A stretch of DNA of 64,000 bases from Acidimicrobiales bacterium (GTDB lineage Bacteria; Actinomycetota; Acidimicrobiia; Acidimicrobiales; Aldehydirespiratoraceae), in NCBI GenBank assembly GCA_033344915.1, contig JAWPML010000001.1, positions 2,104,369 to 2,168,368 on the forward strand, given 5' to 3'. Below, piece after piece: positions 1 to 64,000 of the stretch. Position numbers and translations under genes: made by a program. The notes beneath the pieces are model-generated. The model did not search any database and was not told the DNA's origin. It saw only the letters and a program-made list of their open reading frames with translations. The stretch's first letter is position 1, and each line of letters starts with the position of its first letter.

Positions 1-682
1 GCCCGGCGCGCAGCGTGATCGAGGGCAGACCCTCGACGACGAGCCCCGCGAGCACGAGCAGCGCTGCGCCGATCGACATGCTGACGGTGGTCACGATGAT
101 CGGCGAGGTCGACTGGGTGCGGTTGACGGTGCGGCCGAGGAGGGAGCCGCCGACGTTCGCGGCGAGGCCGATGATCGCAGCGGTCAGTCCGATCGCGGTC
201 GCACCGAGGTCACCGGCGAAGTAGACGACCGCGCCGGCGACGATCAGGCCGGAGCCGGCGAACTGTCGGGGGGTCGGGCGTTCCCCGAGCGACCGCGCCC
301 CGGCGATCCCCACGAAGAGCGGGGTCAGCGAGAGCACCAGGCTCGTGGTCGCGGCCGGCTGGCTGTCGATCGCGACGAACTGCGCTCCCTGGGTCAGCGC
401 GTAGAACACGACGCCGAGCACCACGAGTTCGACCCGCGCCCGCCGGTCCAGCCGTCGGATCTCCTGGCGACGACTCCGCTTCGCCGAGACCGCGACGATC
501 AGGGCAATGGCGGCGAGGCCGTAGCGCAGGCCCGCGAAGGTCAGCGGGGCGAGGTCCTCGTCGTCGAGACCCAGCCGGATGAGCACCCACGACGAGCTCC
601 ACAGGATGGTGACCAGAAGCGCCGAGGCGATCGCCAGGAGGTGCGCTCGCCGATCATGCGGTGGAGGGTGGATGCCGGCCAT
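1..682 (-). CDS. DMT-superfamily (EamA) permease, 3' end cut by window edge
   Basis: Inner-membrane drug/metabolite-type exporter of the EamA family. The reading frame opens at an ATG at 682 and stays open to base 1, giving 227 residues with no stop, so the C-terminus lies outside the window. Alternating hydrophobic helices are visible from residue about 13 (LLAIASALLVTILWSSSWVL) onward, with the typical EamA features W-S-S-S-W-V near the first helix and an S-L-V-L-S-L-T-P-L-F segment in the fourth. Substrate cannot be told from sequence. A hairpin terminator of the adjacent pilin gene separates the two genes, so this is probably a separate transcript. An overlapping opposite-strand open frame is a GC artefact. 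Confidence 0.85.
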   Translation of the reverse strand, partial: MAGIHPPPHDRRAHLLAIASALLVTILWSSSWVLIRLGLDDEDLAPLTFAGLRYGLAAIALIVAVSAKRSRRQEIRRLDRRARVELVVLGVVFYALTQGAQFVAIDSQPAATTSLVLSLTPLFVGIAGARSLGERPTPRQFAGSGLIVAGAVVYFAGDLGATAIGLTAAIIGLAANVGGSLLGRTVNRTQSTSPIIVTTVSMSIGAALLVLAGLVVEGLPSITLRAG

Positions 683-740
683 CGATCGGTGTCCGCACCG
701 TACACGAACCGGTCAGGACCGGCGCCAGCCGTAGACGCGA

Positions 741-776
741 CACGGCGGCCCACCCGGTGTCGGGTGGACCGCCGTG
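741..776 (-). terminator. Strong hairpin terminator after the pilin gene
   Basis: Two 15-nt arms (741-755 and 762-776) around a 6-nt loop. On the + strand there is one C/A mismatch, but in the minus-strand transcript the same position is a G-U wobble, so the stem is fully paired only in the direction of the pilin gene. No clear U-tract follows. Placement 17 nt past the pilin stop supports a terminator. Confidence 0.7.
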
Positions 777-792
777 CGCAGGATTCTCGGGA

Positions 793-978
793 TCAGCCGA
801 TGCCGCTCTCGACCTCGGAGAACTTGCCCGAGGCGCTCGAGCCCAACGCGGTCACTGCGGCGATGCAGACGACGGCGATGAGCGCGACGAGGAGCGCGTA
901 CTCCACGAGCGAGGCGCCTCGATCATCATCGATTCGCGAGGTGACCCAGGCTGTGAAGAACTGGTATGCGGTGGTCAT
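793..978 (-). CDS. Flp/Fap-type (type IVb) pilin
   Basis: A 61-residue type IVb prepilin, the major subunit of Tad/Flp adhesive pili. A charged leader ends in a class III cleavage site, R-G followed by A-S-L-V-E-Y, with Glu at position 5 of the mature protein. A single hydrophobic helix (ALLVALIAVVCIAAVTALG) and a short polar tail follow. The ATG at 978 is chosen because it gives the canonical leader length and is preceded by AGGGGAG; a longer frame beginning at 1020 would add 14 unrelated residues. No other tad/flp gene (ATPase, prepilin peptidase) is nearby, so it may be an orphan locus served by machinery elsewhere. Confidence 0.88.
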   Translation of the reverse strand: MTTAYQFFTAWVTSRIDDDRGASLVEYALLVALIAVVCIAAVTALGSSASGKFSEVESGIG

Positions 979-1237
979 GGTGGGTGGACTCCCCTGTTGT
1001 GGGCCGCTGCGAGGGTGCACCGGCCGTAGCTAGAGCCATCGGCAGACTCCGACCACGGCCTTACCGATTGTCAGCAGTGGAGCCGAATGGCCTAGGACGG
1101 CCCCGAGCGGGCGACGAAGACTCGAGGAATGGCACGAACCGGGCGGTTCCGGCTGATAGGGCTATGGCGAGTCGCGCGGCGATCGAGACGCCGTTGCGTG
1201 AGGACCTCGATCCCCGCACGTCCGGGAGGGCAACACG

Positions 1238-2176
1238 ATGAGATGGGTGACCTACCGGGATGGGAATGGCGACGAGCACGTCGGGCTCGTGGTGGGCGGG
1301 TCGATCCACGGTGTGCAGGTGGAGGGTGGCCTGATCTCGCTCCTCGGCGACGACGGCACGGCGATGGCGGAGGCAGAAGCCCGCGCCCGCAACGAGCCCA
1401 CCGAGACGATTCCCTTCGCCGGGGCGGACCTCGCCGCACCGCTGCGGCCGGTCCAGGTGCGGGACTTCCTCACCTTTCTGGACCATCTGCGGAACTCCCT
1501 GAGTGCCGCGGAACTGACCATGGCTCCCGAGTTCGACGAGATCCCCGCCTTCTACTTCTCCAACACCTCGTCGGTCTTGGGCCCCCATGACGAGGTCCTC
1601 ATCTCACCCGGCTGCGAGCAGTTCGACTTCGAGCTCGAGGTGGCGGCGATCATCGGGCGCCCCGGCTCCGACATCGCGCCCGAGGACGCCCATCACCACA
1701 TCGCCGGCTACACGATCTTCTGCGACTGGAGCGCCCGCGACGTCGCGACCAAGGAGTTGCGACTCGGTCTCGGCCCCGCGAAGGGAAAGGACGGCGGGAA
1801 CACCTTCGGCCCGATGCTCGTCACGGCGGACGAGTTGGAACCGTTCCGTTCCGGCAACTCCTTCCACCTCGAGATGCGGGCGTTCGTCAACGGCGAGCTG
1901 ACCGGTTCCGGCTGGATGGATCAGATGGACTGGTCGTGGGCGGACCTCGTGGCGTATGCGTCCCGGGGAACGAATCTTCGGGCCGGCGAGGCACTGGGGT
2001 CCGGCACCGTCCCCACCGGATGTCTGTTCGAGCTGATGGCGACCGGGGGACCCGAATCGTTCCGGGGGTGGCTGCAACCCGGTGATGTCGTCCGCCTGGA
2101 GATCGACCAGCTCGGCGCGATCGAGCAGACCGTCGGCGCGGCTCGACCGTTCCACCCACTCCGCACCGGGTTCTAG
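1238..2176 (+). CDS. Fumarylacetoacetate hydrolase (FAH) family protein
   Basis: A 312-residue FAH-superfamily enzyme. Members hydrolyse or hydrate acylpyruvate and 2-oxo acid intermediates of aromatic or amino-acid catabolism in the cytosol. The metal-binding set is visible: Glu132 and Glu134 in FELEVAAIIG and Asp163 in FCDWSARD, with the FGP motif near residue 190. The ATG follows a GGGAGGG Shine-Dalgarno. It is 17 nt upstream of the MBL hydrolase, so the two genes are probably co-transcribed as a small catabolic unit. The 200 bp upstream holds no gene and presumably the promoter. The exact substrate is not determinable. Confidence 0.87.
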   Translation: MRWVTYRDGNGDEHVGLVVGGSIHGVQVEGGLISLLGDDGTAMAEAEARARNEPTETIPFAGADLAAPLRPVQVRDFLTFLDHLRNSLSAAELTMAPEFDEIPAFYFSNTSSVLGPHDEVLISPGCEQFDFELEVAAIIGRPGSDIAPEDAHHHIAGYTIFCDWSARDVATKELRLGLGPAKGKDGGNTFGPMLVTADELEPFRSGNSFHLEMRAFVNGELTGSGWMDQMDWSWADLVAYASRGTNLRAGEALGSGTVPTGCLFELMATGGPESFRGWLQPGDVVRLEIDQLGAIEQTVGAARPFHPLRTGF

Positions 2177-2193
2177 GCCGAAGGAAGGAAGCC

Positions 2194-3144
2194 ATGGAGA
2201 ACAACTACACGCGGGGCCTCCACGAACTGGGCGACGGTCTGTTCACGTGGCTGCTCCCCAACGGCAGCTGGGGGTGGAGCAATGCGGGCCTGGTCGCCGG
2301 CGACGAGCGCTCACTTCTCGTCGACACGCTGTTCGACCTGAAGCTCACCCAGGAGATGCTCGACGGTTTGAAGGCGGTGACGTCCACGCGGCCGATCTCC
2401 ACCCTCGTCAACACGCATGCCAACGGGGACCACTGCTGGGGCAACGAGCTCGTCACCGGCGCCGAGATCATCGCGACCGATGCCTGCGCCGCGGAGTTCG
2501 ACGAGATGCCGCCGTCGATGACCCAACAGTTGCTGTCCACTGCGTGGGGAGATCCCGTCGTCGAGGAGTACATGGCGGTGTTCGCCGCCTTCCGTTTCGA
2601 CGACATCACGCTGACGCCGCCCAGCCGCACCTTCAGCTCGGAGCTGACGATCACGCTCGACGACCGGCAGATCCACCTCCTCGAGGTCGGTCCGGCGCAC
2701 ACCCAGGGCGACCTCATCGTCCACGTCCCCGATGCGTCGACCGTGTTCACCGGCGACATCGTGTTCGTCAACGGAACGCCGCTGTGGTGGGCGGGCCCGC
2801 TCGACGGCTACATCCGGGCGTGCGACGTGATCCTCGCGCTCGGCGCGGACACCGTCGTGCCGGGCCATGGCCCGGTCACGGACAACGACGGCGTCAGGCG
2901 GGTGAAGGCCTACCTCGAGTTCGTCCGGGCGGAAGGCACCCTGCGCCACGCCGCGGGGATGTCCGCTGTCGACGCCGCCCGCGACATCGACCTGGGCGAG
3001 TTCGGCGAGTGCACCGATGCCGAACGGATCGTCACCAACCTGCATTCGCTCTACGGCGAACTCGACCCGGACTATGTCAGCCCCTCGCTCGAGGACAGCA
3101 TGCGGGAGATGGCCCATCTCGCGAAACACTTCGCATCGGCCTGA
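2194..3144 (+). CDS. MBL-fold metallo-hydrolase
   Basis: A 316-residue metallo-beta-lactamase-fold hydrolase, probably binuclear zinc. Metal ligands are visible in order: H75-A-N-G-D79-H80, H169 in VGPAHTQGD, D188 in VFTGD, and H225 in VVPGHGPV. This resembles the glyoxalase II-like/SoxH-like subgroup rather than beta-lactamases or RNases. A GGAAGGAAG ribosome site precedes the ATG and the gene sits 17 nt after the FAH gene, implying a shared transcript. The natural substrate, perhaps a thioester or lactone from the same pathway, is inferred from context only. Confidence 0.87.
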   Translation: MENNYTRGLHELGDGLFTWLLPNGSWGWSNAGLVAGDERSLLVDTLFDLKLTQEMLDGLKAVTSTRPISTLVNTHANGDHCWGNELVTGAEIIATDACAAEFDEMPPSMTQQLLSTAWGDPVVEEYMAVFAAFRFDDITLTPPSRTFSSELTITLDDRQIHLLEVGPAHTQGDLIVHVPDASTVFTGDIVFVNGTPLWWAGPLDGYIRACDVILALGADTVVPGHGPVTDNDGVRRVKAYLEFVRAEGTLRHAAGMSAVDAARDIDLGEFGECTDAERIVTNLHSLYGELDPDYVSPSLEDSMREMAHLAKHFASA

Positions 3145-3171
3145 CGCTGCTCGAGACGGGAGCCGGCCGGG

Positions 3172-3522
3172 TCAGATCGCCGTGTTGTGTCGGGGTTGAT
3201 AGAGCAGCATCTCGACGCCGCCGGGCAACACCATCGTGACGACGATGCCCCAGCCCTCGTCGACCGGCTCGCCGTTGAACTCCACGCCTTTGGACTCGAG
3301 TTCGGCGATGGTGGCGTCCAGGTCGTCGCACATGAACGAGATCTCGTGCGAGGGCGAGTCGCCGGGGTGGACCCCCAGTTCCGCCGGCGGGAGTTTGAAG
3401 ATCAACCAGCCGGCGTCCTGACCGTCATCGACATGGCCGAGCCCCAACACGTCGACGAGCATCGTGCGCAGCGCTTCGGCTTCGGGCGTGTAGAGCAGCG
3501 TGTGAACTCCGGTGATGCCCAT
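3172..3522 (-). CDS. VOC (glyoxalase/bleomycin-resistance fold) protein
   Basis: A 116-residue single VOC-domain protein. It begins MGITGVHTLLYTPEAEALR and contains the paired beta-alpha-beta-beta-beta modules expected of the fold: HEISFMCDDLDATIAELE in the middle and a final GVEMLLYQP strand. Start chosen at the ATG at 3522, preceded by GAGGAG, rather than the upstream in-frame start at 3573, which adds a non-conserved tail overlapping the parD promoter. It could be an isomerase, lyase or binding protein; the fold does not fix the function. It is convergent with the MBL gene and divergent from parDE. Confidence 0.82.
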   Translation of the reverse strand: MGITGVHTLLYTPEAEALRTMLVDVLGLGHVDDGQDAGWLIFKLPPAELGVHPGDSPSHEISFMCDDLDATIAELESKGVEFNGEPVDEGWGIVVTMVLPGGVEMLLYQPRHNTAI

Positions 3523-3602
3523 CGGTGGTGTGTCTCCTCGTTGGTCGGCGTGCCGCATGCTTAGCATTGACAACAGTTGATAGTCGGCCGCACACTGCCA
3601 GG

Positions 3603-3854
3603 GTGAGCAAGAACACGATGAGCTTCGCCATTCCCGAGCCGATGCGGGCCTACGTGTCCGAGCGGGTGCGGTCCGGTGAGTACGGCAACACCAGCGAGTA
3701 TCTGCGCGACCTCATCCGCAAGGATCAGCAGGAACAGGCGGCCCGGCGCCTCCGTCGACTCATCGCCGACGGGCTCGACTCCGGTGACGCGCGGCCGGTC
3801 ACCGACGCGGTCGTGTCCGAGCTTCGCCGCTCCGCCCTCGGTACCGATCGGTGA
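3603..3854 (+). CDS. parD: ParD-family antitoxin
   Basis: An antitoxin of 83 residues (GTG start) or 78 residues (internal ATG at 3618). The N-terminal ribbon-helix-helix DNA-binding part reads MSFAIPEPMRAYVSERV, followed by SGEYGNTSEYLRDLIRKDQ, the standard ParD signature. The C-terminal half, rich in Arg and Leu, should wrap the toxin. The stop overlaps the GTG of the toxin gene, giving translational coupling. ParD proteins autorepress their own promoter; a CAAC-A-GTTG inverted repeat at 3571-3579, just after a TTGACA at 3567, is a plausible operator but unproven. Confidence 0.88.
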   Translation: MSKNTMSFAIPEPMRAYVSERVRSGEYGNTSEYLRDLIRKDQQEQAARRLRRLIADGLDSGDARPVTDAVVSELRRSALGTDR

Positions 3855-4171
3855 CCCCGGTCCGGCTGCGTCCGCTGGCCGAGACCGACCTGATCGAGAG
3901 AACCCGCTACGACCGATCCGAGGCCGGCGACGACATCGGCGAGCGCTTCTTCGAGAGTGCGGTCGCAACCCTCCAGACCATCTCGGCGATGCCGGGAGCA
4001 GGCTCGCGGCGCCTCGGTGAATGGTCCGACATCCCGGGTCTGCGGTCGTTCCGGATCGAAGGATTCCCCTGTGGGTGGCTCTATCTCGAGCGCGACGACT
4101 ATGTCGACGTCGTCCGCCTGCTCTCCTACGCCCAGGATCTGCCCGCGCACTTCGCCGACGAAGAAGACTGA
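3851..4171 (+). CDS. parE: ParE/RelE-superfamily toxin
   Basis: A 106-residue toxin of a type II toxin-antitoxin pair. It starts with a GTG that overlaps the antitoxin stop by four bases. The fold signature is visible as RLRPLAETDLIERTRYD at the N-terminus, a middle helix ERFFESAVATLQTI, the MPGAGSRRL loop and the C-terminal strands LRSFRIEGFPCGWLYLE and VDVVRLLSYAQDL. ParE members poison DNA gyrase and RelE members cleave mRNA; with a ParD-type partner, ParE is favoured. The C-terminal acidic tail (HFADEED) is slightly longer than usual. Confidence 0.87.
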   Translation: MTPVRLRPLAETDLIERTRYDRSEAGDDIGERFFESAVATLQTISAMPGAGSRRLGEWSDIPGLRSFRIEGFPCGWLYLERDDYVDVVRLLSYAQDLPAHFADEED

Positions 4172-4202
4172 ATCGACTCACTCGACAGCCCATCCGCCCG
4201 GC

Positions 4203-5888
4203 TCAGACGATGCGGCCGGCCCGCAGCGTGATCACCTCGTCGGCGAGATCGAACGCCAATTGGCGGTGCGACACGGCGATGATCGTGCTCTGGGCCCGGG
4301 CTCGCAGACCGGACCAGAGCCGGAGTTCGGTGGCGACGTCGAGCGCGCTCGACACGTCGTCCACCAGCAGCAGTTCGGGCGCGGCGATGAGGCTGCGGGC
4401 GGTCGCGACCCGCTGGGCCTGCCCACCGGAGAGCCGCAGACCCCGCGCCCCGACGCGGGTGGCGACGCCCTCGGGCATCTCGGCCAGGTCGGAGGTGAGC
4501 GTGGTGACGTCGAGGACATCGTCGATCGGCAGGTGATCGCGACCGAGCCGCACGTTGGCCGCGATCGACTCGCTGAACAGCCGTGGGACCTGGGGCAGGT
4601 ACGCGGACTGGGGCGGCACCATCCACGAGGCGACGTCGTCGATCTCCACGCCGTTCCAGGCGATCGATCCGGCATCGGCCCGTTCCAACCCGGCGAGGGT
4701 GCGCAGCAGGGTCGACTTGCCCGCGCCGACTTCGCCGGTGATGACGACGAAGCCGCCCCTCGGCACCGAGAGGTCGATCGAGCGGATGCCGCCACCGGTG
4801 TCGGGATGGACGAAGGTGAGGTCGCGCACATCGAGCCGGCGAAGCGGAACGCGGTCGGGATCGGGGTCGCGGACCCGCATGGTGTCGCGCGGCTCGATCG
4901 TCACCTCGCTGTGCTCGACGAGATCCTCGATCCGGCCGGGCGGCACCATCTCGCCCATGCGTTCGTAGGCGACGATGGCCTGCTCGCGGGCGGTGATGAG
5001 CCGGGCCGCGAAGCGCGGGACCCGGCCGAGCTGCACCGAGTAGGCGACGAACAGCGCCAGGTCACCCACGCTGAGGCTGCCGTCGCGCATCGAGGGGACG
5101 AGCACGAGCAGGGTGAGCCCGATGCTGACGTCGGAGGTGGACGACGACATGCCGTCGATGGCCTGTTGCAGGACGGTGTCGCGCACCGCGGTGCGGCGGC
5201 GATGCGACGTGTGTTGTTCGAGCCGGGCAACCGCCGCGCCCTCCCGCCCCGCGAGGCGGAACGCGAGCATGCCCGCGAACATCTCGCCGAGATACGAGTT
5301 GACGGTCGCCGCGGCGCGACGATCGGCGTCTCGGGCCGCGTAGAGCCTCGGCGTGAGCTTGCGGGTGATGACGGTGACGACCACGAGCGGAACCAGCGCC
5401 ACCAGCGCGGCGCCGACGTCGATCGTGGCCATGATGATGAGCGCCCCGATGCCGTAGACCAGCGTGCCCGAGCCGTCGAGCCAGGAGTCGGCCCAGATGA
5501 CGGTGTCTCGCGTGTCGTCGTGGAAGCGGGTGATCGCCTCCGACGGGCTCATCGGCAGACGAGCCGCCTTCGGACCACCGCTCACGGTCTGGGCGTGGAG
5601 CATGTTGGTGCGGACCATCGTGCTCACCGCCACCCACCAGCGGATCACCAGCCAGATCGCGAGCGCGAAGACGATCCACGACGCCGCCTCGGCGATGCCG
5701 AGGCCGACGAGGAGACCGTTGATGGACCCGGACTGCTCGAGCTCGTCGAACACGAGCTTGAGCAGCCAGCCGGTGACCAGCGGGCTGAGGAAGAACGCGG
5801 CCCAGGTGACCCAGGTGAACGCCCAGAGGCGGGGTCGGAACACGCCGGTGCGCCAGGCGAACACGTCGGGGCGGACTCGATCGCTCAT
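4203..5888 (-). CDS. ABC exporter half-transporter (second gene of pair)
   Basis: A 561-residue type IV ABC half-transporter: six membrane helices in about residues 1-310, then a nucleotide-binding domain. The ATPase motifs are intact: Walker A GEVGAGKST, signature LSGGQAQR, Walker B LLLVDDVSSALD and the switch His in AVSHRQ. Walker B ends in Asp-Asp where the catalytic Glu is normally found, a feature of the degenerate site of heterodimeric exporters, so this is probably the degenerate-site partner. Its start overlaps the stop of the upstream ABC gene by four bases (ATGA), implying one heterodimer. The exported substrate is unknown (drug, lipid or peptide). Confidence 0.87.
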   Translation of the reverse strand: MSDRVRPDVFAWRTGVFRPRLWAFTWVTWAAFFLSPLVTGWLLKLVFDELEQSGSINGLLVGLGIAEAASWIVFALAIWLVIRWWVAVSTMVRTNMLHAQTVSGGPKAARLPMSPSEAITRFHDDTRDTVIWADSWLDGSGTLVYGIGALIIMATIDVGAALVALVPLVVVTVITRKLTPRLYAARDADRRAAATVNSYLGEMFAGMLAFRLAGREGAAVARLEQHTSHRRRTAVRDTVLQQAIDGMSSSTSDVSIGLTLLVLVPSMRDGSLSVGDLALFVAYSVQLGRVPRFAARLITAREQAIVAYERMGEMVPPGRIEDLVEHSEVTIEPRDTMRVRDPDPDRVPLRRLDVRDLTFVHPDTGGGIRSIDLSVPRGGFVVITGEVGAGKSTLLRTLAGLERADAGSIAWNGVEIDDVASWMVPPQSAYLPQVPRLFSESIAANVRLGRDHLPIDDVLDVTTLTSDLAEMPEGVATRVGARGLRLSGGQAQRVATARSLIAAPELLLVDDVSSALDVATELRLWSGLRARAQSTIIAVSHRQLAFDLADEVITLRAGRIV

Positions 5889-7663
5889 GACGCCCCCGGT
5901 TCGAGCAGCGCGGCGTCGACCTCGACCCCCACACCCACGTCGAGCAACGCGGAATAGCGGGAGTCGGGATCGGCGCGGAGGTCCTGCCGACTGCCGTGCT
6001 CCACCACTCGCCCGGCGTCGAGGATGACGATCTCGTCGAGCCGCTCGACCGTGGACAACCGATGGGCGATCACGACGGCCGTCCGACCCTGGATCAGGCG
6101 ATCGATTGCCCGGGTCACCCGTTCCTCGGTTGCCGGGTCGACGCGAGACGACGCCTCGTCGAGCAGCACCAGGTCCGGCTCGCGCAGGAAGAGACGCGTG
6201 AGCGCGATCAGCTGGCCCTCCCCCGCGGACAGGCCGGCGCCGGCCGGACCGAGCACGGTGTCGAGTCCGTCGGGCATCGCCTCGACCCAGTCGAGCAGGC
6301 CGAGCTCGCGCAGCGCCGCACGAACCTGATCGTCGGACACGGTGTCGTCGAAGAGCACGAGGTTGTCGCGGATCGAGGCAGCGAACAGATGCACGTCCTG
6401 GCTCACCACGCCGGTGCGGGCGCGCAGGTCGGCGAGCGGCACGGTCGAGATGTCGACGCCACCCATGCGGACCACGCCCGCGGTGGGTTCGACGAGGCGA
6501 AGCAGGCTCCGGGCCAGCGTGGTCTTGCCGCTGCCGGTGCGGCCCAGCACGCCGAGCGTCGAGCCGGCCGCGAGGTCGATCGCGACGTCCTGCAGCACCG
6601 GGGTGGCATCGTCCTCGTCGGCGTAAGTGAACGACACGTCGTCGAACGTGAGCGAGAGCGGACCCGCGGGGAGTCGGTCCTCGCCCTGGTCGGCGATCGC
6701 CGAGCGCTCGGCCATGAGGTCGAGGGTGCGGACCATGCCGCCGGCGGCCCGCTGCACCCGTTCGGTCTCGTCGGCCAACTGCCCCAGCGGTTCGCGCAGG
6801 ATCTGCGTGAACTGGAAGACGACATAGGCGGTGCCGATCGTGATCGATCCGTTGCGCAACAGCGCGGCGTCGATCGCCAGGATCGCGATGCCGCCGAGGA
6901 CGAACGCCGCGTTGGACGCCACCCAGAAGATCACGCCCTGCTTCTCGCGCTGGAGCATCGCCCGCAGCAGACGGGCGCTGGCGACCTGGAAGGTGGCGAC
7001 GGCGTGGCTCCCTCCTCCGTTGCCCCGCAGGTCGTCGGCGCCGGTCAGCCGCTCCTCGACCTCACCGAGCAGCCGCCCCATCGCCGCCTGCTCGCTGGCG
7101 GCCTCGTCGACCGACTGATTCCGCAGTGCGAACATCGTGCCGACGGCGATGGCGAGGTACACGGCGAAGCCGAGGCCGATACGCCAGTCCTGCGCGGTGA
7201 CGATCACCACGATGCCGACCAGCGTGACGCCGGCCGCGACCGCCTTCACCGCGAACTGGGCGATGAACTCGCTGAGCGCCGTCACGTCGCCGTCGACCCG
7301 GCTCACCAACTCGCCGGGACTGGTGCGACGGTGGAATCCGAGATCGAGTGACAGCACGTGTCTCGCCAGATCGGATCGCAGCTCGTTGGTGACCAGCCAT
7401 GCCAGGTCGGCCGCCGTCCACGCCATGGCCACGGCAACGACCTGGCGCCCGACACCGATGCCGACATAGATCGCGGCGATCACCAGCAACGCCGACGCCG
7501 CCGCCCCGTCGGCCGCGTCGTCGATGAAGCGTCCGATCAGGATCGGCCCGGCCAGCGGAAGCGCGCCGGCGACAGCCAACACCGCAGCCATGGCCGCCAC
7601 CCGCGCCCGATGCGGGGCGAGCAGCGCCCCGAACGCGCGCCAAGGCGACATCGACAACCCCAC
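5885..7663 (-). CDS. ABC exporter half-transporter (first gene of pair)
   Basis: A 592-residue half-transporter with an N-terminal six-helix membrane domain and a C-terminal ATPase. The ATPase has Walker A GRTGSGKTT, signature LSAGEGQ, Walker B LVLLDEASSRVD with the catalytic Glu, and switch His in IAHRLST. The complete site fits the canonical partner of a heterodimeric exporter with the following gene, to which it is translationally coupled. The LSAGE signature in place of LSGGQ is common in actinobacterial exporters. Start is the ATG at 7663; an in-frame ATG at 7651 is an equally possible alternative. Confidence 0.87.
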   Translation of the reverse strand: MGLSMSPWRAFGALLAPHRARVAAMAAVLAVAGALPLAGPILIGRFIDDAADGAAASALLVIAAIYVGIGVGRQVVAVAMAWTAADLAWLVTNELRSDLARHVLSLDLGFHRRTSPGELVSRVDGDVTALSEFIAQFAVKAVAAGVTLVGIVVIVTAQDWRIGLGFAVYLAIAVGTMFALRNQSVDEAASEQAAMGRLLGEVEERLTGADDLRGNGGGSHAVATFQVASARLLRAMLQREKQGVIFWVASNAAFVLGGIAILAIDAALLRNGSITIGTAYVVFQFTQILREPLGQLADETERVQRAAGGMVRTLDLMAERSAIADQGEDRLPAGPLSLTFDDVSFTYADEDDATPVLQDVAIDLAAGSTLGVLGRTGSGKTTLARSLLRLVEPTAGVVRMGGVDISTVPLADLRARTGVVSQDVHLFAASIRDNLVLFDDTVSDDQVRAALRELGLLDWVEAMPDGLDTVLGPAGAGLSAGEGQLIALTRLFLREPDLVLLDEASSRVDPATEERVTRAIDRLIQGRTAVVIAHRLSTVERLDEIVILDAGRVVEHGSRQDLRADPDSRYSALLDVGVGVEVDAALLEPGAS

Positions 7664-7794
7664 GCCGAAACCGTACCGGCGCCCACCGACGGGCTCGGGT
7701 GATTATCCGCCGACGAGGGTCGAGCCCGGGGCTCCGGCCCCGATCCGTACGACAGCTGAGCCGACCGAAGGCGACGTCGACGTCGCTCGCGAGG

Positions 7795-9177
7795 TCAGTC
7801 CGGCAGCCGGAAGGCGGCCACGCCCCCGGCGGGATTCGGCGGACTCCCGAAGAACCAGAATCCGTAGGGCGCGTACAGCGTGCCGTCGGAAATGCTCACG
7901 CCGCCACCGAGGTCGGCGCCGAGATCCTCCGACCACAGCTCCGTGCCGTCGGCGGCCGAGAGGGCGTAGACGGTGCCCGGCGTGGTGGGGAGGTACACGA
8001 CACCGTTGGCGTGGCTCACCGCGCCGAAGGAGGCGGCCGGCAGGGTCCGCTGCCAGAGAATCGACCCGTCGTCGGCATCGAGTGCGAACACCTCCGACGT
8101 GTTGGCGGCGCTGGTGTAGTCGAAGGCGTCGGCCATCACGTTGGACGCCGCGAAGATCGTCCCGTCGGCGTAGGCCGAGGTGAGCATCACACCGCCGAGA
8201 TGGCTGCCCTCGGTCAGTTGACGGGCCCACACCGTGGCGCCGGTGTCGCGATCGAGCACCGCGTACACCCCGGCCTTGTCGCCGACCCCGACCACGTCCT
8301 GTCCCCCGATCGTGAAGAGGTTGGGGGCGGCCCCGATGTCGGCATCGGGGCCCTGGGGCGGCGTGCCGAAGATCGTGTAGACGTCGCCCTCGGTGAACTG
8401 CCGTATCCACTCGAGCTCGCCCGTGGTGTAGTCGACCGCAAGGAGGGCGTCGCTCATCGGCGCGGCCGGTTCCTCATAGGTGTTGCCGGTGCCGATGTAG
8501 AGCAAGCCACGGGACAGATCGATCGCCGGTGTCGACCACACCGACACCCCGGCGCCCGCCGTCTCGTCATCGGGCGTCGTGTAGAGCCGCCACTGCTCCA
8601 CGCCGGTCGTCTTGTCCATCGCGACGACGCTGCCGCGGAACGTGTAGTCCTCCTTGACGAGGGCGAGTTCGTAGGAGGCGACGCCCACGATCACGAGGTC
8701 GTCGACCACCACCGGCGAACCGAAGAGCCGTGTCTGGGGGTGGTTGTCGAGTTGCAGGCTCCACTCGACCGCTCCGGTGAGCCGGTCGAGCGCGTGGAAC
8801 TCGCCCTGGCCGTCGCCCACGTAGATCATGTCGCCGCTGATCGCGGGCGTGGCATCGACCATCACCCCGGCGCCCGAACCCGAGGTCAGCTGGGTCTCCC
8901 AGCGGAGGCTGCCGTCCGCCCGGTCGACGCCACGGAGATACCCGTCCCACGAGCCGAAGTAGACCCAATCGCCGATGGTCGCCGGCGTGCTCGTCACCCC
9001 GTCGACACCGCTGTGGTTCCAACTCTCGGTGAGTTGCGGGACGTTTGCGGCGGAAATCGTCGACTCGAACGGGTTCGCGCGGGTGTTGCGATAGTTGAAT
9101 CCGAAGGCAGTCCAGCACGCCGACGCCGTGAGCGCGACCACCAACGCGACAGCGCCCGTTCTCACTTTGCTCGTCAC
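7795..9177 (-). CDS. PQQ-like beta-propeller lipoprotein
   Basis: About 460 residues. An N-terminal basic stretch (TSKVRTG), a hydrophobic run and a Cys in TASAC look like a lipoprotein signal, so the protein is probably tethered outside the membrane. The rest consists of repeated PQQ/outer-membrane-assembly propeller blades, seen as recurring strands such as LYIGTGNTY, TVYALSAADGTELWSE and VFALDADDGSILWQR. Such proteins serve as scaffolds or quinoprotein-dehydrogenase-like enzymes; no catalytic residue or PQQ-binding Cys pair was recognised. The GTG at 9177 gives the best signal peptide; the open frame extends to a TTG at 9222. Monocistronic. Confidence 0.8.
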   Translation of the reverse strand: MTSKVRTGAVALVVALTASACWTAFGFNYRNTRANPFESTISAANVPQLTESWNHSGVDGVTSTPATIGDWVYFGSWDGYLRGVDRADGSLRWETQLTSGSGAGVMVDATPAISGDMIYVGDGQGEFHALDRLTGAVEWSLQLDNHPQTRLFGSPVVVDDLVIVGVASYELALVKEDYTFRGSVVAMDKTTGVEQWRLYTTPDDETAGAGVSVWSTPAIDLSRGLLYIGTGNTYEEPAAPMSDALLAVDYTTGELEWIRQFTEGDVYTIFGTPPQGPDADIGAAPNLFTIGGQDVVGVGDKAGVYAVLDRDTGATVWARQLTEGSHLGGVMLTSAYADGTIFAASNVMADAFDYTSAANTSEVFALDADDGSILWQRTLPAASFGAVSHANGVVYLPTTPGTVYALSAADGTELWSEDLGADLGGGVSISDGTLYAPYGFWFFGSPPNPAGGVAAFRLPD

Positions 9178-9358
9178 CAACGACACGCCGCCCAGTGTGG
9201 AAGCGGTGACCGCAGGGCGCAAGATGGCGCCCTCCCCGAGCGTGACCGTCTGGTCGCTCTGGTGTGCAACTGAGACCGAGGCAGGGAGGGATGCGGCGGA
9301 CCCAGACGCATCTCGCAGGACTCAGGTGTCGAGAAGGAGCAAGGCAGCCCCACTCGAT

Positions 9359-9814
9359 CTATTCGATCGAGTCGGTCTCATCGGTGTCGACAACGACCGT
9401 GATGCGGTGCTGCCGCATTTGCTCGATCGCCTGGGTCGATATGGCATCTTCCGGGATGGTCCGTGTCGCTGATGTCGTGGACGAAGAGGCGGTGAGGCAG
9501 TGGCTTCGTCCCGTCCTATGTACGCGGACCGTGCAGACTTCGGGAGGGCCGACCGCCTTCCAGCCAAATGGCAGCATCACGGACAGAATCCCGGCGCGAA
9601 TACTGACGTACGACCAGCGCGAGATTGCGATGTGCGCAACCACCCAGATGCCGATGAGCAACCCGACGGCGCTAACAACCAGCCGTGTCCAGTCCGGCAC
9701 ATCCACGCCAACGATCCGGTTCTCGCTGGCGAAGACCAGTGCGCCCAACGAGACGCACACAAACGGCGCCGCCGCCCAGAAGTAGTCGCGCCCATACGTA
9801 ACCAGTCGGATCAT
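9359..9814 (-). CDS. Small two-TM membrane protein, function unknown
   Basis: 151 residues. Two hydrophobic segments (about residues 10-30, YFWAAAPFVCVSLGALVF, and 43-62, RLVVSAVGLLIGIWVVAHIA) are followed by a soluble C-terminal part. The strand-like stretch ISRWSYVSIRAGILSVM is reminiscent of bacterial PH-like domains, but this is weak. It lies at the start of the accessory region; base composition is slightly less GC-rich than in the genes to the left. The C-terminal 60 residues are Thr/Ser-rich and polar and may be degraded. Not recognised beyond this. Confidence 0.5.
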   Translation of the reverse strand: MIRLVTYGRDYFWAAAPFVCVSLGALVFASENRIVGVDVPDWTRLVVSAVGLLIGIWVVAHIAISRWSYVSIRAGILSVMLPFGWKAVGPPEVCTVRVHRTGRSHCLTASSSTTSATRTIPEDAISTQAIEQMRQHRITVVVDTDETDSIE

Positions 9815-9870
9815 CCTGCCGCCACCCAGTCCTCGTCAGACACCCAGACCCACCCGCGCGAGGCGCGTCG

Positions 9871-10062
9871 CTACAGGAGGTCCGCTCCTACGAAGCCCCA
9901 CGCGATGGCCGCAACCCCGAGTACAACCCAAGATTCAAGACTACGCGGGCGCTTCCACCAGAATCTTCCGCACGCAAGCGTTGTGCCAATGGCAAAGGCG
10001 ACGAGCCAACCCGTCGTGTACGGGGTGGATGGGGGCCCGCGGCTCACGAGGAACTCAATCAT
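9871..10062 (-). CDS. Short two-helix membrane protein, unknown
   Basis: 63 residues with an ATG start and GGGGAG about 12 nt upstream. Two hydrophobic helices, TTGWLVAFAIGTTLACGRFW and ESWVVLGVAAIAWGFVGADL, make up most of the protein. It lies 56 nt upstream of the 151-residue membrane gene on the same strand, so the two may be co-transcribed. No family was recognised. It could be a real small membrane protein or the surviving end of a degraded gene at the edge of the island. Confidence 0.4.
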   Translation of the reverse strand: MIEFLVSRGPPSTPYTTGWLVAFAIGTTLACGRFWWKRPRSLESWVVLGVAAIAWGFVGADLL

Positions 10063-10092
10063 TGGCGCCGTTGTCTCCCCGAGTTCCGCAAA

Positions 10093-10145
10093 TGGTGGAC
10101 CTTAGGGGAATCGAACCTGACCCCGGCGTTGTGAACGTCAACTCC
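10093..10145 (-). pseudogene. Degenerate tRNA 3' fragment in the 10063-10408 gene-free stretch
   Basis: Read on the minus strand, the segment ends with an acceptor-like GGTCCA followed by CCA. Before it are a T-loop TTCGATT and a 3' T-arm CCCCT whose 5' partner is two bases short. A short stem with loop ACGTTCA sits where the anticodon arm would be. No intact 5' half exists. It looks like a tRNA remnant of the kind left at integration sites. The rest of 10063-10408 (346 bp) shows no convincing gene; the only long frame on the minus strand is low-complexity Arg/Pro and is antisense to the nucleotidyltransferase remnant. Confidence 0.4.
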
Positions 10146-10408
10146 CGACTCCTCTATTCGGGTGCTTCGAAGGAGAGTCCACACTCGAGCAGGTGAGCGG
10201 CGACCAAGAGCGCTGCGAGGCTCATGTCGACCCAGTCGTAGCTACTCAGGGGCGCTGGGCGCGGCCCAACAGGTTCATTGTCCGGGATGGTGTCGCCATA
10301 CGGAGTAGTGGCCCTCCGTCGGGTGGGTCGTGAAGAAGGTCGAGCTCGCGACTCGTTGACCAGTCGCGGCAGACCCGGGGGCAGACCCGAGCGATAGGCT
10401 GGTCTTCT

Positions 10409-10597
10409 ATGAAGCGGATTGCCGCCATGGCCACCAAACGAGCGCTCACCGACCGTGACACCTCGTGGTCCGACTACTGGCGAGACCGCCCGATCGAGGA
10501 ACGACTCGCCATGGCCAGCGAGCTCAGCATGGAGTGCGGCGATGCAACTCTTGACACCCGACTTCATCGAGTTCATCGAAAGCTGCGCCGCACGTAA
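10409..10597 (+). CDS. Small helical partner gene of a nucleotidyltransferase
   Basis: 62 residues containing YWRDRPIEERLAMASEL, a pattern I associate with short genes directly upstream of AbiEii/MNT-like nucleotidyltransferases, where a helical 'D-Y-W-x-x-R-P-x-E-E-R' protein is encoded just before the NTase. Its 3' end overlaps the start of the NTase remnant (ATG at 10542) by 56 bp, in keeping with a coupled pair. Because the NTase is frameshifted and split, this gene is probably a relic without a partner. The assignment is from pattern memory, not a search. Confidence 0.45.
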   Translation: MKRIAAMATKRALTDRDTSWSDYWRDRPIEERLAMASELSMECGDATLDTRLHRVHRKLRRT

Positions 10598-10909
10598 CGT
10601 TCGCTTCCTGATCGTCGGCGCTACGCCGTCGCCGCTCACGGCCACCCTCGCGCCACCAAGGACCTCGACGTCTGGATCCTCGCAGACGCAGAGAAGGCGG
10701 ATCGACTCATCGGGGCCCTCGACGACTTCGGCATGGGCTCCATCGGCCTCACCCGGGACGATTTCCTCGAGCCGGATGTCGTCATCCAGCTCGGCTACCC
10801 ACCCGTGAGGATCGACATCCTCACCTCGATCTCCGGCGTGTCGTTCGACGAGTGCTGGGACAAGCGCGTCGTCGTTGACATCGGCTCTGTCGAGGTCGGA
10901 GTGATCTCC
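10542..10909 (+). pseudogene. Nucleotidyltransferase gene, 5' part (frameshifted, then split)
   Basis: Starts MQLLTPDFIEFIESC and reads to FLIVG in one frame. One base appears to be missing near 10619-10621: restoring a G gives the nucleotidyltransferase core GGYAVAAHGHPRATKDLDVW with the G-G and D-L-D motifs. The second frame then continues through DDFGMGSIGLTRDDFLEPD and RIDILTSISG to VEVGVIS at 10909. There the sequence changes to unrelated DNA. The missing C-terminal part, starting with the same 43 bases, is at 22726-22882. The family is AbiEii/DUF6036-like NTases, often toxin components of toxin-antitoxin pairs. Clearly non-functional as it stands. Confidence 0.72.
10867..10909 (+). repeat. 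43-bp exact direct repeat, left copy
   Basis: Identical to 22726-22768 (offset 11859). Both copies encode the same NTase segment (VVDIGSVEVGVIS). The identity ends abruptly on both sides: base 10866 is g against c at 22725, and base 10910 is a against g at 22769. The copies bracket the island. Confidence 0.85.
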
Positions 10910-10914
10910 ACCAT

Positions 10915-11298
10915 GGAAAGGACGTTCCTACCACTGAAGGTGACCGTTCACTCGCTCCACGTCGAAATGTAGCAAGGCATCGTCGTCTGGAAACAGCTCA
11001 GATCGATGAGATCGTCGAGCTCTACCAAGCGGGGACCACGGTCAAGGCCCTGGCGAGCCAGTTCCAGGTGCATCACCACACCATCTCCAAGCACCTCGAA
11101 GCCAGAGCCATCCCTCGAAGAGGAGGGAAGCCCTCATTCACCGAAGCCGATCTTCCCGCCCTGATCGAGCAGTACCAGGCCGGCGACTCCTGCGCCACCA
11201 TCGCCGACCGCTACGGCGTCAACCACGCCACCGTCATGCGCTGGCTCAAGAAGGCCGGCATCCAGATGCGACCCAGACGAGGAGGAATCAGACGCTGA
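10915..11298 (+). pseudogene. C-terminal helix-turn-helix part of a serine recombinase (remnant)
   Basis: The frame open through 10915-11298 reads DRSLAPRRNVARHRRL, then two successive HTH units: IVELYQAGTTVKALASQFQV with HHHTISKHLEARAIPRR, and LIEQYQAGDSCATIADRYGV with NHATVMRWLKKAGI. The two units are an internal duplication. This is the usual C-terminal tail of actinobacterial small serine recombinases/resolvases; the catalytic N-terminal domain is absent, replaced at 10909 by the NTase fragment. A shorter protein from the ATG at 11068 (76 residues, one and a half HTH units) could still be made, but I treat the locus as a remnant. It could alternatively be a transposase-associated HTH. Confidence 0.5.
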
Positions 11299-11468
11299 GC
11301 CGTGTCAACCTGTCACCGCTTCCGCGCCGAATTCCTTCGCGAGCTGCGCGAACTGGGTGTCGCTGCTGCGAGCAACGCGCACCGCACCACGTCATCGGCA
11401 CGATGCCCATCCTTGCCGAGGCACACGCCTCGAATCGAGAACATCAACCAAACCGGGGGGCAGACCCC

Positions 11469-11942
11469 CTAGCGCGCGGTAGTCCCGCCCGAACCGTCGA
11501 CGGTGCGCTCTCTTATCGCCGTCCGGATCAACTCCGAAGCCCGTTCAAGCTTCCGGCAGACTCGATGGTCTGACAACCAGCCGGCGTAGGCCCCGCTAAG
11601 AAGGATGACCTCCGATCCGTCGTGGAGGTTGGCGACAAGGCTGTAGGGCGCAGCGACGGGATCTCTACCGAGGTCTACGATTCGATCAGCCGCAATCCAT
11701 CCACTCCGAGGAATGGCCCGGCGAACACCGCGACTACTGACCAATGCAGTAGTGGCAATAGGGATAAAGGAGCCAACGGCTAAGAAGGCTGGCACCATAA
11801 AGATCGCGAGAGCGGGACTGCCCTCGCCCAACGCCGCAGAGAGGCAGAAGAGGAGCGCCACGCCGCCATAGCAAAGAGCCCACGCAGCGGAGTAGACCGG
11901 TCGCGCGAGAATCGCGGCCACATTGAAGACGCGTATCACCAT
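11469..11942 (-). CDS. Two-TM membrane protein, candidate immunity protein of the Rhs toxin
   Basis: 157 residues. Two hydrophobic helices (about residues 15-36, YSAAWALCYGGVALLFCLSA, and 45-68, AIFMVPAFLAVGSFIPIATT) are followed by a soluble domain of some 85 residues with strands around PYSLVANLHDG and EVILLSGAYAG and a final helix VCRKLERASELIRTAIRER. The ATG lies only 11 nt after the stop of the large Rhs gene, so the two are almost certainly one transcript. A small unrelated gene directly downstream of an Rhs toxin tip is normally the cognate immunity gene, which here would act at the membrane. Function is inferred from position; no family was recognised. Confidence 0.6.
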   Translation of the reverse strand: MVIRVFNVAAILARPVYSAAWALCYGGVALLFCLSAALGEGSPALAIFMVPAFLAVGSFIPIATTALVSSRGVRRAIPRSGWIAADRIVDLGRDPVAAPYSLVANLHDGSEVILLSGAYAGWLSDHRVCRKLERASELIRTAIRERTVDGSGGTTAR

Positions 11943-11953
11943 CGCCCGATAGC

Positions 11954-14900
11954 CTAACCGCTAGCGATAGTCTCGTTGGCCAGCTCAGCGGCCTTCCGCA
12001 CTACCCAGTTCACGAGCCTCTGCGTCGCTGTGTCGTCTAGTGTGTCCAAGGCGACAGCCGGGCCCTGAGCTCTGAACACGGCGTAAATTCCGGCGGTTTG
12101 TGCGGGCAGTTCACCGGCCGCGGCCGTGGCTGGTGCTAGGAAGCCCGCAGTGCTTCCGATTACCATTCCTTCGACGAACTCGCCCGCAAACTCTTCCTTC
12201 GTCATCGTCCCGCACGATGCACCCTGATAGCAGTCGATTGCTTCGGTGGTCGCTATCTGCGTCATCGCACCGACGCTACCCCCGATCACAACTACGCAGA
12301 CTGCAGTTGCGAGGGTACACGCCGCAACAGCGCCTGTTGCCGCGATGGCGACAACGAACGTCTGCCCCGCCTTAATACCGAGATCAGTGAGGAAGTCGCC
12401 CAGATCTCCGCTGTACTCCTGCTTTCCGTCCAGTACCCACGCGATGGCTGCATCCTCAGCGATGATCCGTGGTATCGCTCGATCCTGCCCCGCGTTGATA
12501 ACAATGTTGGGGTTGTCGGTCGTTCCTGTGAACGCGCTGAGAGCGATCTCCAATATCTGGGCATCGGTGCAACGCGAAAGGTCACCCGAGTAGCACTGCT
12601 GCTTCCTCTCCTCCAGGAAGCGCATGTCCGCCTCATCACACCCTGGACACAGTCCTGTTTGGTCGGTGTAGTTGGTGGGATTGTTGAGGGCGTAGCCGTA
12701 GGCGTTGGTTGCTTGGGGTCGGGTTTCTTGGCGGAGTGGGTCGGGTTGAGTGAAGAGTCGGGTTGTGGGGTTGTAGTAGCGGGCGTTGAGGTAGGTGAGG
12801 TCGGTTGTGGTGTCGTGGTATTGGTTGAGGAATTGGCGTTGGTCGTGGGCGACTTGGGGTGTGTTGATTTGCCAGTGGGCGGTGAGGTCGCCGTACGGGT
12901 CGAAGCTGCGGGCGTGCCAGGCGGGGTCGGTGGGTGTGGTGGAGGGGTTGTCGTCGACGAGTATGGCGGTGGAGCCTTGGTTGTTGCCGAACGTGTATTG
13001 GAGGTCGGTGAGTAGCGAGTTGCGGGTGGCGAGGTGGATGCTGCCGGTGCTGTAGCTGCGTACGGTTGCGGGGAGCCATCCTGCTGCGAGCGCGACTTGG
13101 GTATCGTCGAGGTAGAGGCGGATGGTGCCGTCGGGTTCCTTGGTGTACCAACGTTGCCCGCTTGCGTCGTAGGCGTACTCGGTGTCTTGGCCGTTGACGG
13201 TGGCGGTGGCGAGGCGGTCTTGGGCGTCGTAGTCGAAACTGCGGGTAGTGGTGCCGGTGTCGTGGGTCTTGAGGTTGCCGTTGTCGTAGTAGGTGAAGGT
13301 GTCGTGGGTGACGCCGCCGATCCAGATGTAGTTGGGTTGGTGATCGGCGTTGGACGTTGAGGCGGACCCGTAGCGGTATTGCTGGTCGTTGGCGCCGGAT
13401 GTGGTGGTGTTGTCGATGACCCAGGTGAGCTGGGAGTGGCTGTTGTAGGTGAAGTCTTCGTGGAATCCGGTGACGTTGGGGTTGTTGGGGTTGCCGCAGG
13501 TTGTGGCGGTGGTTTGCCAGCGTTGAACAAGTCGGCCGGCGTTGTCGTTTTCGAAGCACTCCTTGTTCTGGAAGATCCCGCCGACGCCGCGGTGGATGTA
13601 TTCGAGGCTGCCGGCGTCGTCGTAGGCGTAGACCTCGTTTTGCATCGTGTAGGTGGTTGCGGGCGCGGTCGCGGTGGTGTTGAGTGTGAGCCCAGAGAGC
13701 CGCCCGGTGTCGGTGTCGAAGCTGCGGATGCGTTCGATGATGTTGCCGGCTTGGCCGTGGGTGGTGGTCCAGGGCCGACCGAGGTCGTCATAGCGGGTAC
13801 TGGCGAGATACGTGTCGCTGCTGTAGGTGCCGTCGCCGATGACGGTGTCGAGCCGTCCGGCGTTGTCGTAGGTGTACTTGACGGTTTCGGCGTTGAGGCC
13901 GCTGCTTGCGGGGTAGGTACGTGACGCGAGCGTGCCGTCGTCGTTGTAGACGCTATCGAAGTCGTAGTACGACGCGAAGCCGCCGATCGCGGGGATGTCC
14001 CATCGAACCGTTTCCGGTCGACCGGCGGCGTCGCGGCTGCGGACGTCGCGCAAGAAGGTGCCTTGGTCGGTGTAGGAGAACTCGCGGTCGAGGCGCGCCT
14101 TGTTGGGGTCGTACACCCATTCGGCGAGGCGGCCGTTGCCGACGGTGTTGCCGATGTTGTGGTCCCACCGGCGCACGGGCCGGTTGGCGTTGTCGTAGCT
14201 GGTACGGATGTCGTTGCTGACGTCGGGGTTGTCGTCCTCGACGCGGATGATGTTCCCGTTGCGGTCGGTTTCGAAGCGGGTGGTGCCGCGGTCGGTGTCG
14301 GTGACGGAGTATTGGCGGCCCGTCCAGGACGGGTTTGTGCCCGGCTGGGTGTGCCAGTACGTGTAGTCGTAGACGATGTTGGTTCGCACTGAGCTGGGGT
14401 CGGTGACCGAGGTCAGACGGCCGTGGATGTCATAGGTGTATTCGGGGCTGGCGGCGCCGTCGTCGATGCTGGCCGTGAGGCCGCGCCGGTTGTAGGTGGT
14501 GGTGACGGTGTTGTTCTCGGGGTCGGTGACGACGACCTTGTCGGGGTGATTGTCGAACGTCGTGGTCGCGGCGAGGGTGGTGCCGTTGTAGCGGTGAGTG
14601 TCGGTGATGCGGCCAAGGCCGTCGTAGTCGTTGTGATACGAGATCTCGACCCCGGTGAGGTTCGCGAGCGGGATCGGTTCGTCAGTCACGCTCGACCAGT
14701 GGAACGGTTCGGTTTGGTACTCGACACGTCCCGCGGAGTCGTAGTTGGTCGCGGTCACGACGGTGCCCGAGAAGGGGCCGTTGCCGTCGAAGTTCGTTGC
14801 TGGGTCGTTGTCGCCGAAGACTTGTTGGAGTCGGCCGAGCCCGTCGTAGTGACTGTAGCGGTCGACGTACACGTCGTCTGCGGCGGTGGTCGTGTTGTTG

Positions 14901-17900
14901 TCGTCGTGCAGGCGTTGGACGTGAACAGTCGTGAAGTTGGTGCCGTTCGGGTTGGTGTATGGGAACCAGCCGTCTTCGGTGTAGGTGATGATCGCGTCGA
15001 CCCCGTCGGAGTGGGCGTGATCGATCTCGAGCGGGCGGCCCAGACGGTCGTAGTCGGTGGTCGTCGTGAGCCCATCGACATCGGTCGTGGTCTTGATGGA
15101 GCCTCGTCCGCGGGTGAACGTCGCCGTGGATGTCAGCGCCAGAGCGCCGGAGCCGGGATCGACCGTGGTCGTGATCTGGGTGATGAACCCCTCGGTCACG
15201 GTCGGGGTGATCGACGTTTCAGTGTTGCGGGCATCGAAGGTTGCGGTGACGTGCCCGTAGCCCGAGGTGGTGGGTGAATCGTCGTACTCCGTCTTGGTTT
15301 CGGAGTAGGTGGTGTCGTTGTCGTAGACGCGAACCTTGGTCCGGTTCAGTTTGGTGTTCTGATCGAATGTCGCGCCGGACGCGGTTGTGCTGCCGTCATA
15401 GAACAGCAGTGTGCGGCTGATCTTGGACCCCGTACAGCTGGTGCCTTCATAGGAACGGACCTGGTAGGGCGCGGCGACATGGCGGGCGCCGAAGTTCCAG
15501 GTGTCATAGGAGTGATAGTCGGTTCGTGTGCAGGTCGCGTCGGTCGAGCTGCCCGATGTCGGCTCGTTGACGACCTCCACGACGCGGCGGTCGACGACGT
15601 CTCGGGTGACCCGCGAGGTCCAGGTCGACCCGGTTGAGGTTTCGCGTGAGTTCCAGGTTGTTTCGGGATGCACGAACCACACGTCGGGGTTGGTGTGCTC
15701 GGCGATGCGTTCATAGCCGGTGGTGGTCCAATCGACCGGGTCGTAGGTTCCGTTGGTTGAGACGCTGCTCCACACGGTTCGCACACGGCCCGCGAACTCT
15801 TCAGGATCGGCGACCGAGGTGCCGGGAAGGTTGACGCCCAACCCGCGATGCATCAGGAAGTCGGTGCGCTGCTGTTCATCGGTGCTGTTGCCGACGATCA
15901 CGGTGGCGTCGGCGTAGCCCCGCCACTGCGAATATGACTGCTGTCCGCTGGGCACGTACGGGTTGTCATCATCGGCCCAACCCGCACCCGCGTTGGGCAC
16001 TGCGTTGGCGTCGTCGTAGGTGTAGGTCGTGAGCACCGGCTCTGCGTTGGCGACGTTGGACTTCTGCGTCACGGTCTCCACGAGCCACTTGTTGAACACG
16101 CGAAAGCCCGGTTGACCCGATGACGGCACGACCCACTTCGGGAAGCAATCGTTGGTGTTCGCAGACCACGCCGGCGACGGCGGGTCCTGAAGCTGCCCGG
16201 CCGTGCAGGGGCTGTGCTGGCCATAGTCGATCACGATCGTCCCGCCCATCGACACGTCCCAGATCGTGTCGAGACGGTAGATGTTCAGCGGTGTCGGAAT
16301 CGCCGTCGCGAGGTTCTGGCGAACGCTATGGCCAAACGTTGTCACCCTTGTCGCCAATGCGGAACCCTCATCACCAAATGGTTCGTGCGAGATGAAGCTC
16401 AGCAGCATCCGGTCGAGCGTTTCGGTCGAGTAGTGGGTGTAGTGCGGGTTCAGAGTGAACGTGTCAACCGTGCGATACCCAGAACCGCTCTCGTTTTGCA
16501 CGTTGATCTCGATCGACCCGAGCCGGGTCTTTTCCCAAAATGTCGGCGTGGTTTCGGTGCAAACGCCTCCGGTGTTGTCGCAATCAAGATCGTCGGGCCA
16601 GTACTGCGTGCCGCCGTCCTCGCGCAGCGCGTAGGGGAACTCGATCTCCACCGCCGCGGCGGACGACGGGGCCGAGGTCTGCTTGCCGTACTCGATTCTG
16701 GTGAGCCGAGCCGCACGGTCGTACTTGAAGTTGGCCCCAGCCAGGCTGAAGTAGTTCGCCATGCCGTCGTAGTCGTAAGTGATCCAGTTGCCGTGCACGT
16801 CGGTCACTGCGTCCAGGCGCCACTCATACGCCTGATAGCACGGGCCCCAAAGCCCGTTGCACGGCTCGCCGGCATCATCGCCGAACACCGGCGCGGTCAG
16901 TGTCGAGTTGTAGTGCTCGTTGAACCGACCAAAGAAGTAGCGGGTGCCATCGGGAACCGCGACCACCCAGAACTCCTGATCGTTGTCGTCATACTGCGAC
17001 GCCGACGACGCGTTCGCGCCCAGGCTTCCCCAGTAGCGGTAGATGTTCCAGCCGTTGTCGTTGACCAAACGCCACTCATCGGCCTCAGTGCCGTGCGAGT
17101 CGACCTTCACCAACTCACCCGACTGGCCGTTCAACACGATGGTCGCGTTGTCTGAGTGCCAACACCACGCATCGGTCAGTACGGAACTCCCATCCTGGCC
17201 GCACGACCAATAGTTCCGCCGAATCGACCCGATCGGGAAGTCCCAACCCAACCCGGCCGACGGAGCCTGGCCGTTCTCGTTCAACGTCACCCGATCAACC
17301 GCCGACGACGCATACGACAACCGCAGATCTGGGACCAAACCTCCGGCGACATCGGGCACCGGTATCGGGAACGCCCAACTGAAGTTGCCCGAACCCGGTG
17401 ACACAGACCACTCACCCAGCTGCGCCTGCGGCACCGCCCCCAAATTGCCGGCCTCATCGCCCGATGACCCCGATGACATCGCCAAAATCACCCCGCCGCC
17501 CGCCACCGGCGAGGACGGCACAGCACCCTGCGCCAACACCGCCGACGACAGACTTGCCAAGCGCTCCCCGAATGCCGACGCACCGGCCAAAGACCCATCA
17601 GGGGTTGGCGCTTCCTCGGGATCAGCGGCGGCCCCGTCTACGGCATCCGCGTCAGTCACGCCAGACTCAGGTTCGCCCTCCGCCGCGGTCTCGGGCTCGG
17701 TATCGCTGGGGTCGGCCGCACTGGCATCGTCGATGGCCGCCTCGGTTGTCGCGCTCTCGACGCGAAGCCGCTGCGTCGCGTCACGCTGCGCCTCGGCTTC
17801 GAGCACGGGAACCTGCACGTCGAAATCGGACTCCCTCGCGGCCACAACATCACGCGATGACGTCACCAGCTCGCTCAACCCGTCCAAACGAAACGAAACC

Positions 17901-18535
17901 GTCTCCGCGAAACGGTCATGTGCCAACAACTCCGCAGACAACTCCACCGGCACCGAACACAAGACATCCTTAGGACGCTCCGAAACACACTCCGGATACA
18001 TCCGAACCACCATGCGATCCCAGAACCCCCAACCCCCCGCATCAGCAAACTCGCCATACGAAACCGTCACGACACCCGCGGACGGATCCTCGACCCGCAC
18101 CACCAACGGCACCCCCGACAACCCGGACTTCTCAGCATCGAGAACCTCGACAGCCACATCAACCAGAGCGGACTCACCACGACGATCATCAACAACGACA
18201 ACCGGCCCGAGCCCCGGCTCCAACGGCCCCGGCTCCGGCAAATCCAAACGCGGCGCGGCCCGTTCAACCTCGCCCTCCGCTGTCACAACATCAACGGGCT
18301 GCCCCTCAACATGACCGCCCGGCCCGTCCACCACCGGACGACCCAACTCCGCCAACGACGTCCCCGGCACATCAAGAAACGCCTCATTATCCGGCGCACC
18401 CTCCGAGGAACCAGGCTCGCCAAGCATCGAACGAACCGCAGCCTCACGTTCCGCATCCGACTGAGCGCTGACACCCACCGGCGACAACACCGCCGCAGCA
18501 ACCGCCAAAACCACCAACAACCAGATACGCCGCAT
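11954..18535 (-). CDS. Secreted Rhs/YD-repeat polymorphic toxin protein
   Basis: 2193 residues. A Sec signal peptide is clear (MRRIWLLVVLAVAAAVLSPV, cut near VSA-QS). Residues about 30-350 form a variable region with an acidic Ala/Glu/Asp/Pro stretch near 260-310. From about 380 a SpvB/TcB-like start is visible (GNFSWAFPIPVPDVAGG, LRLSYASSAVD). Residues about 1100-1930 carry many YD repeats of the Y-D-x-x-G-R-L type. The Rhs core ends with LNARYYNPTTRLFTQPDPL and NAYGYALNNP. The last ~236 residues (11957-12664) are an unrecognised tip with a long hydrophobic stretch (VVAIAATGAVAACTLATAV) and several Cys. Core and tip differ visibly in base skew. The candidate immunity gene follows after 11 nt. 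The role inferred is contact-dependent antagonism or surface display. Confidence 0.88.
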   Translation of the reverse strand: MRRIWLLVVLAVAAAVLSPVGVSAQSDAEREAAVRSMLGEPGSSEGAPDNEAFLDVPGTSLAELGRPVVDGPGGHVEGQPVDVVTAEGEVERAAPRLDLPEPGPLEPGLGPVVVVDDRRGESALVDVAVEVLDAEKSGLSGVPLVVRVEDPSAGVVTVSYGEFADAGGWGFWDRMVVRMYPECVSERPKDVLCSVPVELSAELLAHDRFAETVSFRLDGLSELVTSSRDVVAARESDFDVQVPVLEAEAQRDATQRLRVESATTEAAIDDASAADPSDTEPETAAEGEPESGVTDADAVDGAAADPEEAPTPDGSLAGASAFGERLASLSSAVLAQGAVPSSPVAGGGVILAMSSGSSGDEAGNLGAVPQAQLGEWSVSPGSGNFSWAFPIPVPDVAGGLVPDLRLSYASSAVDRVTLNENGQAPSAGLGWDFPIGSIRRNYWSCGQDGSSVLTDAWCWHSDNATIVLNGQSGELVKVDSHGTEADEWRLVNDNGWNIYRYWGSLGANASSASQYDDNDQEFWVVAVPDGTRYFFGRFNEHYNSTLTAPVFGDDAGEPCNGLWGPCYQAYEWRLDAVTDVHGNWITYDYDGMANYFSLAGANFKYDRAARLTRIEYGKQTSAPSSAAAVEIEFPYALREDGGTQYWPDDLDCDNTGGVCTETTPTFWEKTRLGSIEINVQNESGSGYRTVDTFTLNPHYTHYSTETLDRMLLSFISHEPFGDEGSALATRVTTFGHSVRQNLATAIPTPLNIYRLDTIWDVSMGGTIVIDYGQHSPCTAGQLQDPPSPAWSANTNDCFPKWVVPSSGQPGFRVFNKWLVETVTQKSNVANAEPVLTTYTYDDANAVPNAGAGWADDDNPYVPSGQQSYSQWRGYADATVIVGNSTDEQQRTDFLMHRGLGVNLPGTSVADPEEFAGRVRTVWSSVSTNGTYDPVDWTTTGYERIAEHTNPDVWFVHPETTWNSRETSTGSTWTSRVTRDVVDRRVVEVVNEPTSGSSTDATCTRTDYHSYDTWNFGARHVAAPYQVRSYEGTSCTGSKISRTLLFYDGSTTASGATFDQNTKLNRTKVRVYDNDTTYSETKTEYDDSPTTSGYGHVTATFDARNTETSITPTVTEGFITQITTTVDPGSGALALTSTATFTRGRGSIKTTTDVDGLTTTTDYDRLGRPLEIDHAHSDGVDAIITYTEDGWFPYTNPNGTNFTTVHVQRLHDDNNTTTAADDVYVDRYSHYDGLGRLQQVFGDNDPATNFDGNGPFSGTVVTATNYDSAGRVEYQTEPFHWSSVTDEPIPLANLTGVEISYHNDYDGLGRITDTHRYNGTTLAATTTFDNHPDKVVVTDPENNTVTTTYNRRGLTASIDDGAASPEYTYDIHGRLTSVTDPSSVRTNIVYDYTYWHTQPGTNPSWTGRQYSVTDTDRGTTRFETDRNGNIIRVEDDNPDVSNDIRTSYDNANRPVRRWDHNIGNTVGNGRLAEWVYDPNKARLDREFSYTDQGTFLRDVRSRDAAGRPETVRWDIPAIGGFASYYDFDSVYNDDGTLASRTYPASSGLNAETVKYTYDNAGRLDTVIGDGTYSSDTYLASTRYDDLGRPWTTTHGQAGNIIERIRSFDTDTGRLSGLTLNTTATAPATTYTMQNEVYAYDDAGSLEYIHRGVGGIFQNKECFENDNAGRLVQRWQTTATTCGNPNNPNVTGFHEDFTYNSHSQLTWVIDNTTTSGANDQQYRYGSASTSNADHQPNYIWIGGVTHDTFTYYDNGNLKTHDTGTTTRSFDYDAQDRLATATVNGQDTEYAYDASGQRWYTKEPDGTIRLYLDDTQVALAAGWLPATVRSYSTGSIHLATRNSLLTDLQYTFGNNQGSTAILVDDNPSTTPTDPAWHARSFDPYGDLTAHWQINTPQVAHDQRQFLNQYHDTTTDLTYLNARYYNPTTRLFTQPDPLRQETRPQATNAYGYALNNPTNYTDQTGLCPGCDEADMRFLEERKQQCYSGDLSRCTDAQILEIALSAFTGTTDNPNIVINAGQDRAIPRIIAEDAAIAWVLDGKQEYSGDLGDFLTDLGIKAGQTFVVAIAATGAVAACTLATAVCVVVIGGSVGAMTQIATTEAIDCYQGASCGTMTKEEFAGEFVEGMVIGSTAGFLAPATAAAGELPAQTAGIYAVFRAQGPAVALDTLDDTATQRLVNWVVRKAAELANETIASG

Positions 18536-18752
18536 CGAACGCAGCCCCTTCCGCCTCGACCCCGCCGGTCACCCCGAAGGCCAGCACATCAATCCAGTTC
18601 CGTCAACGAGTCACCACCAGCGACGGCCGAGCGACCTCAACTGGAGCCGCCAGCTGCCGCCGCGGATCAGCCTCCCGCAGCGCACAATCGGTCTTGTGCG
18701 ACGTGTCCCCCATCGACGGTGGTTCAAACAACGCTCACAAGGTGTCGAAATT

Positions 18753-18798
18753 GTGGGCCGTACTGGACTTGAACCAGTGACCTCTGCCGTGTGAAGGC
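18753..18798 (-). repeat. Duplicated 3' half of tRNA-Val(CAC): putative attachment site
   Basis: 46 bases identical to 22935-22980, i.e. the 3' half of the intact tRNA-Val gene from the anticodon arm to the discriminator base. Flanks are unrelated. Same orientation as the intact gene. This is the pattern produced when an integrative element inserts at a tRNA 3' end. The segment 18536-18939 around it otherwise contains only the Rhs upstream region and no gene. Confidence 0.8.
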
Positions 18799-18939
18799 TT
18801 CAGCATCAGCCCGAGACCTGCGATTGCACCCAATCGAGTGTCGTCCCGTCCGGCGAATCCGGCCGAGTACGTGGAGTAGATGGGATACGGGATGGGATGG
18901 AGCCGGGTCGCCGGGAGGCTCACCTCCCGGCGACCTCAA

Positions 18940-19008
18940 CTCCAGAAGGCCATCTTGAACACCCTGACCGTGCACTACAGCGACCGAATCGCCGACCACA
19001 TCCGATGA
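18940..19008 (+). pseudogene. IS256-family transposase, C-terminal scrap
   Basis: Codes for LQKAILNTLTVHYSDRIADHI followed by a TGA. This is homologous to the last residues of the intact IS256-type transposase nearby (KSILNTLTIHYGDRLAA) but from a different element and on the opposite strand. Just downstream, 19023-19072, are two near-tandem copies of a GATACAC...CTGACAG sequence that look like IS256-type terminal repeats. Everything 5' of this scrap is gone. Confidence 0.65.
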
Positions 19009-19076
19009 ACACCACCACGCCCGGATACACAGAAAATCTGACAGACCCGCCGATACACGAAATTCCTGACAGTCCT

Positions 19077-19595
19077 CTAGTGCAGGAGGCCGTGCCACGG
19101 ACCGAGCGAGTGCGTGGTCGCGAACTCCCAAGCTTTGAGGAAGTCGGTTCGCGTGAGCCGACCTGCCTCCATTGCTGAAGGCCAGTTCTGGAAGCGGTCG
19201 AGGATCTCCCGCAGTGGCGTCCGCTTGCGCGACAGCGAATCGAGAAACGCTGCCTCGTACGGTGCATCCGGAATGGCCAGCCGATTCCTTCCTGGTTTCT
19301 TGGTGAGGCTGTCGATGATCATGGATTCGCTGAGCTCGATCTTTCGGGCGGACCAACCGGTCTCGGGGGCGAGCTCGTAGAGGTCCACATCAACACCGAC
19401 GCTCTCCATGCTCGGCCATTCGGCACGCGGCCCGGCGACCCAGAGGTAGTCCCAGTGTGACGGGTCCACCCGCCTCAGCTTCAGAGATGTCGCCTTTAGG
19501 GGGAGGGCGCCTCGCATCGAAGCTGTCGTCCGGTCCTGGTCGACTTCAATGCCAACTCCCAAGAGCCACTCGCCGCGCTGCTCGCCGCTCGGCAA
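19077..19595 (-). pseudogene. Hypothetical protein, probably 5'-degraded
   Basis: An open frame of 172 residues with only a TTG as possible start. It contains WDYLWVAGPRAEWPSME, VDVDLYELAPETGWSARKI and WEFATTHSLGPWHG; no family recognised. Upstream in the same direction, protein-like sequence continues (PADLGECDIEELHLVRSPAY, and further up VGLDGFPDWFDVYLIGAGET) but is broken by a TGA and a frameshift before reaching the IS256 element at 19820. The most economical reading is a longer gene of unknown function that decayed after nearby insertion events. A shorter functional product cannot be excluded. Confidence 0.45.
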
Positions 19596-19819
19596 GACGT
19601 ATGCCGGCGAACGGACCAGGTGCAGCTCCTCGATGTCACACTCGCCGAGATCAGCGGGTCACGAAACCCGGGCATCCCATGCACCCGTTCGACTCAGGAC
19701 GTCGACGACGAACTCCGTGCTAGCCAACGGTCTCTCCGGCTCCGATCAGGTAGACATCAAACCAATCCGGAAACCCGTCAAGGCCCACTTGCACCTCAAG
19801 AGCAGGGACTGGAGCAATC

Positions 19820-21248
19820 GGGACTGCTGAACGGTGTGTGTAACCGGGGCGGTCATGGTTATTGGTTGGCGGCGGCCAGGCGGTCGCCGTAGTGGATGGT
19901 CAAGGTGTTCAGGATGGACTTCCATCCGTTGATTCGTCCAGTGGGGTTCTGGCGGTTCTTCCGCCCCTCGATCGCGGTCAGGTAGAGCACCTTCAGCGCG
20001 GCCTGCTCGGTCGGGAAATGCCCCCGCCGAACCGCTGCCTTTCGGAACCGAGCATTCAAGCTCTCGATCGCGTTCGTCGAGTACACGATCTTGCGGAGCT
20101 CGGCAGGGAACTCGAGGAACGGCACGAAGTCGTCCCAGGCGTCGCGCCAGGCCTTGATCATCGCCGGGTAGGTGTCGTCCCAGTCGTCGGCGAAATCGGT
20201 GAAGGCAGTCTCGGCGGCGTCGAGGCTCGGGGCGGTGTAGATCGTCTTGAGCTGCTTGGTGACCTGGCCCCGGTGCTTCTTCGACGCGTAACGCAGCGAG
20301 TTGCGCACGAGGTGCACGACGCAGAGCTGCACGTCGACGAGGGGCCAGGTCGCCCGGGCCGAGTCGGGCAGGCCCTTGAGCCCGTCGCAGCACAGCACCA
20401 GCACGTCGTTGACGCCACGGTTCTTGAGTTCGGCGAACACGCCGAGCCAGAACTTCGGTGACTCCCCGCCGGTGGGGCCGACCCACAAGCCGAGGACGTC
20501 GCGTTTGCCGTCGAGGTTGACGCCCATCACCACATACACGAGGCGGTTGGAGACCGTGCCGTCGCGGATCTTGATCCGGATCCCGTCAACCAGCAGCACC
20601 GGATACACCGCGTCGAGCGGCCGGCTCTGCCAGGACTCCATGTCGGCGACAATCGCGTCGGTGATCCGACTGATCGTCGACGGATCCACCTGCTGGTCAT
20701 AGACGTCGAACAGGTGCGACGCGATGTCACCGGTGGTGAGCCCCTTGGCATACAGCGAGATCACCATCTGATCGAGCCCCGAAAGACGCCGCTGCCCAAC
20801 CGGCACCGTGACCGGCTCGAACGTGCCGCCTCGATCACGCGGCACCGCAACGCGGACGTCGCCGACCTCGGTGCGCACCGTCTTGGGGTAGTGACCGTTG
20901 CGAGAGTTCCCGCTGCCCCGGCCCTCGACGGCGTGGGGTTCATAGCCGAGATGATCGGTGATCTCGGCCTCCAACGCGGTCTGCAGCACCTGCTGCACAA
21001 GCCCCGTCAACAACCCGCCATCGCCAGTCAGCGAGACGCCCTCGGCGCGGGCCTGATCAACCAGCCGATCCGCAACCAGCGCCATCGACGCGTCGCGAGG
21101 CAACGCCAACGCCGGCGACGACTCCATCACCTCGATCGTCGGCTCGAGTTCATCATCAGAGTTCATTGCAGTGATCCTTCCCGGACCACGACCTCACGCC
21201 GCGGACCAGATCGGACCACCCCACTTACACACTCCCTGCAACAGTCCC
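19820..21248 (-). mobile_element. Intact IS256-family insertion sequence
   Basis: About 1429 bp bounded by imperfect inverted repeats of roughly 35 bp: the left end starts GGGACTGCTGAACGG and the right end, read inward on the other strand, starts GGGACTGTTGCAGGG; both share a GTGTGTAA core and a GGGG-GGTC end. One transposase gene fills the element. The 8 bases flanking each side (gagcaatc, agctgacg) do not match, so no target duplication is visible. Its right side cuts an IS3 orfA while its left side is not the rest of that gene, which points to a deletion or rearrangement at the element. Confidence 0.82.
19859..21166 (-). CDS. IS256-family (Mutator-type) transposase
   Basis: 435 residues, full length for the family. 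The DDE catalytic set can be placed: D in PVLLVDGIRIKIRDG, D in VLVLCCDGLKGLPD, and E in STNAIESLNARFRK, with the C-terminal GWKSILNTLTIHYGDRL. Conserved N-terminal features such as LGYEPHAVEGRGSGNSRNGH and KTVRTEVGDVRVAVPRDR are present. No frameshift or internal stop, so the element may be active. The transposase acts in cis on the ~35-bp inverted repeats of the IS. Confidence 0.93.
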   Translation of the reverse strand: MNSDDELEPTIEVMESSPALALPRDASMALVADRLVDQARAEGVSLTGDGGLLTGLVQQVLQTALEAEITDHLGYEPHAVEGRGSGNSRNGHYPKTVRTEVGDVRVAVPRDRGGTFEPVTVPVGQRRLSGLDQMVISLYAKGLTTGDIASHLFDVYDQQVDPSTISRITDAIVADMESWQSRPLDAVYPVLLVDGIRIKIRDGTVSNRLVYVVMGVNLDGKRDVLGLWVGPTGGESPKFWLGVFAELKNRGVNDVLVLCCDGLKGLPDSARATWPLVDVQLCVVHLVRNSLRYASKKHRGQVTKQLKTIYTAPSLDAAETAFTDFADDWDDTYPAMIKAWRDAWDDFVPFLEFPAELRKIVYSTNAIESLNARFRKAAVRRGHFPTEQAALKVLYLTAIEGRKNRQNPTGRINGWKSILNTLTIHYGDRLAAANQ

Positions 21249-21325
21249 AGCTGACGATGGCCCTCCTCAAGCTTGCGGATGATCTGCTCCGGCGTATGCC
21301 GGCGGCGCTTCTTGGTCATGGTCAT
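21249..21325 (-). pseudogene. IS3-family orfA, N-terminal scrap
   Basis: Encodes MTMTKKRRRHTPEQIIRKL then EEGHRQL, the standard beginning of the HTH subunit (OrfA) of an IS3-group transposase, and is then cut off exactly at the right end of the IS256 element. The 60 bp upstream (to about 21385) resemble the IS3 left end. The rest of orfA is not on the other side of the IS256. An IS3 orfB end is found at 22280-22694 on the opposite strand. Confidence 0.7.
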
Positions 21326-21452
21326 TGATGCTCTCTCTGTTCAGAGTCGCACACCAACCGGACCACTACCCGGGGCCCACCTCACCGGGGTCTACGTCAC
21401 AGTCCCTGCTCCGACCTGCCCATCTGCAGAACTCCCGAACGACCCAGCGTGG

Positions 21453-22019
21453 TCATTCGGCGCGCGTTTCGGACAGTTTCGAAAGCGCCGAAACGCGTCC
21501 GCTAGCTCGGAAGGCGGCGGTGTGGCCGTCGCGATGAAGCTCAGCCCGATTTACACGATCCCGCCAGACGTATAGGCGGATGGCAGAGTCGGGGTGAAGG
21601 TCTGCGGAGGTCGCCGTGCTACGGCCAAGTTGCGCGTACCAGATCACTCGAACCTGGCCGTCCGACATCCAGGCGAGCAGCGCGGAGATCGGGGGGCTCC
21701 CGACCTTCGTCGACTGCGCTGTCGGTCTCGCGTAGAGCGGCACGATGCTCTCGTACGGCGCGGCGATACGGACGGCACGCCCGTCCACCTGCCGCTCGGC
21801 ATCTCTAGCGAAACTGAGCGAGTAGAGTATCAGGCCAGCCGTACCTACTGCGCCAACCAGAAACGCCCCCGCTAGCGAAGAGCCAGTTGAGGCACCAGTT
21901 ACTGTTCGGAATCCGATCAGTGACAACGAGAGGCCGACTACGACTGCGAAGGCCGCCATGATCCGAGCGCGCCGGCCCCAGGCTGAACCTCGATCATGGA
22001 CTAGCTCAACTGACGACAT
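21453..22019 (-). CDS. Two-TM membrane protein, possible orphan immunity-like protein
   Basis: 188 residues with an ATG and a good GGAGG site 7 nt upstream. Two membrane segments, RIMAAFAVVVGLSLSLIGF (about 19-37) and [20 protein letters not shown] (about 48-67), are followed by a 110-residue soluble domain (VRIAAPYESIVPLYARP, ALLAWMSDGQVRVIWYAQ, AIRLYVWRDRVN). Layout and size resemble the candidate Rhs immunity protein at 11469-11942, although the sequences are not obviously alike. It follows, after 57 nt, the broken C-terminal end of another gene, again like a toxin-tip/immunity order. No family recognised. Confidence 0.5.
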   Translation of the reverse strand: MSSVELVHDRGSAWGRRARIMAAFAVVVGLSLSLIGFRTVTGASTGSSLAGAFLVGAVGTAGLILYSLSFARDAERQVDGRAVRIAAPYESIVPLYARPTAQSTKVGSPPISALLAWMSDGQVRVIWYAQLGRSTATSADLHPDSAIRLYVWRDRVNRAELHRDGHTAAFRASGRVSALSKLSETRAE

Positions 22020-22075
22020 GGCCGTGCCTCCGGCTCAAACCTGCAAGCTACCAATCCGACTCTGCTGTGCAGGAC

Positions 22076-22279
22076 TCATCCGAGCGCCTTGCCCAACGCC
22101 ACAGTCAACGTGTCGAGCGCCCAAATGAAGAGGTCAAACAATGTGCGGAAGGTTCGCTCGAAGGCGTCGCCCCAGTCGATTCGTTGTCCGTCTCCAGCCA
22201 CTGAGAGCATCTTCGATAGACCAGAGGTAGTAACGGCGAGCATGCCAGCGACCACGTGCTCCGGCTCTCCCGCCAATAG
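22076..22279 (-). pseudogene. C-terminal remnant of an unknown protein, cut by an IS3 fragment
   Basis: The minus-strand frame ends PEHVVAGMLAVTTSGLSKML, then SVAGDGQRIDWGDAFERTF and RTLFDLFIWALDTLTVALGK. Upstream of about 22280 the DNA becomes the plus-strand IS3 orfB fragment, so the N-terminal part of this gene is missing. The amphipathic/hydrophobic tail and the membrane gene 57 nt downstream make a detached toxin tip one possible identity; this is only positional reasoning. Confidence 0.4.
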
Positions 22280-22694
22280 TCCCGATCGTGGGCTGGGCCA
22301 TCGATGAACGGATGAAGGCCGCCTCGTCGTTGCGGCCATCGAGATGGCCGTCGCCCGACGAGGCGACGTCGACGGCTGCGTGTTTCACACCGACCGCGGA
22401 TCGCAGTTTCGCGCCAGGAAAGTCCACCGCTGCCTGACGCGTCACCGCATGGTCGGCTCAATGGGCAACGTCGGCACCGCAGCCGACAACGCCGCCATGG
22501 AGTCCTTCTTCTCGCTGCTGCAGAAGAACGTGCTCAACACACGCCGCTGGGACACCCGCGACCAGATCCGCATCGCCATCGTCACCTGGATCGAACGCAC
22601 CTACCACCAACGCCGACGCCAAGACGCCCTCGGCCGTTTGACCCCCACCGAATACGAACCAATCATGACCCCACAGACGGCCATCGCCGCCTGA
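22280..22694 (+). pseudogene. IS3-family orfB (integrase-core transposase), C-terminal part
   Basis: Begins mid-gene with IVGWAIDERMKA, loses frame at about 22318, and continues LVVAAIEMAVARRG, then CVFHTDRGSQFRARKVHRCL, MVGSMGNVGTAADNAAMESF and WIERTYHQRRRQDALGRLTP to the stop at 22692-22694. The second Asp (HTDRGSQF) and the Glu (AAMESFF) of the rve DDE triad are present; the first Asp is missing. The IS3 right end follows (CAACCTGTCACCGCT), and a 15-base copy of that end also occurs at 11306-11320. Non-functional. Confidence 0.8.
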
Positions 22695-22725
22695 CCAACC
22701 TGTCACCGCTACCCGCGGCAGACCC

Positions 22726-22768
22726 CGTCGTCGTTGACATCGGCTCTGTCGAGGTCGGAGTGATCTCC
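22726..22768 (+). repeat. 43-bp exact direct repeat, right copy
   Basis: Identical to 10867-10909; see the left copy. The right copy continues into the true C-terminus of the nucleotidyltransferase, whereas the left copy continues into a recombinase remnant. Confidence 0.85.
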
Positions 22769-22882
22769 GCCGCCGACCTCATCGCCAACAAGCGAGCAGC
22801 AGGCCGCCCTCAAGACCTCGTCGACGCCGACATCCTCGCCGAACTCCTCAACGACTTAGACCCGCCCGCAGAGGGACAGTGA
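22726..22882 (+). pseudogene. Nucleotidyltransferase gene, 3' part
   Basis: Starts with the 43 bases shared with 10867-10909 and continues in the correct frame (VVDIGSVEVGVIS followed by AADLIANKRAAGRPQDLVDA and a stop at 22880-22882). The 'A-A-D-L-I-A-N-K-x-A-A-G-R-P-Q-D-L-x-D' end is the typical C-terminus of AbiEii/DUF6036-type NTases, so this is the missing end of the gene begun at 10542. It lies directly after the IS3 right end and 53 bp before the tRNA-Val gene. Confidence 0.75.
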
Positions 22883-22934
22883 GTGGACAGCCCATCACAC
22901 CCGCGAAATCGGCCCTTGAACAGGGACTATCTCC

Positions 22935-22980
22935 GTGGGCCGTACTGGACTTGAACCAGTGACCTCTGCCGTGTGAAGGC
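22935..22980 (-). repeat. tRNA-Val 3' half, intact-side copy of the 46-bp repeat
   Basis: Overlaps the 3' half of the functional tRNA-Val(CAC) gene and is identical to 18753-18798. Together they are candidate att sites bounding a 4.2-kb segment (18799-22934). Confidence 0.8.
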
Positions 22981-23009
22981 AGCGCTCTAGCCAACTGAGC
23001 TAACGGCCC
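22936..23009 (-). tRNA. tRNA-Val (anticodon CAC)
   Basis: 74 nt. Acceptor GGGCCGT pairs with ACGGCCC; D-arm AGCTCAGTTGGCTAGAGC; anticodon stem CTGCC/GGCAG with loop TTCACAC gives CAC (valine); T-loop TTCAAGT in stem ACTGG/CCAGT. CCA is not encoded. Its 3' half is duplicated at 18753, marking it as an integration site. Confidence 0.95.
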
Positions 23010-23068
23010 GGAGCGGACGAGGATACCGGATCCCGGGAGCGACCGGCACGGGCGTCCGCTCCGGCGCG

Positions 23069-23770
23069 TCAGCCCTCCTCGCGGCTCAGCCGGTAGGAGA
23101 CCGTGATCACGAAGACCACCCACGTGAGAAAGCCGAGGCCGCCGAACGCCATGGGATACATCTCGCCCTCCACTGCCTGCGGCGTGAGGACAGCGGAGAT
23201 CATCAGGAGCGCTGCGCCGATCGGGGCGACGACGCCGAAGAACCGGGGCACGAGCCCGATCGCCACGGCCCCGAGGGCGAAGGCCAGGTAGGCGGCGGCG
23301 AGGAACGCCGCGTTGAAGCCGAAGACGACTTCGTGCAGCTTCCAGATCGTCCACACGGGGTCGGGCCCGATCGCCTGGGTCTCGAGTGCGACCACGAGCG
23401 TGAGCCGGGTCGCAGCCGTCATCGCGAACATCGCCGCAACGCCGCTGAAGGCGAACAGGCCGAGCACGGCCATGGCCGTCTGGCCGTCGCGGTGGATCCG
23501 GCGGGCGAGCCCGACGACGAAGACAATGACGAACGGGATCGCGATGACGAATCCGAGCGTTGCCAGGATCACCGGGCCGCGATCGTCGACGAGATGTTCG
23601 GCGACCTCCGCGACGTCGGCGTCCGCCCCGGGCTGCACCGAGCCGGTGATGATGTTGGTGATGATGAGCAGCGCACCCCAGACAAGTCCGGCGATGCCGG
23701 CCGTGCGGGAGCGACCCAGCCAGGCGGACCCCTTGTCGGGTTCGGTGCTCGTGGTCGTGGTGGTGGTCAT
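23069..23770 (-). CDS. Multi-pass membrane protein, unknown function
   Basis: 233 residues with a Thr-rich cytoplasmic start (MTTTTTTSTEP) and about six membrane helices, e.g. GIAGLVWGALLIITNIITGS, ILATLGFVIAIPFVIVFVVG and AAFLAAAYLAFALGAVAIGL. The layout resembles DUF4386-type membrane proteins, but I am not certain. It is transcribed divergently from a TetR gene across a 129-bp region with inverted repeats, so it is the likely regulatory target. Start ATG at 23770; GGAGG lies about 8 nt upstream. It directly follows the tRNA-Val gene, i.e. it is on the chromosomal side of the island. Confidence 0.75.
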   Translation of the reverse strand: MTTTTTTSTEPDKGSAWLGRSRTAGIAGLVWGALLIITNIITGSVQPGADADVAEVAEHLVDDRGPVILATLGFVIAIPFVIVFVVGLARRIHRDGQTAMAVLGLFAFSGVAAMFAMTAATRLTLVVALETQAIGPDPVWTIWKLHEVVFGFNAAFLAAAYLAFALGAVAIGLVPRFFGVVAPIGAALLMISAVLTPQAVEGEMYPMAFGGLGFLTWVVFVITVSYRLSREEG

Positions 23771-23838
23771 GACGAAGTGCCTCCTGTCCCCATGCCTCCG
23801 CCTGGCCTCATCGCAGATCTACGGTGGTGCCATCCGGA

Positions 23839-23887
23839 AGTCACTTGAGTACTATTCTACTGATCTGAACACTATTCCAGTGACTGG
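23839..23887. promoter_or_regulatory. Probable TetR operator/promoter region
   Basis: AT-rich for this genome. Contains AGTCACT (23839-23845) and its inverted copy AGTGACT (23879-23885); the latter lies inside an 11-bp palindrome CCAGTGACTGG. Two direct ACTATTC copies lie between. It sits between the divergent membrane-protein and TetR genes, the usual place for an autoregulatory TetR site. Confidence 0.5.
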
Positions 23888-23899
23888 AAGGAAGATCAA

Positions 23900-24511
23900 G
23901 TGAACCGTCGCGTCGAGCAAGCCGCCCGCACCCGGCTGGACATCCTGCGCGCCGCTCGCGCGACGTTCGCCCGCGACGGCTACCGGGGAGCGACCATGAC
24001 CGAGATCGCCGCCGAGGCCGGCGTCTCCGTGCAGACGATCTACGACTCCGTGGGCAACAAGGCGGCGCTCCTCGAACAGATCGTCGACGGGATGGACGCC
24101 GAGATCGACATCCCCGAACTCCTCGCCGAACTGCCGACGCTCACCGAACCCCGGGAGCTGATCCGGTGGTCGCTCACCCTCAGCGGCCGCTTCCTCGAGC
24201 GGACCGGCGACATCATCCGGGCGCTCGCGACCACCGGTGGCGACGAAGCGATCCTCGCGATCCGCGAGGAGGGACGCAAACGCCACCGCAGCGGCACGCT
24301 CCAGGTCGCGACCCGCATCGTCGACCACGCAGGGCTCGACCTCGATGATGCCGAATTCAACCGACGCGCCGCGCTGCTCAGTGTCACGACCGACGTGATG
24401 CACATGGTCGAGTTGACCGAGGCCTACGGGTGGACCGTCGACGAGGTTCGCCGCGCCCTGGAGGACATGCTGGTGCCCATGATGACCGCTCCCCCGCCCG
24501 GGACCAGCTGA
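23900..24511 (+). CDS. TetR-family transcriptional regulator
   Basis: 203 residues, GTG start with AGGAAG six nt upstream. The N-terminal HTH is clear: RLDILRAARATFARDGYRGA then MTEIAAEAGVSVQTIYDSVG and NKAALLEQIVDG. The C-terminal ligand-binding part is all-helical and unassigned. Divergent from the membrane protein at 23069 and only 2 nt upstream of the SIP gene, so it may control both. The ligand is unknown; because of the SIP neighbour, iron status or a redox signal is a guess. Confidence 0.88.
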   Translation: MNRRVEQAARTRLDILRAARATFARDGYRGATMTEIAAEAGVSVQTIYDSVGNKAALLEQIVDGMDAEIDIPELLAELPTLTEPRELIRWSLTLSGRFLERTGDIIRALATTGGDEAILAIREEGRKRHRSGTLQVATRIVDHAGLDLDDAEFNRRAALLSVTTDVMHMVELTEAYGWTVDEVRRALEDMLVPMMTAPPPGTS

Positions 24512-24513
24512 CC

Positions 24514-25278
24514 GTGCCCGACGTTCCGATCCGCAAACCGCCGCCGCCCTTCCGCGCCGTCGAGGTGATCCGCACCGAGCCGTTGACGCCCCGCATGATG
24601 CGCGTCGTCGTCGGCGGCGCCGCCCTCGACGGCTTCGGACAACCCGAGCCGGCGTCGTCGATCCGCGTCGTGATCCCGTGGCCCGGCGACGAGTTCGAGC
24701 TGCCCGAGTGGACGGGGAACGAGTTCCTGCTGGCCGACGGTCGCCGACCGGCCCTGCGCACGTTCACACCGGTGACGTTCGACGCCGCCGCCTACGAGAT
24801 GACGTTCGACATCGTGCGCCATCCCGGCGGGGCGATCTCGACCTGGGCGGAGACGGCCGGCCCGGGTGATCCGGTCGCCGTGTCGGGCCCGGGCCGCAGC
24901 GAGGTCATCGACCCCGAGGCGAGCCGGGCGATCGTGGTCGGCGACGAGACGGCCATCCCCGCGATCCGTCAGCTGATCGAGACGACGCCCGCGTCGATCG
25001 CGCTCGACATCACGATCGAGGTGACGACGCCCGAGGCCGAGCTGCCCCTCCCCGACCGCGACGGGTGCGAGGTGCGCTGGTCCGTGCTCGACCCGACGCA
25101 CGCCCCGGGTACCGCGCTTCTCCCGCCCGTCGTGGCCGCGGAGATCGGGCCGGACGATCGCGTGTGGGCCGCCGGCGAGGCCGCGGGGGTGCAACGCATC
25201 CGCAAGCACCTGAAGGAACGGGACGTCCCCCGTCAACACACGACGGTGCGGGGCTACTGGAAGGTGCCGCGGGACTAA
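24514..25278 (+). CDS. Siderophore-interacting (SIP) family flavin reductase
   Basis: 254 residues. SIP proteins are FAD-dependent ferric-siderophore reductases that release iron in the cytosol using NAD(P)H. Visible are the flavin-binding LRTFTPVTFD (R-x-F-T), an HPGGAISTWAETAGPGDPV segment, GPGRS, then the NAD(P)H half with VGDETAIPAIRQLIE and VWAAGEAAGVQRIRKHL and the C-terminal GYWK motif. Start taken as the GTG at 24514, two nt after the tetR stop, which gives translational coupling; a longer frame overlaps tetR. The 3' end overlaps the convergent amidase gene by 4 bp. Confidence 0.85.
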   Translation: MPDVPIRKPPPPFRAVEVIRTEPLTPRMMRVVVGGAALDGFGQPEPASSIRVVIPWPGDEFELPEWTGNEFLLADGRRPALRTFTPVTFDAAAYEMTFDIVRHPGGAISTWAETAGPGDPVAVSGPGRSEVIDPEASRAIVVGDETAIPAIRQLIETTPASIALDITIEVTTPEAELPLPDRDGCEVRWSVLDPTHAPGTALLPPVVAAEIGPDDRVWAAGEAAGVQRIRKHLKERDVPRQHTTVRGYWKVPRD

Positions 25279-26687
25279 CCGAGGTCGGGGGCGATCGGGT
25301 CGAATCCGAGCAGGTCCTCGATCCAGGCCGTGGTGACGAGCGTGCCCAGGTCGTCGAGCTGATGCCCGACGATCTGGAGGCCGACGGGCATCCCATCCGC
25401 GGTGAACCCCGCGTTGGTGGTGCCGGCCGGGCGCCGGGTGACGTTGAAGCCGTAGGTGTAGCTCACCCACGCGGTCGTCTCCTCGCCGTCGATCGTGCCG
25501 TTGCGCTCGGAGACGGGCGTCTGCCCGGCGACCGTCGGCGAGAGCAGCGCGTCGAAGCCGGCCATCGTCTCGGCGAGCCCGATCGACAGGGCCTGGGCCT
25601 GACTGCGCGCCGTCTCCACCGAGTCGGGCGTGAGGATGCCGTCGGCGACCGAGAGGATCTCCTGGAGCCCGGGCGTCACCATGGCGAACTGGGCCGGGTC
25701 GTTCATCGCCTCCCGGAAGACGGGCACCATGCCGCCGTAGAAGAGGAGGGCGAACGGGCCCATGAGGTCCTCGAACACGGGTCCGACCTCCACCACCTCC
25801 ACACCGGCATCGGCGATGCGATCGACGGCGGCTCGACAGACACCGTGGATCTCCGAGTCCGGCGCCTGGCCCTCGATCGAGGGCGCCCAGAGCACCCGCT
25901 TCGGCGCGTGCGGGTCGGCGAGCGCCTCGCGATACGAACGTGCGGGCGCGTCGAGCGAGCGCAGATCGCCGGGCGCGGGGCCGGCAACGACGTCGAGGGC
26001 GAGGGCGACGTCACGGATCCGGCGGGCCATCGGTCCGACCGTCGACAGGTCGCCGGCCCCCATCGGCGCGGGACCACCCGGCACGCGGCCCTGCGACGGC
26101 TTGTGGCCAGACATGCCCGTCAGCGCGGACGGGATGCGGATCGAGCCGCCACCATCGGACCCGGTGGCGAGCGGCACCATGCCCGAGGCGATCGCGGACG
26201 ACGTGCCACCGGAGGAACCACCGGGTGAACGCTCGACGTTCCACGGATTGAGCGTGGCGCCGAACACCGGGTTGTACGTGTCGCCGATCCAACCGGCCTC
26301 GGGCGTGTTGGTCTTGCCGAGGACGACGCAGCCGGCCGCCCGCAGGCGAGCGACCTCGGTGGAATCGGCGCTCGCCGGGTCGCGCCCGCCGGTCACGAGC
26401 GAGCCGCGGCTCGTGACGAACCCCTTGGCGTCCTCCAGGTCCTTCACGCCGATCGGAATGCCGGCGAGCGGCCCCACGTCCTCCCCCGCCGCGAGCCGGC
26501 GGTCGATCGTCGCCGCCTGCGATCGGGCGTCGTCGGCATTGACCGCGACGAAGGCGTTGAGGGTCGGGTTGAGCGCGTCGATCCGTTCGAGCGCGGCGTT
26601 GGTGACCTCGGCCGCGCTCAACTCGTGGTCTCTCACCCGGCGGGCAAGCTCCTGGACGGTGAGGGAACGGAAGTCGGGGACGCTCAT
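25275..26687 (-). CDS. Amidase-signature (AS) family amidase
   Basis: 470 residues. The Ser-cisSer-Lys catalytic triad can be placed: Lys82 in IPIGVKDL, the Gly/Ser-rich loop SPGGSSGGTSSA (cis-Ser about 158), and nucleophile Ser182 in TGSDGGGSIRIPS. This family hydrolyses amides and some esters; full length and no other domain. It could be a GatA paralogue, but no gatB/gatC is adjacent and the C-terminal part resembles generic amidases, so a catabolic role is more likely. Probably monocistronic. The 3' end overlaps the SIP gene tail to tail. Confidence 0.88.
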   Translation of the reverse strand: MSVPDFRSLTVQELARRVRDHELSAAEVTNAALERIDALNPTLNAFVAVNADDARSQAATIDRRLAAGEDVGPLAGIPIGVKDLEDAKGFVTSRGSLVTGGRDPASADSTEVARLRAAGCVVLGKTNTPEAGWIGDTYNPVFGATLNPWNVERSPGGSSGGTSSAIASGMVPLATGSDGGGSIRIPSALTGMSGHKPSQGRVPGGPAPMGAGDLSTVGPMARRIRDVALALDVVAGPAPGDLRSLDAPARSYREALADPHAPKRVLWAPSIEGQAPDSEIHGVCRAAVDRIADAGVEVVEVGPVFEDLMGPFALLFYGGMVPVFREAMNDPAQFAMVTPGLQEILSVADGILTPDSVETARSQAQALSIGLAETMAGFDALLSPTVAGQTPVSERNGTIDGEETTAWVSYTYGFNVTRRPAGTTNAGFTADGMPVGLQIVGHQLDDLGTLVTTAWIEDLLGFDPIAPDLG

Positions 26688-26756
26688 CGAGGCTCCTCGG
26701 GTCTGCGGCGTGCAGCGACAGTAGGCGCGGAGGCCGGAGACGTCAGGCGCCGCGAC

Positions 26757-27446
26757 TCAGTCGTCGATCGCGGCGCGGGCGACGAGCCGGCGGATCGCGT
26801 CCGCCTCACTCGGCCGCACGTTGCGGTCGAGCAGGCGCCGGTCGCCGACGACGCGGAGCACGCGCTGCGCCTCGGGCCGGCCGGCGTGGCGCAGAAACGC
26901 GCGTACGAAGAGCGATCGGCCGAACTCGAGGAGGCGACGTTCGGGGCCGGTGCTGTCCACCTCGCTGGTGGCGGTGATGACCCAGGTGCTCGCCACGTCC
27001 GCCGCGGCCGGGCCGGCCGTGGCGTTGTCCCAGTCGATCACGATCGGTCCGTGCTCGGTGAGCATCACGTTGTCGGGATGGAGGTCGAGATGCAGGAGCG
27101 ACGGGCCCGGGCCGAAGGGCATCTCGAGGTCGACGTCCGGCAGCGGGATCTCGGCGAGCCGCCGGTGGAGATCGGCCAGGGTCCTGGCGAACGTGAGGAC
27201 CTTCCACGGCCGGCGGCCGAACTCGTCGAGCATCGTGGGGGCGTCGATCCGCTCCATCACGAGGTCGCCGGCTTCGGCGTGCTCGACCCGCGGCACGGGG
27301 TAGCCGTGGTCGTGGAGATGGCGCATCACGGTCGCCGAGAGCGCGGTCGACGCGCCGGTGCGGTTGCGACGCAGGACGAGGCCGCCACCGACGTCGTACA
27401 CGTCCGCCGCCCGCCCCTCCCCGATCAGCGGCCCCGGTGTGGTCAT
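26757..27446 (-). CDS. APH-family phosphotransferase
   Basis: 229 residues of the aminoglycoside phosphotransferase/choline kinase-like fold. Nucleotide-binding lobe GEGRAADVYDVGGGLVLRR; catalytic loop LLHLDLHPDNVM with the catalytic Asp; metal-binding IDWDNATAG. The start at 27446 (MTTPGPLIGEGR) is preferred over the longer frame from 27494, which overlaps the divergent zinc-ribbon gene. Substrate cannot be told; most chromosomal members are not resistance genes. Divergent start region of only 24 bp shared with the next gene. Confidence 0.84.
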   Translation of the reverse strand: MTTPGPLIGEGRAADVYDVGGGLVLRRNRTGASTALSATVMRHLHDHGYPVPRVEHAEAGDLVMERIDAPTMLDEFGRRPWKVLTFARTLADLHRRLAEIPLPDVDLEMPFGPGPSLLHLDLHPDNVMLTEHGPIVIDWDNATAGPAAADVASTWVITATSEVDSTGPERRLLEFGRSLFVRAFLRHAGRPEAQRVLRVVGDRRLLDRNVRPSEADAIRRLVARAAIDD

Positions 27447-27470
27447 GGCCGCGACGGTAGTCTCGGCCCC

Positions 27471-27791
27471 GTGCCGCTGGTGACGTGCCCCCATTGTGAC
27501 GAGGACGAGAACCTCGAGGGCGCCACGGTCGACGGCACGATCACGATCACCTGCGGCGAGTGCGGAGCCGTCTGGGATCGCGACATGACGCCGAAGTGCT
27601 CGACCTGCGGGCGCACCGATGTGCGCGAGGCGCTCCAGGCGATCCTCGACAAGTCGCGGGGCACGCAGCTGTCGATCCAGTCGATGCGGGTCGTGTGGCT
27701 GTGCCCGGCGTGCGACGCCGAGAAGCTGCGGCGCTACCTCGACTCGAACGTGCCGCTCCCGCCCGACCAGATGCCGGTGGATCCTCGGTAG
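27471..27791 (+). CDS. Small double zinc-ribbon protein
   Basis: 106 residues from a GTG. Two Cys pairs at the start (CPHC ... CGEC) and two later (CSTC ... CPAC) form two likely zinc ribbons. The sequence between reads GAVWDRDMTPKCSTCGRTDV and the C-terminal half LQAILDKSRGTQLSIQSMR. No catalytic motif. The role is unknown; nucleic-acid or protein binding is plausible. Divergent from the phosphotransferase with overlapping promoters. Confidence 0.7.
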   Translation: MPLVTCPHCDEDENLEGATVDGTITITCGECGAVWDRDMTPKCSTCGRTDVREALQAILDKSRGTQLSIQSMRVVWLCPACDAEKLRRYLDSNVPLPPDQMPVDPR

Positions 27792-27825
27792 CGCGGAAGT
27801 TTTTCCTGTTCAGGGGTTGCGGAGA

Positions 27826-27839
27826 CGAACATACGTTCG
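27826..27839 (+). promoter_or_regulatory. LexA (SOS) box with adjacent -10
   Basis: CGAACATACGTTCG, an exact match to the Gram-positive/actinobacterial GAAC-N4-GTTC SOS box. A TATAGT -10 hexamer lies immediately after at 27841-27846, and the HNH gene starts at 27853, so the transcript would be nearly leaderless and LexA would block RNA polymerase. Confidence 0.75.
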
Positions 27840-27852
27840 CTATAGTGATCGC

Positions 27853-29085
27853 ATGTTCACGGCGACGATCACGGCGATGCGAGAGGACCGGCTCGACGGT
27901 CTCCCGCGCGCCGAGCTCGTCGACCGGGTCGAGCAGCTGCGGCGGTTCCGCGGCGCGGTCGCCGACTACGAGGCGCGGCTGGTGCGGGCAATCGACGGTC
28001 TCGACGACAACGGGCTCGACGGGCGCGGTGTGCTGCGCTCCCACGGACGCGTGTCGGGTCGTGCTGCGCATCGCGCCGCACGGACTGCGCACGGGCTGGC
28101 CGACATGCCGCGTGCGGAGGCCGCTCTTGCTGCCGGGCGGATCACGGTCGAGCACGCCCACTCGCTCACCAAAGCCGGCCGCGAGATCAACCCCGAATCG
28201 GCTGACGCCGAGCTCGTAGAGATCGCCGAGACGTCGCCGGCGGACCTGTTCGCCAAGCGCACCACCGAATGGATCACCAAGCGCAAGAAGTCCGACCCGA
28301 AGCCTGATCACGACGCCCAACGACGAGCCCGCACCCTGAAGCGCTGGGACGACAAGGCCACGGGGCTACGCATGTTCCTCCTCGGCGTCGACCAAACCAC
28401 CGGGGCACTCCTCGACGCCGACATCAACCGACTCGAACAAACCCTGTGGAACGACGACGGCGGCCGCAACGCCGACCCCAACACGGCTCGCACCCTCGAC
28501 CAACGGCTCGCCGACGCCACCGTGCAACTCATCACCGGCGCCCGACGAACCGCCGACCGGCCACCGCATCCCAAGTCCAACGTCACCATCATGATCGACC
28601 TCGCCGACATGACCACCGACGACGGCGCTCCCCTCGCCACCCTCGTGCAGGACGGCCAGCCCCTCCCGGCCTCCGTGCTCGACCGACTGCTGTGTGTCTC
28701 GACCATCACGCCGATGCTGTTCAACGGGCCATCCAACCCCATCTGGGTCGGCCGCGACTACCGCCACGCCACCCTCACCCAATGGCGCGCATTGATCGCC
28801 CGCGACCGCGGCTGCATCGGCTGCGGCGCCAACCCAGACCGCTGTCAGGCCCACCACATCCGGTACTGGGAACACTTCGGACCAACCGACATCGACAACC
28901 TCGTGCTGGTGTGCTCGCGCTGTCACCACAACATCCACGACCGCGGCCACACCCTCCACCGGACAAACGGCCGCTGGACCATCCGACCACCCGGCGCACC
29001 ACCCGGCGCCAAACAACCGCACTTCCCCACCCCCGACTTCCCCACGACACCAGAACCCGCCCACATCACGCCCCACGCGGCCTGA
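27853..29085 (+). CDS. DUF222/13E12-family HNH endonuclease, SOS-regulated
   Basis: 410 residues. The N-terminal DUF222 part has YEARLVRAIDGLDDNGL, AARTAHGLADMPRAEAALAA and ITVEHAHSL. The C-terminal HNH nuclease shows CIGCG, QAHHIRYWEHFGPTDIDN and CSRCHHNIHD, i.e. zinc-binding Cys pairs around the H-H-I and H-N-x-x-H catalytic residues. Members are multicopy in actinobacteria (the 13E12 repeat of mycobacteria), and several are DNA-damage-induced there. The exact LexA box in front supports SOS control here. Start ATG at 27853 follows the -10 by only six bases. The Pro/Thr-rich C-terminal tail is typical. Confidence 0.9.
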   Translation: MFTATITAMREDRLDGLPRAELVDRVEQLRRFRGAVADYEARLVRAIDGLDDNGLDGRGVLRSHGRVSGRAAHRAARTAHGLADMPRAEAALAAGRITVEHAHSLTKAGREINPESADAELVEIAETSPADLFAKRTTEWITKRKKSDPKPDHDAQRRARTLKRWDDKATGLRMFLLGVDQTTGALLDADINRLEQTLWNDDGGRNADPNTARTLDQRLADATVQLITGARRTADRPPHPKSNVTIMIDLADMTTDDGAPLATLVQDGQPLPASVLDRLLCVSTITPMLFNGPSNPIWVGRDYRHATLTQWRALIARDRGCIGCGANPDRCQAHHIRYWEHFGPTDIDNLVLVCSRCHHNIHDRGHTLHRTNGRWTIRPPGAPPGAKQPHFPTPDFPTTPEPAHITPHAA

Positions 29086-29152
29086 CCACAGGCACGGACC
29101 TGACCGTCGTCCTGCACCTTGACAACTGAAGACCCACACCGGGGCCGGCGGC

Positions 29153-30577
29153 TCACTCCCGCAGGAGGTCGACGAGGCGCTCGAGCTCGGCGACTCGGGA
29201 TCCCTTGACGAGCACGACGTCATCCGGGCCGACCGGCTCGCCGGACGATGGTGTCGCCAGCTGACGAAGTGCCTCGGGAATGTCGGCCGCTTCGGTCGCT
29301 GCGGGCACGGTCTCCGCGGGCACGGTCTCCGCGGCCCGGTCGAGTTCGGCGAGATACGCCGGTGCGTCGACCGCGATCAGCTCGACGCCGAGGGAGTGAG
29401 CGAGCGCCCCGATGCGGGCGTGTTCGGCGGCACTGACGTCGCCGAGTTCCGCCATCTGACCGAGGACGGCGATTCGACGGCCACCGCGGTCGACGGGAAG
29501 GGCCAAGAGCGAACGAAGTGCGGCCTCGGTCGACATCGGGTTGGCGTTGTAGGAGTCGTCGATGATGCGGGTCCCGCGGGGCGAACGAACGAGCGACATC
29601 CGCATCGGTGACAGCGAGGGGGTCGACAACCCTTTCACCACGGCATCGATCGGCACGCCGATCGCGAGGGCGGCGGTTGCGGCGGCGAGGGCATTGTCCA
29701 CGAGGTGGGCGCCCCGGGCGCCGAGGACGACCGTGGCGCTCCCCCACGGCGACACGAGCTCGAAGCGGGGTATGAGCTCGTCGTCGAGCTCGACATCCAC
29801 GGCGTGCACGTCGCCGCCATCGCCGAAGGTCACGATCCGAGCGTCGGTGCGCTCGGCCATGCCGACGACCGCGGGTTGGGCGGCGTTGAGCACGGCGATG
29901 CCACCGTTCGCCTCGCTCGGGAGGGCCTCGACCAACTCGCCCTTGGCCTGGATCACCCCGGCGACCGAACCGAACTCGCTGGTGTGGGCGGCGCCGACGG
30001 CGGTGACGATGCCGACGGTCGGGCGACCGATGGCGCAGAGGTCCTTGATGTGGCCGATCCCCCGGGCCCCCATCTCCAACACGAGGGCCTCGGCGTCGTC
30101 GGGGGCGTTGAGCACGGTGAGCGGCACGCCGATCTCGTTGTTGAACGAGCGATGGCTGGCATGGGTCGGACGGTCGGCGGCGAGGACGGCGGCGAGCAGA
30201 TCCTTGGTGGTGGTCTTGCCGACCGAACCGGTGATCCCGACGATGGTCCGCCCGTCGAGCCGGAGGCGACCGGCGGAGGCGAGCTCCCGAAGGGCGATGG
30301 TGGTGTCGTCGACCTCGACGATCGTCATGTCGGCCTCGAGGATGCGACCGTCCACCCCGAGATGGGGGGCGGGGCGCGACGACAGCGCCACGGTGGCCCC
30401 GGAGCCGGCGACGAAGTCGTGGCCGTCGCGATCGGCGACGAGGGGAACGAGCAGGGTTGGCGTGTCGGGATCGACCTCGCGGCTGTCCTGGGTCACGCGC
30501 TCGACGGTGGCATGGGGGTCGCCGCGCGTGACGGTGCCGCCCACGATTTCCGCGATCTCGGCCGCAACCCAACGCAT
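29153..30577 (-). CDS. murF: UDP-N-acetylmuramoyl-tripeptide--D-Ala-D-Ala ligase
   Basis: 474 residues, the last cytoplasmic amino-acid addition in peptidoglycan precursor synthesis. Three Mur domains: N-terminal with SREVDPDTPTLLVPL; central ATPase with the P-loop GITGSVGKTTTKDLL and SFNNEIGVPLTVLN; C-terminal with RIIDDSYNANPMSTEAAL and VLGQMAELGD. A short in-frame duplication (AETVPAETVPA) lies near residue 430. Divergent from ddl, which makes its D-Ala-D-Ala substrate, so the two share a 33-bp promoter region. MurF outside the usual dcw cluster is common in this phylum. Confidence 0.94.
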   Translation of the reverse strand: MRWVAAEIAEIVGGTVTRGDPHATVERVTQDSREVDPDTPTLLVPLVADRDGHDFVAGSGATVALSSRPAPHLGVDGRILEADMTIVEVDDTTIALRELASAGRLRLDGRTIVGITGSVGKTTTKDLLAAVLAADRPTHASHRSFNNEIGVPLTVLNAPDDAEALVLEMGARGIGHIKDLCAIGRPTVGIVTAVGAAHTSEFGSVAGVIQAKGELVEALPSEANGGIAVLNAAQPAVVGMAERTDARIVTFGDGGDVHAVDVELDDELIPRFELVSPWGSATVVLGARGAHLVDNALAAATAALAIGVPIDAVVKGLSTPSLSPMRMSLVRSPRGTRIIDDSYNANPMSTEAALRSLLALPVDRGGRRIAVLGQMAELGDVSAAEHARIGALAHSLGVELIAVDAPAYLAELDRAAETVPAETVPAATEAADIPEALRQLATPSSGEPVGPDDVVLVKGSRVAELERLVDLLRE

Positions 30578-30610
30578 GTGCGCAGTGTGACACGACTACC
30601 GTCGAGCGTG

Positions 30611-31765
30611 ATGGCTCCCGCTCCGCCACCCCGACCTCGGCTCGTCGTGCTGTTCGGCGGTCGGTCGGCCGAACACGAGGTCTCGTGCGTGTCGGCCCGC
30701 CATGTGCTCGCGGCGATCGACCCGGCCCGCTACGACGTGGAGCCGATCGGGATCACCCGCAGCGGCGACTGGGTGCTCGCCGAAGGCGCGATGAAGGCGC
30801 TGGCGGAAGGGGCCGGGAGTCTCCCGGCGAGCCTCACCGCCGACGGCCCGACGGTCGAGGCCCTGCCGATCCTCGGCGGAGCGGGCGGCGGCGCAAGCGG
30901 CACGACGGCCGGGGGCCCGCAGCAGACGGTCGTCCTCCCGATCCTGCACGGACCGATGGGCGAAGACGGCACGGTGCAGGGCCTGCTCGAGTTGGCCGAT
31001 GTGCCCTATGTCGGGGCCGGGGTGCTGGCATCGGCGTTGTGCATGGACAAAGTCGCCGCCAAGACCCATCTCCGCGCCCACGACCTGCCCCAGGCGGACT
31101 ATCGCTGGCTCACGGTCGACGACGAGGACCACGGGGGCGTGCGGCGACCCGACGGCACCGGATCCACGATCGAGGCTGAGGTGGACGACGCGATCGGGGT
31201 CCTCGGCCTCCCGCTGTTCGTCAAGCCGGCGAACATGGGGAGTTCGATCGGCGTCTCCCGAGCGACGGACCGGGCGTCGGCGATCGCCGCGGTCGAGCTG
31301 GCGGCGAGCTACGACCGCACGGTCGTGATCGAGGAGGCGATCGAGGGTCGGGAGATCGAGTTGGCCGTGCTCGGCAACGAGTCGCCCGAGGCGAGCGTGG
31401 CCGGCGAGATCGTGCCGGGCGCCGACTTCTACGACTACGACGACAAGTACGAGGACGGCGCCGAGCTCCTCATCCCGGCCCCGCTGGAGCCGGCCGAACT
31501 CGCCACAGCGCAGCGGTTGGCGATCGCCGCGTACCGAGCGCTCCATGTCGAGGGTCTGGCCCGCGTCGACTTCTTCTACGAGCCGGACGGCCGGGGCTGG
31601 CTCATCAACGAGCTCAACACGATGCCGGGGTTCACCCCGATCTCGCAGTACCCGAAACTGTGGGCCGCGTCAGGGCTGGACTATCGGGCGCTGATCGACC
31701 GGCTCGTGCAGCTCGCGATCGAGCGCCACGAGCGCAACCGCGGCCACCAGCGCACGGATCACTGA
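30611..31765 (+). CDS. ddl: D-alanine--D-alanine ligase
   Basis: 384 residues. ATP-grasp enzyme producing D-Ala-D-Ala for MurF. Visible: N-terminal LVVLFGGRSAEHEVSC; LHGPMGEDGTVQGLLEL; LFVKPANMGSSIGVSRA for ATP binding; EIELAVLGNE; and the C-terminal VDFFYEPDGRGWLINELNTM with the Mg-binding E and N. The loop around residues 90-110 (GGAGGGASGTTAGGP) is an insertion compared with E. coli DdlB. ATG at 30611; a GTG one codon upstream is an alternative. Confidence 0.94.
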   Translation: MAPAPPPRPRLVVLFGGRSAEHEVSCVSARHVLAAIDPARYDVEPIGITRSGDWVLAEGAMKALAEGAGSLPASLTADGPTVEALPILGGAGGGASGTTAGGPQQTVVLPILHGPMGEDGTVQGLLELADVPYVGAGVLASALCMDKVAAKTHLRAHDLPQADYRWLTVDDEDHGGVRRPDGTGSTIEAEVDDAIGVLGLPLFVKPANMGSSIGVSRATDRASAIAAVELAASYDRTVVIEEAIEGREIELAVLGNESPEASVAGEIVPGADFYDYDDKYEDGAELLIPAPLEPAELATAQRLAIAAYRALHVEGLARVDFFYEPDGRGWLINELNTMPGFTPISQYPKLWAASGLDYRALIDRLVQLAIERHERNRGHQRTDH

Positions 31766-31783
31766 CGCTCAGGTCACTGACGC

Positions 31784-32899
31784 TCAGGTCAGGACCTCGG
31801 TGACCAGCTCGATGACCCGGTCGACCTGGTCGTCGCGCAGGTCGATGTGCATCGGCAACGAGAGCACGTGGTCGGCGAACCAGTGGGCCGCGGGGAGATA
31901 CGCCGGCTTGTAGACCGGATAGCGGTCGTTCGCCTTGTAGTGCACGCCGGCCCCCACACCATGGTCCCGGAGATGGGCGAGCACTCGGTCCCGGCCCTCC
32001 TCGAACGTGACCGCGAAGAGGTAGTGCGCGGAGATCCGGTCCTTGTCGTGGCGCATCGGCTCGACACCGTCGAGGGTCGCGAGACCGGCCCGGTAGCGGT
32101 CCGCGATCTCGGCGCGGCGGGCGTTCCCGGCGTCGAGCGTGGACAATCCCGCCCGGCCGATCGCGGCGTTCAGATCACTCATCGTCGACCGGAAGCCGAC
32201 CTCTGCGACGTCGTACTCCCAGTGGTAGCCGGTCTCGGTGTGGCGCTCGTAGGTGTCGGCGTCGATCCCCATCCAGCGCAGCCGGCGGGCGCGCGCCGCG
32301 AGCTCGCCATCGCCGATCATCAGTGCACCGCCGTCGACCGTGGACAGGTTCTTCGTCGACTGGAACGAGAACGCGCACAGCCCGCCGTGCGAGCCGATCG
32401 GCCGGCCCCGGTAGCTCGCGCCGAGCGCATGGGCACCGTCCTCGATCACGACGAGTTCGTGGCGTCGAGCCAGCTCGTACACGCCGTCGAGGTCACACGG
32501 GTAGCCCGCGTAATGCACGACCATGATCGCCCGGGTGGCCTCGGTGATCTGCGCCGCGATCGAGTCCACGTCGATGTTGCCGGTGTGGGTCTCGATGTCG
32601 GCGAAGACCGGGACGAGCCCGGCCCACAGGAGGACATGGTTGGTCGACACGAACGTGTTCGGGGTGGTGATCACCTCTGCGCCGACTGGAAGGTCCGCCA
32701 GCGTCACCGCGATCTGCAGCGCATCGGTGGCCGATCCGGTCGCCACCGCGAAGGACGCGCCGACCCGGGCCGCGAGCTCCCGCTCGAACGCGCCAACCTC
32801 GCTCCCCGGTCCCGACCAGCCGGAGCGCAACACGTCGGCCGCCGCCCGGATGGCCTCCTCGGAGAAGGTCGAGGACGCGAGTGGGATCTCCTCATCCAT
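31784..32899 (-). CDS. DegT/DnrJ/EryC1/StrS-family PLP aminotransferase
   Basis: 371 residues. Fold-type I aminotransferase acting on keto-sugars in surface-polysaccharide or antibiotic sugar pathways. PLP-binding residues visible: D154 in VVIEDGAHALGA and Schiff-base K183 in SFQSTKNLSTVDGG. The N-terminal signature IPLASSTFSEEA and the GSATDALQIA loop also fit. The start at 32899 is chosen because it gives the family-standard start; the longer frame would run inside the upstream gene. It overlaps that gene by 8 bp, so translation is coupled. No nucleotide-sugar genes adjoin it, so the pathway is unassigned. Confidence 0.9.
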   Translation of the reverse strand: MDEEIPLASSTFSEEAIRAAADVLRSGWSGPGSEVGAFERELAARVGASFAVATGSATDALQIAVTLADLPVGAEVITTPNTFVSTNHVLLWAGLVPVFADIETHTGNIDVDSIAAQITEATRAIMVVHYAGYPCDLDGVYELARRHELVVIEDGAHALGASYRGRPIGSHGGLCAFSFQSTKNLSTVDGGALMIGDGELAARARRLRWMGIDADTYERHTETGYHWEYDVAEVGFRSTMSDLNAAIGRAGLSTLDAGNARRAEIADRYRAGLATLDGVEPMRHDKDRISAHYLFAVTFEEGRDRVLAHLRDHGVGAGVHYKANDRYPVYKPAYLPAAHWFADHVLSLPMHIDLRDDQVDRVIELVTEVLT

Positions 32900-33488
32900 C
32901 AGAGCTGCCCTCGGATCGGCGCCGAAGCGACATCGTGAGCCCACCGAGGCGATCCTCGTCCGACTCCTCCGGGTAGGTGATCGACAGCTGGAGTTCGTCC
33001 GGCCCGACGAAACGGATGGTGCGCAGGAAGCGGATCTCGCGCCGACTCGGCAACACGATCTCGACGCCACGCAACAAGAGCGAGTCGGCCGCCGGGTCGT
33101 GGGGCCCGTGCTCGATGTCGTACTGCTGATGCAAGGCGTTGACCGCGAAGGCGAAGTAGTCCTCGGAACGTCGGTCGGCGCCGTAGATCACCTTGCTGCT
33201 CGGCTCGCTCGCGGTGGCCGTCGGGAATGTGTCCGACTCGAGAAACCGACCGTCGAGGATCCAGCGGTTGACCATCCGACCGCCCATCGACAGCGCAGGG
33301 CGATCGGTGCGCACCTGCCAGCGCCCGTCGACGTCCCACTCACCGACCATGCGGGCCAGGACGGGGTCGACCCCCGGGCGTTCGAGCGGCGTTCCCATCA
33401 TCTCGAGGACATCCGTGTACTCGGGTCCCCACGCGATCGGGGGCCGCGCCTCGTCCGCCTCCGTCCGGTCACCATGTGCGTCCCCCAC
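32892..33488 (-). CDS. DUF1579-like protein
   Basis: 198 residues. Contains LARMVGEWDVDGRWQV and NRWILDGRFLESD with later strands YFAFAVNALHQQYDIEHG; this is the lipocalin-like beta-barrel pattern of DUF1579 proteins ('G-x-W-x-x-x-G-x-x' start, 'W-I-L-D-G-R-F-L'). No catalytic residues are obvious, and a small-molecule-binding role is possible. First gene of a two-gene unit with the aminotransferase (8-bp overlap); the promoter would be in the 67 bp after the TetR gene stop. Confidence 0.7.
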   Translation of the reverse strand: MGDAHGDRTEADEARPPIAWGPEYTDVLEMMGTPLERPGVDPVLARMVGEWDVDGRWQVRTDRPALSMGGRMVNRWILDGRFLESDTFPTATASEPSSKVIYGADRRSEDYFAFAVNALHQQYDIEHGPHDPAADSLLLRGVEIVLPSRREIRFLRTIRFVGPDELQLSITYPEESDEDRLGGLTMSLRRRSEGSSDG

Positions 33489-33555
33489 ACCCAGCGACGG
33501 TACTACCGGGCTGCGATCTGGGTCCCATTCCCGGCGGGCCAGACGGGCGCCACGC

Positions 33556-34143
33556 CTAGGGTTCGACGGCGAGCGCAGCCCGCAGGAAGCGGATCAGCTC
33601 CTGGCGGCGACCGACCGTTGCCCGCAGGGTCGGCGCCATGCCGAGCGCCCGCTGCACCTCGAGCTCGGTCGCGACCCCGACCACGGTGGAGTACAGCGAC
33701 AGCAGGAGCATCGACGGGTCGGACCGACGCAGACGTCCGGCGTCCATCTCCCGTTCGAGGAAGTCTCGGGCCCGGTCGAAGGTCGGGGCGACATGACCGC
33801 CGAGCCGGGCGGCGACCGCCGATCCCGGACGGGTGACCTCGCGCACGAGGCCGAGTAGTTCGGGACGGCGCACGGCGAGCCGGAACACCCGGCGCACGAT
33901 CGCCTCCACCTGGGCGATTCCGGTGAGCCCGCGGGATGCCTCGGCGTCGAAGAGCTTGACGAGATCGGCGGCGGCCTCGTCGACCACGGCATCGAACAGC
34001 GCCTGCTTCGACGGGAAGTAGTAGAGGATCGTCTGCTTGCGCACGCCGAGCTGATCGGCGAGCGCGTCGAGCGAGGTCGCGGCGTAGCCGCCCGTGCCGT
34101 AGGCCACGAGCGCGGCCGCCAGGATGCGCTCCCGAGTGCTCAT
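33556..34143 (-). CDS. TetR-family regulator of the acyl reductase operon
   Basis: 195 residues. HTH at the N-terminus: RERILAAALVAYGTGGYAAT, SLDALADQLGVRKQTILYYF, PSKQALFDAVVDE. The C-terminal part resembles TetR_C domains of lipid-type regulators, but the ligand is unknown. Divergent from the acyl reductase-HAD gene; the 20-bp perfect palindrome at 34165-34184 lies between, with an extra half-site TCTCTACCA at 34151-34159 close to the tetR start, so it very likely represses itself and the operon. Confidence 0.88.
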   Translation of the reverse strand: MSTRERILAAALVAYGTGGYAATSLDALADQLGVRKQTILYYFPSKQALFDAVVDEAAADLVKLFDAEASRGLTGIAQVEAIVRRVFRLAVRRPELLGLVREVTRPGSAVAARLGGHVAPTFDRARDFLEREMDAGRLRRSDPSMLLLSLYSTVVGVATELEVQRALGMAPTLRATVGRRQELIRFLRAALAVEP

Positions 34144-34164
34144 CGCTCCATCTCTACCATCCCG

Positions 34165-34184
34165 TCTCTACCAATTGGTAGAGA
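34165..34184. promoter_or_regulatory. 20-bp perfect palindromic TetR operator
   Basis: TCTCTACCAATTGGTAGAGA, a perfect two-fold palindrome centred in the 61-bp divergent region, about 20 bp upstream of the acyl reductase start. A single half-site (TCTCTACCA) is repeated at 34151-34159. Confidence 0.82.
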
Positions 34185-34204
34185 GATTTGCTAGAACCAG
34201 TCAT

Positions 34205-36634
34205 GTGATCCGGGAGGAGTTGAACCAGACGCGCATCGCCGTCACCGGCGCGACCGGCTTCCTCGGCACCGCGCTCGTGGAGCGGCTCCTGCGCTGCGCC
34301 CCGGACTGTGAACTCGTGCTGATCGTGCGGCCCGGCCGCCGTGGCGCACAGCACCGCGTCGACCGCGACATCCTCCGCAACGACGCGTTCGACCGGCTGC
34401 GCGACGAACACCAGGCGGCCGTCGACGCCGGCACCACCACCGAGACGTTCGACGAGATGTGTGCCCGCCGGGTCACCGGCGTGGCCGGCGACGTGGGAAC
34501 CGACGGCCTGGGCCTCGACGACGAGGGCCTCGCGCACCTGGCGACGTGCGACCTGGCGATCCACTCCGCCGCGACGGTGAGCTTCGACTCCGCCCTCGAC
34601 GACGCCGTCGAAGTCAACCTCCTCGGCCCCACCCGCTTCGCCCAGGCACTCCAGGCCGCGGCGGAGATCCGCACCGAACCGACCCGCACCGGCCGTCCGC
34701 CCGGCGAGCCGGCCCACCTCGTGGCGGTCTCGACGTGCTACGTCGCCGGCAGCCGTCGGGGCAAGGCGCCCGAGGAGCTGGTGAACGACTCGCCGTTCTT
34801 CGTGGACGTCGACTGGCGGGCCGAGGTCGACAACGCCCGCCGGGCCCGCATCGCCAACGAGCAGGAGAGCCGCACACCGTCGCGCCTCCAGGAACTCCGC
34901 AAGGAGGCCCACCGCCAGCTCGGCGCCGCGGGCACGCCGGCGCTCGCCGAGAAGGTCGAGCAGCTCCGCCAACGCTGGGTCGGCGAACAGATGACCGACG
35001 CCGGACGCGCCCGAGCGAGCTCGCTCGGCTTCCCCGACGCCTACGCGTTCACCAAATCGCTCGGCGAACGGGCCCTCGGCGAGAGCCGCGGCGACGTGCC
35101 GGTCAGCATCGTGCGGCCCTCCATCATCGAATCGGCCCTCGCCGAACCGGTGCCCGGCTGGATCCGCGGCTTCCGGATGGCCGAGCCCGTGATCGCCGCC
35201 TACGCCCGCGGCCTCCTCGTCGAGTTCCCCGGGGTGCCCGAGGGAACGATCGACGTCATCCCGGTCGATCTCGTGGTCGCCACGATCCTCGCCGTGGCCG
35301 CCCGCGGCCCGGAGTTCGACGACCAGGGCAACCACACGCCCGATGTCGTCCAGATCGCGTCGGGCGCCGCCAATCCGCTGAAGTACGGCCAGCTCGTCGA
35401 TCTCGTGCAGGCGTGGTTCACGGAGCGTCCGGTGTACGACGAGTACAACCAGCCGATCTCGATCCCCGACTGGAGCTTCCCCGGCCGCGGCCGCGTGTCG
35501 AAGCAGCTCAAACGGGCCCGCCGCGCCCTCGACCTCGGCGAGCGCGTCCTCGACACCCTCCCGCTGCGCGGCAAGCAGGCAGACCTCGGTGCCGAGCTGG
35601 AGGAACGCCGGGAGCAGCTCGAACGGGCCGGCGGCTATGTGGAGCTCTACGGCGCCTACGCCGAGTGCGAGGCGATCTACCAGCTCGAGCGGCTCTACCG
35701 ACTGTGGGGTTCGCTCGACGACGACGACCGGGCCGAGTTCGTGATGGATCCGGTGGCCGTCGACTGGCCGACCTACATCAACGAGATCCAGCTGCCGTCC
35801 ACCGTCAAGCAAGCCCGGCTCAAGATGGCGCCGGGGCGCAAGGTGAGTGTCGGCCGCAACGAGCGCATCCGCAAGAACGTGCTGTCGCCGGAGCGCCAGC
35901 TGGCCGTCTTCGATCTCGAGAACACCCTGATCGCGAGCAATGTCGTCGCCAGTTACGCGTGGCTGGCGACCCGCCGGCTCGACACCCCCGACCGCATCCG
36001 CCTCACCGCGAAGACGATCCGCGAAGCGCCGACCCTGCTGTCACTGGACCGGGCCGACCGGTCGGACTTCCTGCGCTACTTCTACCGCCGGTTCGACAAC
36101 GCCGCCGTCGACCGACTCGACCACGACGCGATGGAGATGATGAGCGATCTGCTCATCACCAAGTCGTTCCCCGACGGCATCCGCCGGGTGCGCGAGCACC
36201 GTCGGCTCGGTCACCGCACGCTGCTCATCACGGGGGCGCTCGACCTCGTGGTCCAGCCGTTGCGGCCGTTGTTCGACGACATCGTGGCGGCGGAGATGAC
36301 CTCCGTCGACGGCGTCTACACCGGGCGCCTCTCGAGCGTGCCGCCCACCGGCGAGGCCCGCTACCAGACCCTCGTCGACTACGCCGACGAGCACGACATC
36401 GACCTCCGCGAGTCGGTGGCCTACGCCGACTCGTCGTCGGATCTCCCGATGCTGGAGGCCGTCGGCTTCCCGGTCGCCGTCAACGCCGAGACGAAGCTCG
36501 CCGCCATCGCCCGCAAACGGGGCTGGCTGATCGAGCACTGGTCCAAGTCCGCGGGCGCCCCCAACCGGGTCGTCCCGATCGGTCCCCGCACCCATCGCGG
36601 GCCGATCCGCAACCGAAGGGGCATCCGTGCCTGA
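34205..36634 (+). CDS. Fatty acyl-CoA reductase (SDR)-HAD fusion protein
   Basis: 809 residues. The N-terminal ~500 residues are an extended SDR of the fatty acyl-CoA reductase type: nucleotide loop VTGATGFLGTALVERLL, RRVTGVAGDVG, AATVSFD, VSTCYVAG, catalytic Y-A-F-T-K in DAYAFTKSLGE, and VRPSIIESAL. It would reduce an acyl-CoA or acyl-ACP to aldehyde or alcohol. The C-terminal ~220 residues are a HAD-IB-like domain: AVFDLENTLIASN, LLITGALDLV and YADSSSDLPMLEAVG; the second motif I Asp is Glu. The best start is the GTG at 34205, apparently leaderless; a GGGAGGAG is too close to a TTG at 34220 to serve it. It overlaps the next gene by 8 bp. Repressed by the adjacent TetR, by inference. Confidence 0.82.
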   Translation: MIREELNQTRIAVTGATGFLGTALVERLLRCAPDCELVLIVRPGRRGAQHRVDRDILRNDAFDRLRDEHQAAVDAGTTTETFDEMCARRVTGVAGDVGTDGLGLDDEGLAHLATCDLAIHSAATVSFDSALDDAVEVNLLGPTRFAQALQAAAEIRTEPTRTGRPPGEPAHLVAVSTCYVAGSRRGKAPEELVNDSPFFVDVDWRAEVDNARRARIANEQESRTPSRLQELRKEAHRQLGAAGTPALAEKVEQLRQRWVGEQMTDAGRARASSLGFPDAYAFTKSLGERALGESRGDVPVSIVRPSIIESALAEPVPGWIRGFRMAEPVIAAYARGLLVEFPGVPEGTIDVIPVDLVVATILAVAARGPEFDDQGNHTPDVVQIASGAANPLKYGQLVDLVQAWFTERPVYDEYNQPISIPDWSFPGRGRVSKQLKRARRALDLGERVLDTLPLRGKQADLGAELEERREQLERAGGYVELYGAYAECEAIYQLERLYRLWGSLDDDDRAEFVMDPVAVDWPTYINEIQLPSTVKQARLKMAPGRKVSVGRNERIRKNVLSPERQLAVFDLENTLIASNVVASYAWLATRRLDTPDRIRLTAKTIREAPTLLSLDRADRSDFLRYFYRRFDNAAVDRLDHDAMEMMSDLLITKSFPDGIRRVREHRRLGHRTLLITGALDLVVQPLRPLFDDIVAAEMTSVDGVYTGRLSSVPPTGEARYQTLVDYADEHDIDLRESVAYADSSSDLPMLEAVGFPVAVNAETKLAAIARKRGWLIEHWSKSAGAPNRVVPIGPRTHRGPIRNRRGIRA

Positions 36635-38240
36635 TCCTCGAACGCAGGCACCGCGCCCGGGCTTCGTGCTCGACGTCGACTCCTCGACGCCGCCGATCCT
36701 GTTCCACCACGGCGAGCAGTTCCGCCTCGAACGGCTGCCCGCCGATCGCAGCCGCGTCATCTACCCGGCCGAGCCGCTGCCGGGCCTCGACGACCCCGAC
36801 GAGTCGATCCGCCAGGCGCTGCTCAACCCGATCGACGACGATCCGCTCCCCACGCTGCTCACGCCGGGCATGAAGCTGACCATCGCCTTCGACGACCTGT
36901 CGCTGCCGCTGCCGTCGATGCGCAAGCCCGACATCCGCCAGCGCATCATCGAGCAGGTGCTCGACATGGCCGCAGCGGCCGGCGTGGACGACGTCCACCT
37001 CATCGCCGCGCTGGCGCTGCACCGCCGGATGACCGAGGCGGAGCTGCGCCACGCCCTCGGCGATCGGATCTACGACGCCTTCGCGCCCCAGGACGCGCTC
37101 TACAACCACGACGCCGAGGACCCCGACGGCATGGTCGAGCTCGGGCTGACCCGCCACGACGAGCAGGTCACGATGAACCGGCGGGCGGCCGAGTCCGACC
37201 TGCTCATCTACGTCAACCTCAACATCGTCTCGATGGACGGCGGCTGGAAGTCCACCGCCACCGGCCTCTCCGGCTACTCGGGCATCCGTCATCACCACAA
37301 CGTGAAGACGATGCAGGAGTCGAAGAGCTTCATGGATCGCCACGCGTCGGAGCTGCACCACTCGAACTGGCGCCAGGGCGAGGTCATCAAGACCCACGGT
37401 CCTCGCATCTTCCAGATCGAGACCACGATCAACAACAACACGTTCGGCTACGACGGCCCCCTCCACGTGCTCCAGAAGCGCGAATGGGAATGGTCGACGA
37501 AGGACCGGGCGACCTTCATCGCCATGCAGAAGGGGCTCGACGCCATGCCGTCGTCGGCCCGCCGCAAGATCTTCCAGAGCTGGAAGGCGCCCTACGAGCT
37601 CACCTCCGTGCAGGCCGGCGACGTCGAAGCGGTCCATGAGAAGACGCTGCAGCACTGCTTCGACCAGCACATCGTGCCGGTCGAGGGGCAGACCGACGTG
37701 CTCACCTTCGGGCTCCCCTACATCTGCCCGTACAACGTGAACTCGGTGATGAACCCGATCCTCGTGATGTGTCTCGGGCTCGGCTACTTCTTCAACATGT
37801 ACCGGGGCAAGCCGCTCGTGCGCGAGGGCGGCGTGCTGATCATGAGCCACCCGGCCCCGTGGGAGTTCCACCCGGTCCATCACCCGAGCTACATCGACTT
37901 CTTCGAGGAGGTGCTGGCCGACACCACCGACCCGCTCGAGATCGAGGCCAAGTACGAAAAGCAGTTCGCCGAGGACGAGTGGTACATCCACCTGTACCGC
38001 AACAGCTACGCGTACCACGGCGTCCACCCGTTCTACATGTGGTACTGGGGCGCCCACGCGCTGCAGTACCTGGGCCGCGTGATCATCGTCGGCGGCGACC
38101 CGAAGTCCGTGCGCCGACTCGGCTTCACCCCCGCGTCCACCATGCAGGACGCGCTCGAGCTCGCGTCCGACGTCGTCGGCCCCCGCCCCTCGATCACCCA
38201 CCTTCACAACCCGCCCATCCTCATGGCCGACGTGACATGA
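36627..38240 (+). CDS. LarA-like (DUF2088) protein, lactate-racemase fold
   Basis: 537 residues from a GTG with GAAGGGG upstream. The N-terminal domain follows LarA: IAFDDLSLPLPSMRKPDI and IAALALHRRMTEAELRHALG (His132). The Lys that carries the nickel-pincer cofactor in LarA appears conserved as K208 in GGWKSTATGLSGYSGI, followed by a His cluster HHHN (222-224). The C-terminal half is longer than in LarA (~425 aa), with Trp/Tyr/His-rich stretches (YAYHGVHPFYMWYWGAHALQ). A racemase or epimerase acting on a 2-hydroxy lipid or acid would fit; the true reaction is unknown. Middle gene of the operon, coupled to the reductase. Confidence 0.72.
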   Translation: MPDPRTQAPRPGFVLDVDSSTPPILFHHGEQFRLERLPADRSRVIYPAEPLPGLDDPDESIRQALLNPIDDDPLPTLLTPGMKLTIAFDDLSLPLPSMRKPDIRQRIIEQVLDMAAAAGVDDVHLIAALALHRRMTEAELRHALGDRIYDAFAPQDALYNHDAEDPDGMVELGLTRHDEQVTMNRRAAESDLLIYVNLNIVSMDGGWKSTATGLSGYSGIRHHHNVKTMQESKSFMDRHASELHHSNWRQGEVIKTHGPRIFQIETTINNNTFGYDGPLHVLQKREWEWSTKDRATFIAMQKGLDAMPSSARRKIFQSWKAPYELTSVQAGDVEAVHEKTLQHCFDQHIVPVEGQTDVLTFGLPYICPYNVNSVMNPILVMCLGLGYFFNMYRGKPLVREGGVLIMSHPAPWEFHPVHHPSYIDFFEEVLADTTDPLEIEAKYEKQFAEDEWYIHLYRNSYAYHGVHPFYMWYWGAHALQYLGRVIIVGGDPKSVRRLGFTPASTMQDALELASDVVGPRPSITHLHNPPILMADVT

Positions 38241-38270
38241 CCGCCCCGCCGACCCTCCCCCTCCTGTTCG

Positions 38271-38344
38271 CCCCAAACCCCCCGTTCTGGGTGAACGGGG
38301 GCGCGGATTCCAGCCGTATGTTCACCCAGAACGCGGGTTTGGGG
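38271..38344. repeat. Long imperfect inverted repeat inside the lipid operon
   Basis: Arms of 26 and 25 nt (38271-38296 and 38320-38344) pairing except for a one-base bulge and one mismatch, with a 23-nt loop. It fills most of the 124-bp gap between the LarA-like and PlsC genes. No U-tract follows; it could be an attenuator, a processing site or a mobile palindrome. Confidence 0.7.
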
Positions 38345-38364
38345 GGGAACGCGGGGGTGGGGGC

Positions 38365-39318
38365 ATGAGCAAGCTCGCGAAGCGGCTGGGGGTGCCGGGG
38401 GTGCCGGCGGCGCTGTCGCCGGTGCGGCGGTTCCGGGCGCTCGGGTTTCCGTACCGGGCGCCGACGACGCCGCGGGGCGTGGCCCCGGCCGTCGTCGAGA
38501 AGACGACCGGCGCCCACTACGACACGGCGTGGGCGCGGCGCATGCCGGCGCGCATGGCTCGTGCCGCGATCGTGGACGGGCCGATGCGGCTCGTCGTGTC
38601 CGGCCTCGCCGCACCCGACCGACGGGGCCAGGACCGGCTCGATCATCTGACGGGCCCGGCGATCTTCGCCGCGAACCACCACAGCCATCTCGACACGCCC
38701 CTGTTGCTGACGTCCATCCCCGAGCCGTGGCGCCACAAGCTGGTCGTCGGTGCCGCCGCCGACTACTTCTTCGGGACCCGCCTCACCTCGGCGCTCTCGT
38801 CACTCGTGATCGGGGCGATCCCGATCGAGCGGAGCAAGGTCAACCGCCGCTCTGCGGATCAGGCCGCCGAACTCGTCGACGCCGGCTGGTCACTGCTCCT
38901 GTTCCCCGAGGGCGGTCGCAGCCCGGACGGCTGGGGCCAGCCGTTCCGTGGCGGCGCGGCCTACCTCGCGGCCAAGACGGGGCGACCGGTCGTGCCGATC
39001 CATCTCGAGGGCACCGGGCGCATCCTCCGCAAGGGCCGGTCGCTCCCCCAGCCGTCCACCACCTCGGTCACGTTCGGCCGGCCGTTGCTCCCCCGCGACG
39101 ACGAGAACGCCGCCCGCTTCGCCAGCCGCCTCGAAGCCGAGATCGCCGCCCTGGCCGACGAGGCCTCGACCGACTGGTACCGGGCCCGGATGCGGGCCCA
39201 CGCGGGCGACAGCCCTGGCCTGACCGGGCCCGACACCGGGGCGTGGCGTCGCTCGTGGGCGCTCGGCGACCGCAGCCGATCCGCGAAGCGCCGCGGCCGG
39301 CGCTGGCCGGAGATCTAG
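38365..39318 (+). CDS. PlsC-like 1-acylglycerol-3-phosphate acyltransferase
   Basis: 317 residues. The acyltransferase motifs are present: motif I NHHSHLDTPLLLT (H-x-x-x-x-D), block II around IGAIPIERSK, motif III LFPEGGRSPDGWG, and block IV GRPVVPIHLEG. A basic N-terminal extension of about 90 residues precedes them (MSKLAKRLGVPG, RRFRALGFPYRAP). It acts at the cytoplasmic membrane face on acyl chains. Third gene of the TetR-controlled operon, separated by the palindrome, suggesting that the reductase product (fatty alcohol or aldehyde) or its derivative is built into a lipid. Confidence 0.86.
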   Translation: MSKLAKRLGVPGVPAALSPVRRFRALGFPYRAPTTPRGVAPAVVEKTTGAHYDTAWARRMPARMARAAIVDGPMRLVVSGLAAPDRRGQDRLDHLTGPAIFAANHHSHLDTPLLLTSIPEPWRHKLVVGAAADYFFGTRLTSALSSLVIGAIPIERSKVNRRSADQAAELVDAGWSLLLFPEGGRSPDGWGQPFRGGAAYLAAKTGRPVVPIHLEGTGRILRKGRSLPQPSTTSVTFGRPLLPRDDENAARFASRLEAEIAALADEASTDWYRARMRAHAGDSPGLTGPDTGAWRRSWALGDRSRSAKRRGRRWPEI

Positions 39319-39331
39319 CGCGACGGATCGG

Positions 39332-39739
39332 TCACTGGGGCGTGACGTTGTCGTGCACGATGACCGCGTAGATCGCGTCCTGGAAGTGCACCGCGCCGAT
39401 CGCCATACGGAACACCCGACGCTCATCGGGACTGTCGCAGTTGTAGACGAAGACGCGACGCTGCAGCCGACCCCGCAACACCCCGCGGAGGGCGTTGGCG
39501 ACGATGGCCGCATCCTCGACGCCTTCGCCGGCCGCCCGGTCGCACTCGTCGAGATAGTTGCGCTCGACCCACGGCTCGCCGGGCGCGCCGTTGAGGTCCC
39601 CGAACTCGTCCCAGCCGGCATTCGTCAAGGCGATGCGTCCGTCGGGGTCGATGACGGCGGCGTGGACGGGCAGCCCATCGAATGCCGCGAGCGCGAGTCG
39701 GGCGGAGTCGATCTCGTCGACGGGCACGGCGTCACTCAT
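39332..39739 (-). CDS. Stand-alone PAS-domain protein
   Basis: 135 residues, a single PAS fold: LPVHAAVIDPDGRIALTNAG and WDEFGDLNGAPGE, then VLRGRLQRRVFVYNCDSPDE and a final RVFRMAIGAVHFQ strand. No kinase, cyclase or output domain is attached. The role is sensory or ligand-binding, unknown. It is convergent with the PlsC gene (13 bp apart) and divergent from the LLM oxidoreductase. Confidence 0.75.
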   Translation of the reverse strand: MSDAVPVDEIDSARLALAAFDGLPVHAAVIDPDGRIALTNAGWDEFGDLNGAPGEPWVERNYLDECDRAAGEGVEDAAIVANALRGVLRGRLQRRVFVYNCDSPDERRVFRMAIGAVHFQDAIYAVIVHDNVTPQ

Positions 39740-39794
39740 GGCGGAACCGTAGCTGCCATCGCTCGCCGACTCCTGCGTCGGCTAGAACACGCCC

Positions 39795-40670
39795 ATGCGC
39801 TTCTCCCTCGCCGAGTCGATGATCGATCCGTCCATGTACGCGCCGCTGGTGCAAGCGGCCGAGGCCGCCGGCTACGACTCCTTCGTCGTCCCCGACTCGA
39901 TCTGTTATCCCGAGGAGGGCGACAGCACCTATCCCTACAACGCCGACGGCACCCGCGAGTTCCTCGAGGGCAAACCGTTCATCGAACCCTTCTCGCTCAT
40001 CCCCGCGCTTGCCGCCGTGACCGAGTCCATCCGGTTCACGACGTTCGTGGTCAAGCTCCCGATCCGCCACCCGGTCATCACCGCGAAGCAGGTGACCTCC
40101 GTCGGTGTGATCACCGGCGGTCGGTTCGGGTTCGGCGTCGGTACGAGCCCGTGGCGTGAGGACTACGACATCACCCAGGTGCCGTGGGAACGCCGCGGCG
40201 CCCGCATGGACGAGTGCATCGAGATCATCAACGGGCTCCAGACGGGCGACCAGTTCGGCTACGACGGCGAGTTCTACGAGTTCCCCCCGTGCCAGCTGTG
40301 CCCGGTCCCCGAGCAGAAGGTGCCGATCCTCATCGGTGGCCACTCGAAGATGGCCCTCGCCCGCGCCGGTCGCCTCGGTGACGGATGGATGCACGCGGGT
40401 GGCGACGCCGCGGAACTCGCCCGCATGATGGAGACGGTGAACCAGCATCGCCTCGACGCCGGCCGCGCCGACCAGCCCTTCGAGGTGCACGCGATCTCCA
40501 TGGACGCCTACTCCGCCGACGGCATCGAGCGGCTCGAAGCAGCCGGCGTAACCGATGTGATCGTCGGCTTCCGCGACGCGTATCAGCCCGGGCCGGATCC
40601 GCAGACCCTCGACGAGAAGCTCGGGGCGATGCAGTGGTACGCCGACGAGGTCATCAGCAAGGTCCGCTGA
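39795..40670 (+). CDS. LLM-class flavin-dependent oxidoreductase
   Basis: 291 residues of the luciferase-like TIM barrel family, using FMN or, as usual in actinobacteria, F420. Motifs: start MRFSLAESMIDPSMYAPLVQ, then AAEAAGYDSFVVPDSICYPE, LPIRHPVITAKQVTSVGVIT, GGRFGFGVGTSPWREDYD, VPILIGGHSKMALARAGRLG and DGWMHAG. The CQLCP in the centre is unusual. The 'GGR...GVG.SPW' pattern is typical of F420-dependent members. Monocistronic; substrate unknown. Confidence 0.87.
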   Translation: MRFSLAESMIDPSMYAPLVQAAEAAGYDSFVVPDSICYPEEGDSTYPYNADGTREFLEGKPFIEPFSLIPALAAVTESIRFTTFVVKLPIRHPVITAKQVTSVGVITGGRFGFGVGTSPWREDYDITQVPWERRGARMDECIEIINGLQTGDQFGYDGEFYEFPPCQLCPVPEQKVPILIGGHSKMALARAGRLGDGWMHAGGDAAELARMMETVNQHRLDAGRADQPFEVHAISMDAYSADGIERLEAAGVTDVIVGFRDAYQPGPDPQTLDEKLGAMQWYADEVISKVR

Positions 40671-40681
40671 CCCGGTCCGGC

Positions 40682-41215
40682 TCAGCCGGCGTCGCCGATA
40701 CCGAGTTGCACTCGGCAGTCGACGATCAGCGCGCTGCGCTGCACGACGTCCTCGAGCGCTTCGGCGGCGTCGTCGCGACCGTCGAGCATCGTCTCGAGAC
40801 ACTGGCCGACGGCGAACTCGAGGCCTTCGTCGACGAGACGGGCGACGCTTCGTTGGACCAGGTCGTCCCCCGCAGCCATCTCCGCCGCCACGGCCGCCTC
40901 GTCGAGCGGCGGCCGCCCGATCACGACCGGGCCGTTGAGCGCCATCGCCGGCGCGCATTGGGCCGACGTGGCCGCCAACAGACGCAGCTCATCGGCGGTG
41001 AGGTCGATCTCCAGTCCCGACACCTTGGCGAGGTCCAGGTCGCCGCCCACGTTCTCCACGATGCAGACCGCGCGGGCCCGGGCGACGCCGTCGAGCACCA
41101 TCACCTCGACCGCTTCCTCGGGCCCGAGCGTGGTCGAGCGGCCGCACGAGGACGCGACGAGTCCGAGGACGAGGAGACAGACGGGCAGGGCGAACGACGC
41201 CGGGAATCGGCTCAC
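40682..41215 (-). CDS. Lipoprotein of unknown function
   Basis: 177 residues from a GTG. Signal peptide SRFPASFALPVCLLVLGL ends in the lipobox VASSC, so it is an anchored lipoprotein. The mature part is helical and acidic, with EAVEVMVLDGVARARAVCIV and LRLLAATSAQCAPAM; four Cys in the mature domain (residues in ARAVC, SAQC, GQC and VDC) could form two disulfides. No family recognised. It sits between the LLM gene (convergent) and the GntR gene 17 bp upstream on the same strand; co-transcription with gntR is possible. Confidence 0.7.
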   Translation of the reverse strand: MSRFPASFALPVCLLVLGLVASSCGRSTTLGPEEAVEVMVLDGVARARAVCIVENVGGDLDLAKVSGLEIDLTADELRLLAATSAQCAPAMALNGPVVIGRPPLDEAAVAAEMAAGDDLVQRSVARLVDEGLEFAVGQCLETMLDGRDDAAEALEDVVQRSALIVDCRVQLGIGDAG

Positions 41216-41232
41216 ACCGGAGCCGTCGGCAG

Positions 41233-41964
41233 TCAGTCCACCAATCTCAAGCCTGCGGGTGATTCTCCGGTGCCAACACTCGGCAGATCGACGGAGAACA
41301 CCGTGAGGTGCCCCGGGTAGACGTGTTCGCTCATCAGCACCGCGGCTCCGCTGTCGCTGCGGGTGATGCGCTCGCAGACGAGCACCGGCGAGCCGACGGG
41401 TACGCCGAGGAGGTCGGCGTCGGCCTCGGAGGCCGCACCCGCGCCGATGGTCTGCTCGGCCCCGCGTACCCGCACGCCGAGGATCTCGTAGAACGGACGG
41501 GCTTCCACGTCGCGACGGGAGAACCGCGAGCCCAGCCCCTCCGGGCACCAGACAGTGACGCGGGCGAAGGGTTCGCCGTCGGCCAGATTGACCCGCCGCA
41601 CCTCGAGGACGCGATCGCCGCCCAGCACCTCGGCGACCCGCGGCGGCGCATCGATGAACGCGAAGTCGAGGATCCGCCGCGTGGAGATCGCTCCGGAGGC
41701 CGCGAGCTGCTGCTCGACGGTGTCGAGTTCGGCGATCGGCTGGCGCACGGGATCGCCGGCGACGAACCAGCCGAGCCCCTGGCGGGAATCGATGAGGCCA
41801 CTGTCGCGCAGCTGTTCGAGCGCCCGCCGCACCGTCACCCGGCTGACGGAGAACTCCGCGGAGAGGTTCGCCTCCGACGGAAGCAGCCGGCCGGCCGTGT
41901 AGCCACCTTCATCGATGCGGGTCCGCAGCTCGTCGGCGATCTGTTGGTAGCGAGGCGTCCGCAT
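41233..41964 (-). CDS. GntR/HutC-family regulator next to aconitase
   Basis: 243 residues. Winged-helix start [20 protein letters not shown], then [20 protein letters not shown]; the C-terminal effector domain is UTRA-like, with [40 protein letters not shown] and [16 protein letters not shown]. It is divergent from the aconitase gene across 54 bp containing an ACTTGTATAGTACTTGT direct repeat, a plausible binding site. A role in control of acn is suggested by position only. Confidence 0.85.
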
Positions 41965-42018
41965 GCAATCCCGAACTTGTATAGTACTTGTCTGGTTTTT
42001 TCCGCTAGGGTACACAGT

Positions 42019-44319
42019 ATGGCAGTCGCAGCAAGCACACCCATCGAACTGATCAACGGCGTCTACGCCACGTTGGACGAGCGCATCGGCGCCGCCCGTG
42101 AGCGCTTCGGCCGGCCCCTCACCCTGGCCGAGAAGATCCTGATCAACCATCTCGATCGTCCCGACCAAGAGCTCGAGCGGGGCGAGAGCTATGTGGACCT
42201 GCGACCCGACCGCGTCGCGATGCAGGACGCCACCGCCCAGATGGCGTGGCTCCAGTTCATGACCGCGGGCCTCGACGAGGTCGCCGTGCCCACCACGACC
42301 CACTGCGATCACCTGATCCAGGCCCGGGTCGACGGCAAGCGGGACCTCATGGCCGCGGTCGACAACAACGAGGAGGTCTACGACTTCCTCGAGTCCGTCT
42401 CCGCCCGGTACGGCGGCGGTTTCTGGAAGCCGGGCTCCGGCATCATCCACCAGGTCGTGCTCGAGCAGTACGCCTTTCCCGGCGGCATGATCATCGGCAC
42501 CGACAGCCACACCCCCAACGGCGGCGGCATCGGCATGATCGCCGTGGGCGTCGGCGGTGCGGACGCGGTCGACGTGATGACCGGGTTCCCCTGGAACGTG
42601 AAGTGGCCGAAGCTCATCGGCGTGGAGCTCACCGGCTCGCTCAGCGGGTGGAGCGCCCCGAAGGACGTCATCCTCAAGGTCGCCGAGATCCTCACGGTGA
42701 AGGGCGGCACGGGCGCCATCGTCGAGTACTTCGGGCCCGGCGCCGAGAGCCTCAGCTGCACCGGCAAGGCCACGATCTGCAACATGGGAGCCGAGATCGG
42801 GGCGACCACCTCGGTCTTCGCCTACGACGACGCCGTCGCCCGCTACCTCAAGAGCACGGGTCGCGAGGCCGTCGCCGACGCGGCGAACGCCGTCGCCCAC
42901 CACCTCCGGGCCGACGACGAGGTGCTCGCCAACCCGGCCGACTACTACGACGAGGTCATCACCATCGACCTCGACACCCTCACGCCCCACATCAACGGCC
43001 CCCACACGCCGGACCTCGCCCGCGAGGTCGCCGCGCTGGGCGACGAGGCCCGGGAGAACGGCTGGCCGCTCGAGGTCAGCGCCGCGCTAATCGGCAGCTG
43101 TACCAACAGCTCCTACGAGGACATCACCCGGGCCGCGTCCATCGCCCGCGAAGCGGCCGCGAAGGGCCTGAAGGCGAAGACCCGTCTGCTCGTCACCCCC
43201 GGTTCCGAGCAGGTGCGCGCCACCATCGTGCGTGACGGTCTGCTCCAGGACTTCGAGGCGCTCGGCGCGGTCGTCCTGGCGAACGCCTGCGGGCCGTGCA
43301 TCGGCCAGTGGGACCGCTCGGAGGAGCACGACCACCAGCCGGGCACCCCGAACGTGATCGTCACCTCCTACAACCGCAACTTCCCGAAGCGCAACGACGG
43401 CGACGCCGAGACCCTCGCGTTCGTGACGTCGCCGGAGACGGTCATCGCACTGGCGCTCGCCGGCACGCTCGACTTCGACCCGATCAACGACACGATCACC
43501 AACGACGCCGGCGAGGAAGTCGCCCTCAGCACACCGATCGGCCTCGAGCTCCCCGAAGCCGGATTCGATCCGGGTGAGGACACCTTCGTCGCCCCGCCGG
43601 CCGACGGTTCCGACGTCGACGTCAAGGTCGCCCTCACCTCCGATCGCCTCCAGCTGCTCACGCCGTTCATGCCGTGGGACGGCGAGGACTACGAGGACCT
43701 CCCGGTGCTGGTCAAGGCGCAGGGCAAGTTCACGACGGACCACATCTCGATGGCCGGCCCCTGGCTCAAGTACCGCGGCCATCTCGAGAACATCTCCGGC
43801 AACCTCTACCTCGGCGCGGTGAACGCCTTCCGCCAGGCCGACGGCTCCGAGTACGAGGTCGGCTACGGCAAGTCACAGCTCGACGGCTCGATCAAGCTCT
43901 TCCCCGAACTGGCGAAGGACTACCACGAGGCCGGCGTGCAGTGGGTCGTGATCGGCGACGAGAACATGGGCGAGGGTTCGAGTCGCGAGCACGCGGCCAT
44001 GGAGCCCCGGTTCCGCAACGGTGTCGTCGCCATCGCCCGCTCGTTCGCCCGGATCCACGAGACGAACCTCAAGAAGCAGGGCATGGTGCCGCTGACCTTC
44101 GCCGATCCGGCCGACTACGACCGCATCGACGAGGACGACCGCATCGCCGTGCGCGGCCTCGCCGATCTCGCGCCGGGCCGGCCGGTCACCGTCGAGGTGA
44201 CGAAGCCGTCGGGCGAGACGATCTCGTTCCTCACGAACCACACGTTCAGCGACGACCAGATCGAGTGGTTCAAGGCGGGCAGCGCCCTCAACATCATCAA
44301 GCAGCGCACCGCTAGGTGA
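42019..44319 (+). CDS. acn: Aconitate hydratase
   Basis: 766 residues. Catalyses citrate-isocitrate interconversion in the TCA cycle with a 4Fe-4S cluster. Cluster Cys ligands are in [10 protein letters not shown] and [11 protein letters not shown]; other signatures include [12 protein letters not shown] near residue 160, [12 protein letters not shown], and the swivel-domain [14 protein letters not shown]. Length and motifs fit the mitochondrial-type aconitase rather than the 890-residue AcnA. No Shine-Dalgarno precedes the ATG at 42019, so translation may be leaderless. The 3' end overlaps the convergent membrane-protein gene by 8 bp. Confidence 0.94.
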
Positions 44320-45868
44320 AGATGCGGGTGCAGCTGTCGCCCGCCCACAAGCTGATGACCGTGCCCTCCGGGTCCCGGGAGCTCGTCGTGCCGTTGAGCA
44401 GGGCTCCCGACCCGGGGTTCGTCGCGGCGAACAGGCCGGTCGGGTCGCCCGGGATCGCCTCGACGAGCTGCAACGAGCTGCCCAGCGTGACCTGGAGGAA
44501 CCCCACCGTCGCGGTCACGCCGATCCCGCTGAAGGTCACCAGCCCCTCCGGGTCGTCGTGGCCGGACGCGTACCACTGGGTGAAGCGACCGTCCTCGGTA
44601 CCGAGTTCTTCCTCGGTGAACACCAGCTCCAGCTGACCCCAGGAGACGAACCGGCTGCGATCGCCGCGGCAGAAGTCGAACTCCTCGTAGCCCCCGTCGG
44701 TGTCGGGGTCGCCGAGCTCGGCGGACACCGCCGCGATCACGCTCTCCGCCGACTGGTCGAACAGCACGACCTCACCACCCTCGAGCTTCAAGCCGGTCTC
44801 CACCAGGGTGACGAGGCCCGGTGAACCGACGGGCACGGGCGTGGTGGTGGTCGAGGGAGGTTCCGTGGTCGTCGGGGGTTCGGTGGTCGTGGGCGGCTCG
44901 GTGGTGGTGGGGCCACCGTCGTCGACGGTCGACGTCGGGGCCACGGTGGTCGTGGGCGCGACAGTCGTCGTCGCCGGCGCGGTGGTGGTCGGCTTGCCCT
45001 CGTCGGTCACCGTGGGCTCGTCGTCGGGGCCGAACACCACCAGCCCGATGCCGACCGCCGCGATCAGCGCGAGCAGGACGACGACCGCCACGACCCCGGC
45101 CGACACCCGCCGAGCCGGGGGTTCGTAGCGCAGCGTCTCCGGTTGGGGCGCCGGGGTGACCGGCAGGGTGCGGGTCGGCGGGGCCGACTCCGTCGGGCCG
45201 GCGGCGACGGGCCGGGCGTCCACCGGCGTCGGCGCCGGTCGGGCCGGCGACGGCGGCTCGTCGTCCTCGTCGGCATCGAACACCGAGACGGGACCGGCCG
45301 GCGTTCCGACGGCGGGAGCGGAGGGAGCGGCCTTGGGGACAACGGGCTCACCGAGATCCTCACGGGTGACGAGGGGCGCGGCGGCGAGCGAGGCGACCCG
45401 GGCGGCGCCCGCGGCGAGCGCGACCACGTCGTCCTCCGTGCCGACCCTCGTGGCTGCCGCGGTCTCCGGCACGGCGACGGTGTCGGCGATGCCGGCAGTG
45501 ACGCCGGCCTCCACGATCCGGTCCCGGGCGTCGGCGTCGAAGTCGTCGGGCACGACCACGGCGAGGCGGCTCGGTGCGCTGCCACCGAGCATCGCGGCGC
45601 GACCCACGACATGGTTGATCACCGCCGCGAGTGCGCCGATCCGGCCGGCCTGGGCCCGCTCCAGCGGATCGCTGACAGCGGGGCCGGGGGCGTCGCGAGC
45701 CGCCTCACCGACGAGGACCGCGCCCCCCTCGTCCTGTGCGACGAGGGTGGTGGCGGCGGGTCCGTCGACCCCGAGGGGCACCACCACCGCCGGCGTGCCG
45801 GCGACCGCGTCGATTCGCACCGCGGTGATGCCGTCCGCGGTGACGTGGAGTCCGAGCGTGTCTGCCAT
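44312..45868 (-). CDS. Membrane protein with TTTEPP-repeat stalk
   Basis: 518 residues (start [10 protein letters not shown]). Residues 1-170 look like an actin/Hsp70-type fold fragment ([38 protein letters not shown], then [12 protein letters not shown]), only weakly. A Pro/Ala-rich linker follows, then one membrane helix ([20 protein letters not shown], about 275-294), a Thr/Pro stalk with tandem TTTEPP units, and an extracellular C-terminal domain of about 160 residues with [20 protein letters not shown] and repeated strands. The gene is flanked by a 16-bp inverted repeat. Possibly an envelope sensor; not identified. Confidence 0.7.
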
Positions 45869-45927
45869 GCGGGTCGAAGCGTAGTGCCGCGCCCTGCCGT
45901 CGAGCGGACGGGAGCCGGCCAAAACGA

Positions 45928-45973
45928 AGAGAAGCGGTTGGATTGGTCTTGGGGGACATCCAACCGCTTCTCT
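45928..45973. repeat. 16-bp perfect inverted repeat
   Basis: Arms AGAGAAGCGGTTGGAT (45928-45943) and its exact complement (45958-45973), with a 14-nt loop TGGTCTTGGGGGAC. It lies in the 254-bp gap between the divergent stalk-protein gene and lysR; no terminator would be expected between divergent genes. Confidence 0.75.
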
Positions 45974-46122
45974 GAGCCTCGGACCGCCGAAAGGGGGGAC
46001 GGGGGTCCGGGCTGACTGACGGGGGCAAGGGGGTTGCCCTTCGTCGTCGTTACGTCGTAGTCAAGCAGGTCTCGACCCATCTTTCCAACAGTTCCCGGGG
46101 ATATGTGTCATCATTCACAGCG

Positions 46123-47046
46123 ATGGATCTCCGCCAACTCAATGCCCTGCTGGCCGTGGCCGAACACCACTCCTTCTCCGCGGCGGCGCGGGCCCTCCAC
46201 ACCGTGCAGAGCAACGTCTCCACCCATGTCGCCCGGCTCGAACAGGAGGTCGGCTCCACCCTCATCGACCGGGCCGAGGGCGAACTCACCGTGGAGGGCG
46301 AGATCGTCGCCGACCGGGCCCGCCGCATCCTCATCGAGCTGCGGGCGATCGAGGACGACCTGATCGCCCTGCGCGACGACGTGAGTGGCCAGGTACGGGC
46401 CGGCGTGATCGGCACCACCGCGCGCTGGCTCGTCCCCGCGCTTCTCACCGGCGTGTCGACGGAGTACCCCCGGATCGAGCTACGGGTGATCGAGGCGACC
46501 ACCACGTCGCTGCTCCCCCAGCTCCTCAGCGACCGACTCGATCTCGCCGTCGTGAACCTGCCGGTGGACGATCCGGACGTGGACACCGACGTGTTGTTCA
46601 CCGAGGAGCGGATCATCGTCGCGCCGCTCGACCATCCACTCGCCGACCACGACCGGGTCGACCTCGCCGAGATCGCCCGCCACCAGATCCTGCTGCCCCC
46701 GCAGGGCACGGCGTTTCGCGACGAGATCGACACCGACGCCCGCCGCGCCCGGGTCCGCCTGACCGCGAAGGCCGAGGTGGACGGACTGCGCCTGCTCACC
46801 TCACTCGCCTTCGAAGGGTTCGCGCCGGCCCTCGTCCCCGCCAGCGCCGCACCCGGATGGCTCGGTGGCAACTGGAAGCGGGTCAACGTCGACGGGCTGT
46901 CGCCGCGGATCGTCGGTCTCGCCACGCCGAAGCGCACGTCGCCGTCCGCCCCCACCCGGACCCTCGCCGATCTCATCCGGCGAATCGTCGCCACGGACGG
47001 ACCCGACCAGAGCCTGATCAGCCCGGCCGCCACCTCGAACGACTAG
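46123..47046 (+). CDS. LysR-family transcriptional regulator
   Basis: About 307 residues. N-terminal HTH MDLRQLNALLAVAEHHSFSA then AARALHTVQSNVSTHVARLE, classic LysR; the C-terminal periplasmic-binding-like domain begins around VSGQVRAGVIGTTARWLVPA. The start at 46123 matches the family N-terminus; an in-frame GTG at 46105 has a GGGGA just ahead and is an alternative. It reads in the same direction as the carboxyl transferase 84 bp downstream and is a candidate regulator of it. Confidence 0.88.
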   Translation: MDLRQLNALLAVAEHHSFSAAARALHTVQSNVSTHVARLEQEVGSTLIDRAEGELTVEGEIVADRARRILIELRAIEDDLIALRDDVSGQVRAGVIGTTARWLVPALLTGVSTEYPRIELRVIEATTTSLLPQLLSDRLDLAVVNLPVDDPDVDTDVLFTEERIIVAPLDHPLADHDRVDLAEIARHQILLPPQGTAFRDEIDTDARRARVRLTAKAEVDGLRLLTSLAFEGFAPALVPASAAPGWLGGNWKRVNVDGLSPRIVGLATPKRTSPSAPTRTLADLIRRIVATDGPDQSLISPAATSND

Positions 47047-47130
47047 GCAGGGAGGCGTAACGTCGCCCGCAACACGCGGGTCAGAAGCAGCGCCGCATCA
47101 CCGTGATGCGCGCGGGGTCGGGAGGCGCCG

Positions 47131-48486
47131 GTGACCACGATCGACGATTCCGTCGACATCCGGGCGAAGGCGGCCGGCTTCGTGCGGGCCAAGGCGTCCG
47201 ACTTCCACGGTCGCCGGGTCATCGTCGTCGATGCGCAGAACGGTGACGACGCCGGCGCGCTCACACCGAGCGACGGCCACACCATCGCCGCCGCGGCCCG
47301 CTACGCACTGGACCAGCGCCTCCCGCTCGTCATCCGACTCGCCTCGAGCGGTGCCGATCTACGCGAGGGGGTCGCCGCCCTCGACGGCTGGGGCGGAGCG
47401 GCCCGCGAGATGACCCGCTGCTCCGGCGTGATCCCGTCCGTCGTCATCGTCTGCGGCCCGACCGTGTCCGGCCCGGCACTGATGCTCGGCCTCGCAGACG
47501 TCGTGATCATGGTCGACGAGTCGTACGCCTTCGTCAGCGGACCGGTCATGGTCGAACAGTTCACCGGCGTGCCGATCGGGTCCGCGGAGCTCGGCGGGGC
47601 CGCCGTCCACGGACGCACCTCCGGCGTCGCCACCCTGGTCGCCGCCGACCTGGAGGAAGCCGAGGCGCTCGCCGCCGAGGTGCTCGCGTTCCTCCCCGAC
47701 CACACGGACGATCCGGCGCCGGCGGTCGCCTGCAACGATCCCGTCGACCGACCGACTCCCGAGGCCTACGCCGTCCTCCCGGAGTCGGCCAACGGGTCCT
47801 ACGACTGTCGCGACGTGCTGGCCGCGATCGTGGACGACGGCCACCTGCTCGAGCTCCACACCGACTGGGCCGCCAACCTGGTCACCGCCTTCGCCCGGAT
47901 CGGCGGTCGCCCGATCGGCATCGTCGCCAACCAGCCGCAGACCATCGCCGGCACGCTGAACATCACCGCATCCCGCAAGGGGGCGCGGTTCGTCGCCCTG
48001 TGCGACGCGTTCAACCTCTCGATCCTCACCGTCGTCGACACGTCCGGCTTCTACCCGGGCAAGGATCTCGAATGGCGGGGCATGATCCGCTACGGCGCCC
48101 AGATGGCGTTCGCCTACGCCCGCGCCACCGTCCCCCGCGTCAACGTCACGACCCGCAAGAGCTATGGCGGCGCCTACATCGTCATGGACTCCAAGCGGAT
48201 GGGCAACGACATGGCGCTGGCGTGGCCGTCGGCGGAGATCGCCGTCATGGGTGCCAAAGGGGCGGTCGAGATCCTCCACCGCGGTGCCACGGCGGAGGAA
48301 CGCGAGGAGCTCCAGGCCGGCTACGAGGAACGCCTGCTCAACCCCTACATCGCCGCCGAGCGCGGCACCATCGACGCCGTGATCGATCCGGCGGACACGC
48401 GCGCCGAGATCCATGCGGCGCTGGAGATGCTCGCCGGCAAGCGGGAGCGGTTGCCCCGTCGGCGCCACGACAACACACCGCTCTGA
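47131..48486 (+). CDS. Acyl-CoA carboxylase beta (carboxyltransferase) subunit-like protein
   Basis: 451 residues, GTG start. Carboxyl-transferase fold of the PccB/AccD type: N-terminal crotonase half with VVIVCGPTVSGPALMLGLAD and YAFVSGPVMVEQFTGVPIGS; C-terminal half with RPIGIVANQPQTIAGTLNIT, VDTSGFYPGKDLEWRGMIRY and RKSYGGAYIVMDSKRMG. It would transfer carboxyl from biotin to acetyl- or propionyl-CoA. It is roughly 60 residues shorter at the N-terminus than typical PccB (~520), and no biotin carboxylase gene is adjacent, so the partner must be elsewhere and the exact substrate is open. Confidence 0.83.
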   Translation: MTTIDDSVDIRAKAAGFVRAKASDFHGRRVIVVDAQNGDDAGALTPSDGHTIAAAARYALDQRLPLVIRLASSGADLREGVAALDGWGGAAREMTRCSGVIPSVVIVCGPTVSGPALMLGLADVVIMVDESYAFVSGPVMVEQFTGVPIGSAELGGAAVHGRTSGVATLVAADLEEAEALAAEVLAFLPDHTDDPAPAVACNDPVDRPTPEAYAVLPESANGSYDCRDVLAAIVDDGHLLELHTDWAANLVTAFARIGGRPIGIVANQPQTIAGTLNITASRKGARFVALCDAFNLSILTVVDTSGFYPGKDLEWRGMIRYGAQMAFAYARATVPRVNVTTRKSYGGAYIVMDSKRMGNDMALAWPSAEIAVMGAKGAVEILHRGATAEEREELQAGYEERLLNPYIAAERGTIDAVIDPADTRAEIHAALEMLAGKRERLPRRRHDNTPL

Positions 48487-48523
48487 GGCCCCGCCCAACG
48501 TGTGAGGCAGGCGTATCGCGGTC

Positions 48524-48529
48524 TAGATT
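48524..48529 (+). promoter_or_regulatory. -10 element of a leaderless citrate synthase transcript
   Basis: TAGATT ends seven bases before the GTG at 48537; no Shine-Dalgarno lies between, so transcription probably starts at the start codon itself. The -35 is not obvious. Confidence 0.45.
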
Positions 48530-48536
48530 CATCCCC

Positions 48537-49802
48537 GTGTCTGAGAGCGTAACCATCACCGACAACCGCACCGGCGAGTCGATCGAGATCCCGATCGTTG
48601 ACGGGGGTGTCGATGCCGCCGACTGGCGCAAGCTGCTGCCCGGCATCTGGTTCTCGGACCCGGGGCTGGCCACCACCGCCGCCACCGCGAGCGGCATCAC
48701 CGAGCTCGACGGCGAGAACGGCATCCTGCGCTATCGCGGCTATCCGATCGAGCAGCTGGCCGAGAACAGCACGTTCCTCGAGGTCGCCTACCTGCTCGTC
48801 CACGGTGATCTGCCCGACGCGGCGCAACACGATGCGTGGATCGACGAGATCACCCACCACACCTACATCCACGAGAACTTCCGCAAGCGGATCAACGACG
48901 CCTACCACTACGACGCCCACCCCATGGGCCTGCTCACCTCCGCCGTCGCCGGCCTCTCGACCTTCTACCCGGAGGCGAAGGACATCGAGGATCCCGCGAA
49001 CCGCATGGAGCAGATCGTTCGCCTGATCGCGAAGATGCCCACGCTGGCGGCCAACGCCTACCGCCACTCGGTCGGTCAGCCGTTCGTCTTCCCCGACAAC
49101 AACACCGACTACCCCACCAACTTCCTGCGGATGATGTGGCAGATCGGCGGGCCCTACGAACTCGACCCGGCCCTCCAGAAGGCCATGGAGATCCTCCTGA
49201 TCCTCCACGCGGACCACGAGCAGAACTGCTCGACTACCGCGGCCCGGGTCGTCGGCTCGGCCCACGCCGACCCGTACTCCTCGATCGCCGCGGCATGCGC
49301 GGCCCTCTACGGCCCCCGCCACGGCGGCGCCAACGAGGCCGTGCTCAACATGCTCGACGACATCGGGAGCTACGACAACGTCGACGCCTTCATCGAGAGC
49401 GTGAAGGCCGGTGAAGGTCGCCTGATGGGCTTCGGTCACCGCGTCTACAAGAACTACGACCCGCGGGCCACGATCATCAAGGACGCGGCCTACGACGTGT
49501 TCGAGGTGACGGGCAAGAACCCCCGCCTCGACATCGCGTTGAAGCTCGAAGAGGCCGCCCTCAACGACGACTACTTCGTGAGCCGCAAGCTCTACCCGAA
49601 CGTCGACTTCTACTCGGGGCTCATCTACCAGTCGATGGGCTTCCCGACGGAGATGTTCACCGTGCTGTTCGCCATCGGCCGCACACCGGGTTGGCTGGCC
49701 CACTGGAACGAGATGCTCGAGCAGGACTCCCGCATCGCCCGGCCCCGCCAGCTCTACACCGGCCCCGAGGTGCGCGACTACGTGCCCCTGGCCAGCCGCT
49801 GA
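48537..49802 (+). CDS. gltA: Citrate synthase
   Basis: 421 residues, type II-like bacterial citrate synthase; condenses oxaloacetate and acetyl-CoA. Visible: N-terminal beta-rich IPIVDGGVDAADW, then GILRYRGYPIEQLAENSTFL, RHSVGQPFVFPDNNTDYPT, catalytic-region LILHADHEQNCSTTAARVVG, PRHGGANEAVLNMLDDIG, GFGHRVYKNYDPRA (catalytic His and Arg) and the final VDFYSGLIYQSMGFP. The GTG start fits a leaderless mRNA from the -10 at 48524. It is in the same TCA context as acn (42 kb) and aceK (56 kb). Confidence 0.95.
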   Translation: MSESVTITDNRTGESIEIPIVDGGVDAADWRKLLPGIWFSDPGLATTAATASGITELDGENGILRYRGYPIEQLAENSTFLEVAYLLVHGDLPDAAQHDAWIDEITHHTYIHENFRKRINDAYHYDAHPMGLLTSAVAGLSTFYPEAKDIEDPANRMEQIVRLIAKMPTLAANAYRHSVGQPFVFPDNNTDYPTNFLRMMWQIGGPYELDPALQKAMEILLILHADHEQNCSTTAARVVGSAHADPYSSIAAACAALYGPRHGGANEAVLNMLDDIGSYDNVDAFIESVKAGEGRLMGFGHRVYKNYDPRATIIKDAAYDVFEVTGKNPRLDIALKLEEAALNDDYFVSRKLYPNVDFYSGLIYQSMGFPTEMFTVLFAIGRTPGWLAHWNEMLEQDSRIARPRQLYTGPEVRDYVPLASR

Positions 49803-49860
49803 GCCCGGGCCGCTGCAACCGACGCTGCGCAACCGACTCGGACGGCTTCGGCCGTCGCGG

Positions 49861-50448
49861 TTGGAGCTGATCAGCCTCCACATCCCGAAGACGGCGGGCA
49901 CCTCGTTTCGCGCCGCGCTCGAAGCCGAGTACGGCGACGACCTCACCCCGGTCTACGGCGGCATCGGCGTGGACGGGAGAGCGTGCCGGGCCGTGCACGG
50001 GCACTTCTCGCCGAGCCAGTTCTGGTCGGCCGGTCGGCACGCCGCGCTCATCATGTGGCTGCGGGACCCGGCCGAGCGGATCGCGTCCTACTACGACTTC
50101 TGGCGGTCGTCGGCCGCCCACGGCAACCCGAACCACGACGAGTTCCTCGCGTCGGACATGACCCTCACCGAGTTCGCGGCCTGGGAGCCGATCCGCACCG
50201 AGTTCGAGACGATGTACATCGAGGCCCTCTCCCCCGCCGACTTCACGTTCGTCGGGATCGCCGAGCGCTACGACGAGGACCTGGCCCGGCTCGCCGATCG
50301 GCTGGGCTGGCGCACGACAGGCGTCGCGGAACGGGTGAACGTCACCCCCGGCGAGCGGGCGCCGCTCGACGCGGCCACCCGCGCCGAGATCGAACGGCAC
50401 CACCCCGTCGAGGTCGATTGGTACCGGCGTTTCGCCTCTAGGCGGTGA
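49861..50448 (+). CDS. Sulfotransferase-like protein
   Basis: About 195 residues. 5'-phosphosulfate loop HIPKTAGTSFRAAL at the very start and the 3'-phosphate-binding LRDPAERIASYYDFWRSS further on are the two PAPS-binding signatures of the sulfotransferase 2/P-loop family. The later half (FVGIAERYDEDLARLADRLG) fits short bacterial members such as those acting on glycans or lipids. The start is uncertain: TTG at 49861, although protein-like sequence extends some 17 codons upstream. The 3' end overlaps the convergent P450 by 11 bp. Confidence 0.8.
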   Translation: MELISLHIPKTAGTSFRAALEAEYGDDLTPVYGGIGVDGRACRAVHGHFSPSQFWSAGRHAALIMWLRDPAERIASYYDFWRSSAAHGNPNHDEFLASDMTLTEFAAWEPIRTEFETMYIEALSPADFTFVGIAERYDEDLARLADRLGWRTTGVAERVNVTPGERAPLDAATRAEIERHHPVEVDWYRRFASRR

Positions 50449-51655
50449 CGCCGAGCTTCTCGGTGGGCGTGAACCTGACGGGCATCGCCTCGACGCCGGT
50501 GATGAAGTTCGAGTTGCGCCACGGCAACTCGGACTGGGGCACCGCCATCTCCATGTCGGGCAGGCGGGTCAACACCTTGGTGAACATCTCCTTCAGCTCC
50601 AACCGGGCGAGCGAGGCACCGAGGCAAAAGTGGGTGCCGAAGCCGAACGCCATGTGGTGATTGGGGTCGCGGGCGATGTCGAACCGGAACGGGTCGACGA
50701 AGTGTTCCTCGTCGCGGTTGCCCGACGGGTACAGCATGATCACGTCGCTGCCCGCAGGGATCGTCTCGCCCCGCAGCTCCACGTCCGTCATCACGGTGCG
50801 GGCCATGTTCTTGATCGGCGTGACCCAACGGAGCATCTCCTCGACGGCCGTCTCGATGCCGCCGGCCAGGTCGGCCTGGAGCTTCGCCCGCTCGTCGGGG
50901 AACTCGAGCAACGCCTGCATGCCGCCGGTGATCACGTGGCGGGAGGTCTCGTCACCGCCGATCAGGATGAGGAGCGATTCCTGCACGATCGACTCGTCGT
51001 CGAGTCGGTCGCCGTCGACCTCGGCCTCGCAGAGGATCGAGACGAGGTCGTCACCGCCGGGGTTCGCTCGCCGATCGGCGATGATCCCCATCTGGAACTC
51101 CCGGAAGGCGATACCGGCGAGCATCGCCTTCTCCGATGCCTCCGGCGACGTCGTCGTCGTGCCCCGGATCAGGTCGTCGGACCATTCGAGCAGATCGTCG
51201 AACGACTCCCGCGGAAAGCCGAGCATGTCGCCGATCAACAGGAGCGGGAGCGGCGCGGCGATGTCCCACACGAAGTCGGCCTCGCCCTTCTCGCACACCC
51301 GGTCGATGATCATGTCGCACAGACCACCGATCTGGTCGAGCTTGTCGCGCACCCGTTTCGGCGTGAAGCCCTTGTTCACGAGCTTGCGCCGGTTCAGATG
51401 GTCCGGGTCGTCCATCGAGATCATCATCGGCAGCGGATCGCCCTTGGGCCGGGGCGCCTTGTACGACGAGTAGGTCTGCGGGTCCCGCGACACGGTCAGG
51501 ATGTCGTCGTACTTCGCCACGGCCCACACGTCGGAGTTGGGGTCGTAGTACACGGGCGCGTTCTCGCGCATCCATGTCCAGTCGTCGTGCGGTTGCGCCG
51601 CGTACCAGTTGCCGTCGAGGAGATCGATGTGGTCGCGCACGGGATGATTCGCCAT
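50438..51655 (-). CDS. Cytochrome P450
   Basis: 405 residues, soluble bacterial P450. I-helix GGDETSRHVITGG, K-helix E-x-x-R in VEEMLRWVTPIKNMARTV, and the heme loop AFGFGTHFCLGASLARLELK with the thiolate Cys. The N-terminal part YDDILTVSRDPQTYSSYKAP and MDDPDHLNRRKLVNKGFTPK resembles CYP families acting on steroids or terpenoids in actinobacteria. No ferredoxin gene adjoins. Divergent from the PhzF-like gene across a 19-bp gap, suggesting a shared promoter zone. Confidence 0.92.
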   Translation of the reverse strand: MANHPVRDHIDLLDGNWYAAQPHDDWTWMRENAPVYYDPNSDVWAVAKYDDILTVSRDPQTYSSYKAPRPKGDPLPMMISMDDPDHLNRRKLVNKGFTPKRVRDKLDQIGGLCDMIIDRVCEKGEADFVWDIAAPLPLLLIGDMLGFPRESFDDLLEWSDDLIRGTTTTSPEASEKAMLAGIAFREFQMGIIADRRANPGGDDLVSILCEAEVDGDRLDDESIVQESLLILIGGDETSRHVITGGMQALLEFPDERAKLQADLAGGIETAVEEMLRWVTPIKNMARTVMTDVELRGETIPAGSDVIMLYPSGNRDEEHFVDPFRFDIARDPNHHMAFGFGTHFCLGASLARLELKEMFTKVLTRLPDMEMAVPQSELPWRNSNFITGVEAMPVRFTPTEKLGVTA

Positions 51656-51674
51656 TGCCGGAAAATAGGCGAAC

Positions 51675-52475
51675 ATGGGCGCCATGGGCACGTTCGTCAC
51701 CGTGGTCGACGCGTTCAGCGATCGACCGTTCCGGGGAAATCCGGCTGCCGTGTGCATCCTCGACGGCCCCGTGGACGACGACTGGATGCAGAAGGTCGCG
51801 GCGGAGATGAACCTGTCCACGACCGCCTTCTGCCACCTCGACGGCGCCCTGTGGGACCTCCGTTGGTTCACCCCGCTGGTCGAGATCGACCTGTGCGGCC
51901 ACGCCACACTGGCGACGGCCCACGTCCTCGCGTCGGACCACAGCGTCGAGGGAACGATCCGCTTCACCACCCGAAGCGGCCTGCTCGCCGCCCAGTCGCT
52001 CCCCGACGGCATCGTGCTCGACTTCCCCGCCGACCCGACCAGAAAGATCGACGCGCCGCAGGGGCTGCTCGCCGCGTTGGGCATTGCGGACGACACCCCC
52101 GTCCGCAAGGGCCGGACCCACCATCTCGTCGCGCTGGATGACGAGGCCGCCGTGCGGGCGGTACGGCCGACGTTCAGCCTGCTCAGACGGGTCGAGTGCC
52201 GTGGCGTGATCGTCACCGCGCCTGCCGATGCCGACGCCGACCACGACGTGGTGTCGCGCGTCTTCGCCCCCGCGATCGGCATCGACGAGGACTCCGCGAC
52301 GGGTTCCGCCCATTGCGCGCTTGGCGCGTACTGGTCCGCCCGGCTCGAGCGGGACCGACTTCGCTACCACCAGGCGTCGGCCCGCGGCGGCGAACTGGAG
52401 GTCACCCGGGTCGGTGATCGGGTCGAGATCCTCGGTCAGGCCGTGATCACCATGCGGGGCGAGCTCGTCAGCTGA
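51675..52475 (+). CDS. PhzF-family isomerase-like protein
   Basis: 266 residues. Family signatures: VVDAFSDRPFRGNPAAVCIL, WFTPLVEIDLCGHATLATAH and DSATGSAHCALGAYW. In PhzF and most homologues a catalytic Glu sits in the N-L-S-E-T-x-F motif; here the motif reads NLSTTAF (Thr49), so the proton-shuttling Glu is absent. The enzyme may have a different chemistry or be inactive as an isomerase. Its 3' end overlaps the convergent quinone oxidoreductase by 8 bp. Confidence 0.85.
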   Translation: MGAMGTFVTVVDAFSDRPFRGNPAAVCILDGPVDDDWMQKVAAEMNLSTTAFCHLDGALWDLRWFTPLVEIDLCGHATLATAHVLASDHSVEGTIRFTTRSGLLAAQSLPDGIVLDFPADPTRKIDAPQGLLAALGIADDTPVRKGRTHHLVALDDEAAVRAVRPTFSLLRRVECRGVIVTAPADADADHDVVSRVFAPAIGIDEDSATGSAHCALGAYWSARLERDRLRYHQASARGGELEVTRVGDRVEILGQAVITMRGELVS

Positions 52476-53445
52476 CGGCGATCACGATCTTGCCGGCGTT
52501 GAGGTTCGCCCCCATGCGCTCGTGCGCGGCCGCGACCTCGTCGAGCGGGAAGCGGGAGTCGATCACCGGCGCCAGCAGACCCTCGTCGACGCGAGGGAGC
52601 ATCTGGGCCGCGAACTCCCGGGTCACGGCGATCTTCTCCTCGATCGGGCGGGCCCGCAGCGTGGTACCGATCAGCGCCGCCCGCTTGCCGAGGAGGATGC
52701 CGGGATCGAACGGGACCGGCCCAGCGTTCATCACGCCGACCTGGATGATGCGCCCCCCGAGGCGGACGGCCCGCACGTTGCGGGGCAGGTAGTCGCCACC
52801 GATGACATCGAGCACGACGTCCACGCCGGCCCCGCCGGTGGCGTCGAGCACCCGTTCGGCGAAGTCCTCGGCCGCGTAGTCGATCACGACATCCGCGCCG
52901 AGTGACCGACAGACCTCGTGCTTGCCGGCCGATGCCGTCACCGCGATCCGGGCCCCGAGCGCCTTCGCGATCTGGATGGAGGCCGTCCCCACACCCGACG
53001 CCCCGGCGTGGACGAGCGCCCATCGACCGCTGGTGAGGCCGCCTTGGCGCACGAGTGCGTCCCACGCGGTGATGTACACCTCGGGGAACGCCCCCGCGTC
53101 GGTGAGGGGAAGGCCGGCGGGCACCGGCATCGTCTGCCGTTCGTGGACCGCGATCTGCTCGGCATAGCAGCCGCCGTTGCTGATCCCCATCACCGCGTCG
53201 CCGACGGCGAGGCCGACGACGCGTTCACCGAGGCGCGCCACACGGCCCGCGTATTCGAGCCCGGGCACCTCGTGCTCCATGGGCGGGCCCGGGTAGAGCC
53301 CCATCCGTTGCAGCAGGTCGGCCCGGTTCACCGCGGTGGACACGATCTCGACGACGACCTCCTCCGGCCCGGCGGTCGGCTCGGGGATGTCGCGGACCCG
53401 GAGGACCTCCGGTCCACCCTTTTCTTCGAGGACGATGGCGCGCAT
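52468..53445 (-). CDS. NAD(P)H:quinone oxidoreductase, zinc-independent MDR family
   Basis: 325 residues. PIG3/QOR-like medium-chain reductase: VVVEIVSTAVNRADLLQRMG, ERVVGLAVGDAVMGISNGGC, nucleotide-binding VHAGASGVGTASIQIAKALG, and C-terminal IDSRFPLDEVAAAHERMGAN. The structural and catalytic zinc Cys residues are absent, as expected of quinone oxidoreductases. It reduces quinones or enones in the cytosol using NADPH. It is 9 bp upstream of the acyltransferase stop on the same strand and might be read through from that unit. Confidence 0.9.
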   Translation of the reverse strand: MRAIVLEEKGGPEVLRVRDIPEPTAGPEEVVVEIVSTAVNRADLLQRMGLYPGPPMEHEVPGLEYAGRVARLGERVVGLAVGDAVMGISNGGCYAEQIAVHERQTMPVPAGLPLTDAGAFPEVYITAWDALVRQGGLTSGRWALVHAGASGVGTASIQIAKALGARIAVTASAGKHEVCRSLGADVVIDYAAEDFAERVLDATGGAGVDVVLDVIGGDYLPRNVRAVRLGGRIIQVGVMNAGPVPFDPGILLGKRAALIGTTLRARPIEEKIAVTREFAAQMLPRVDEGLLAPVIDSRFPLDEVAAAHERMGANLNAGKIVIAVS

Positions 53446-53454
53446 GGGCGGACT

Positions 53455-55410
53455 CTACGGGGTGGAGTCCGGATCGGACAGACCGGCCGCCGCCTCGAGC
53501 GCGTCGGTCAGGAGCGCCGCGGCGAGGCGGGCGCCGGGCTCGGTGAAGTGCACGCCGTCGTGGCGCGCGGGCTGCCCGTCGTCGGCCAGCAGGCAGCCAT
53601 GGTCCGGCCCATCACCGGGGCAGAGCGCTTCGGCGAAGGCGAACATCGAGATCCGTGGGTGGTCGCGCGCGACCTCCTGCAGGAGCGCGTTGAGACGCTC
53701 GGCCCGGGCCGCACTGAACTCGTCGAAGAACGCCGACATCACCGGCTGGGGCATGTGGGCGCCGATGAGCGGCGGCGACGTCAGCACCACGACGGGAGCC
53801 GAGGCGGCGAGGTCCCCGAGCAATTCGTCCGCCGACTGCTCCAGCAGATCGGCGAACGCGGCGGACTCGAAATCGACCACCGTGCCGTCCACCACGCGGG
53901 ACTGGAGATCGCTCAACCCGAACAACGCCACGACCAGGTTCGGCTGCACCGAGGCGACCGTTTCGCGCCACCAGGCCTCGTCGTCCCGGTCGACGAAGGG
54001 CCGCTCGCGGGCTTCGCCGAAGTCGGTCGTGGCCCCGGGCACCAACCGGTAGCCCTTGCGGGCGAGGTTCACGAGCTCGATGCGGTCCGGGTCGAACGGC
54101 GAGTCGTAGGGCCCGTGGTTCAGGCCCCACGAGACCAGCCCACCGCCGAGCGTCCACGCGGAGCTGTCGCCGATCAGCACGACGACAAGGGGCTCGTGGG
54201 CCGCGATCGCGTCGGCGGGCCCCTCCGTCGGCCCGCCGGGACGGGAGCCCTCGATCGCGTCCTCGATCGCCTCGTCGACGCTCACCGCCTCGGCCGGGAT
54301 CGTCGTGCGGGTGAGGCCGACCACGGCGACGCCGAAGATCGCCATCGCGCCGACGGCCGCCACCACGGGCCGCCAGGCGACCAGGCGGGTGGACCGTCGA
54401 ATCGGTGTCTCCACGAGGCGGTGGGACGCCGCGGACACCGCGAGCGTCGCGACCACGATCAGCGCGTCGGCCCACGGCCCGGTCCATCCCTCCCGGCGGG
54501 CGCCGATCAGCAACGGCCAGTGCCACAGGTAGACCCCGTAGGAGATGGCGCCGAGCGCGACGAGGGGGCGCCAGGCAAGCAGCCGGGCGAGTCGGCCGTC
54601 GACGGTGGCCGCCACGAGCACCACCGCGACGACCCCTGCGATCGCCAGAGCACCGCCGCGGTAGAAGCCGTCCCAGCGATCGTCGACGAGCAACACGGCC
54701 GCCAGCCAGACCGCCGCTGCGCCCCCGCCGAACCGCACGATCACGGATGGCTTGGCCGCCCGGAGCGGCAGGACGGCGGCGACCGCGGCGCCGACGAGCG
54801 GCTCGAAGATGCGCGTGTCGGTGCCGAAGTAGACCCGGCTCGGATCGGCGGCCTCGAACCAGAGGGCCATGAGCACCACCGAGACCGTCCCCACGCCGAG
54901 GGCCACGGCGGCGACGCCGCGGCGCCCGGCCAGGCGTAGCGCCGCCCAGGTCGCCAGCGGCCACAGCAGGTAGAACTGCTCCTCGATCGCCAGTGACCAG
55001 ACATGGCGCAGCATCGACGGGCCGACCACGTCGGCGAAGTACGAGTCGCCGTCGAGGATGAACAACCAGTTGGCGACATAGCCGATCGTCGCGAGCCCGT
55101 GCCGACGCATGCGTTCGATCTCGCCGAAGTCCCCGCGGGCATTGACGTAGACCGCCGTGGCCATCACGACCACCAGGACCGCCGGGAGGAGCCGCCGCAG
55201 CCGGCGCCCGGCGAACGCGAGCAGGTCGACCCGGCCGGCGCGCTCGTGCTCCTCGAGCAGCAGGCTGGTGATCAGGTAGCCCGAGAGGACGAAGAAGAGG
55301 TCGACGCCGAGAAAGCCGCCGGGCACCCAGTCCGGCCGGACGTGATAGGCGACGACAGCCGCGACCGCGACGCCGCGGAGGCCGTCGAGCGCCGCGACGT
55401 GGGTGCGCAT
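53455..55410 (-). CDS. OatA-like acyltransferase-3/SGNH fusion
   Basis: 651 residues. The N-terminal ~370 residues are an acyltransferase-3 membrane domain (LDGLRGVAVAAVVAYHVRPD, LGVDLFFVLSGYLITSLLLE, VWSLAIEEQFYLLWPLATWA, then 10 or more helices). The C-terminal ~250 residues form an extracytoplasmic SGNH hydrolase: VVLIGDSSAWTLGGG with the nucleophile Ser, an LVVALFGLSDLQ block and HDGVHFTEPGARLAA with the D-x-x-H pair. This arrangement O-acetylates cell-wall or surface glycans (OatA type). It ends a four-gene unit with gntR, aceK and an SDR. Confidence 0.9.
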   Translation of the reverse strand: MRTHVAALDGLRGVAVAAVVAYHVRPDWVPGGFLGVDLFFVLSGYLITSLLLEEHERAGRVDLLAFAGRRLRRLLPAVLVVVMATAVYVNARGDFGEIERMRRHGLATIGYVANWLFILDGDSYFADVVGPSMLRHVWSLAIEEQFYLLWPLATWAALRLAGRRGVAAVALGVGTVSVVLMALWFEAADPSRVYFGTDTRIFEPLVGAAVAAVLPLRAAKPSVIVRFGGGAAAVWLAAVLLVDDRWDGFYRGGALAIAGVVAVVLVAATVDGRLARLLAWRPLVALGAISYGVYLWHWPLLIGARREGWTGPWADALIVVATLAVSAASHRLVETPIRRSTRLVAWRPVVAAVGAMAIFGVAVVGLTRTTIPAEAVSVDEAIEDAIEGSRPGGPTEGPADAIAAHEPLVVVLIGDSSAWTLGGGLVSWGLNHGPYDSPFDPDRIELVNLARKGYRLVPGATTDFGEARERPFVDRDDEAWWRETVASVQPNLVVALFGLSDLQSRVVDGTVVDFESAAFADLLEQSADELLGDLAASAPVVVLTSPPLIGAHMPQPVMSAFFDEFSAARAERLNALLQEVARDHPRISMFAFAEALCPGDGPDHGCLLADDGQPARHDGVHFTEPGARLAAALLTDALEAAAGLSDPDSTP

Positions 55411-55415
55411 CCGGC

Positions 55416-56246
55416 TCAGTCGACCGCCGGGGTCGGAGGCAGACGGCGGTCGAGGAGGGCGTCGAACCGGGTCCGGATCTGGTCCGCGTACGACGGCTTG
55501 GTGGCGATGAGGAAGTCGCCGGCGGCGATCCCCGCGAGGACGATCGGCGGCACTTCGGACGGGTCGATTCCCGCCTCGGTCATCTGGAACAGCGACTCAC
55601 GCACGAACGCGGCGTCGTCGCTCTCGGCCGGCGGTCCGCCCGGACGCACCTGGTCGGTGTGGGCGATGCCGGTGCGGATCGCACTCGGGCACAACACCGA
55701 CGCCCCGACGGCCGCGTCCACCGCGGCCAGGTCGTGGGCGAGCGTCTCGCTCATCGAGAACGCCGCGACCTTCGAGACGTTGTACGGACCGGAGAACGGC
55801 GCGGCCACGAAACCGGCGACGGAGGACGTGTTGACGACGTGGCCCTCCTCGCCGCCCTCCAGCATCCGGGGAACGAAGGAGGTGACGCCGTGGATGATGC
55901 CCCACAGGTTCACGTCGAGGGCCCACCGCCAGTCGTCCAGCGATCGCTGCCAGGCGAGACCCGCCTGGAACACGCCGGCGTTGTTGCACAGCAGGTGCAC
56001 GGCTCCCCAGCGGTCGTAGACGTCGTCCGCCAACTGCTGCACCGACGCCGCATCGGCGACGTCCACCGCCGAGGCCATGACCTCGGCCCCCGCCAGGGCG
56101 GCGGACTCCTCGGCCGCGGCGCCGTCGATGTCCGCGGCGGCGACCTTCATGCCCTGCTCGACGAAGTGCGCCACCATCGCCCGGCCGATGCCGGAGCCCG
56201 CACCCGTGACGACGGCGACGCGCCCCTCAGTCTGTGTCAGCGGCAT
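55416..56246 (-). CDS. Short-chain dehydrogenase/reductase
   Basis: 276 residues. Classical SDR: cofactor loop VAVVTGAGSGIGRAMVAHF, LLCNNAGVF, catalytic Ser in NTSSVAGFVA, Tyr/Lys in YNVSKVAAFSMSE. The ATG at 56246 lies within the 3' end of aceK (20-bp overlap), so translation is coupled. The 6-bp gap to the acyltransferase gene continues the operon. The substrate is unknown; the C-terminal half suggests a mid-size alcohol or steroid-like substrate. Confidence 0.9.
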   Translation of the reverse strand: MPLTQTEGRVAVVTGAGSGIGRAMVAHFVEQGMKVAAADIDGAAAEESAALAGAEVMASAVDVADAASVQQLADDVYDRWGAVHLLCNNAGVFQAGLAWQRSLDDWRWALDVNLWGIIHGVTSFVPRMLEGGEEGHVVNTSSVAGFVAAPFSGPYNVSKVAAFSMSETLAHDLAAVDAAVGASVLCPSAIRTGIAHTDQVRPGGPPAESDDAAFVRESLFQMTEAGIDPSEVPPIVLAGIAAGDFLIATKPSYADQIRTRFDALLDRRLPPTPAVD

Positions 56247-57990
56247 GGAAGCGGAGCTCCTCGGGGTAGGGGTAGAAGTCCGGCAGTTGGCCGGCCTCGT
56301 GCTGCTTCTGCATCGACTGCCAGAACTCGACGGTGCACAGCTCGGGGTGCCGGGTCTCCATGATCTCACCGACCACCCGCGGCGAGCGGAGGTACGTCTT
56401 GAACTCCTCGGGGAACACGTCGTTGGCCTCGACCGGGAACCACGGCTGGTCGGACATCTCGTCCTCGTAGCTCTGGCTGACCGGCATGTGGCGGAAGTTG
56501 ACGTCCTGCAGCAGGGCGAGCTCGTCGTAGTCGTAGAACACCACCGCGCCGTGGCGCGTGACACCGAAGTTCTTCGGGAACAGGTCGCCGGGAAAGATCG
56601 CCGCGGCGGCGAGGTCCTTCACCGCGTGGCCGTAGTCGATCGCCGCGGCGCGGGCCCGCTCCGGCGACATCTCCCGCAGGTACAGGTCCAGCGGGTACAG
56701 CCGCCGTTCAGTGTAGACGTGGTGGAGCACGACCTCGTCGTCGGTGATCGTGACGGTTCGGGCGCAGTCGTTGCGCAGCTCGTCGATGAGGTCCTCGTCG
56801 AACCGGTCGCGCTGGAAGCTCAGGTTGGTGAACTCCTGGGCGTCCACCAGCCGGCCCACCCGGTCGTGGTTGAACACGAGCTTGTAGCGCCGCTTCACCT
56901 CGTCGGGCGTGGTCCGCTTGGTCGGGGCGAAGCGATCCTTGATCAGCTTGAACACGACGTCGAAGGACGGGAGCGTGAACACCGCCATGACCATCCCGCG
57001 CGCGCCGCGGGCCCGCTCGAAGCGGGTGTTGGAGTGCTCCATGTGGCGGTAGAGGGCCCGGAAGAGGTTGGTCTTCCCGTGCTGGCTGTAGCCGATCGAC
57101 GTGTAGAGCTCGGCGACCGGCTTCACCGGCAGCAGCGACTTCAGGAAGCCGACGATCGCGGCCGGGCGGCGGCACAGCACGTGGAAGTACGAACGGGTGT
57201 AGCCGAACAGACGACTCGCGTCGGTCTCGGTGAGCAGCACGGCGTCGACGTGGACGCCGCGCTCGGTGTTGAGCAGCGGGATGACGATCGGCGACACCCG
57301 GTTCAGCCAGCGGAGCCGGCCGACGAGATAGGCGCCCTTGTTGCGATAGAAGATCGGCCGCAGCACGTCGATCGCGTCCAGATGCCCGTCCCAGATGTCG
57401 TCGAGCTGCACGGCGACGCGCGCCGCGACCCGCTCGGCGTCGCCGTCGAGATCCTCGAAATGGGGACCGAGGGGCGAATGCTCGAACACGTCGCGCACAC
57501 AGTCGACGAGAGAACCCTCCTGGGGGAACGCCCGATACTCGCCGCGCGATCCGTCGTCGGCCGGGAGGGCGGTCGGGCCGAGCCACAGGAACTCCAGGTC
57601 GGTGTCGAGCCCGACGATCTCGAAGAGACGGCGGGTGACGGAGTTGTAGAAGGTCTCCGCGAGCTCGAGGTCCATCCGTTCGCCGACCAGGTCGACATAG
57701 CGGCGGCGGGCCCGGATCCAGAGCGTTCGCGCCGCGAACTCGTCGTCGGGAAGCACGAGCCGGGCGGCGTCGACCACGCCGTACACGAGCTGCTTGTGGA
57801 GACCGAGCCGCTCGGTGGCGTCGCTCTGGTGGGCGAGCCAGTCCCGGTCGAGGAAGCGGCGTGATGCGCGGTGGGTGATGCCGAGGAAGCGGTCGTGGTA
57901 GTCCACGAACGCGTCGTGGAGCATGCGGGCGAGCCGCTCGACGGCGGGATCCACGCTCGCCGGATCCGCGGTGGCGTCGAGGGCGCTCAC
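56227..57990 (-). CDS. aceK: Isocitrate dehydrogenase kinase/phosphatase
   Basis: 587 residues, close to E. coli AceK (578). AceK phosphorylates and dephosphorylates isocitrate dehydrogenase and so sets flux between TCA cycle and glyoxylate shunt. Recognised from the N-terminal FVDYHDRFLGITHRASRRFL, from FYRNKGAYLVGRL, from GMVMAVFTLPSFDVVFKLIK (near-identical in kind to the enterobacterial protein), from RLYPLDLYLRE, from PGDLFPKNFGVTRHG and from FYDYDELALLQDVNFRHMP in the kinase core. Start overlaps gntR (ATGA). This protein is best known from Proteobacteria; its presence in a high-GC actinobacterial setting is notable. No isocitrate lyase or malate synthase gene is in the window. Confidence 0.94.
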   Translation of the reverse strand: MSALDATADPASVDPAVERLARMLHDAFVDYHDRFLGITHRASRRFLDRDWLAHQSDATERLGLHKQLVYGVVDAARLVLPDDEFAARTLWIRARRRYVDLVGERMDLELAETFYNSVTRRLFEIVGLDTDLEFLWLGPTALPADDGSRGEYRAFPQEGSLVDCVRDVFEHSPLGPHFEDLDGDAERVAARVAVQLDDIWDGHLDAIDVLRPIFYRNKGAYLVGRLRWLNRVSPIVIPLLNTERGVHVDAVLLTETDASRLFGYTRSYFHVLCRRPAAIVGFLKSLLPVKPVAELYTSIGYSQHGKTNLFRALYRHMEHSNTRFERARGARGMVMAVFTLPSFDVVFKLIKDRFAPTKRTTPDEVKRRYKLVFNHDRVGRLVDAQEFTNLSFQRDRFDEDLIDELRNDCARTVTITDDEVVLHHVYTERRLYPLDLYLREMSPERARAAAIDYGHAVKDLAAAAIFPGDLFPKNFGVTRHGAVVFYDYDELALLQDVNFRHMPVSQSYEDEMSDQPWFPVEANDVFPEEFKTYLRSPRVVGEIMETRHPELCTVEFWQSMQKQHEAGQLPDFYPYPEELRFHAADTD

Positions 57991-58751
57991 TCGTCCTCCG
58001 CGGACATGCGCAGCCCGCCGCTCCCCGCGGCGGACCAGTCGGCGAAGAAGCGGTAGCGGTCACCGCGGATCAGGGTCACGCGCCATTCGATCACGCGATC
58101 GCCCAACTGACCCAACCGTTCGACCCGGAACGCGGCTTCGTCGGCCGACGCGCCGAGCACGTCGGCCTCGGCCGCGGTGGGGATGACGGGCGCGATCCGT
58201 TCCCAGCCGCGATCCGGCCGGCACTGGCACCGGCGTTCGAGCTCGTCGTAGAGCGCGGTGTGGCTGAAGTCCGCGTCGAGCAGGGGCCGGCCGAGCTCCG
58301 CGTCGAGCCAGGCGATGTCGATCGCCAACGGCTCGTCGTCCGCGTATCGGATGCGCTCGAGTCGGAACAGCTCGGCATCGTCGGCCAGGTCCAGTCGCGC
58401 CGCGACCTCGGCGTCGGTGGCGAGACCGACCGCGATCACCTCGGAGCGCTGCTCGACGCCCTCCGCCTCGATCGACGTGAAAAGCGAGTAGAGCGCGCCG
58501 AGCCGTTGCTCGAAGCGGGGCCGTTCGACCACCGTCCCGCGGCCCCGCACCCGCCGTAGCAAGCCGTCCGCCTGGATGCGCCCGACCGCCTCGCGCACGG
58601 TGTGGCGCGAGACGTCGTAGCGGCGGGTGAGCTCCAGGTCGGTCGGGAAGCGATCGTCGAACTCCCCCGCATCGAGCGCTCGGCGGAGTTCGGTCTCGAG
58701 CTGAGCCCACAGCGGCAGGTCGCTCGCACGGTCGAGAGGAGAAGAGTCCAT
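57987..58751 (-). CDS. GntR/UTRA regulator heading the aceK operon
   Basis: 254 residues. N-terminal winged helix PLWAQLETELRRALDAGEFD, then RRYDVSRHTVREAVGRIQAD; C-terminal UTRA ligand domain with FRLERIRYADDEPLAIDIAW and ERLGQLGDRVIEWRVTLIRG. Its stop overlaps the aceK start by 4 bp, so it is the first gene of gntR-aceK-SDR-acyltransferase and a likely autoregulator responding to an acid or sugar-acid metabolite. Confidence 0.88.
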   Translation of the reverse strand: MDSSPLDRASDLPLWAQLETELRRALDAGEFDDRFPTDLELTRRYDVSRHTVREAVGRIQADGLLRRVRGRGTVVERPRFEQRLGALYSLFTSIEAEGVEQRSEVIAVGLATDAEVAARLDLADDAELFRLERIRYADDEPLAIDIAWLDAELGRPLLDADFSHTALYDELERRCQCRPDRGWERIAPVIPTAAEADVLGASADEAAFRVERLGQLGDRVIEWRVTLIRGDRYRFFADWSAAGSGGLRMSAEDE

Positions 58752-58834
58752 CGGGACGGACGGGGTCCGGGCCGTTCACCCTACCGGTGTGCTCGGCGTG
58801 CATTCGCCGACGGCGCCGTGCGATCGTGGCGCCG

Positions 58835-59257
58835 ATGACCGGATCCCTCGACCTCGCCGATCGCCAGGCCCTCACGGACCTCGTCGCCCGCTACGCCCTG
58901 GCGGTCGACACGCGGGACTTCGCCGACCTCCACCAGGTCTTCGTGGCCGACGCGACGCTCGACACCGGACGCGCGGTGCGGTCCGGGATCGACGAGATCA
59001 CGGACGCGATGCAGGGGCTCCTGCGCTACGAATCGACGAGCCATGTGCTCGGTCAACACGTCGTGCGGCCCGACGGCGACGGGGCCACCGGCATCACCTA
59101 CTGCAGTGCGCACCATCTCACGGTCGACGGCGACGTCCGCACCGACACCGTGATGCAGATCCACTATCACGATCGCTACGTGCGCACCGACGACGGCTGG
59201 CGCATCGCGGCCCGGCGCCTCGATGTGCGGTGGCGCGGTACCCAGCCGTTGGGTTGA
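58835..59257 (+). CDS. SnoaL-like (NTF2-fold) protein
   Basis: 140 residues. Cone-shaped NTF2-like fold: DRQALTDLVARYALAVDTRD, FADLHQVFVADATLDTGRAV, then TSHVLGQHVVRPDGDGATG and DRYVRTDDGWRIAARRLDVR at the end, all typical of the SnoaL_4 group. It may be a small dehydratase, isomerase or ligand carrier. Start taken at the ATG at 58835; the frame extends upstream without a family match. Monocistronic, divergent from gntR. Confidence 0.85.
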   Translation: MTGSLDLADRQALTDLVARYALAVDTRDFADLHQVFVADATLDTGRAVRSGIDEITDAMQGLLRYESTSHVLGQHVVRPDGDGATGITYCSAHHLTVDGDVRTDTVMQIHYHDRYVRTDDGWRIAARRLDVRWRGTQPLG

Positions 59258-59274
59258 GACGCGCCCGCGGCGGT

Positions 59275-59559
59275 TCAGTCGCCGTTGGCCGCGTGCTCGT
59301 GGTGACGGATCACTTCGGCGATCACGAAGCGCAGGAACGCCTCGCTGAACGCGGGATCGAGATCGGCATCCGCGGCGAGGGCCCGCATCCGGGCGATCTG
59401 CTCCTTCTCGCGGGCCGGATCGGCGGGCGGGAGGCCGGCGGCGGCCTTGTGGGCCCCGACGGCCTTGGTGACCTTGAAGCGCTCGGCGAGCAGCAGGATC
59501 AACGCCGCGTCGATGTTGTCGATACTGGACCGGTACTGCTCGAGCTGCGGATCGGTCAT
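59275..59559 (-). CDS. AroQ-type chorismate mutase
   Basis: 94 residues, all-helical monofunctional chorismate mutase. Converts chorismate to prephenate for Phe and Tyr synthesis. The catalytic residues of the E. coli domain can be matched: Arg10 in EQYRSSID, Arg27 in LAERF, Lys38 in GAHKAA, Arg/Glu in DPAREKEQI. Start at 59559 chosen for this match. Convergent with the SnoaL gene. Confidence 0.9.
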   Translation of the reverse strand: MTDPQLEQYRSSIDNIDAALILLLAERFKVTKAVGAHKAAAGLPPADPAREKEQIARMRALAADADLDPAFSEAFLRFVIAEVIRHHEHAANGD

Positions 59560-59640
59560 CGACTGCTCCGGACTCCTACCGGCCAAGGTTGCCGGGAGTA
59601 CTGGCCCTGCCAATACTCCATGGAACCCGAAGGGTTCCCG

Positions 59641-59714
59641 TGGGCCGTACAAGAGTCGAACTTGTGACCTCCTGCGTGTCGAGCAGGCGCTCTAACCAAC
59701 TGAGCTAACGGCCC
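59641..59714 (-). tRNA. tRNA-Val (anticodon GAC), with C33
   Basis: 74 nt. Acceptor GGGCCGT/ACGGCCC identical to the other tRNA-Val; anticodon stem CCTGC/GCAGG around the loop TCGACAC, giving GAC (valine). Position 33 is C instead of the near-universal U. T-arm ACAAG-TTCGACT-CTTGT is intact. CCA is not encoded. Confidence 0.85.
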
Positions 59715-59800
59715 TGGAGACGGTGACTGTAGCAGCGGATCCTCCCAATCCCGAACGCGATTCGAGGCCGCCGCGGAAGCGACGGCCTCGAACACTGACG

Positions 59801-59875
59801 AGCGCCGGGCGGGATTTGAACCCGCGACTGTACGGCTTTGCAGGCCGTTCCCTTGGGCCGCTCGGGCACCGGCGC
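59801..59875 (-). tRNA. tRNA-Cys (anticodon GCA)
   Basis: 75 nt. Acceptor GCGCCGG/CCGGCGC with discriminator U73, the tRNA-Cys identity base; anticodon stem ACGGC/GCCGT with loop CTGCAAA gives GCA; T-arm GCGGG-TTCAAAT-CCCGC. CCA is not encoded. Confidence 0.93.
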
Positions 59876-59924
59876 CAGCGGGAGGAATGGTAGCGCCCTC
59901 GCCCACGCGTGAGAGCATGATCGG

Positions 59925-60629
59925 GTGAGCGATTCAGGATCACCGGACGAGGCGCGGCGCTCGCCGCTCGAGATGTTGGGCGTGTTGGCGAAGGCCGACG
60001 GCGAGTTCACGGAGACGAGCCGCCTGGTCGAGATCTACACCATGGAGGGCCTGCTGCAGATCATGTGGCACGGCGCGCCGGGTGCGTCCGACGTGGTGCT
60101 CATGTGCGGCGGGGCGATGGGCGGAATGCTCGGGCCCGGACGGTCGCTCTATCTGGAGTTGGGGCTCGAGCTGGCCGCCGAAGGGCGCGCCGCGATGGCT
60201 GTCGGCTACCGCAAGCCCGGTGATCTCCCCCGCTGTCTGCTCGACACCTGTGCGGCGGCCGACCTCGCCTTGCGCAACGGTGCCGAGCGCTTCGTCATCC
60301 TCGGACACTCGTTCGGCGGCGCCGTCGCGATCCAGGCGGCATCGACGTTCACCGCCCACACCGCCGGCGTCATCACCTACGCGACCCAGTCGGCCGGCTG
60401 CGAGGAGGCCGCTCGGCTCGGCGACACGCCCCTGCTGTTGCTGCACGGCGAACGGGACTCGATCCTCGGCCCGGAGAACTCCATGATGGTGCAGACGCTC
60501 GCCGGCACGGGCGACGTGCGCACCTTTCCCGAGACGGACCACCTCATGGCCGAGGCCGCCGACGAGATCGCGCAGATCACCGGCACCTGGGTACGCGAGA
60601 CGTTCGCCGCCCACGCGGCACGGTTCTAG
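59925..60629 (+). CDS. Alpha/beta-hydrolase fold protein
   Basis: 234 residues, GTG start. Nucleophile elbow GHSFGGAVAIQAAS, oxyanion region MCGGAMGGMLGPG, Asp in LLLHGERDSILGPENS, and catalytic His in FPETDHLMAE. The layout fits a small carboxyl-ester or dienelactone-type hydrolase. Cytosolic. The start lies 49 bp after the tRNA-Cys gene; probably monocistronic. Confidence 0.85.
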   Translation: MSDSGSPDEARRSPLEMLGVLAKADGEFTETSRLVEIYTMEGLLQIMWHGAPGASDVVLMCGGAMGGMLGPGRSLYLELGLELAAEGRAAMAVGYRKPGDLPRCLLDTCAAADLALRNGAERFVILGHSFGGAVAIQAASTFTAHTAGVITYATQSAGCEEAARLGDTPLLLLHGERDSILGPENSMMVQTLAGTGDVRTFPETDHLMAEAADEIAQITGTWVRETFAAHAARF

Positions 60630-60639
60630 CGGCACGGCC

Positions 60640-60831
60640 CTAGCTCGTCTCGATCTCGTCGAGGAGCGCCCGCAGGTCCTCCTCCACATGGCGCAGCCGG
60701 GTGGTGACGTCGCGCAGGCGAGCGAGCAGCGCCATCGCCTCCTCGCGCTTCAGGGCGTCCGCGCCGGCCGGAAGCATCGCCAGGGAGCGGCGGAGGTGTT
60801 CGATTTCGTGGTCCCGGTCGAACTGCAGCAT
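60640..60831 (-). CDS. 63-residue coiled-coil protein under a LexA box
   Basis: 63 residues: MLQFDRDHEIEHLRRSLAML, then a charged heptad-like helix ALKREEAMALLARLRDVTTR and HVEEDLRALLDEIETS. It is predicted entirely helical, most likely a coiled coil, with no membrane segment or motif. The start at 60831 (or a GTG one codon upstream) is 13 bp from an exact LexA box, shared with the divergent SDR. Unknown function; it could be a DNA-damage-induced regulator or partner protein. Confidence 0.6.
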   Translation of the reverse strand: MLQFDRDHEIEHLRRSLAMLPAGADALKREEAMALLARLRDVTTRLRHVEEDLRALLDEIETS

Positions 60832-60843
60832 CACCGCATCGTA

Positions 60844-60859
60844 GCGAACGTGTGTTCGC
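60844..60859. promoter_or_regulatory. LexA (SOS) box in a divergent promoter
   Basis: GCGAACGTGTGTTCGC, an exact GAAC-N4-GTTC site with one extra palindromic G-C pair on each side. It lies 13 bp from the start of the 63-residue coiled-coil gene and 28 bp from the SDR start. Confidence 0.72.
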
Positions 60860-60886
60860 TCGCAAGTCCGTCGTAAGGTGACCGCC

Positions 60887-61717
60887 ATGACAGTGGAAAT
60901 CGACTTCTCCGGACGCACCGCGCTCGTGGTGGGCGGCGGTGGCGGCGGCATCGGCACCGCGATGTGTCGGCGCCTGGCCGAGGCCGGGGCCGACGTCATC
61001 GCGGTGAGTGCCGTGGCCGAACATCTCGAGGCGACGGTCGCGGACGTCGAGGCGATCGGACGTCGGGCGTCCGCCCAGGTCGCCGACGTGACCGACTTCG
61101 ACGCCCTGCGGGCCGCCATCGACCGGGGGGCCGAGGCGGTCGGGCCGGCCGATCTGCTGGTGAACGTCGTGGGCGGCGCGCCGCCCGAACACTGGCACCG
61201 TCTCGACGACTTCCCGATCGAGTCGTTCGATCATCTGATGACGACGAACCTGCGGTATGCGTTCATCGCCTGCCAACACGTGGCCGCGGCAATGATCGAC
61301 CGCGGTGCCACCGGCGCCATGGTGAACATCTCGTCGATCGCGAGCCGGGGACAGCCCCTGCTGTCGGCCTACGGCGCGGCGAAGGCGGGGCTCGACTCGC
61401 TCACCCGCTCGATGGCGATGGAGTGGGGGCGCCACGGCATCCGGGCCAACACCCTCGCGCCGGGCACCATCAACACGCCCCGCTCGGGGCGCGACCCCGA
61501 CGAGGTCGACCCACTGGCCGAGGCGATCACCCTGCGCCGGCGCGGCCGCCCGGGCGACATCGCCGATGTCGCCCTCTTCCTCCTGTCGGACCTGGCGAGC
61601 TATGTCACCGGCCAGACCATCGACGTGGACGGCGGCCCGAGCCGCGGCGCCCTCGACGACCACGACCTCCCCATCTTCGTCACGAACGAAGCCATCCGCA
61701 CCCGCTTCGAACGCTGA
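60887..61717 (+). CDS. Short-chain dehydrogenase/reductase
   Basis: 276 residues. Cofactor loop ALVVGGGGGGIGTAMCRRLA, NVVGGAPPE in place of the usual N-N-A-G, Ser in VNISSIASRG, Tyr/Lys in SAYGAAKAGLDSLTRSMAM, and the late APGTINTPRSGRD and GQTIDVDGG. The first two signature motifs are slightly divergent but functional-looking. Start ATG at 60887 with a weak AAGG. The promoter contains the LexA box, so DNA damage may affect it. Confidence 0.88.
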   Translation: MTVEIDFSGRTALVVGGGGGGIGTAMCRRLAEAGADVIAVSAVAEHLEATVADVEAIGRRASAQVADVTDFDALRAAIDRGAEAVGPADLLVNVVGGAPPEHWHRLDDFPIESFDHLMTTNLRYAFIACQHVAAAMIDRGATGAMVNISSIASRGQPLLSAYGAAKAGLDSLTRSMAMEWGRHGIRANTLAPGTINTPRSGRDPDEVDPLAEAITLRRRGRPGDIADVALFLLSDLASYVTGQTIDVDGGPSRGALDDHDLPIFVTNEAIRTRFER

Positions 61718-61738
61718 CCCCCCCACCCACCGTCCCGC

Positions 61739-61787
61739 GTTCTGTGAGTAGAAGTCAGCACGGGGTGCTGACTTCTACTCACAGAAC
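61739..61787. terminator. 23-bp perfect inverted repeat after the SDR gene
   Basis: Two perfectly complementary 23-nt arms (61739-61761 and 61765-61787) with a 3-nt loop GGG, 22 bp past the SDR stop. The stem is far longer and less GC-rich than a typical terminator here, and no U-tract follows, so it may be a repeat element used as a terminator. Confidence 0.65.
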
Positions 61788-61801
61788 ACTCAGCGGGGGA
61801 C

Positions 61802-61833
61802 GAATGGACATGGGGTCAGACGCCTGTCCATTC
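61802..61833. repeat. GGGGTCAGAC-type palindrome upstream of the cyclase gene
   Basis: 9-bp arms GAATGGACA/TGTCCATTC enclosing TGGGGTCAGACGCC. The core GGGGTCAGAC recurs (as its complement GTCTGACCCC) in the palindrome at 62785-62820, so the cyclase gene is flanked by related sequences. Confidence 0.6.
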
Positions 61834-61840
61834 TTGGCCC

Positions 61841-62773
61841 ATGACCGATGAGTGGACACCGGATCGCATGCGATCCGTTTTCGAGAGCGTGAAGAACTGG
61901 GGCCGGTGGGGTGACGACGACGAAGCGGGTGCGCTCAACCTGATCACGCCGGCCAAGCGGCTGGAGGCGGCGGCTGCGGTGCAGCGGGGCGAGACCGTGA
62001 GCTGTTCGCTCCCGTTGGCCGTCCGGCCGGCGGCCGACAACCCCCATCCCGCCCTGCACATGATGGTGCGCGGCGGTGACGACTGCCTGATCCCCGGCAC
62101 GGACTTCGAGACGACGATGGACTTCGTCGGCGTGGCGTTCCACGGCATGGCCACCAGCCACATCGATGCGCTCTGTCATGTGTTCGTCGACGGCCAGATG
62201 TACAACGGCTTCGCCGGCACGGAGGTGAAGAGCACCGGGGCCCGGCACGGCAGCATCATGTGCGCGAGCGACGGCGTCGTGTCCCGCGGCGTGCTGCTCG
62301 ACATCCCCCGCACGAACGGCGTCGACTGGCTCGACAAGCACCATGCGATCACGATCGCCGAGCTGGAGGCCGCCGAGCAGGCGCAGGGCGTGCAGGTGTC
62401 CGAGGGCGACATCCTGCTCGTCGCGACCGGCCGGGATGCGCTGCGTCGCGCCGAAGGCGCCTGGGTGCCCTGGCAGGGACTCGCCGGGCTCCACGCGGAG
62501 TGCATCGAGTGGATCCACGACCGCGGGGTCGCCGTCCTCGGCGCCGATGGCGTGTCCGACGCCCTCCCCGGCCTCGGCCTCGACGGCTGGTTCATGCCCG
62601 TGCACCAGTGCGCCCTCGTCGCGATGGGCGTGCACCTGCTCGACAACCTCTGCCTGGAGCGACTGATGGCCGCCTGCGCCGATGCCGGTCAGTGGACCTT
62701 CCAGTTCACCGTCGCGCCGCTCCACGTCGAAGGCGGCACCGGTTCACCCGTGAACGCCATCGCGATGCTCTGA
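61841..62773 (+). CDS. Cyclase-family (KynB-like) metal-dependent hydrolase
   Basis: 310 residues. Zinc-binding H-x-D-x-x-x-H motif in GMATSHIDALCHVF, FAGTEVKSTGARHGSI, RGVLLDIPRTNGVDWL, and a late GVSDALPGLGLDGWFMPVHQ. The family includes kynurenine formamidase and isatin hydrolase. No tryptophan-pathway gene adjoins, so the substrate is unassigned. The longer form of the protein (~310) resembles the 'cyclase family' of actinobacteria more than KynB proper (~210). Confidence 0.86.
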   Translation: MTDEWTPDRMRSVFESVKNWGRWGDDDEAGALNLITPAKRLEAAAAVQRGETVSCSLPLAVRPAADNPHPALHMMVRGGDDCLIPGTDFETTMDFVGVAFHGMATSHIDALCHVFVDGQMYNGFAGTEVKSTGARHGSIMCASDGVVSRGVLLDIPRTNGVDWLDKHHAITIAELEAAEQAQGVQVSEGDILLVATGRDALRRAEGAWVPWQGLAGLHAECIEWIHDRGVAVLGADGVSDALPGLGLDGWFMPVHQCALVAMGVHLLDNLCLERLMAACADAGQWTFQFTVAPLHVEGGTGSPVNAIAML

Positions 62774-62784
62774 CCGGCCAGCGG

Positions 62785-62820
62785 GAGAAAGTACGGGGGT
62801 CTGACCCCGTGTACTTTCTC
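62785..62820. terminator. Bidirectional hairpin between convergent genes
   Basis: Outer arms GAGAAAGTAC (62785-62794) and GTACTTTCTC (62811-62820), inner GGGGTC/GACCCC pair. It sits between the cyclase stop and the ferritin-like stop and overlaps the latter by two bases, so it can end both transcripts. Confidence 0.7.
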
Positions 62821-64000
62821 AGGCGGAGGCGCGGTCGGCGGCGACGAAATCGAGGTCGTCGTATTCCTCGCCGGTGTCCTCGAGGTGTTCGAACTCGATG
62901 ACGCCCATCTCCTCGAAGCGCTCCCGCAGCCAGCCCTTCTCACCTTCCTTGGTGACGCCGGCGTCGAGCAGGCCGAGCTTCTTGCAGTTCGGCACGATCT
63001 TCGAGAACAGGAGCTGTTGGAAGAGGATGCGGCCGGGGTCCTGCTGGATCAGCGGGATGAGCGGCGCGACGTCGATGTCGTAGCGCTGCCACACCTCCTG
63101 CTGGAGGAAGCGGTCCCGCATGCGCACGGCCGCCTCGAACGCGAACTCCTGACGCTCACGGAGCTCGGCGGCGGTGAGGCTGCCGTAGTACTCCTCGAGG
63201 CTGAGGACGCCGAACGCCACATGACGGGCCTCGTCGCTCATGACGTAGCGCAGCAGCTGCTTGAGCAGCGGCTCGCTCGTGGTCTGGTGGAGCATGCCGA
63301 ATGCGGCGAGGGCCAGACCCTCGACCATGATCTGCATGCCGAGATAGGTCATGTCCCAACGGCTGTCGTTGATGATGTCGTCGAGCAGCATCCGCAGGTG
63401 GGCGTTGATCGGGTAGTTGCCCTCGAGCTTCTCGTCGAGATACCGGGAGAAGACCTCGACGTGGCGGGCCTCGTCGACCACCTGGGTGGCGGCGTAGTAC
63501 TTCGCGTCGATCCACGGCACGGTCTCGACGATCTTCGCGGTGCAGAGCAGGGCGCCCTGCTCGCCGTGCATGAACTGGCTCAGGAGGTGGTTCTGCGCCT
63601 CGATGCCGAACTCCAGGAACTCCTTGTCGCCCCAGTTCTTCAGCGGCGTGTCGGAGAGGTCGAACGGCGGCGCGAGCTCGTCGGAGCCGCTGATCGCGAG
63701 ATTCTGGTCGCGGACCATCTTCTCGATGTCGACGTCGAGCTCCCACGGCAGATCGGTGGTGGCGTTCCACTGCGAGGTCTTGGCCTTCTCGTAGAGCTTG
63801 TCGAGCTTGGCCCGCTCGCCCTTGTCGTAGCCCCAGGTGAAGATCGCGTCGGCGTTGTCCTGCACCGCATGGACGACGTCGGTCTCGTCGAGGGTGGTGA
63901 CGGCGAGGATCGCTTCGGCGTCGTTCAGGTCGGCACGGCCGATGATCTGCTCGTTGTCACGCATCTTGCTGCGGATGCCTTCGGTCATCGTCATGGACAC
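62819..64000 (-). CDS. Ferritin-like diiron protein, 5' end at the window edge
   Basis: At least 390 residues. Two diiron half-sites are visible: ATQVVDEARHVEVFSRYL and RYVMSDEARHVAFGVLSL (E-x-x-H), with earlier Glu in EFLEFGIEAQNHLLSQFMHG. The four-helix fold resembles ribonucleotide-reductase-like and AurF-type oxygenases; the reaction is unknown. The frame stays open to base 64000; ATG codons at 63994 and 63988 may be the true start, or it extends further. Confidence 0.8.
   Translation of the reverse strand: MSMTMTEGIRSKMRDNEQIIGRADLNDAEAILAVTTLDETDVVHAVQDNADAIFTWGYDKGERAKLDKLYEKAKTSQWNATTDLPWELDVDIEKMVRDQNLAISGSDELAPPFDLSDTPLKNWGDKEFLEFGIEAQNHLLSQFMHGEQGALLCTAKIVETVPWIDAKYYAATQVVDEARHVEVFSRYLDEKLEGNYPINAHLRMLLDDIINDSRWDMTYLGMQIMVEGLALAAFGMLHQTTSEPLLKQLLRYVMSDEARHVAFGVLSLEEYYGSLTAAELRERQEFAFEAAVRMRDRFLQQEVWQRYDIDVAPLIPLIQQDPGRILFQQLLFSKIVPNCKKLGLLDAGVTKEGEKGWLRERFEEMGVIEFEHLEDTGEEYDDLDFVAADRASA

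Follow-up and report, generated by a model that had tools for sequence, protein, structure and literature searches.

A small gene cluster of an Acidimicrobiales bacterium from the Aldehydirespiratoraceae raises the question of what a protein related to lactate racemase might do between a fatty-acyl reductase and a glycerolipid-type acyltransferase. The cluster lies in the window analysed here, a stretch of 64,000 nucleotides (positions 2,104,369 to 2,168,368 of contig JAWPML010000001.1, assembly GCA_033344915.1), and coordinates given below are positions in this window. A preliminary description had proposed a perfect 20-bp operator in front of three coupled genes under TetR control, the synthesis of an unusual lipid, and the epimerisation of a hydroxylated intermediate by the LarA-like enzyme.

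The cluster starts with a gene for a TetR-family repressor (33556–34143, minus strand; Pfam TetR_N 52 bits), which is divergent from the operon. The first gene of the operon (34205–36634, plus strand) encodes a fusion of an N-terminal fatty-acyl reductase (FAR) domain (NAD_binding_4, 168.8 bits) with a C-terminal HAD-IB domain (Pfam HAD 86 bits; TIGR01490 99.9 bits at a cut-off of 98.3). Its open reading frame spans 34124–36634, but its ATG at 34124 falls within tetR, still upstream of the operator, so the GTG at 34205 was taken as the start. The best match of the fusion protein in the PDB is the fatty acyl-CoA reductase 7eoz (1e-48), and its translation contains the reductase motifs GATGFLG (GxTGFLG) and YAFTK (YxxxK). 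A pattern scan of the pooled homologues found GxTGF[LV]G in 97 of 131 and YxxxK in 106 of 131. A Sterile C-terminal domain scored 22.4 bits, below its cut-off of 35.4. The HAD motif of the window protein reads FDLENTL, DxE in place of DxD, so that the acid-base aspartate is replaced by glutamate. The same FDLENTL is found in 86 of the 131 pooled homologues, FDMEGTL in one and DxD in six, all of which belong to one family, f45; the other 38 fall outside the pattern used.

The gene of the LarA-like protein (36627–38240, plus strand) overlaps the FAR-HAD gene by 8 bp. The third gene (38365–39318, plus strand) encodes a PlsC-type acyltransferase with HX4D (NHHSHLD) and FPEGGRS motifs and a Pfam Acyltransferase score of 68.7 bits; among the pooled homologues the pattern scan found NHHSHxD in 84 of 98 and [FY]PEGxRS in 95 of 98. 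It scores 51.6 bits with the lysophosphatidate subfamily model TIGR00530, below the cut-off of 102.95. As the window genome holds eleven acyltransferases of the PlsC family, the one in the operon is not the sole candidate for the housekeeping function. The repressor, the operator and the three genes were thus found where the preliminary description had placed them, but the coupling it assumed is not tight at plsC, since 124 bp (38241–38364, plus strand) containing a strong predicted hairpin (−79.1 kcal/mol, z −3.9) separate this gene from that of the LarA-like protein. Among 260 loci, those from other genomes all lacked the exact 13-bp arms of this hairpin.

Between tetR and the FAR-HAD gene a palindrome, TCTCTACCAA/TTGGTAGAGA, is perfect over the 20 bp from 34165 to 34184. 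The pattern CTACCANNTGGTAG has a single copy in the 4.48-Mb genome, which is the operator site itself, and its control pattern read backwards likewise matches once, so the rarity of the pattern alone proves little. This search of the genome with the exact core yielded one site and hence no wider TetR regulon; by shuffling, 0.02 occurrences of the 16-bp operator core with at most one mismatch are expected per window. More telling is the comparison with other loci. The core TACC[AG]NNTGGTA was present in 35 of 35 distinct intergenic regions between tetR and the FAR gene, as against a mean of 0.01 of 35 after dinucleotide shuffling. These regions came from the window, from 32 of 56 other loci of the order and from two loci outside it (L226 and L227); the remaining 24 loci of the order were left out because no divergent tetR was found, the region was cut off or too long, or it duplicated another one. 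In all 35 loci the operator thus stands between the operon and a divergent TetR homologue. A second set of regions from named contigs, which partly overlaps the first, contained the core in 29 of 34. In two loci outside the order, tblastn located a TetR-like gene that diverges from the operon on its upstream side; in ten others such a gene lies downstream on the same strand as the operon. Judged by this conservation, the palindrome is a real operator, and the proposal of a TetR-controlled unit is borne out by the conserved gene order, the divergent repressor and the operator core.

The window genome consists of one contig with 96% completeness. The LarA-like protein was found in 57 of the 61 genomes searched, including that of the window, and 55 of the other 56 genomes supplied 56 loci for an examination of the neighbouring genes; one genome (G031) was left out because the gene is split over two contigs. 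Counts were taken from tblastn, as a simple caller of open reading frames missed some real genes. Two clusters of open reading frames opposite plsC and the FAR-HAD gene (c13 and c25) were read as artefacts of this caller. Of the 56 loci, 54 have FAR-HAD upstream and 53 have PlsC downstream; contig ends cut off the other two and three, and the gene order was kept in every locus not so cut. The best 80 of 570 named relatives, a sample which overlaps the one from the order and consists mostly of Acidimicrobiia MAGs but includes Candidatus Microthrix and Aquihabitans, gave the same picture, with FAR-HAD in 79 and PlsC in 78 and contig ends accounting for the missing one and two.

Across the phylum, 85 of 396 sampled genomes exceeded the cut-off of the family profile NF052592, 61 of them outside the order. 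Loci from 34 of these 61 were compared, together with six weaker relatives (23–43% identity) serving as a negative control for the neighbouring genes. FAR-HAD lay upstream in 31 of the 34 loci, was absent in one and cut off in two; PlsC lay within 1.2 kb downstream in 23, was cut off in two and was not found in nine, eight of which are all the loci of family f45. In the six weaker relatives, FAR-HAD and the alcohol dehydrogenase described below were found in none, and PlsC in none of five, the sixth being cut off. The survey of gene neighbourhoods, for which rare co-occurrence had been named as the outcome that would speak against the unit, therefore came out in its favour. Chance co-occurrence is ruled out by the kept order, by FAR-HAD in 31 of the 32 outside loci with intact ends and by the lack of these neighbours in the six weaker relatives. 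It is almost certain that the genes form one functional unit.

In many lineages this unit contains a further gene between those for FAR-HAD and the LarA-like protein, encoding a zinc alcohol dehydrogenase (ADH) of about 390 residues. With the open reading frame of locus L083 as the query it was detected in 18 loci of the order, absent from 35 and cut off in three; among the outside loci over the profile cut-off it was present in 33 of 34. The window and all 32 fetched and judgeable loci of its family do without this gene and keep the rest of the unit. One representative ADH was compared with known proteins; it contains Pfam ADH_N and ADH_zinc_N, it is closest to ketose reductase and to threonine and sorbitol dehydrogenases, and it matched inosose or idonate dehydrogenase models below their cut-offs. 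Its likeness to polyol dehydrogenases, seen in this one protein, might indicate that the substrate is a sugar or polyol.

The LarA-like protein contains a Pfam Lar_N domain and belongs to the LarAH14/15/16 family, as its NF052592 score of 893 bits exceeds the cut-off of 740; with the profile of lactate racemase LarA itself (NF033504) it reaches 70 bits, below the cut-off of 460. An AlphaFold2 model calculated from 28 sequences had a pLDDT of 87.8. The closest folds to this model are 9q3k (Z 37.4 over 455 residues) and 9q3j (Z 34.2), the single-histidine nickel-pincer-nucleotide (NPN) proteins LarA Sp and LarA Bw (PMC12611868). Residues of the NPN site were mapped by alignment and by spacing along the chain, not by superposed coordinates. 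In a phmmer alignment D90, H132 and K208 match Asp73, His115 and Lys195 of LarA Sp, and H224 follows K208 at a distance of 16 residues, just as His200 follows Lys184 in LarA. D90, H132, K208 and H224 are thus the equivalents of Asp72, His108, K184 and H200 of LarA. Near full-length protein was obtained from 93 of 97 loci, the other four being dropped, and these four residues were invariant in all 88 proteins from the window, the order and the outside loci over the cut-off. The cofactor-binding Arg75 of LarA aligns with Leu93, a position occupied by leucine, isoleucine or cysteine in all 88.

The second catalytic histidine of LarA (H174) has no counterpart, as no histidine occurs within residues 195–208 of the window protein; N199 sits, between gaps, against Asn185 of LarA Sp, which replaces the second histidine there. 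This makes a simple epimerisation doubtful, and with one of the two catalytic histidines kept, a one-sided redox or one-way isomerase step would be likelier than a racemisation. The epimerisation suggested in the preliminary description is therefore disfavoured, the more so as a search of the window genome for larC gave no match and searches for larB and larE gave nothing above the cut-off. Those LarA enzymes whose reaction is known racemise or epimerise 2-hydroxy acids (PMC7583248, PMC11770544). The second histidine is missing in groups 14 and 15 as well (PMC12611868), and PMC7583248 raises the possibility that proteins without these residues perform a different hydride-mediated reaction. Seven assays detected no activity for the Frankia member of LarAH14 (PMC7583248, Table 1), and group 16 is thought in the same paper perhaps not to use NPN at all. 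The name LarAH15 is given in PMC11770544 to a gluconate 2-epimerase of Phytophthora, which may or may not correspond to group 15 of the earlier paper. The window protein thus resembles the LarAH14/15/16 group in its profile score and in the missing histidine; a difference lies in the conserved association with FAR-HAD, ADH, PlsC and, in certain bacterial families, larE, larB and larC, which was not seen in the main-text account of that group in PMC7583248. With LarA Sp and LarA Bw it shares the fold, the asparagine at the position of the second histidine and the conserved set of aspartate, lysine and histidine, but identity is 24–26%, Lys76 of LarA Sp is replaced by Leu93, and the genome context described by the authors is a different one (PMC12611868).

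Whether this enzyme works with NPN was approached through the genes for the synthesis of the cofactor. In the window genome LarC had no match, LarB a best score of 26 bits (cut-off 175) and LarE one of 40 (cut-off 150); this bacterium hence seems, from its gene content, unable to make its own nickel cofactor, and its LarA-like protein may lack NPN. Among the 61 genomes LarC was present in 28 and LarB over its cut-off in the identical 28; LarE exceeded its cut-off in 29, which are the LarC set minus G057 plus G037 and G048. All 28 genomes with larB and larC bear the LarA-like protein, and the four genomes that lack this protein have neither gene. LarC occurs in 10 of 37 genomes of the window's family, in 18 of 21 LarA-bearing genomes elsewhere in the order in the first set and in all 15 further ones, and outside the order in 30 of 34 genomes over the cut-off and five of the six weaker relatives.

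The strongest evidence for NPN belonging to the unit comes from six of the 34 outside loci, distributed over three families, where the predicted larE, larB and larC genes adjoin the region of plsC. They follow plsC directly on the strand of the operon in L215, L218, L222 and L225, follow it directly with larE reversed in L207, and lie beyond tetR on the opposite strand in L217. NCBIfam cut-offs were passed by all three proteins in L207, by LarE in L217 and by the first LarC domain in L218. In the four f43 loci among these six, LarC was matched over its N-terminal 217–235 residues only. A second LarA as the reason for keeping larB and larC was rejected, as a further Lar_N protein occurs only in G038, G041, G042 and G051 of the 57 genomes. 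The extra matches in G038 and G042 are weak, and two matches in G031 are pieces of one gene on two contigs. The use of NPN by the LarA-like enzyme is likely in the wider lineage.

For the window's own family the alternative has to be weighed that its LarA-like protein has given up NPN and that fold and pocket are kept for another metal or nucleotide, or for a structural role, after the loss of larB, larC and larE. We regard this as possible though somewhat doubtful. In its favour is the absence of larB and larC from 29 of the 57 LarA-bearing genomes, including the window's, with 25 of these 29 at least 90% complete; as larB and larC are held by exactly the same 28 genomes, this absence is not random assembly loss. 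Incomplete assembly was rejected as the cause for the window genome too, with its single contig. The replacement of Arg75 by leucine, and the view in PMC7583248 that group 16 may not use NPN, are in keeping with such a change. Against it, all 32 proteins from genomes without LarC and all 56 from genomes with LarC have the same D90, H132, K208 and H224, so that no relaxation is visible after the loss.

A different way to reconcile missing genes with an intact site would be that NPN is a cofactor shared among free-living bacteria, that the operon contains an NPN-dependent enzyme of lipid synthesis, and that larB, larC and larE have disappeared from many genomes of the window's family, whose bearers keep the enzyme with its aligned NPN site intact and rely on neighbours for the cofactor or a precursor of it. 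Many bacteria obtain cobalamin in this manner. We put this forward tentatively and consider it unlikely. On a quick tree of the 93 proteins the presence of the NPN genes changes 13 times, at least eight times on well-supported branches, and such a patchy pattern is what would be expected of this kind of auxotrophy. The presence of ADH changes four times on the LarA tree. Raw counts for ADH and NPN genes were 26 with neither, 43 with both, 16 with NPN genes only and six with ADH only, which by themselves suggest that the two losses are linked; because ADH hardly varies within independent pairs, a test of whether the two are lost together is powerless.

As to the product, a lipid is likely, and the operon probably builds an unusual membrane lipid. 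Three findings favour a lipid: the active-site motifs in FAR and PlsC, a PlsY gene that adjoins the cluster in one family, and the presence of an AGPS-like gene in the window genome. The PlsY gene lies just before the FAR-HAD gene in four of the eight loci of family f45, one being named by profile and the others by clustering with it. Of the four FAD-oxidase_C proteins encoded in the window genome, two were searched against the PDB. The best match of the first is alkyldihydroxyacetonephosphate synthase (AGPS; 2e-52, the next class following at 3e-36), while the second, included for contrast, matches 2-hydroxyglutarate dehydrogenases and related enzymes. In NCBIfam the AGPS-like protein is nearest to GlcD (glycolate oxidase) at 153 bits, far below the cut-off of 568. 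Its gene is located outside the operon between glpD-like and glpK-like genes; the glpD-like neighbour was called by eye from the start of the gene, and the glycerol-kinase-like neighbour scores 274 bits, below the cut-off of its model. An alkyl-ether product is, on the strength of these genes, possible. The part of the preliminary description which concerned an unusual lipid has thus gained in weight as a prediction, but a plain epimerisation step has not.

The reading which we prefer, and hold with moderate confidence, is that of a dedicated lipid operon held by TetR, with an alcohol- or alkyl-ether-containing glycerolipid as the most likely product and an NPN hydride-transfer step carried out by the LarA-like enzyme. 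We infer the following scheme, which includes the reactions of all enzymes, the product, the ligand of TetR and the use of NPN by the window's own protein. TetR would repress the operon and be released by a ligand, for which an acyl or alcohol intermediate is a candidate. FAR would then reduce an acyl thioester, yielding a fatty alcohol or aldehyde, and the HAD domain, in many lineages together with the zinc alcohol dehydrogenase, might trim or re-oxidise an intermediate. The LarA-like enzyme would perform a hydride transfer on a hydroxylated intermediate with NPN held by Lys208 and His224, and PlsC would add an acyl chain to an acceptor that is either a diol or of the glycerolipid type. The fatty alcohol could be taken up by the AGPS-like enzyme, whose gene lies elsewhere in the genome.

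Several observations do not fit easily with a lipid made with the help of NPN. In the window genome and its proteins these are the missing matches to NPN genes, the leucine in place of Arg75 and the glutamate in the HAD motif, and from the literature the inactive Frankia LarAH14 (PMC7583248). To these are added the 9 of 34 outside loci without PlsC, the partial LarC in four of the six NPN-linked loci and the position of the AGPS-like gene outside the operon.

Two other assignments of the pathway appear less probable still. The LarA-like enzyme and the polyol-type ADH could act on a polyhydroxy compound, a sugar acid or a polyol, which FAR-HAD and PlsC would lipidate to a glycolipid. The matches of the one ADH compared would suit this, the authors of PMC12611868 tie the closest LarA structures to carbohydrate metabolism, and a family-5 solute-binding protein adjoins the LarA-like gene in five f45 loci. 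The window's family, however, has no ADH and yet keeps the rest of the unit, and no sugar kinase was recognised among the selected neighbours scanned, which makes such a pathway quite unlikely. A neutral storage lipid, with FAR supplying alcohols for wax esters and PlsC feeding the synthesis of triacylglycerol, is improbable to the same degree: Ilumatobacter genomes of the same class carry about 3.6 WS/DGAT homologues each and FAR supplies the wax-ester alcohols in Marinobacter (PMC10351704), but no match to a wax-ester synthase family was found among the seven window proteins scanned (32892 to 40670), and the LarA-like enzyme, the ADH and the adjoining larE, larB and larC would be left unexplained.

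Among described systems the nearest analogue found for the operon as preferred here, a lipid operon, is the elb operon for ether lipid synthesis of Myxococcus xanthus (PMC9131029). It likewise combines a FAR, a HAD protein and an AGPAT-like acyltransferase in one operon, ElbD joining FAR, acyl-CoA synthetase, ACP and acyltransferase, and ElbB being the HAD protein. The domains are joined differently in the window, where FAR is fused to HAD only and the operon has neither acyl-CoA synthetase nor ACP; conversely, a LarA-like protein, an ADH and NPN genes are absent from the published account of the elb operon (PMC9131029). The known route to alkyl ethers by FAR and AGPS has its counterparts in the FAR of the operon and the AGPS-like gene of the genome, with the difference that the latter is unlinked to the operon and the ether product is a prediction here. 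A literature search covering main texts found no paper linking NPN or LarA to lipid synthesis.

Many lineages of the phylum Actinomycetota have conserved this repressor-controlled gene set as a unit. If the preferred reading is true, nickel-pincer chemistry enters lipid synthesis by way of a conserved unit of LarA-like protein, FAR and acyltransferase, and the orphan LarAH14 group, inactive in the assays reported in PMC7583248, would gain a context in which it can be tested. For those members of the window's family in which synthesis of the cofactor seems lost but its aligned site shows no visible loss, the question becomes whether the cofactor is salvaged, replaced or made by a second route to NPN.

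The HAD domain of the fatty-acyl-reductase/HAD fusion protein is encoded at window positions 35903-36457, and its catalytic motif reads DLENT in 86 of the 131 pooled fusion proteins. DMEGT or DVEGT was found in four loci from beyond the order, and six further proteins, all from one outside family (f45), carry DVDGT. To judge from these motif variants, the acid-base aspartate of the phosphatases is replaced by glutamate in the HAD domain of many lineages.

Between the LarA-like gene and plsC lies a long imperfect inverted repeat (window 38241-38364; fold z -3.9), which may be an attenuator or a mobile palindromic element. No exact copy of its 13-bp arms was found in the fetched loci of other genomes. 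A short way downstream of the operon is a gene for an F420-dependent LLM-class oxidoreductase (window 39795-40670), with which 24 ORFs from the compared loci were grouped by ORF clustering (cluster 12), and a DUF1579 protein is encoded upstream of tetR (window 32892-33488). Elsewhere in the same genome, at L260:3578-7910, glpD-like and glycerol-kinase-like genes flank the AGPS-like gene.

Within the window's family there is a genus in which the nickel-pincer-nucleotide gene larC was matched as two separate pieces with larE and larB lying between them. The order at the G017 locus (G017:C78:25257-27916) is larC C-terminal part, larE, larB, larC N-terminal part, and it is identical in three further genomes of this genus (G036, G008 and G028).

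In family f45 one locus (L229) has the LarA-like gene without the fusion gene or the alcohol dehydrogenase gene. Between the latter and the LarA-like gene this family can carry a protoglobin gene (L230:9807-10394) or one for a MOSC-domain protein (L237:7545-8243). A gene for a family-5 solute-binding protein (SBP_bac_5), split into two pieces by the ORF caller used, repeatedly adjoins the LarA-like gene in f45 (L230:5176-6816, with matching ORFs in L233, L234, L235 and L236). As the SBP_bac_5 family includes nickel-binding proteins, a role of this protein in nickel supply is conceivable.
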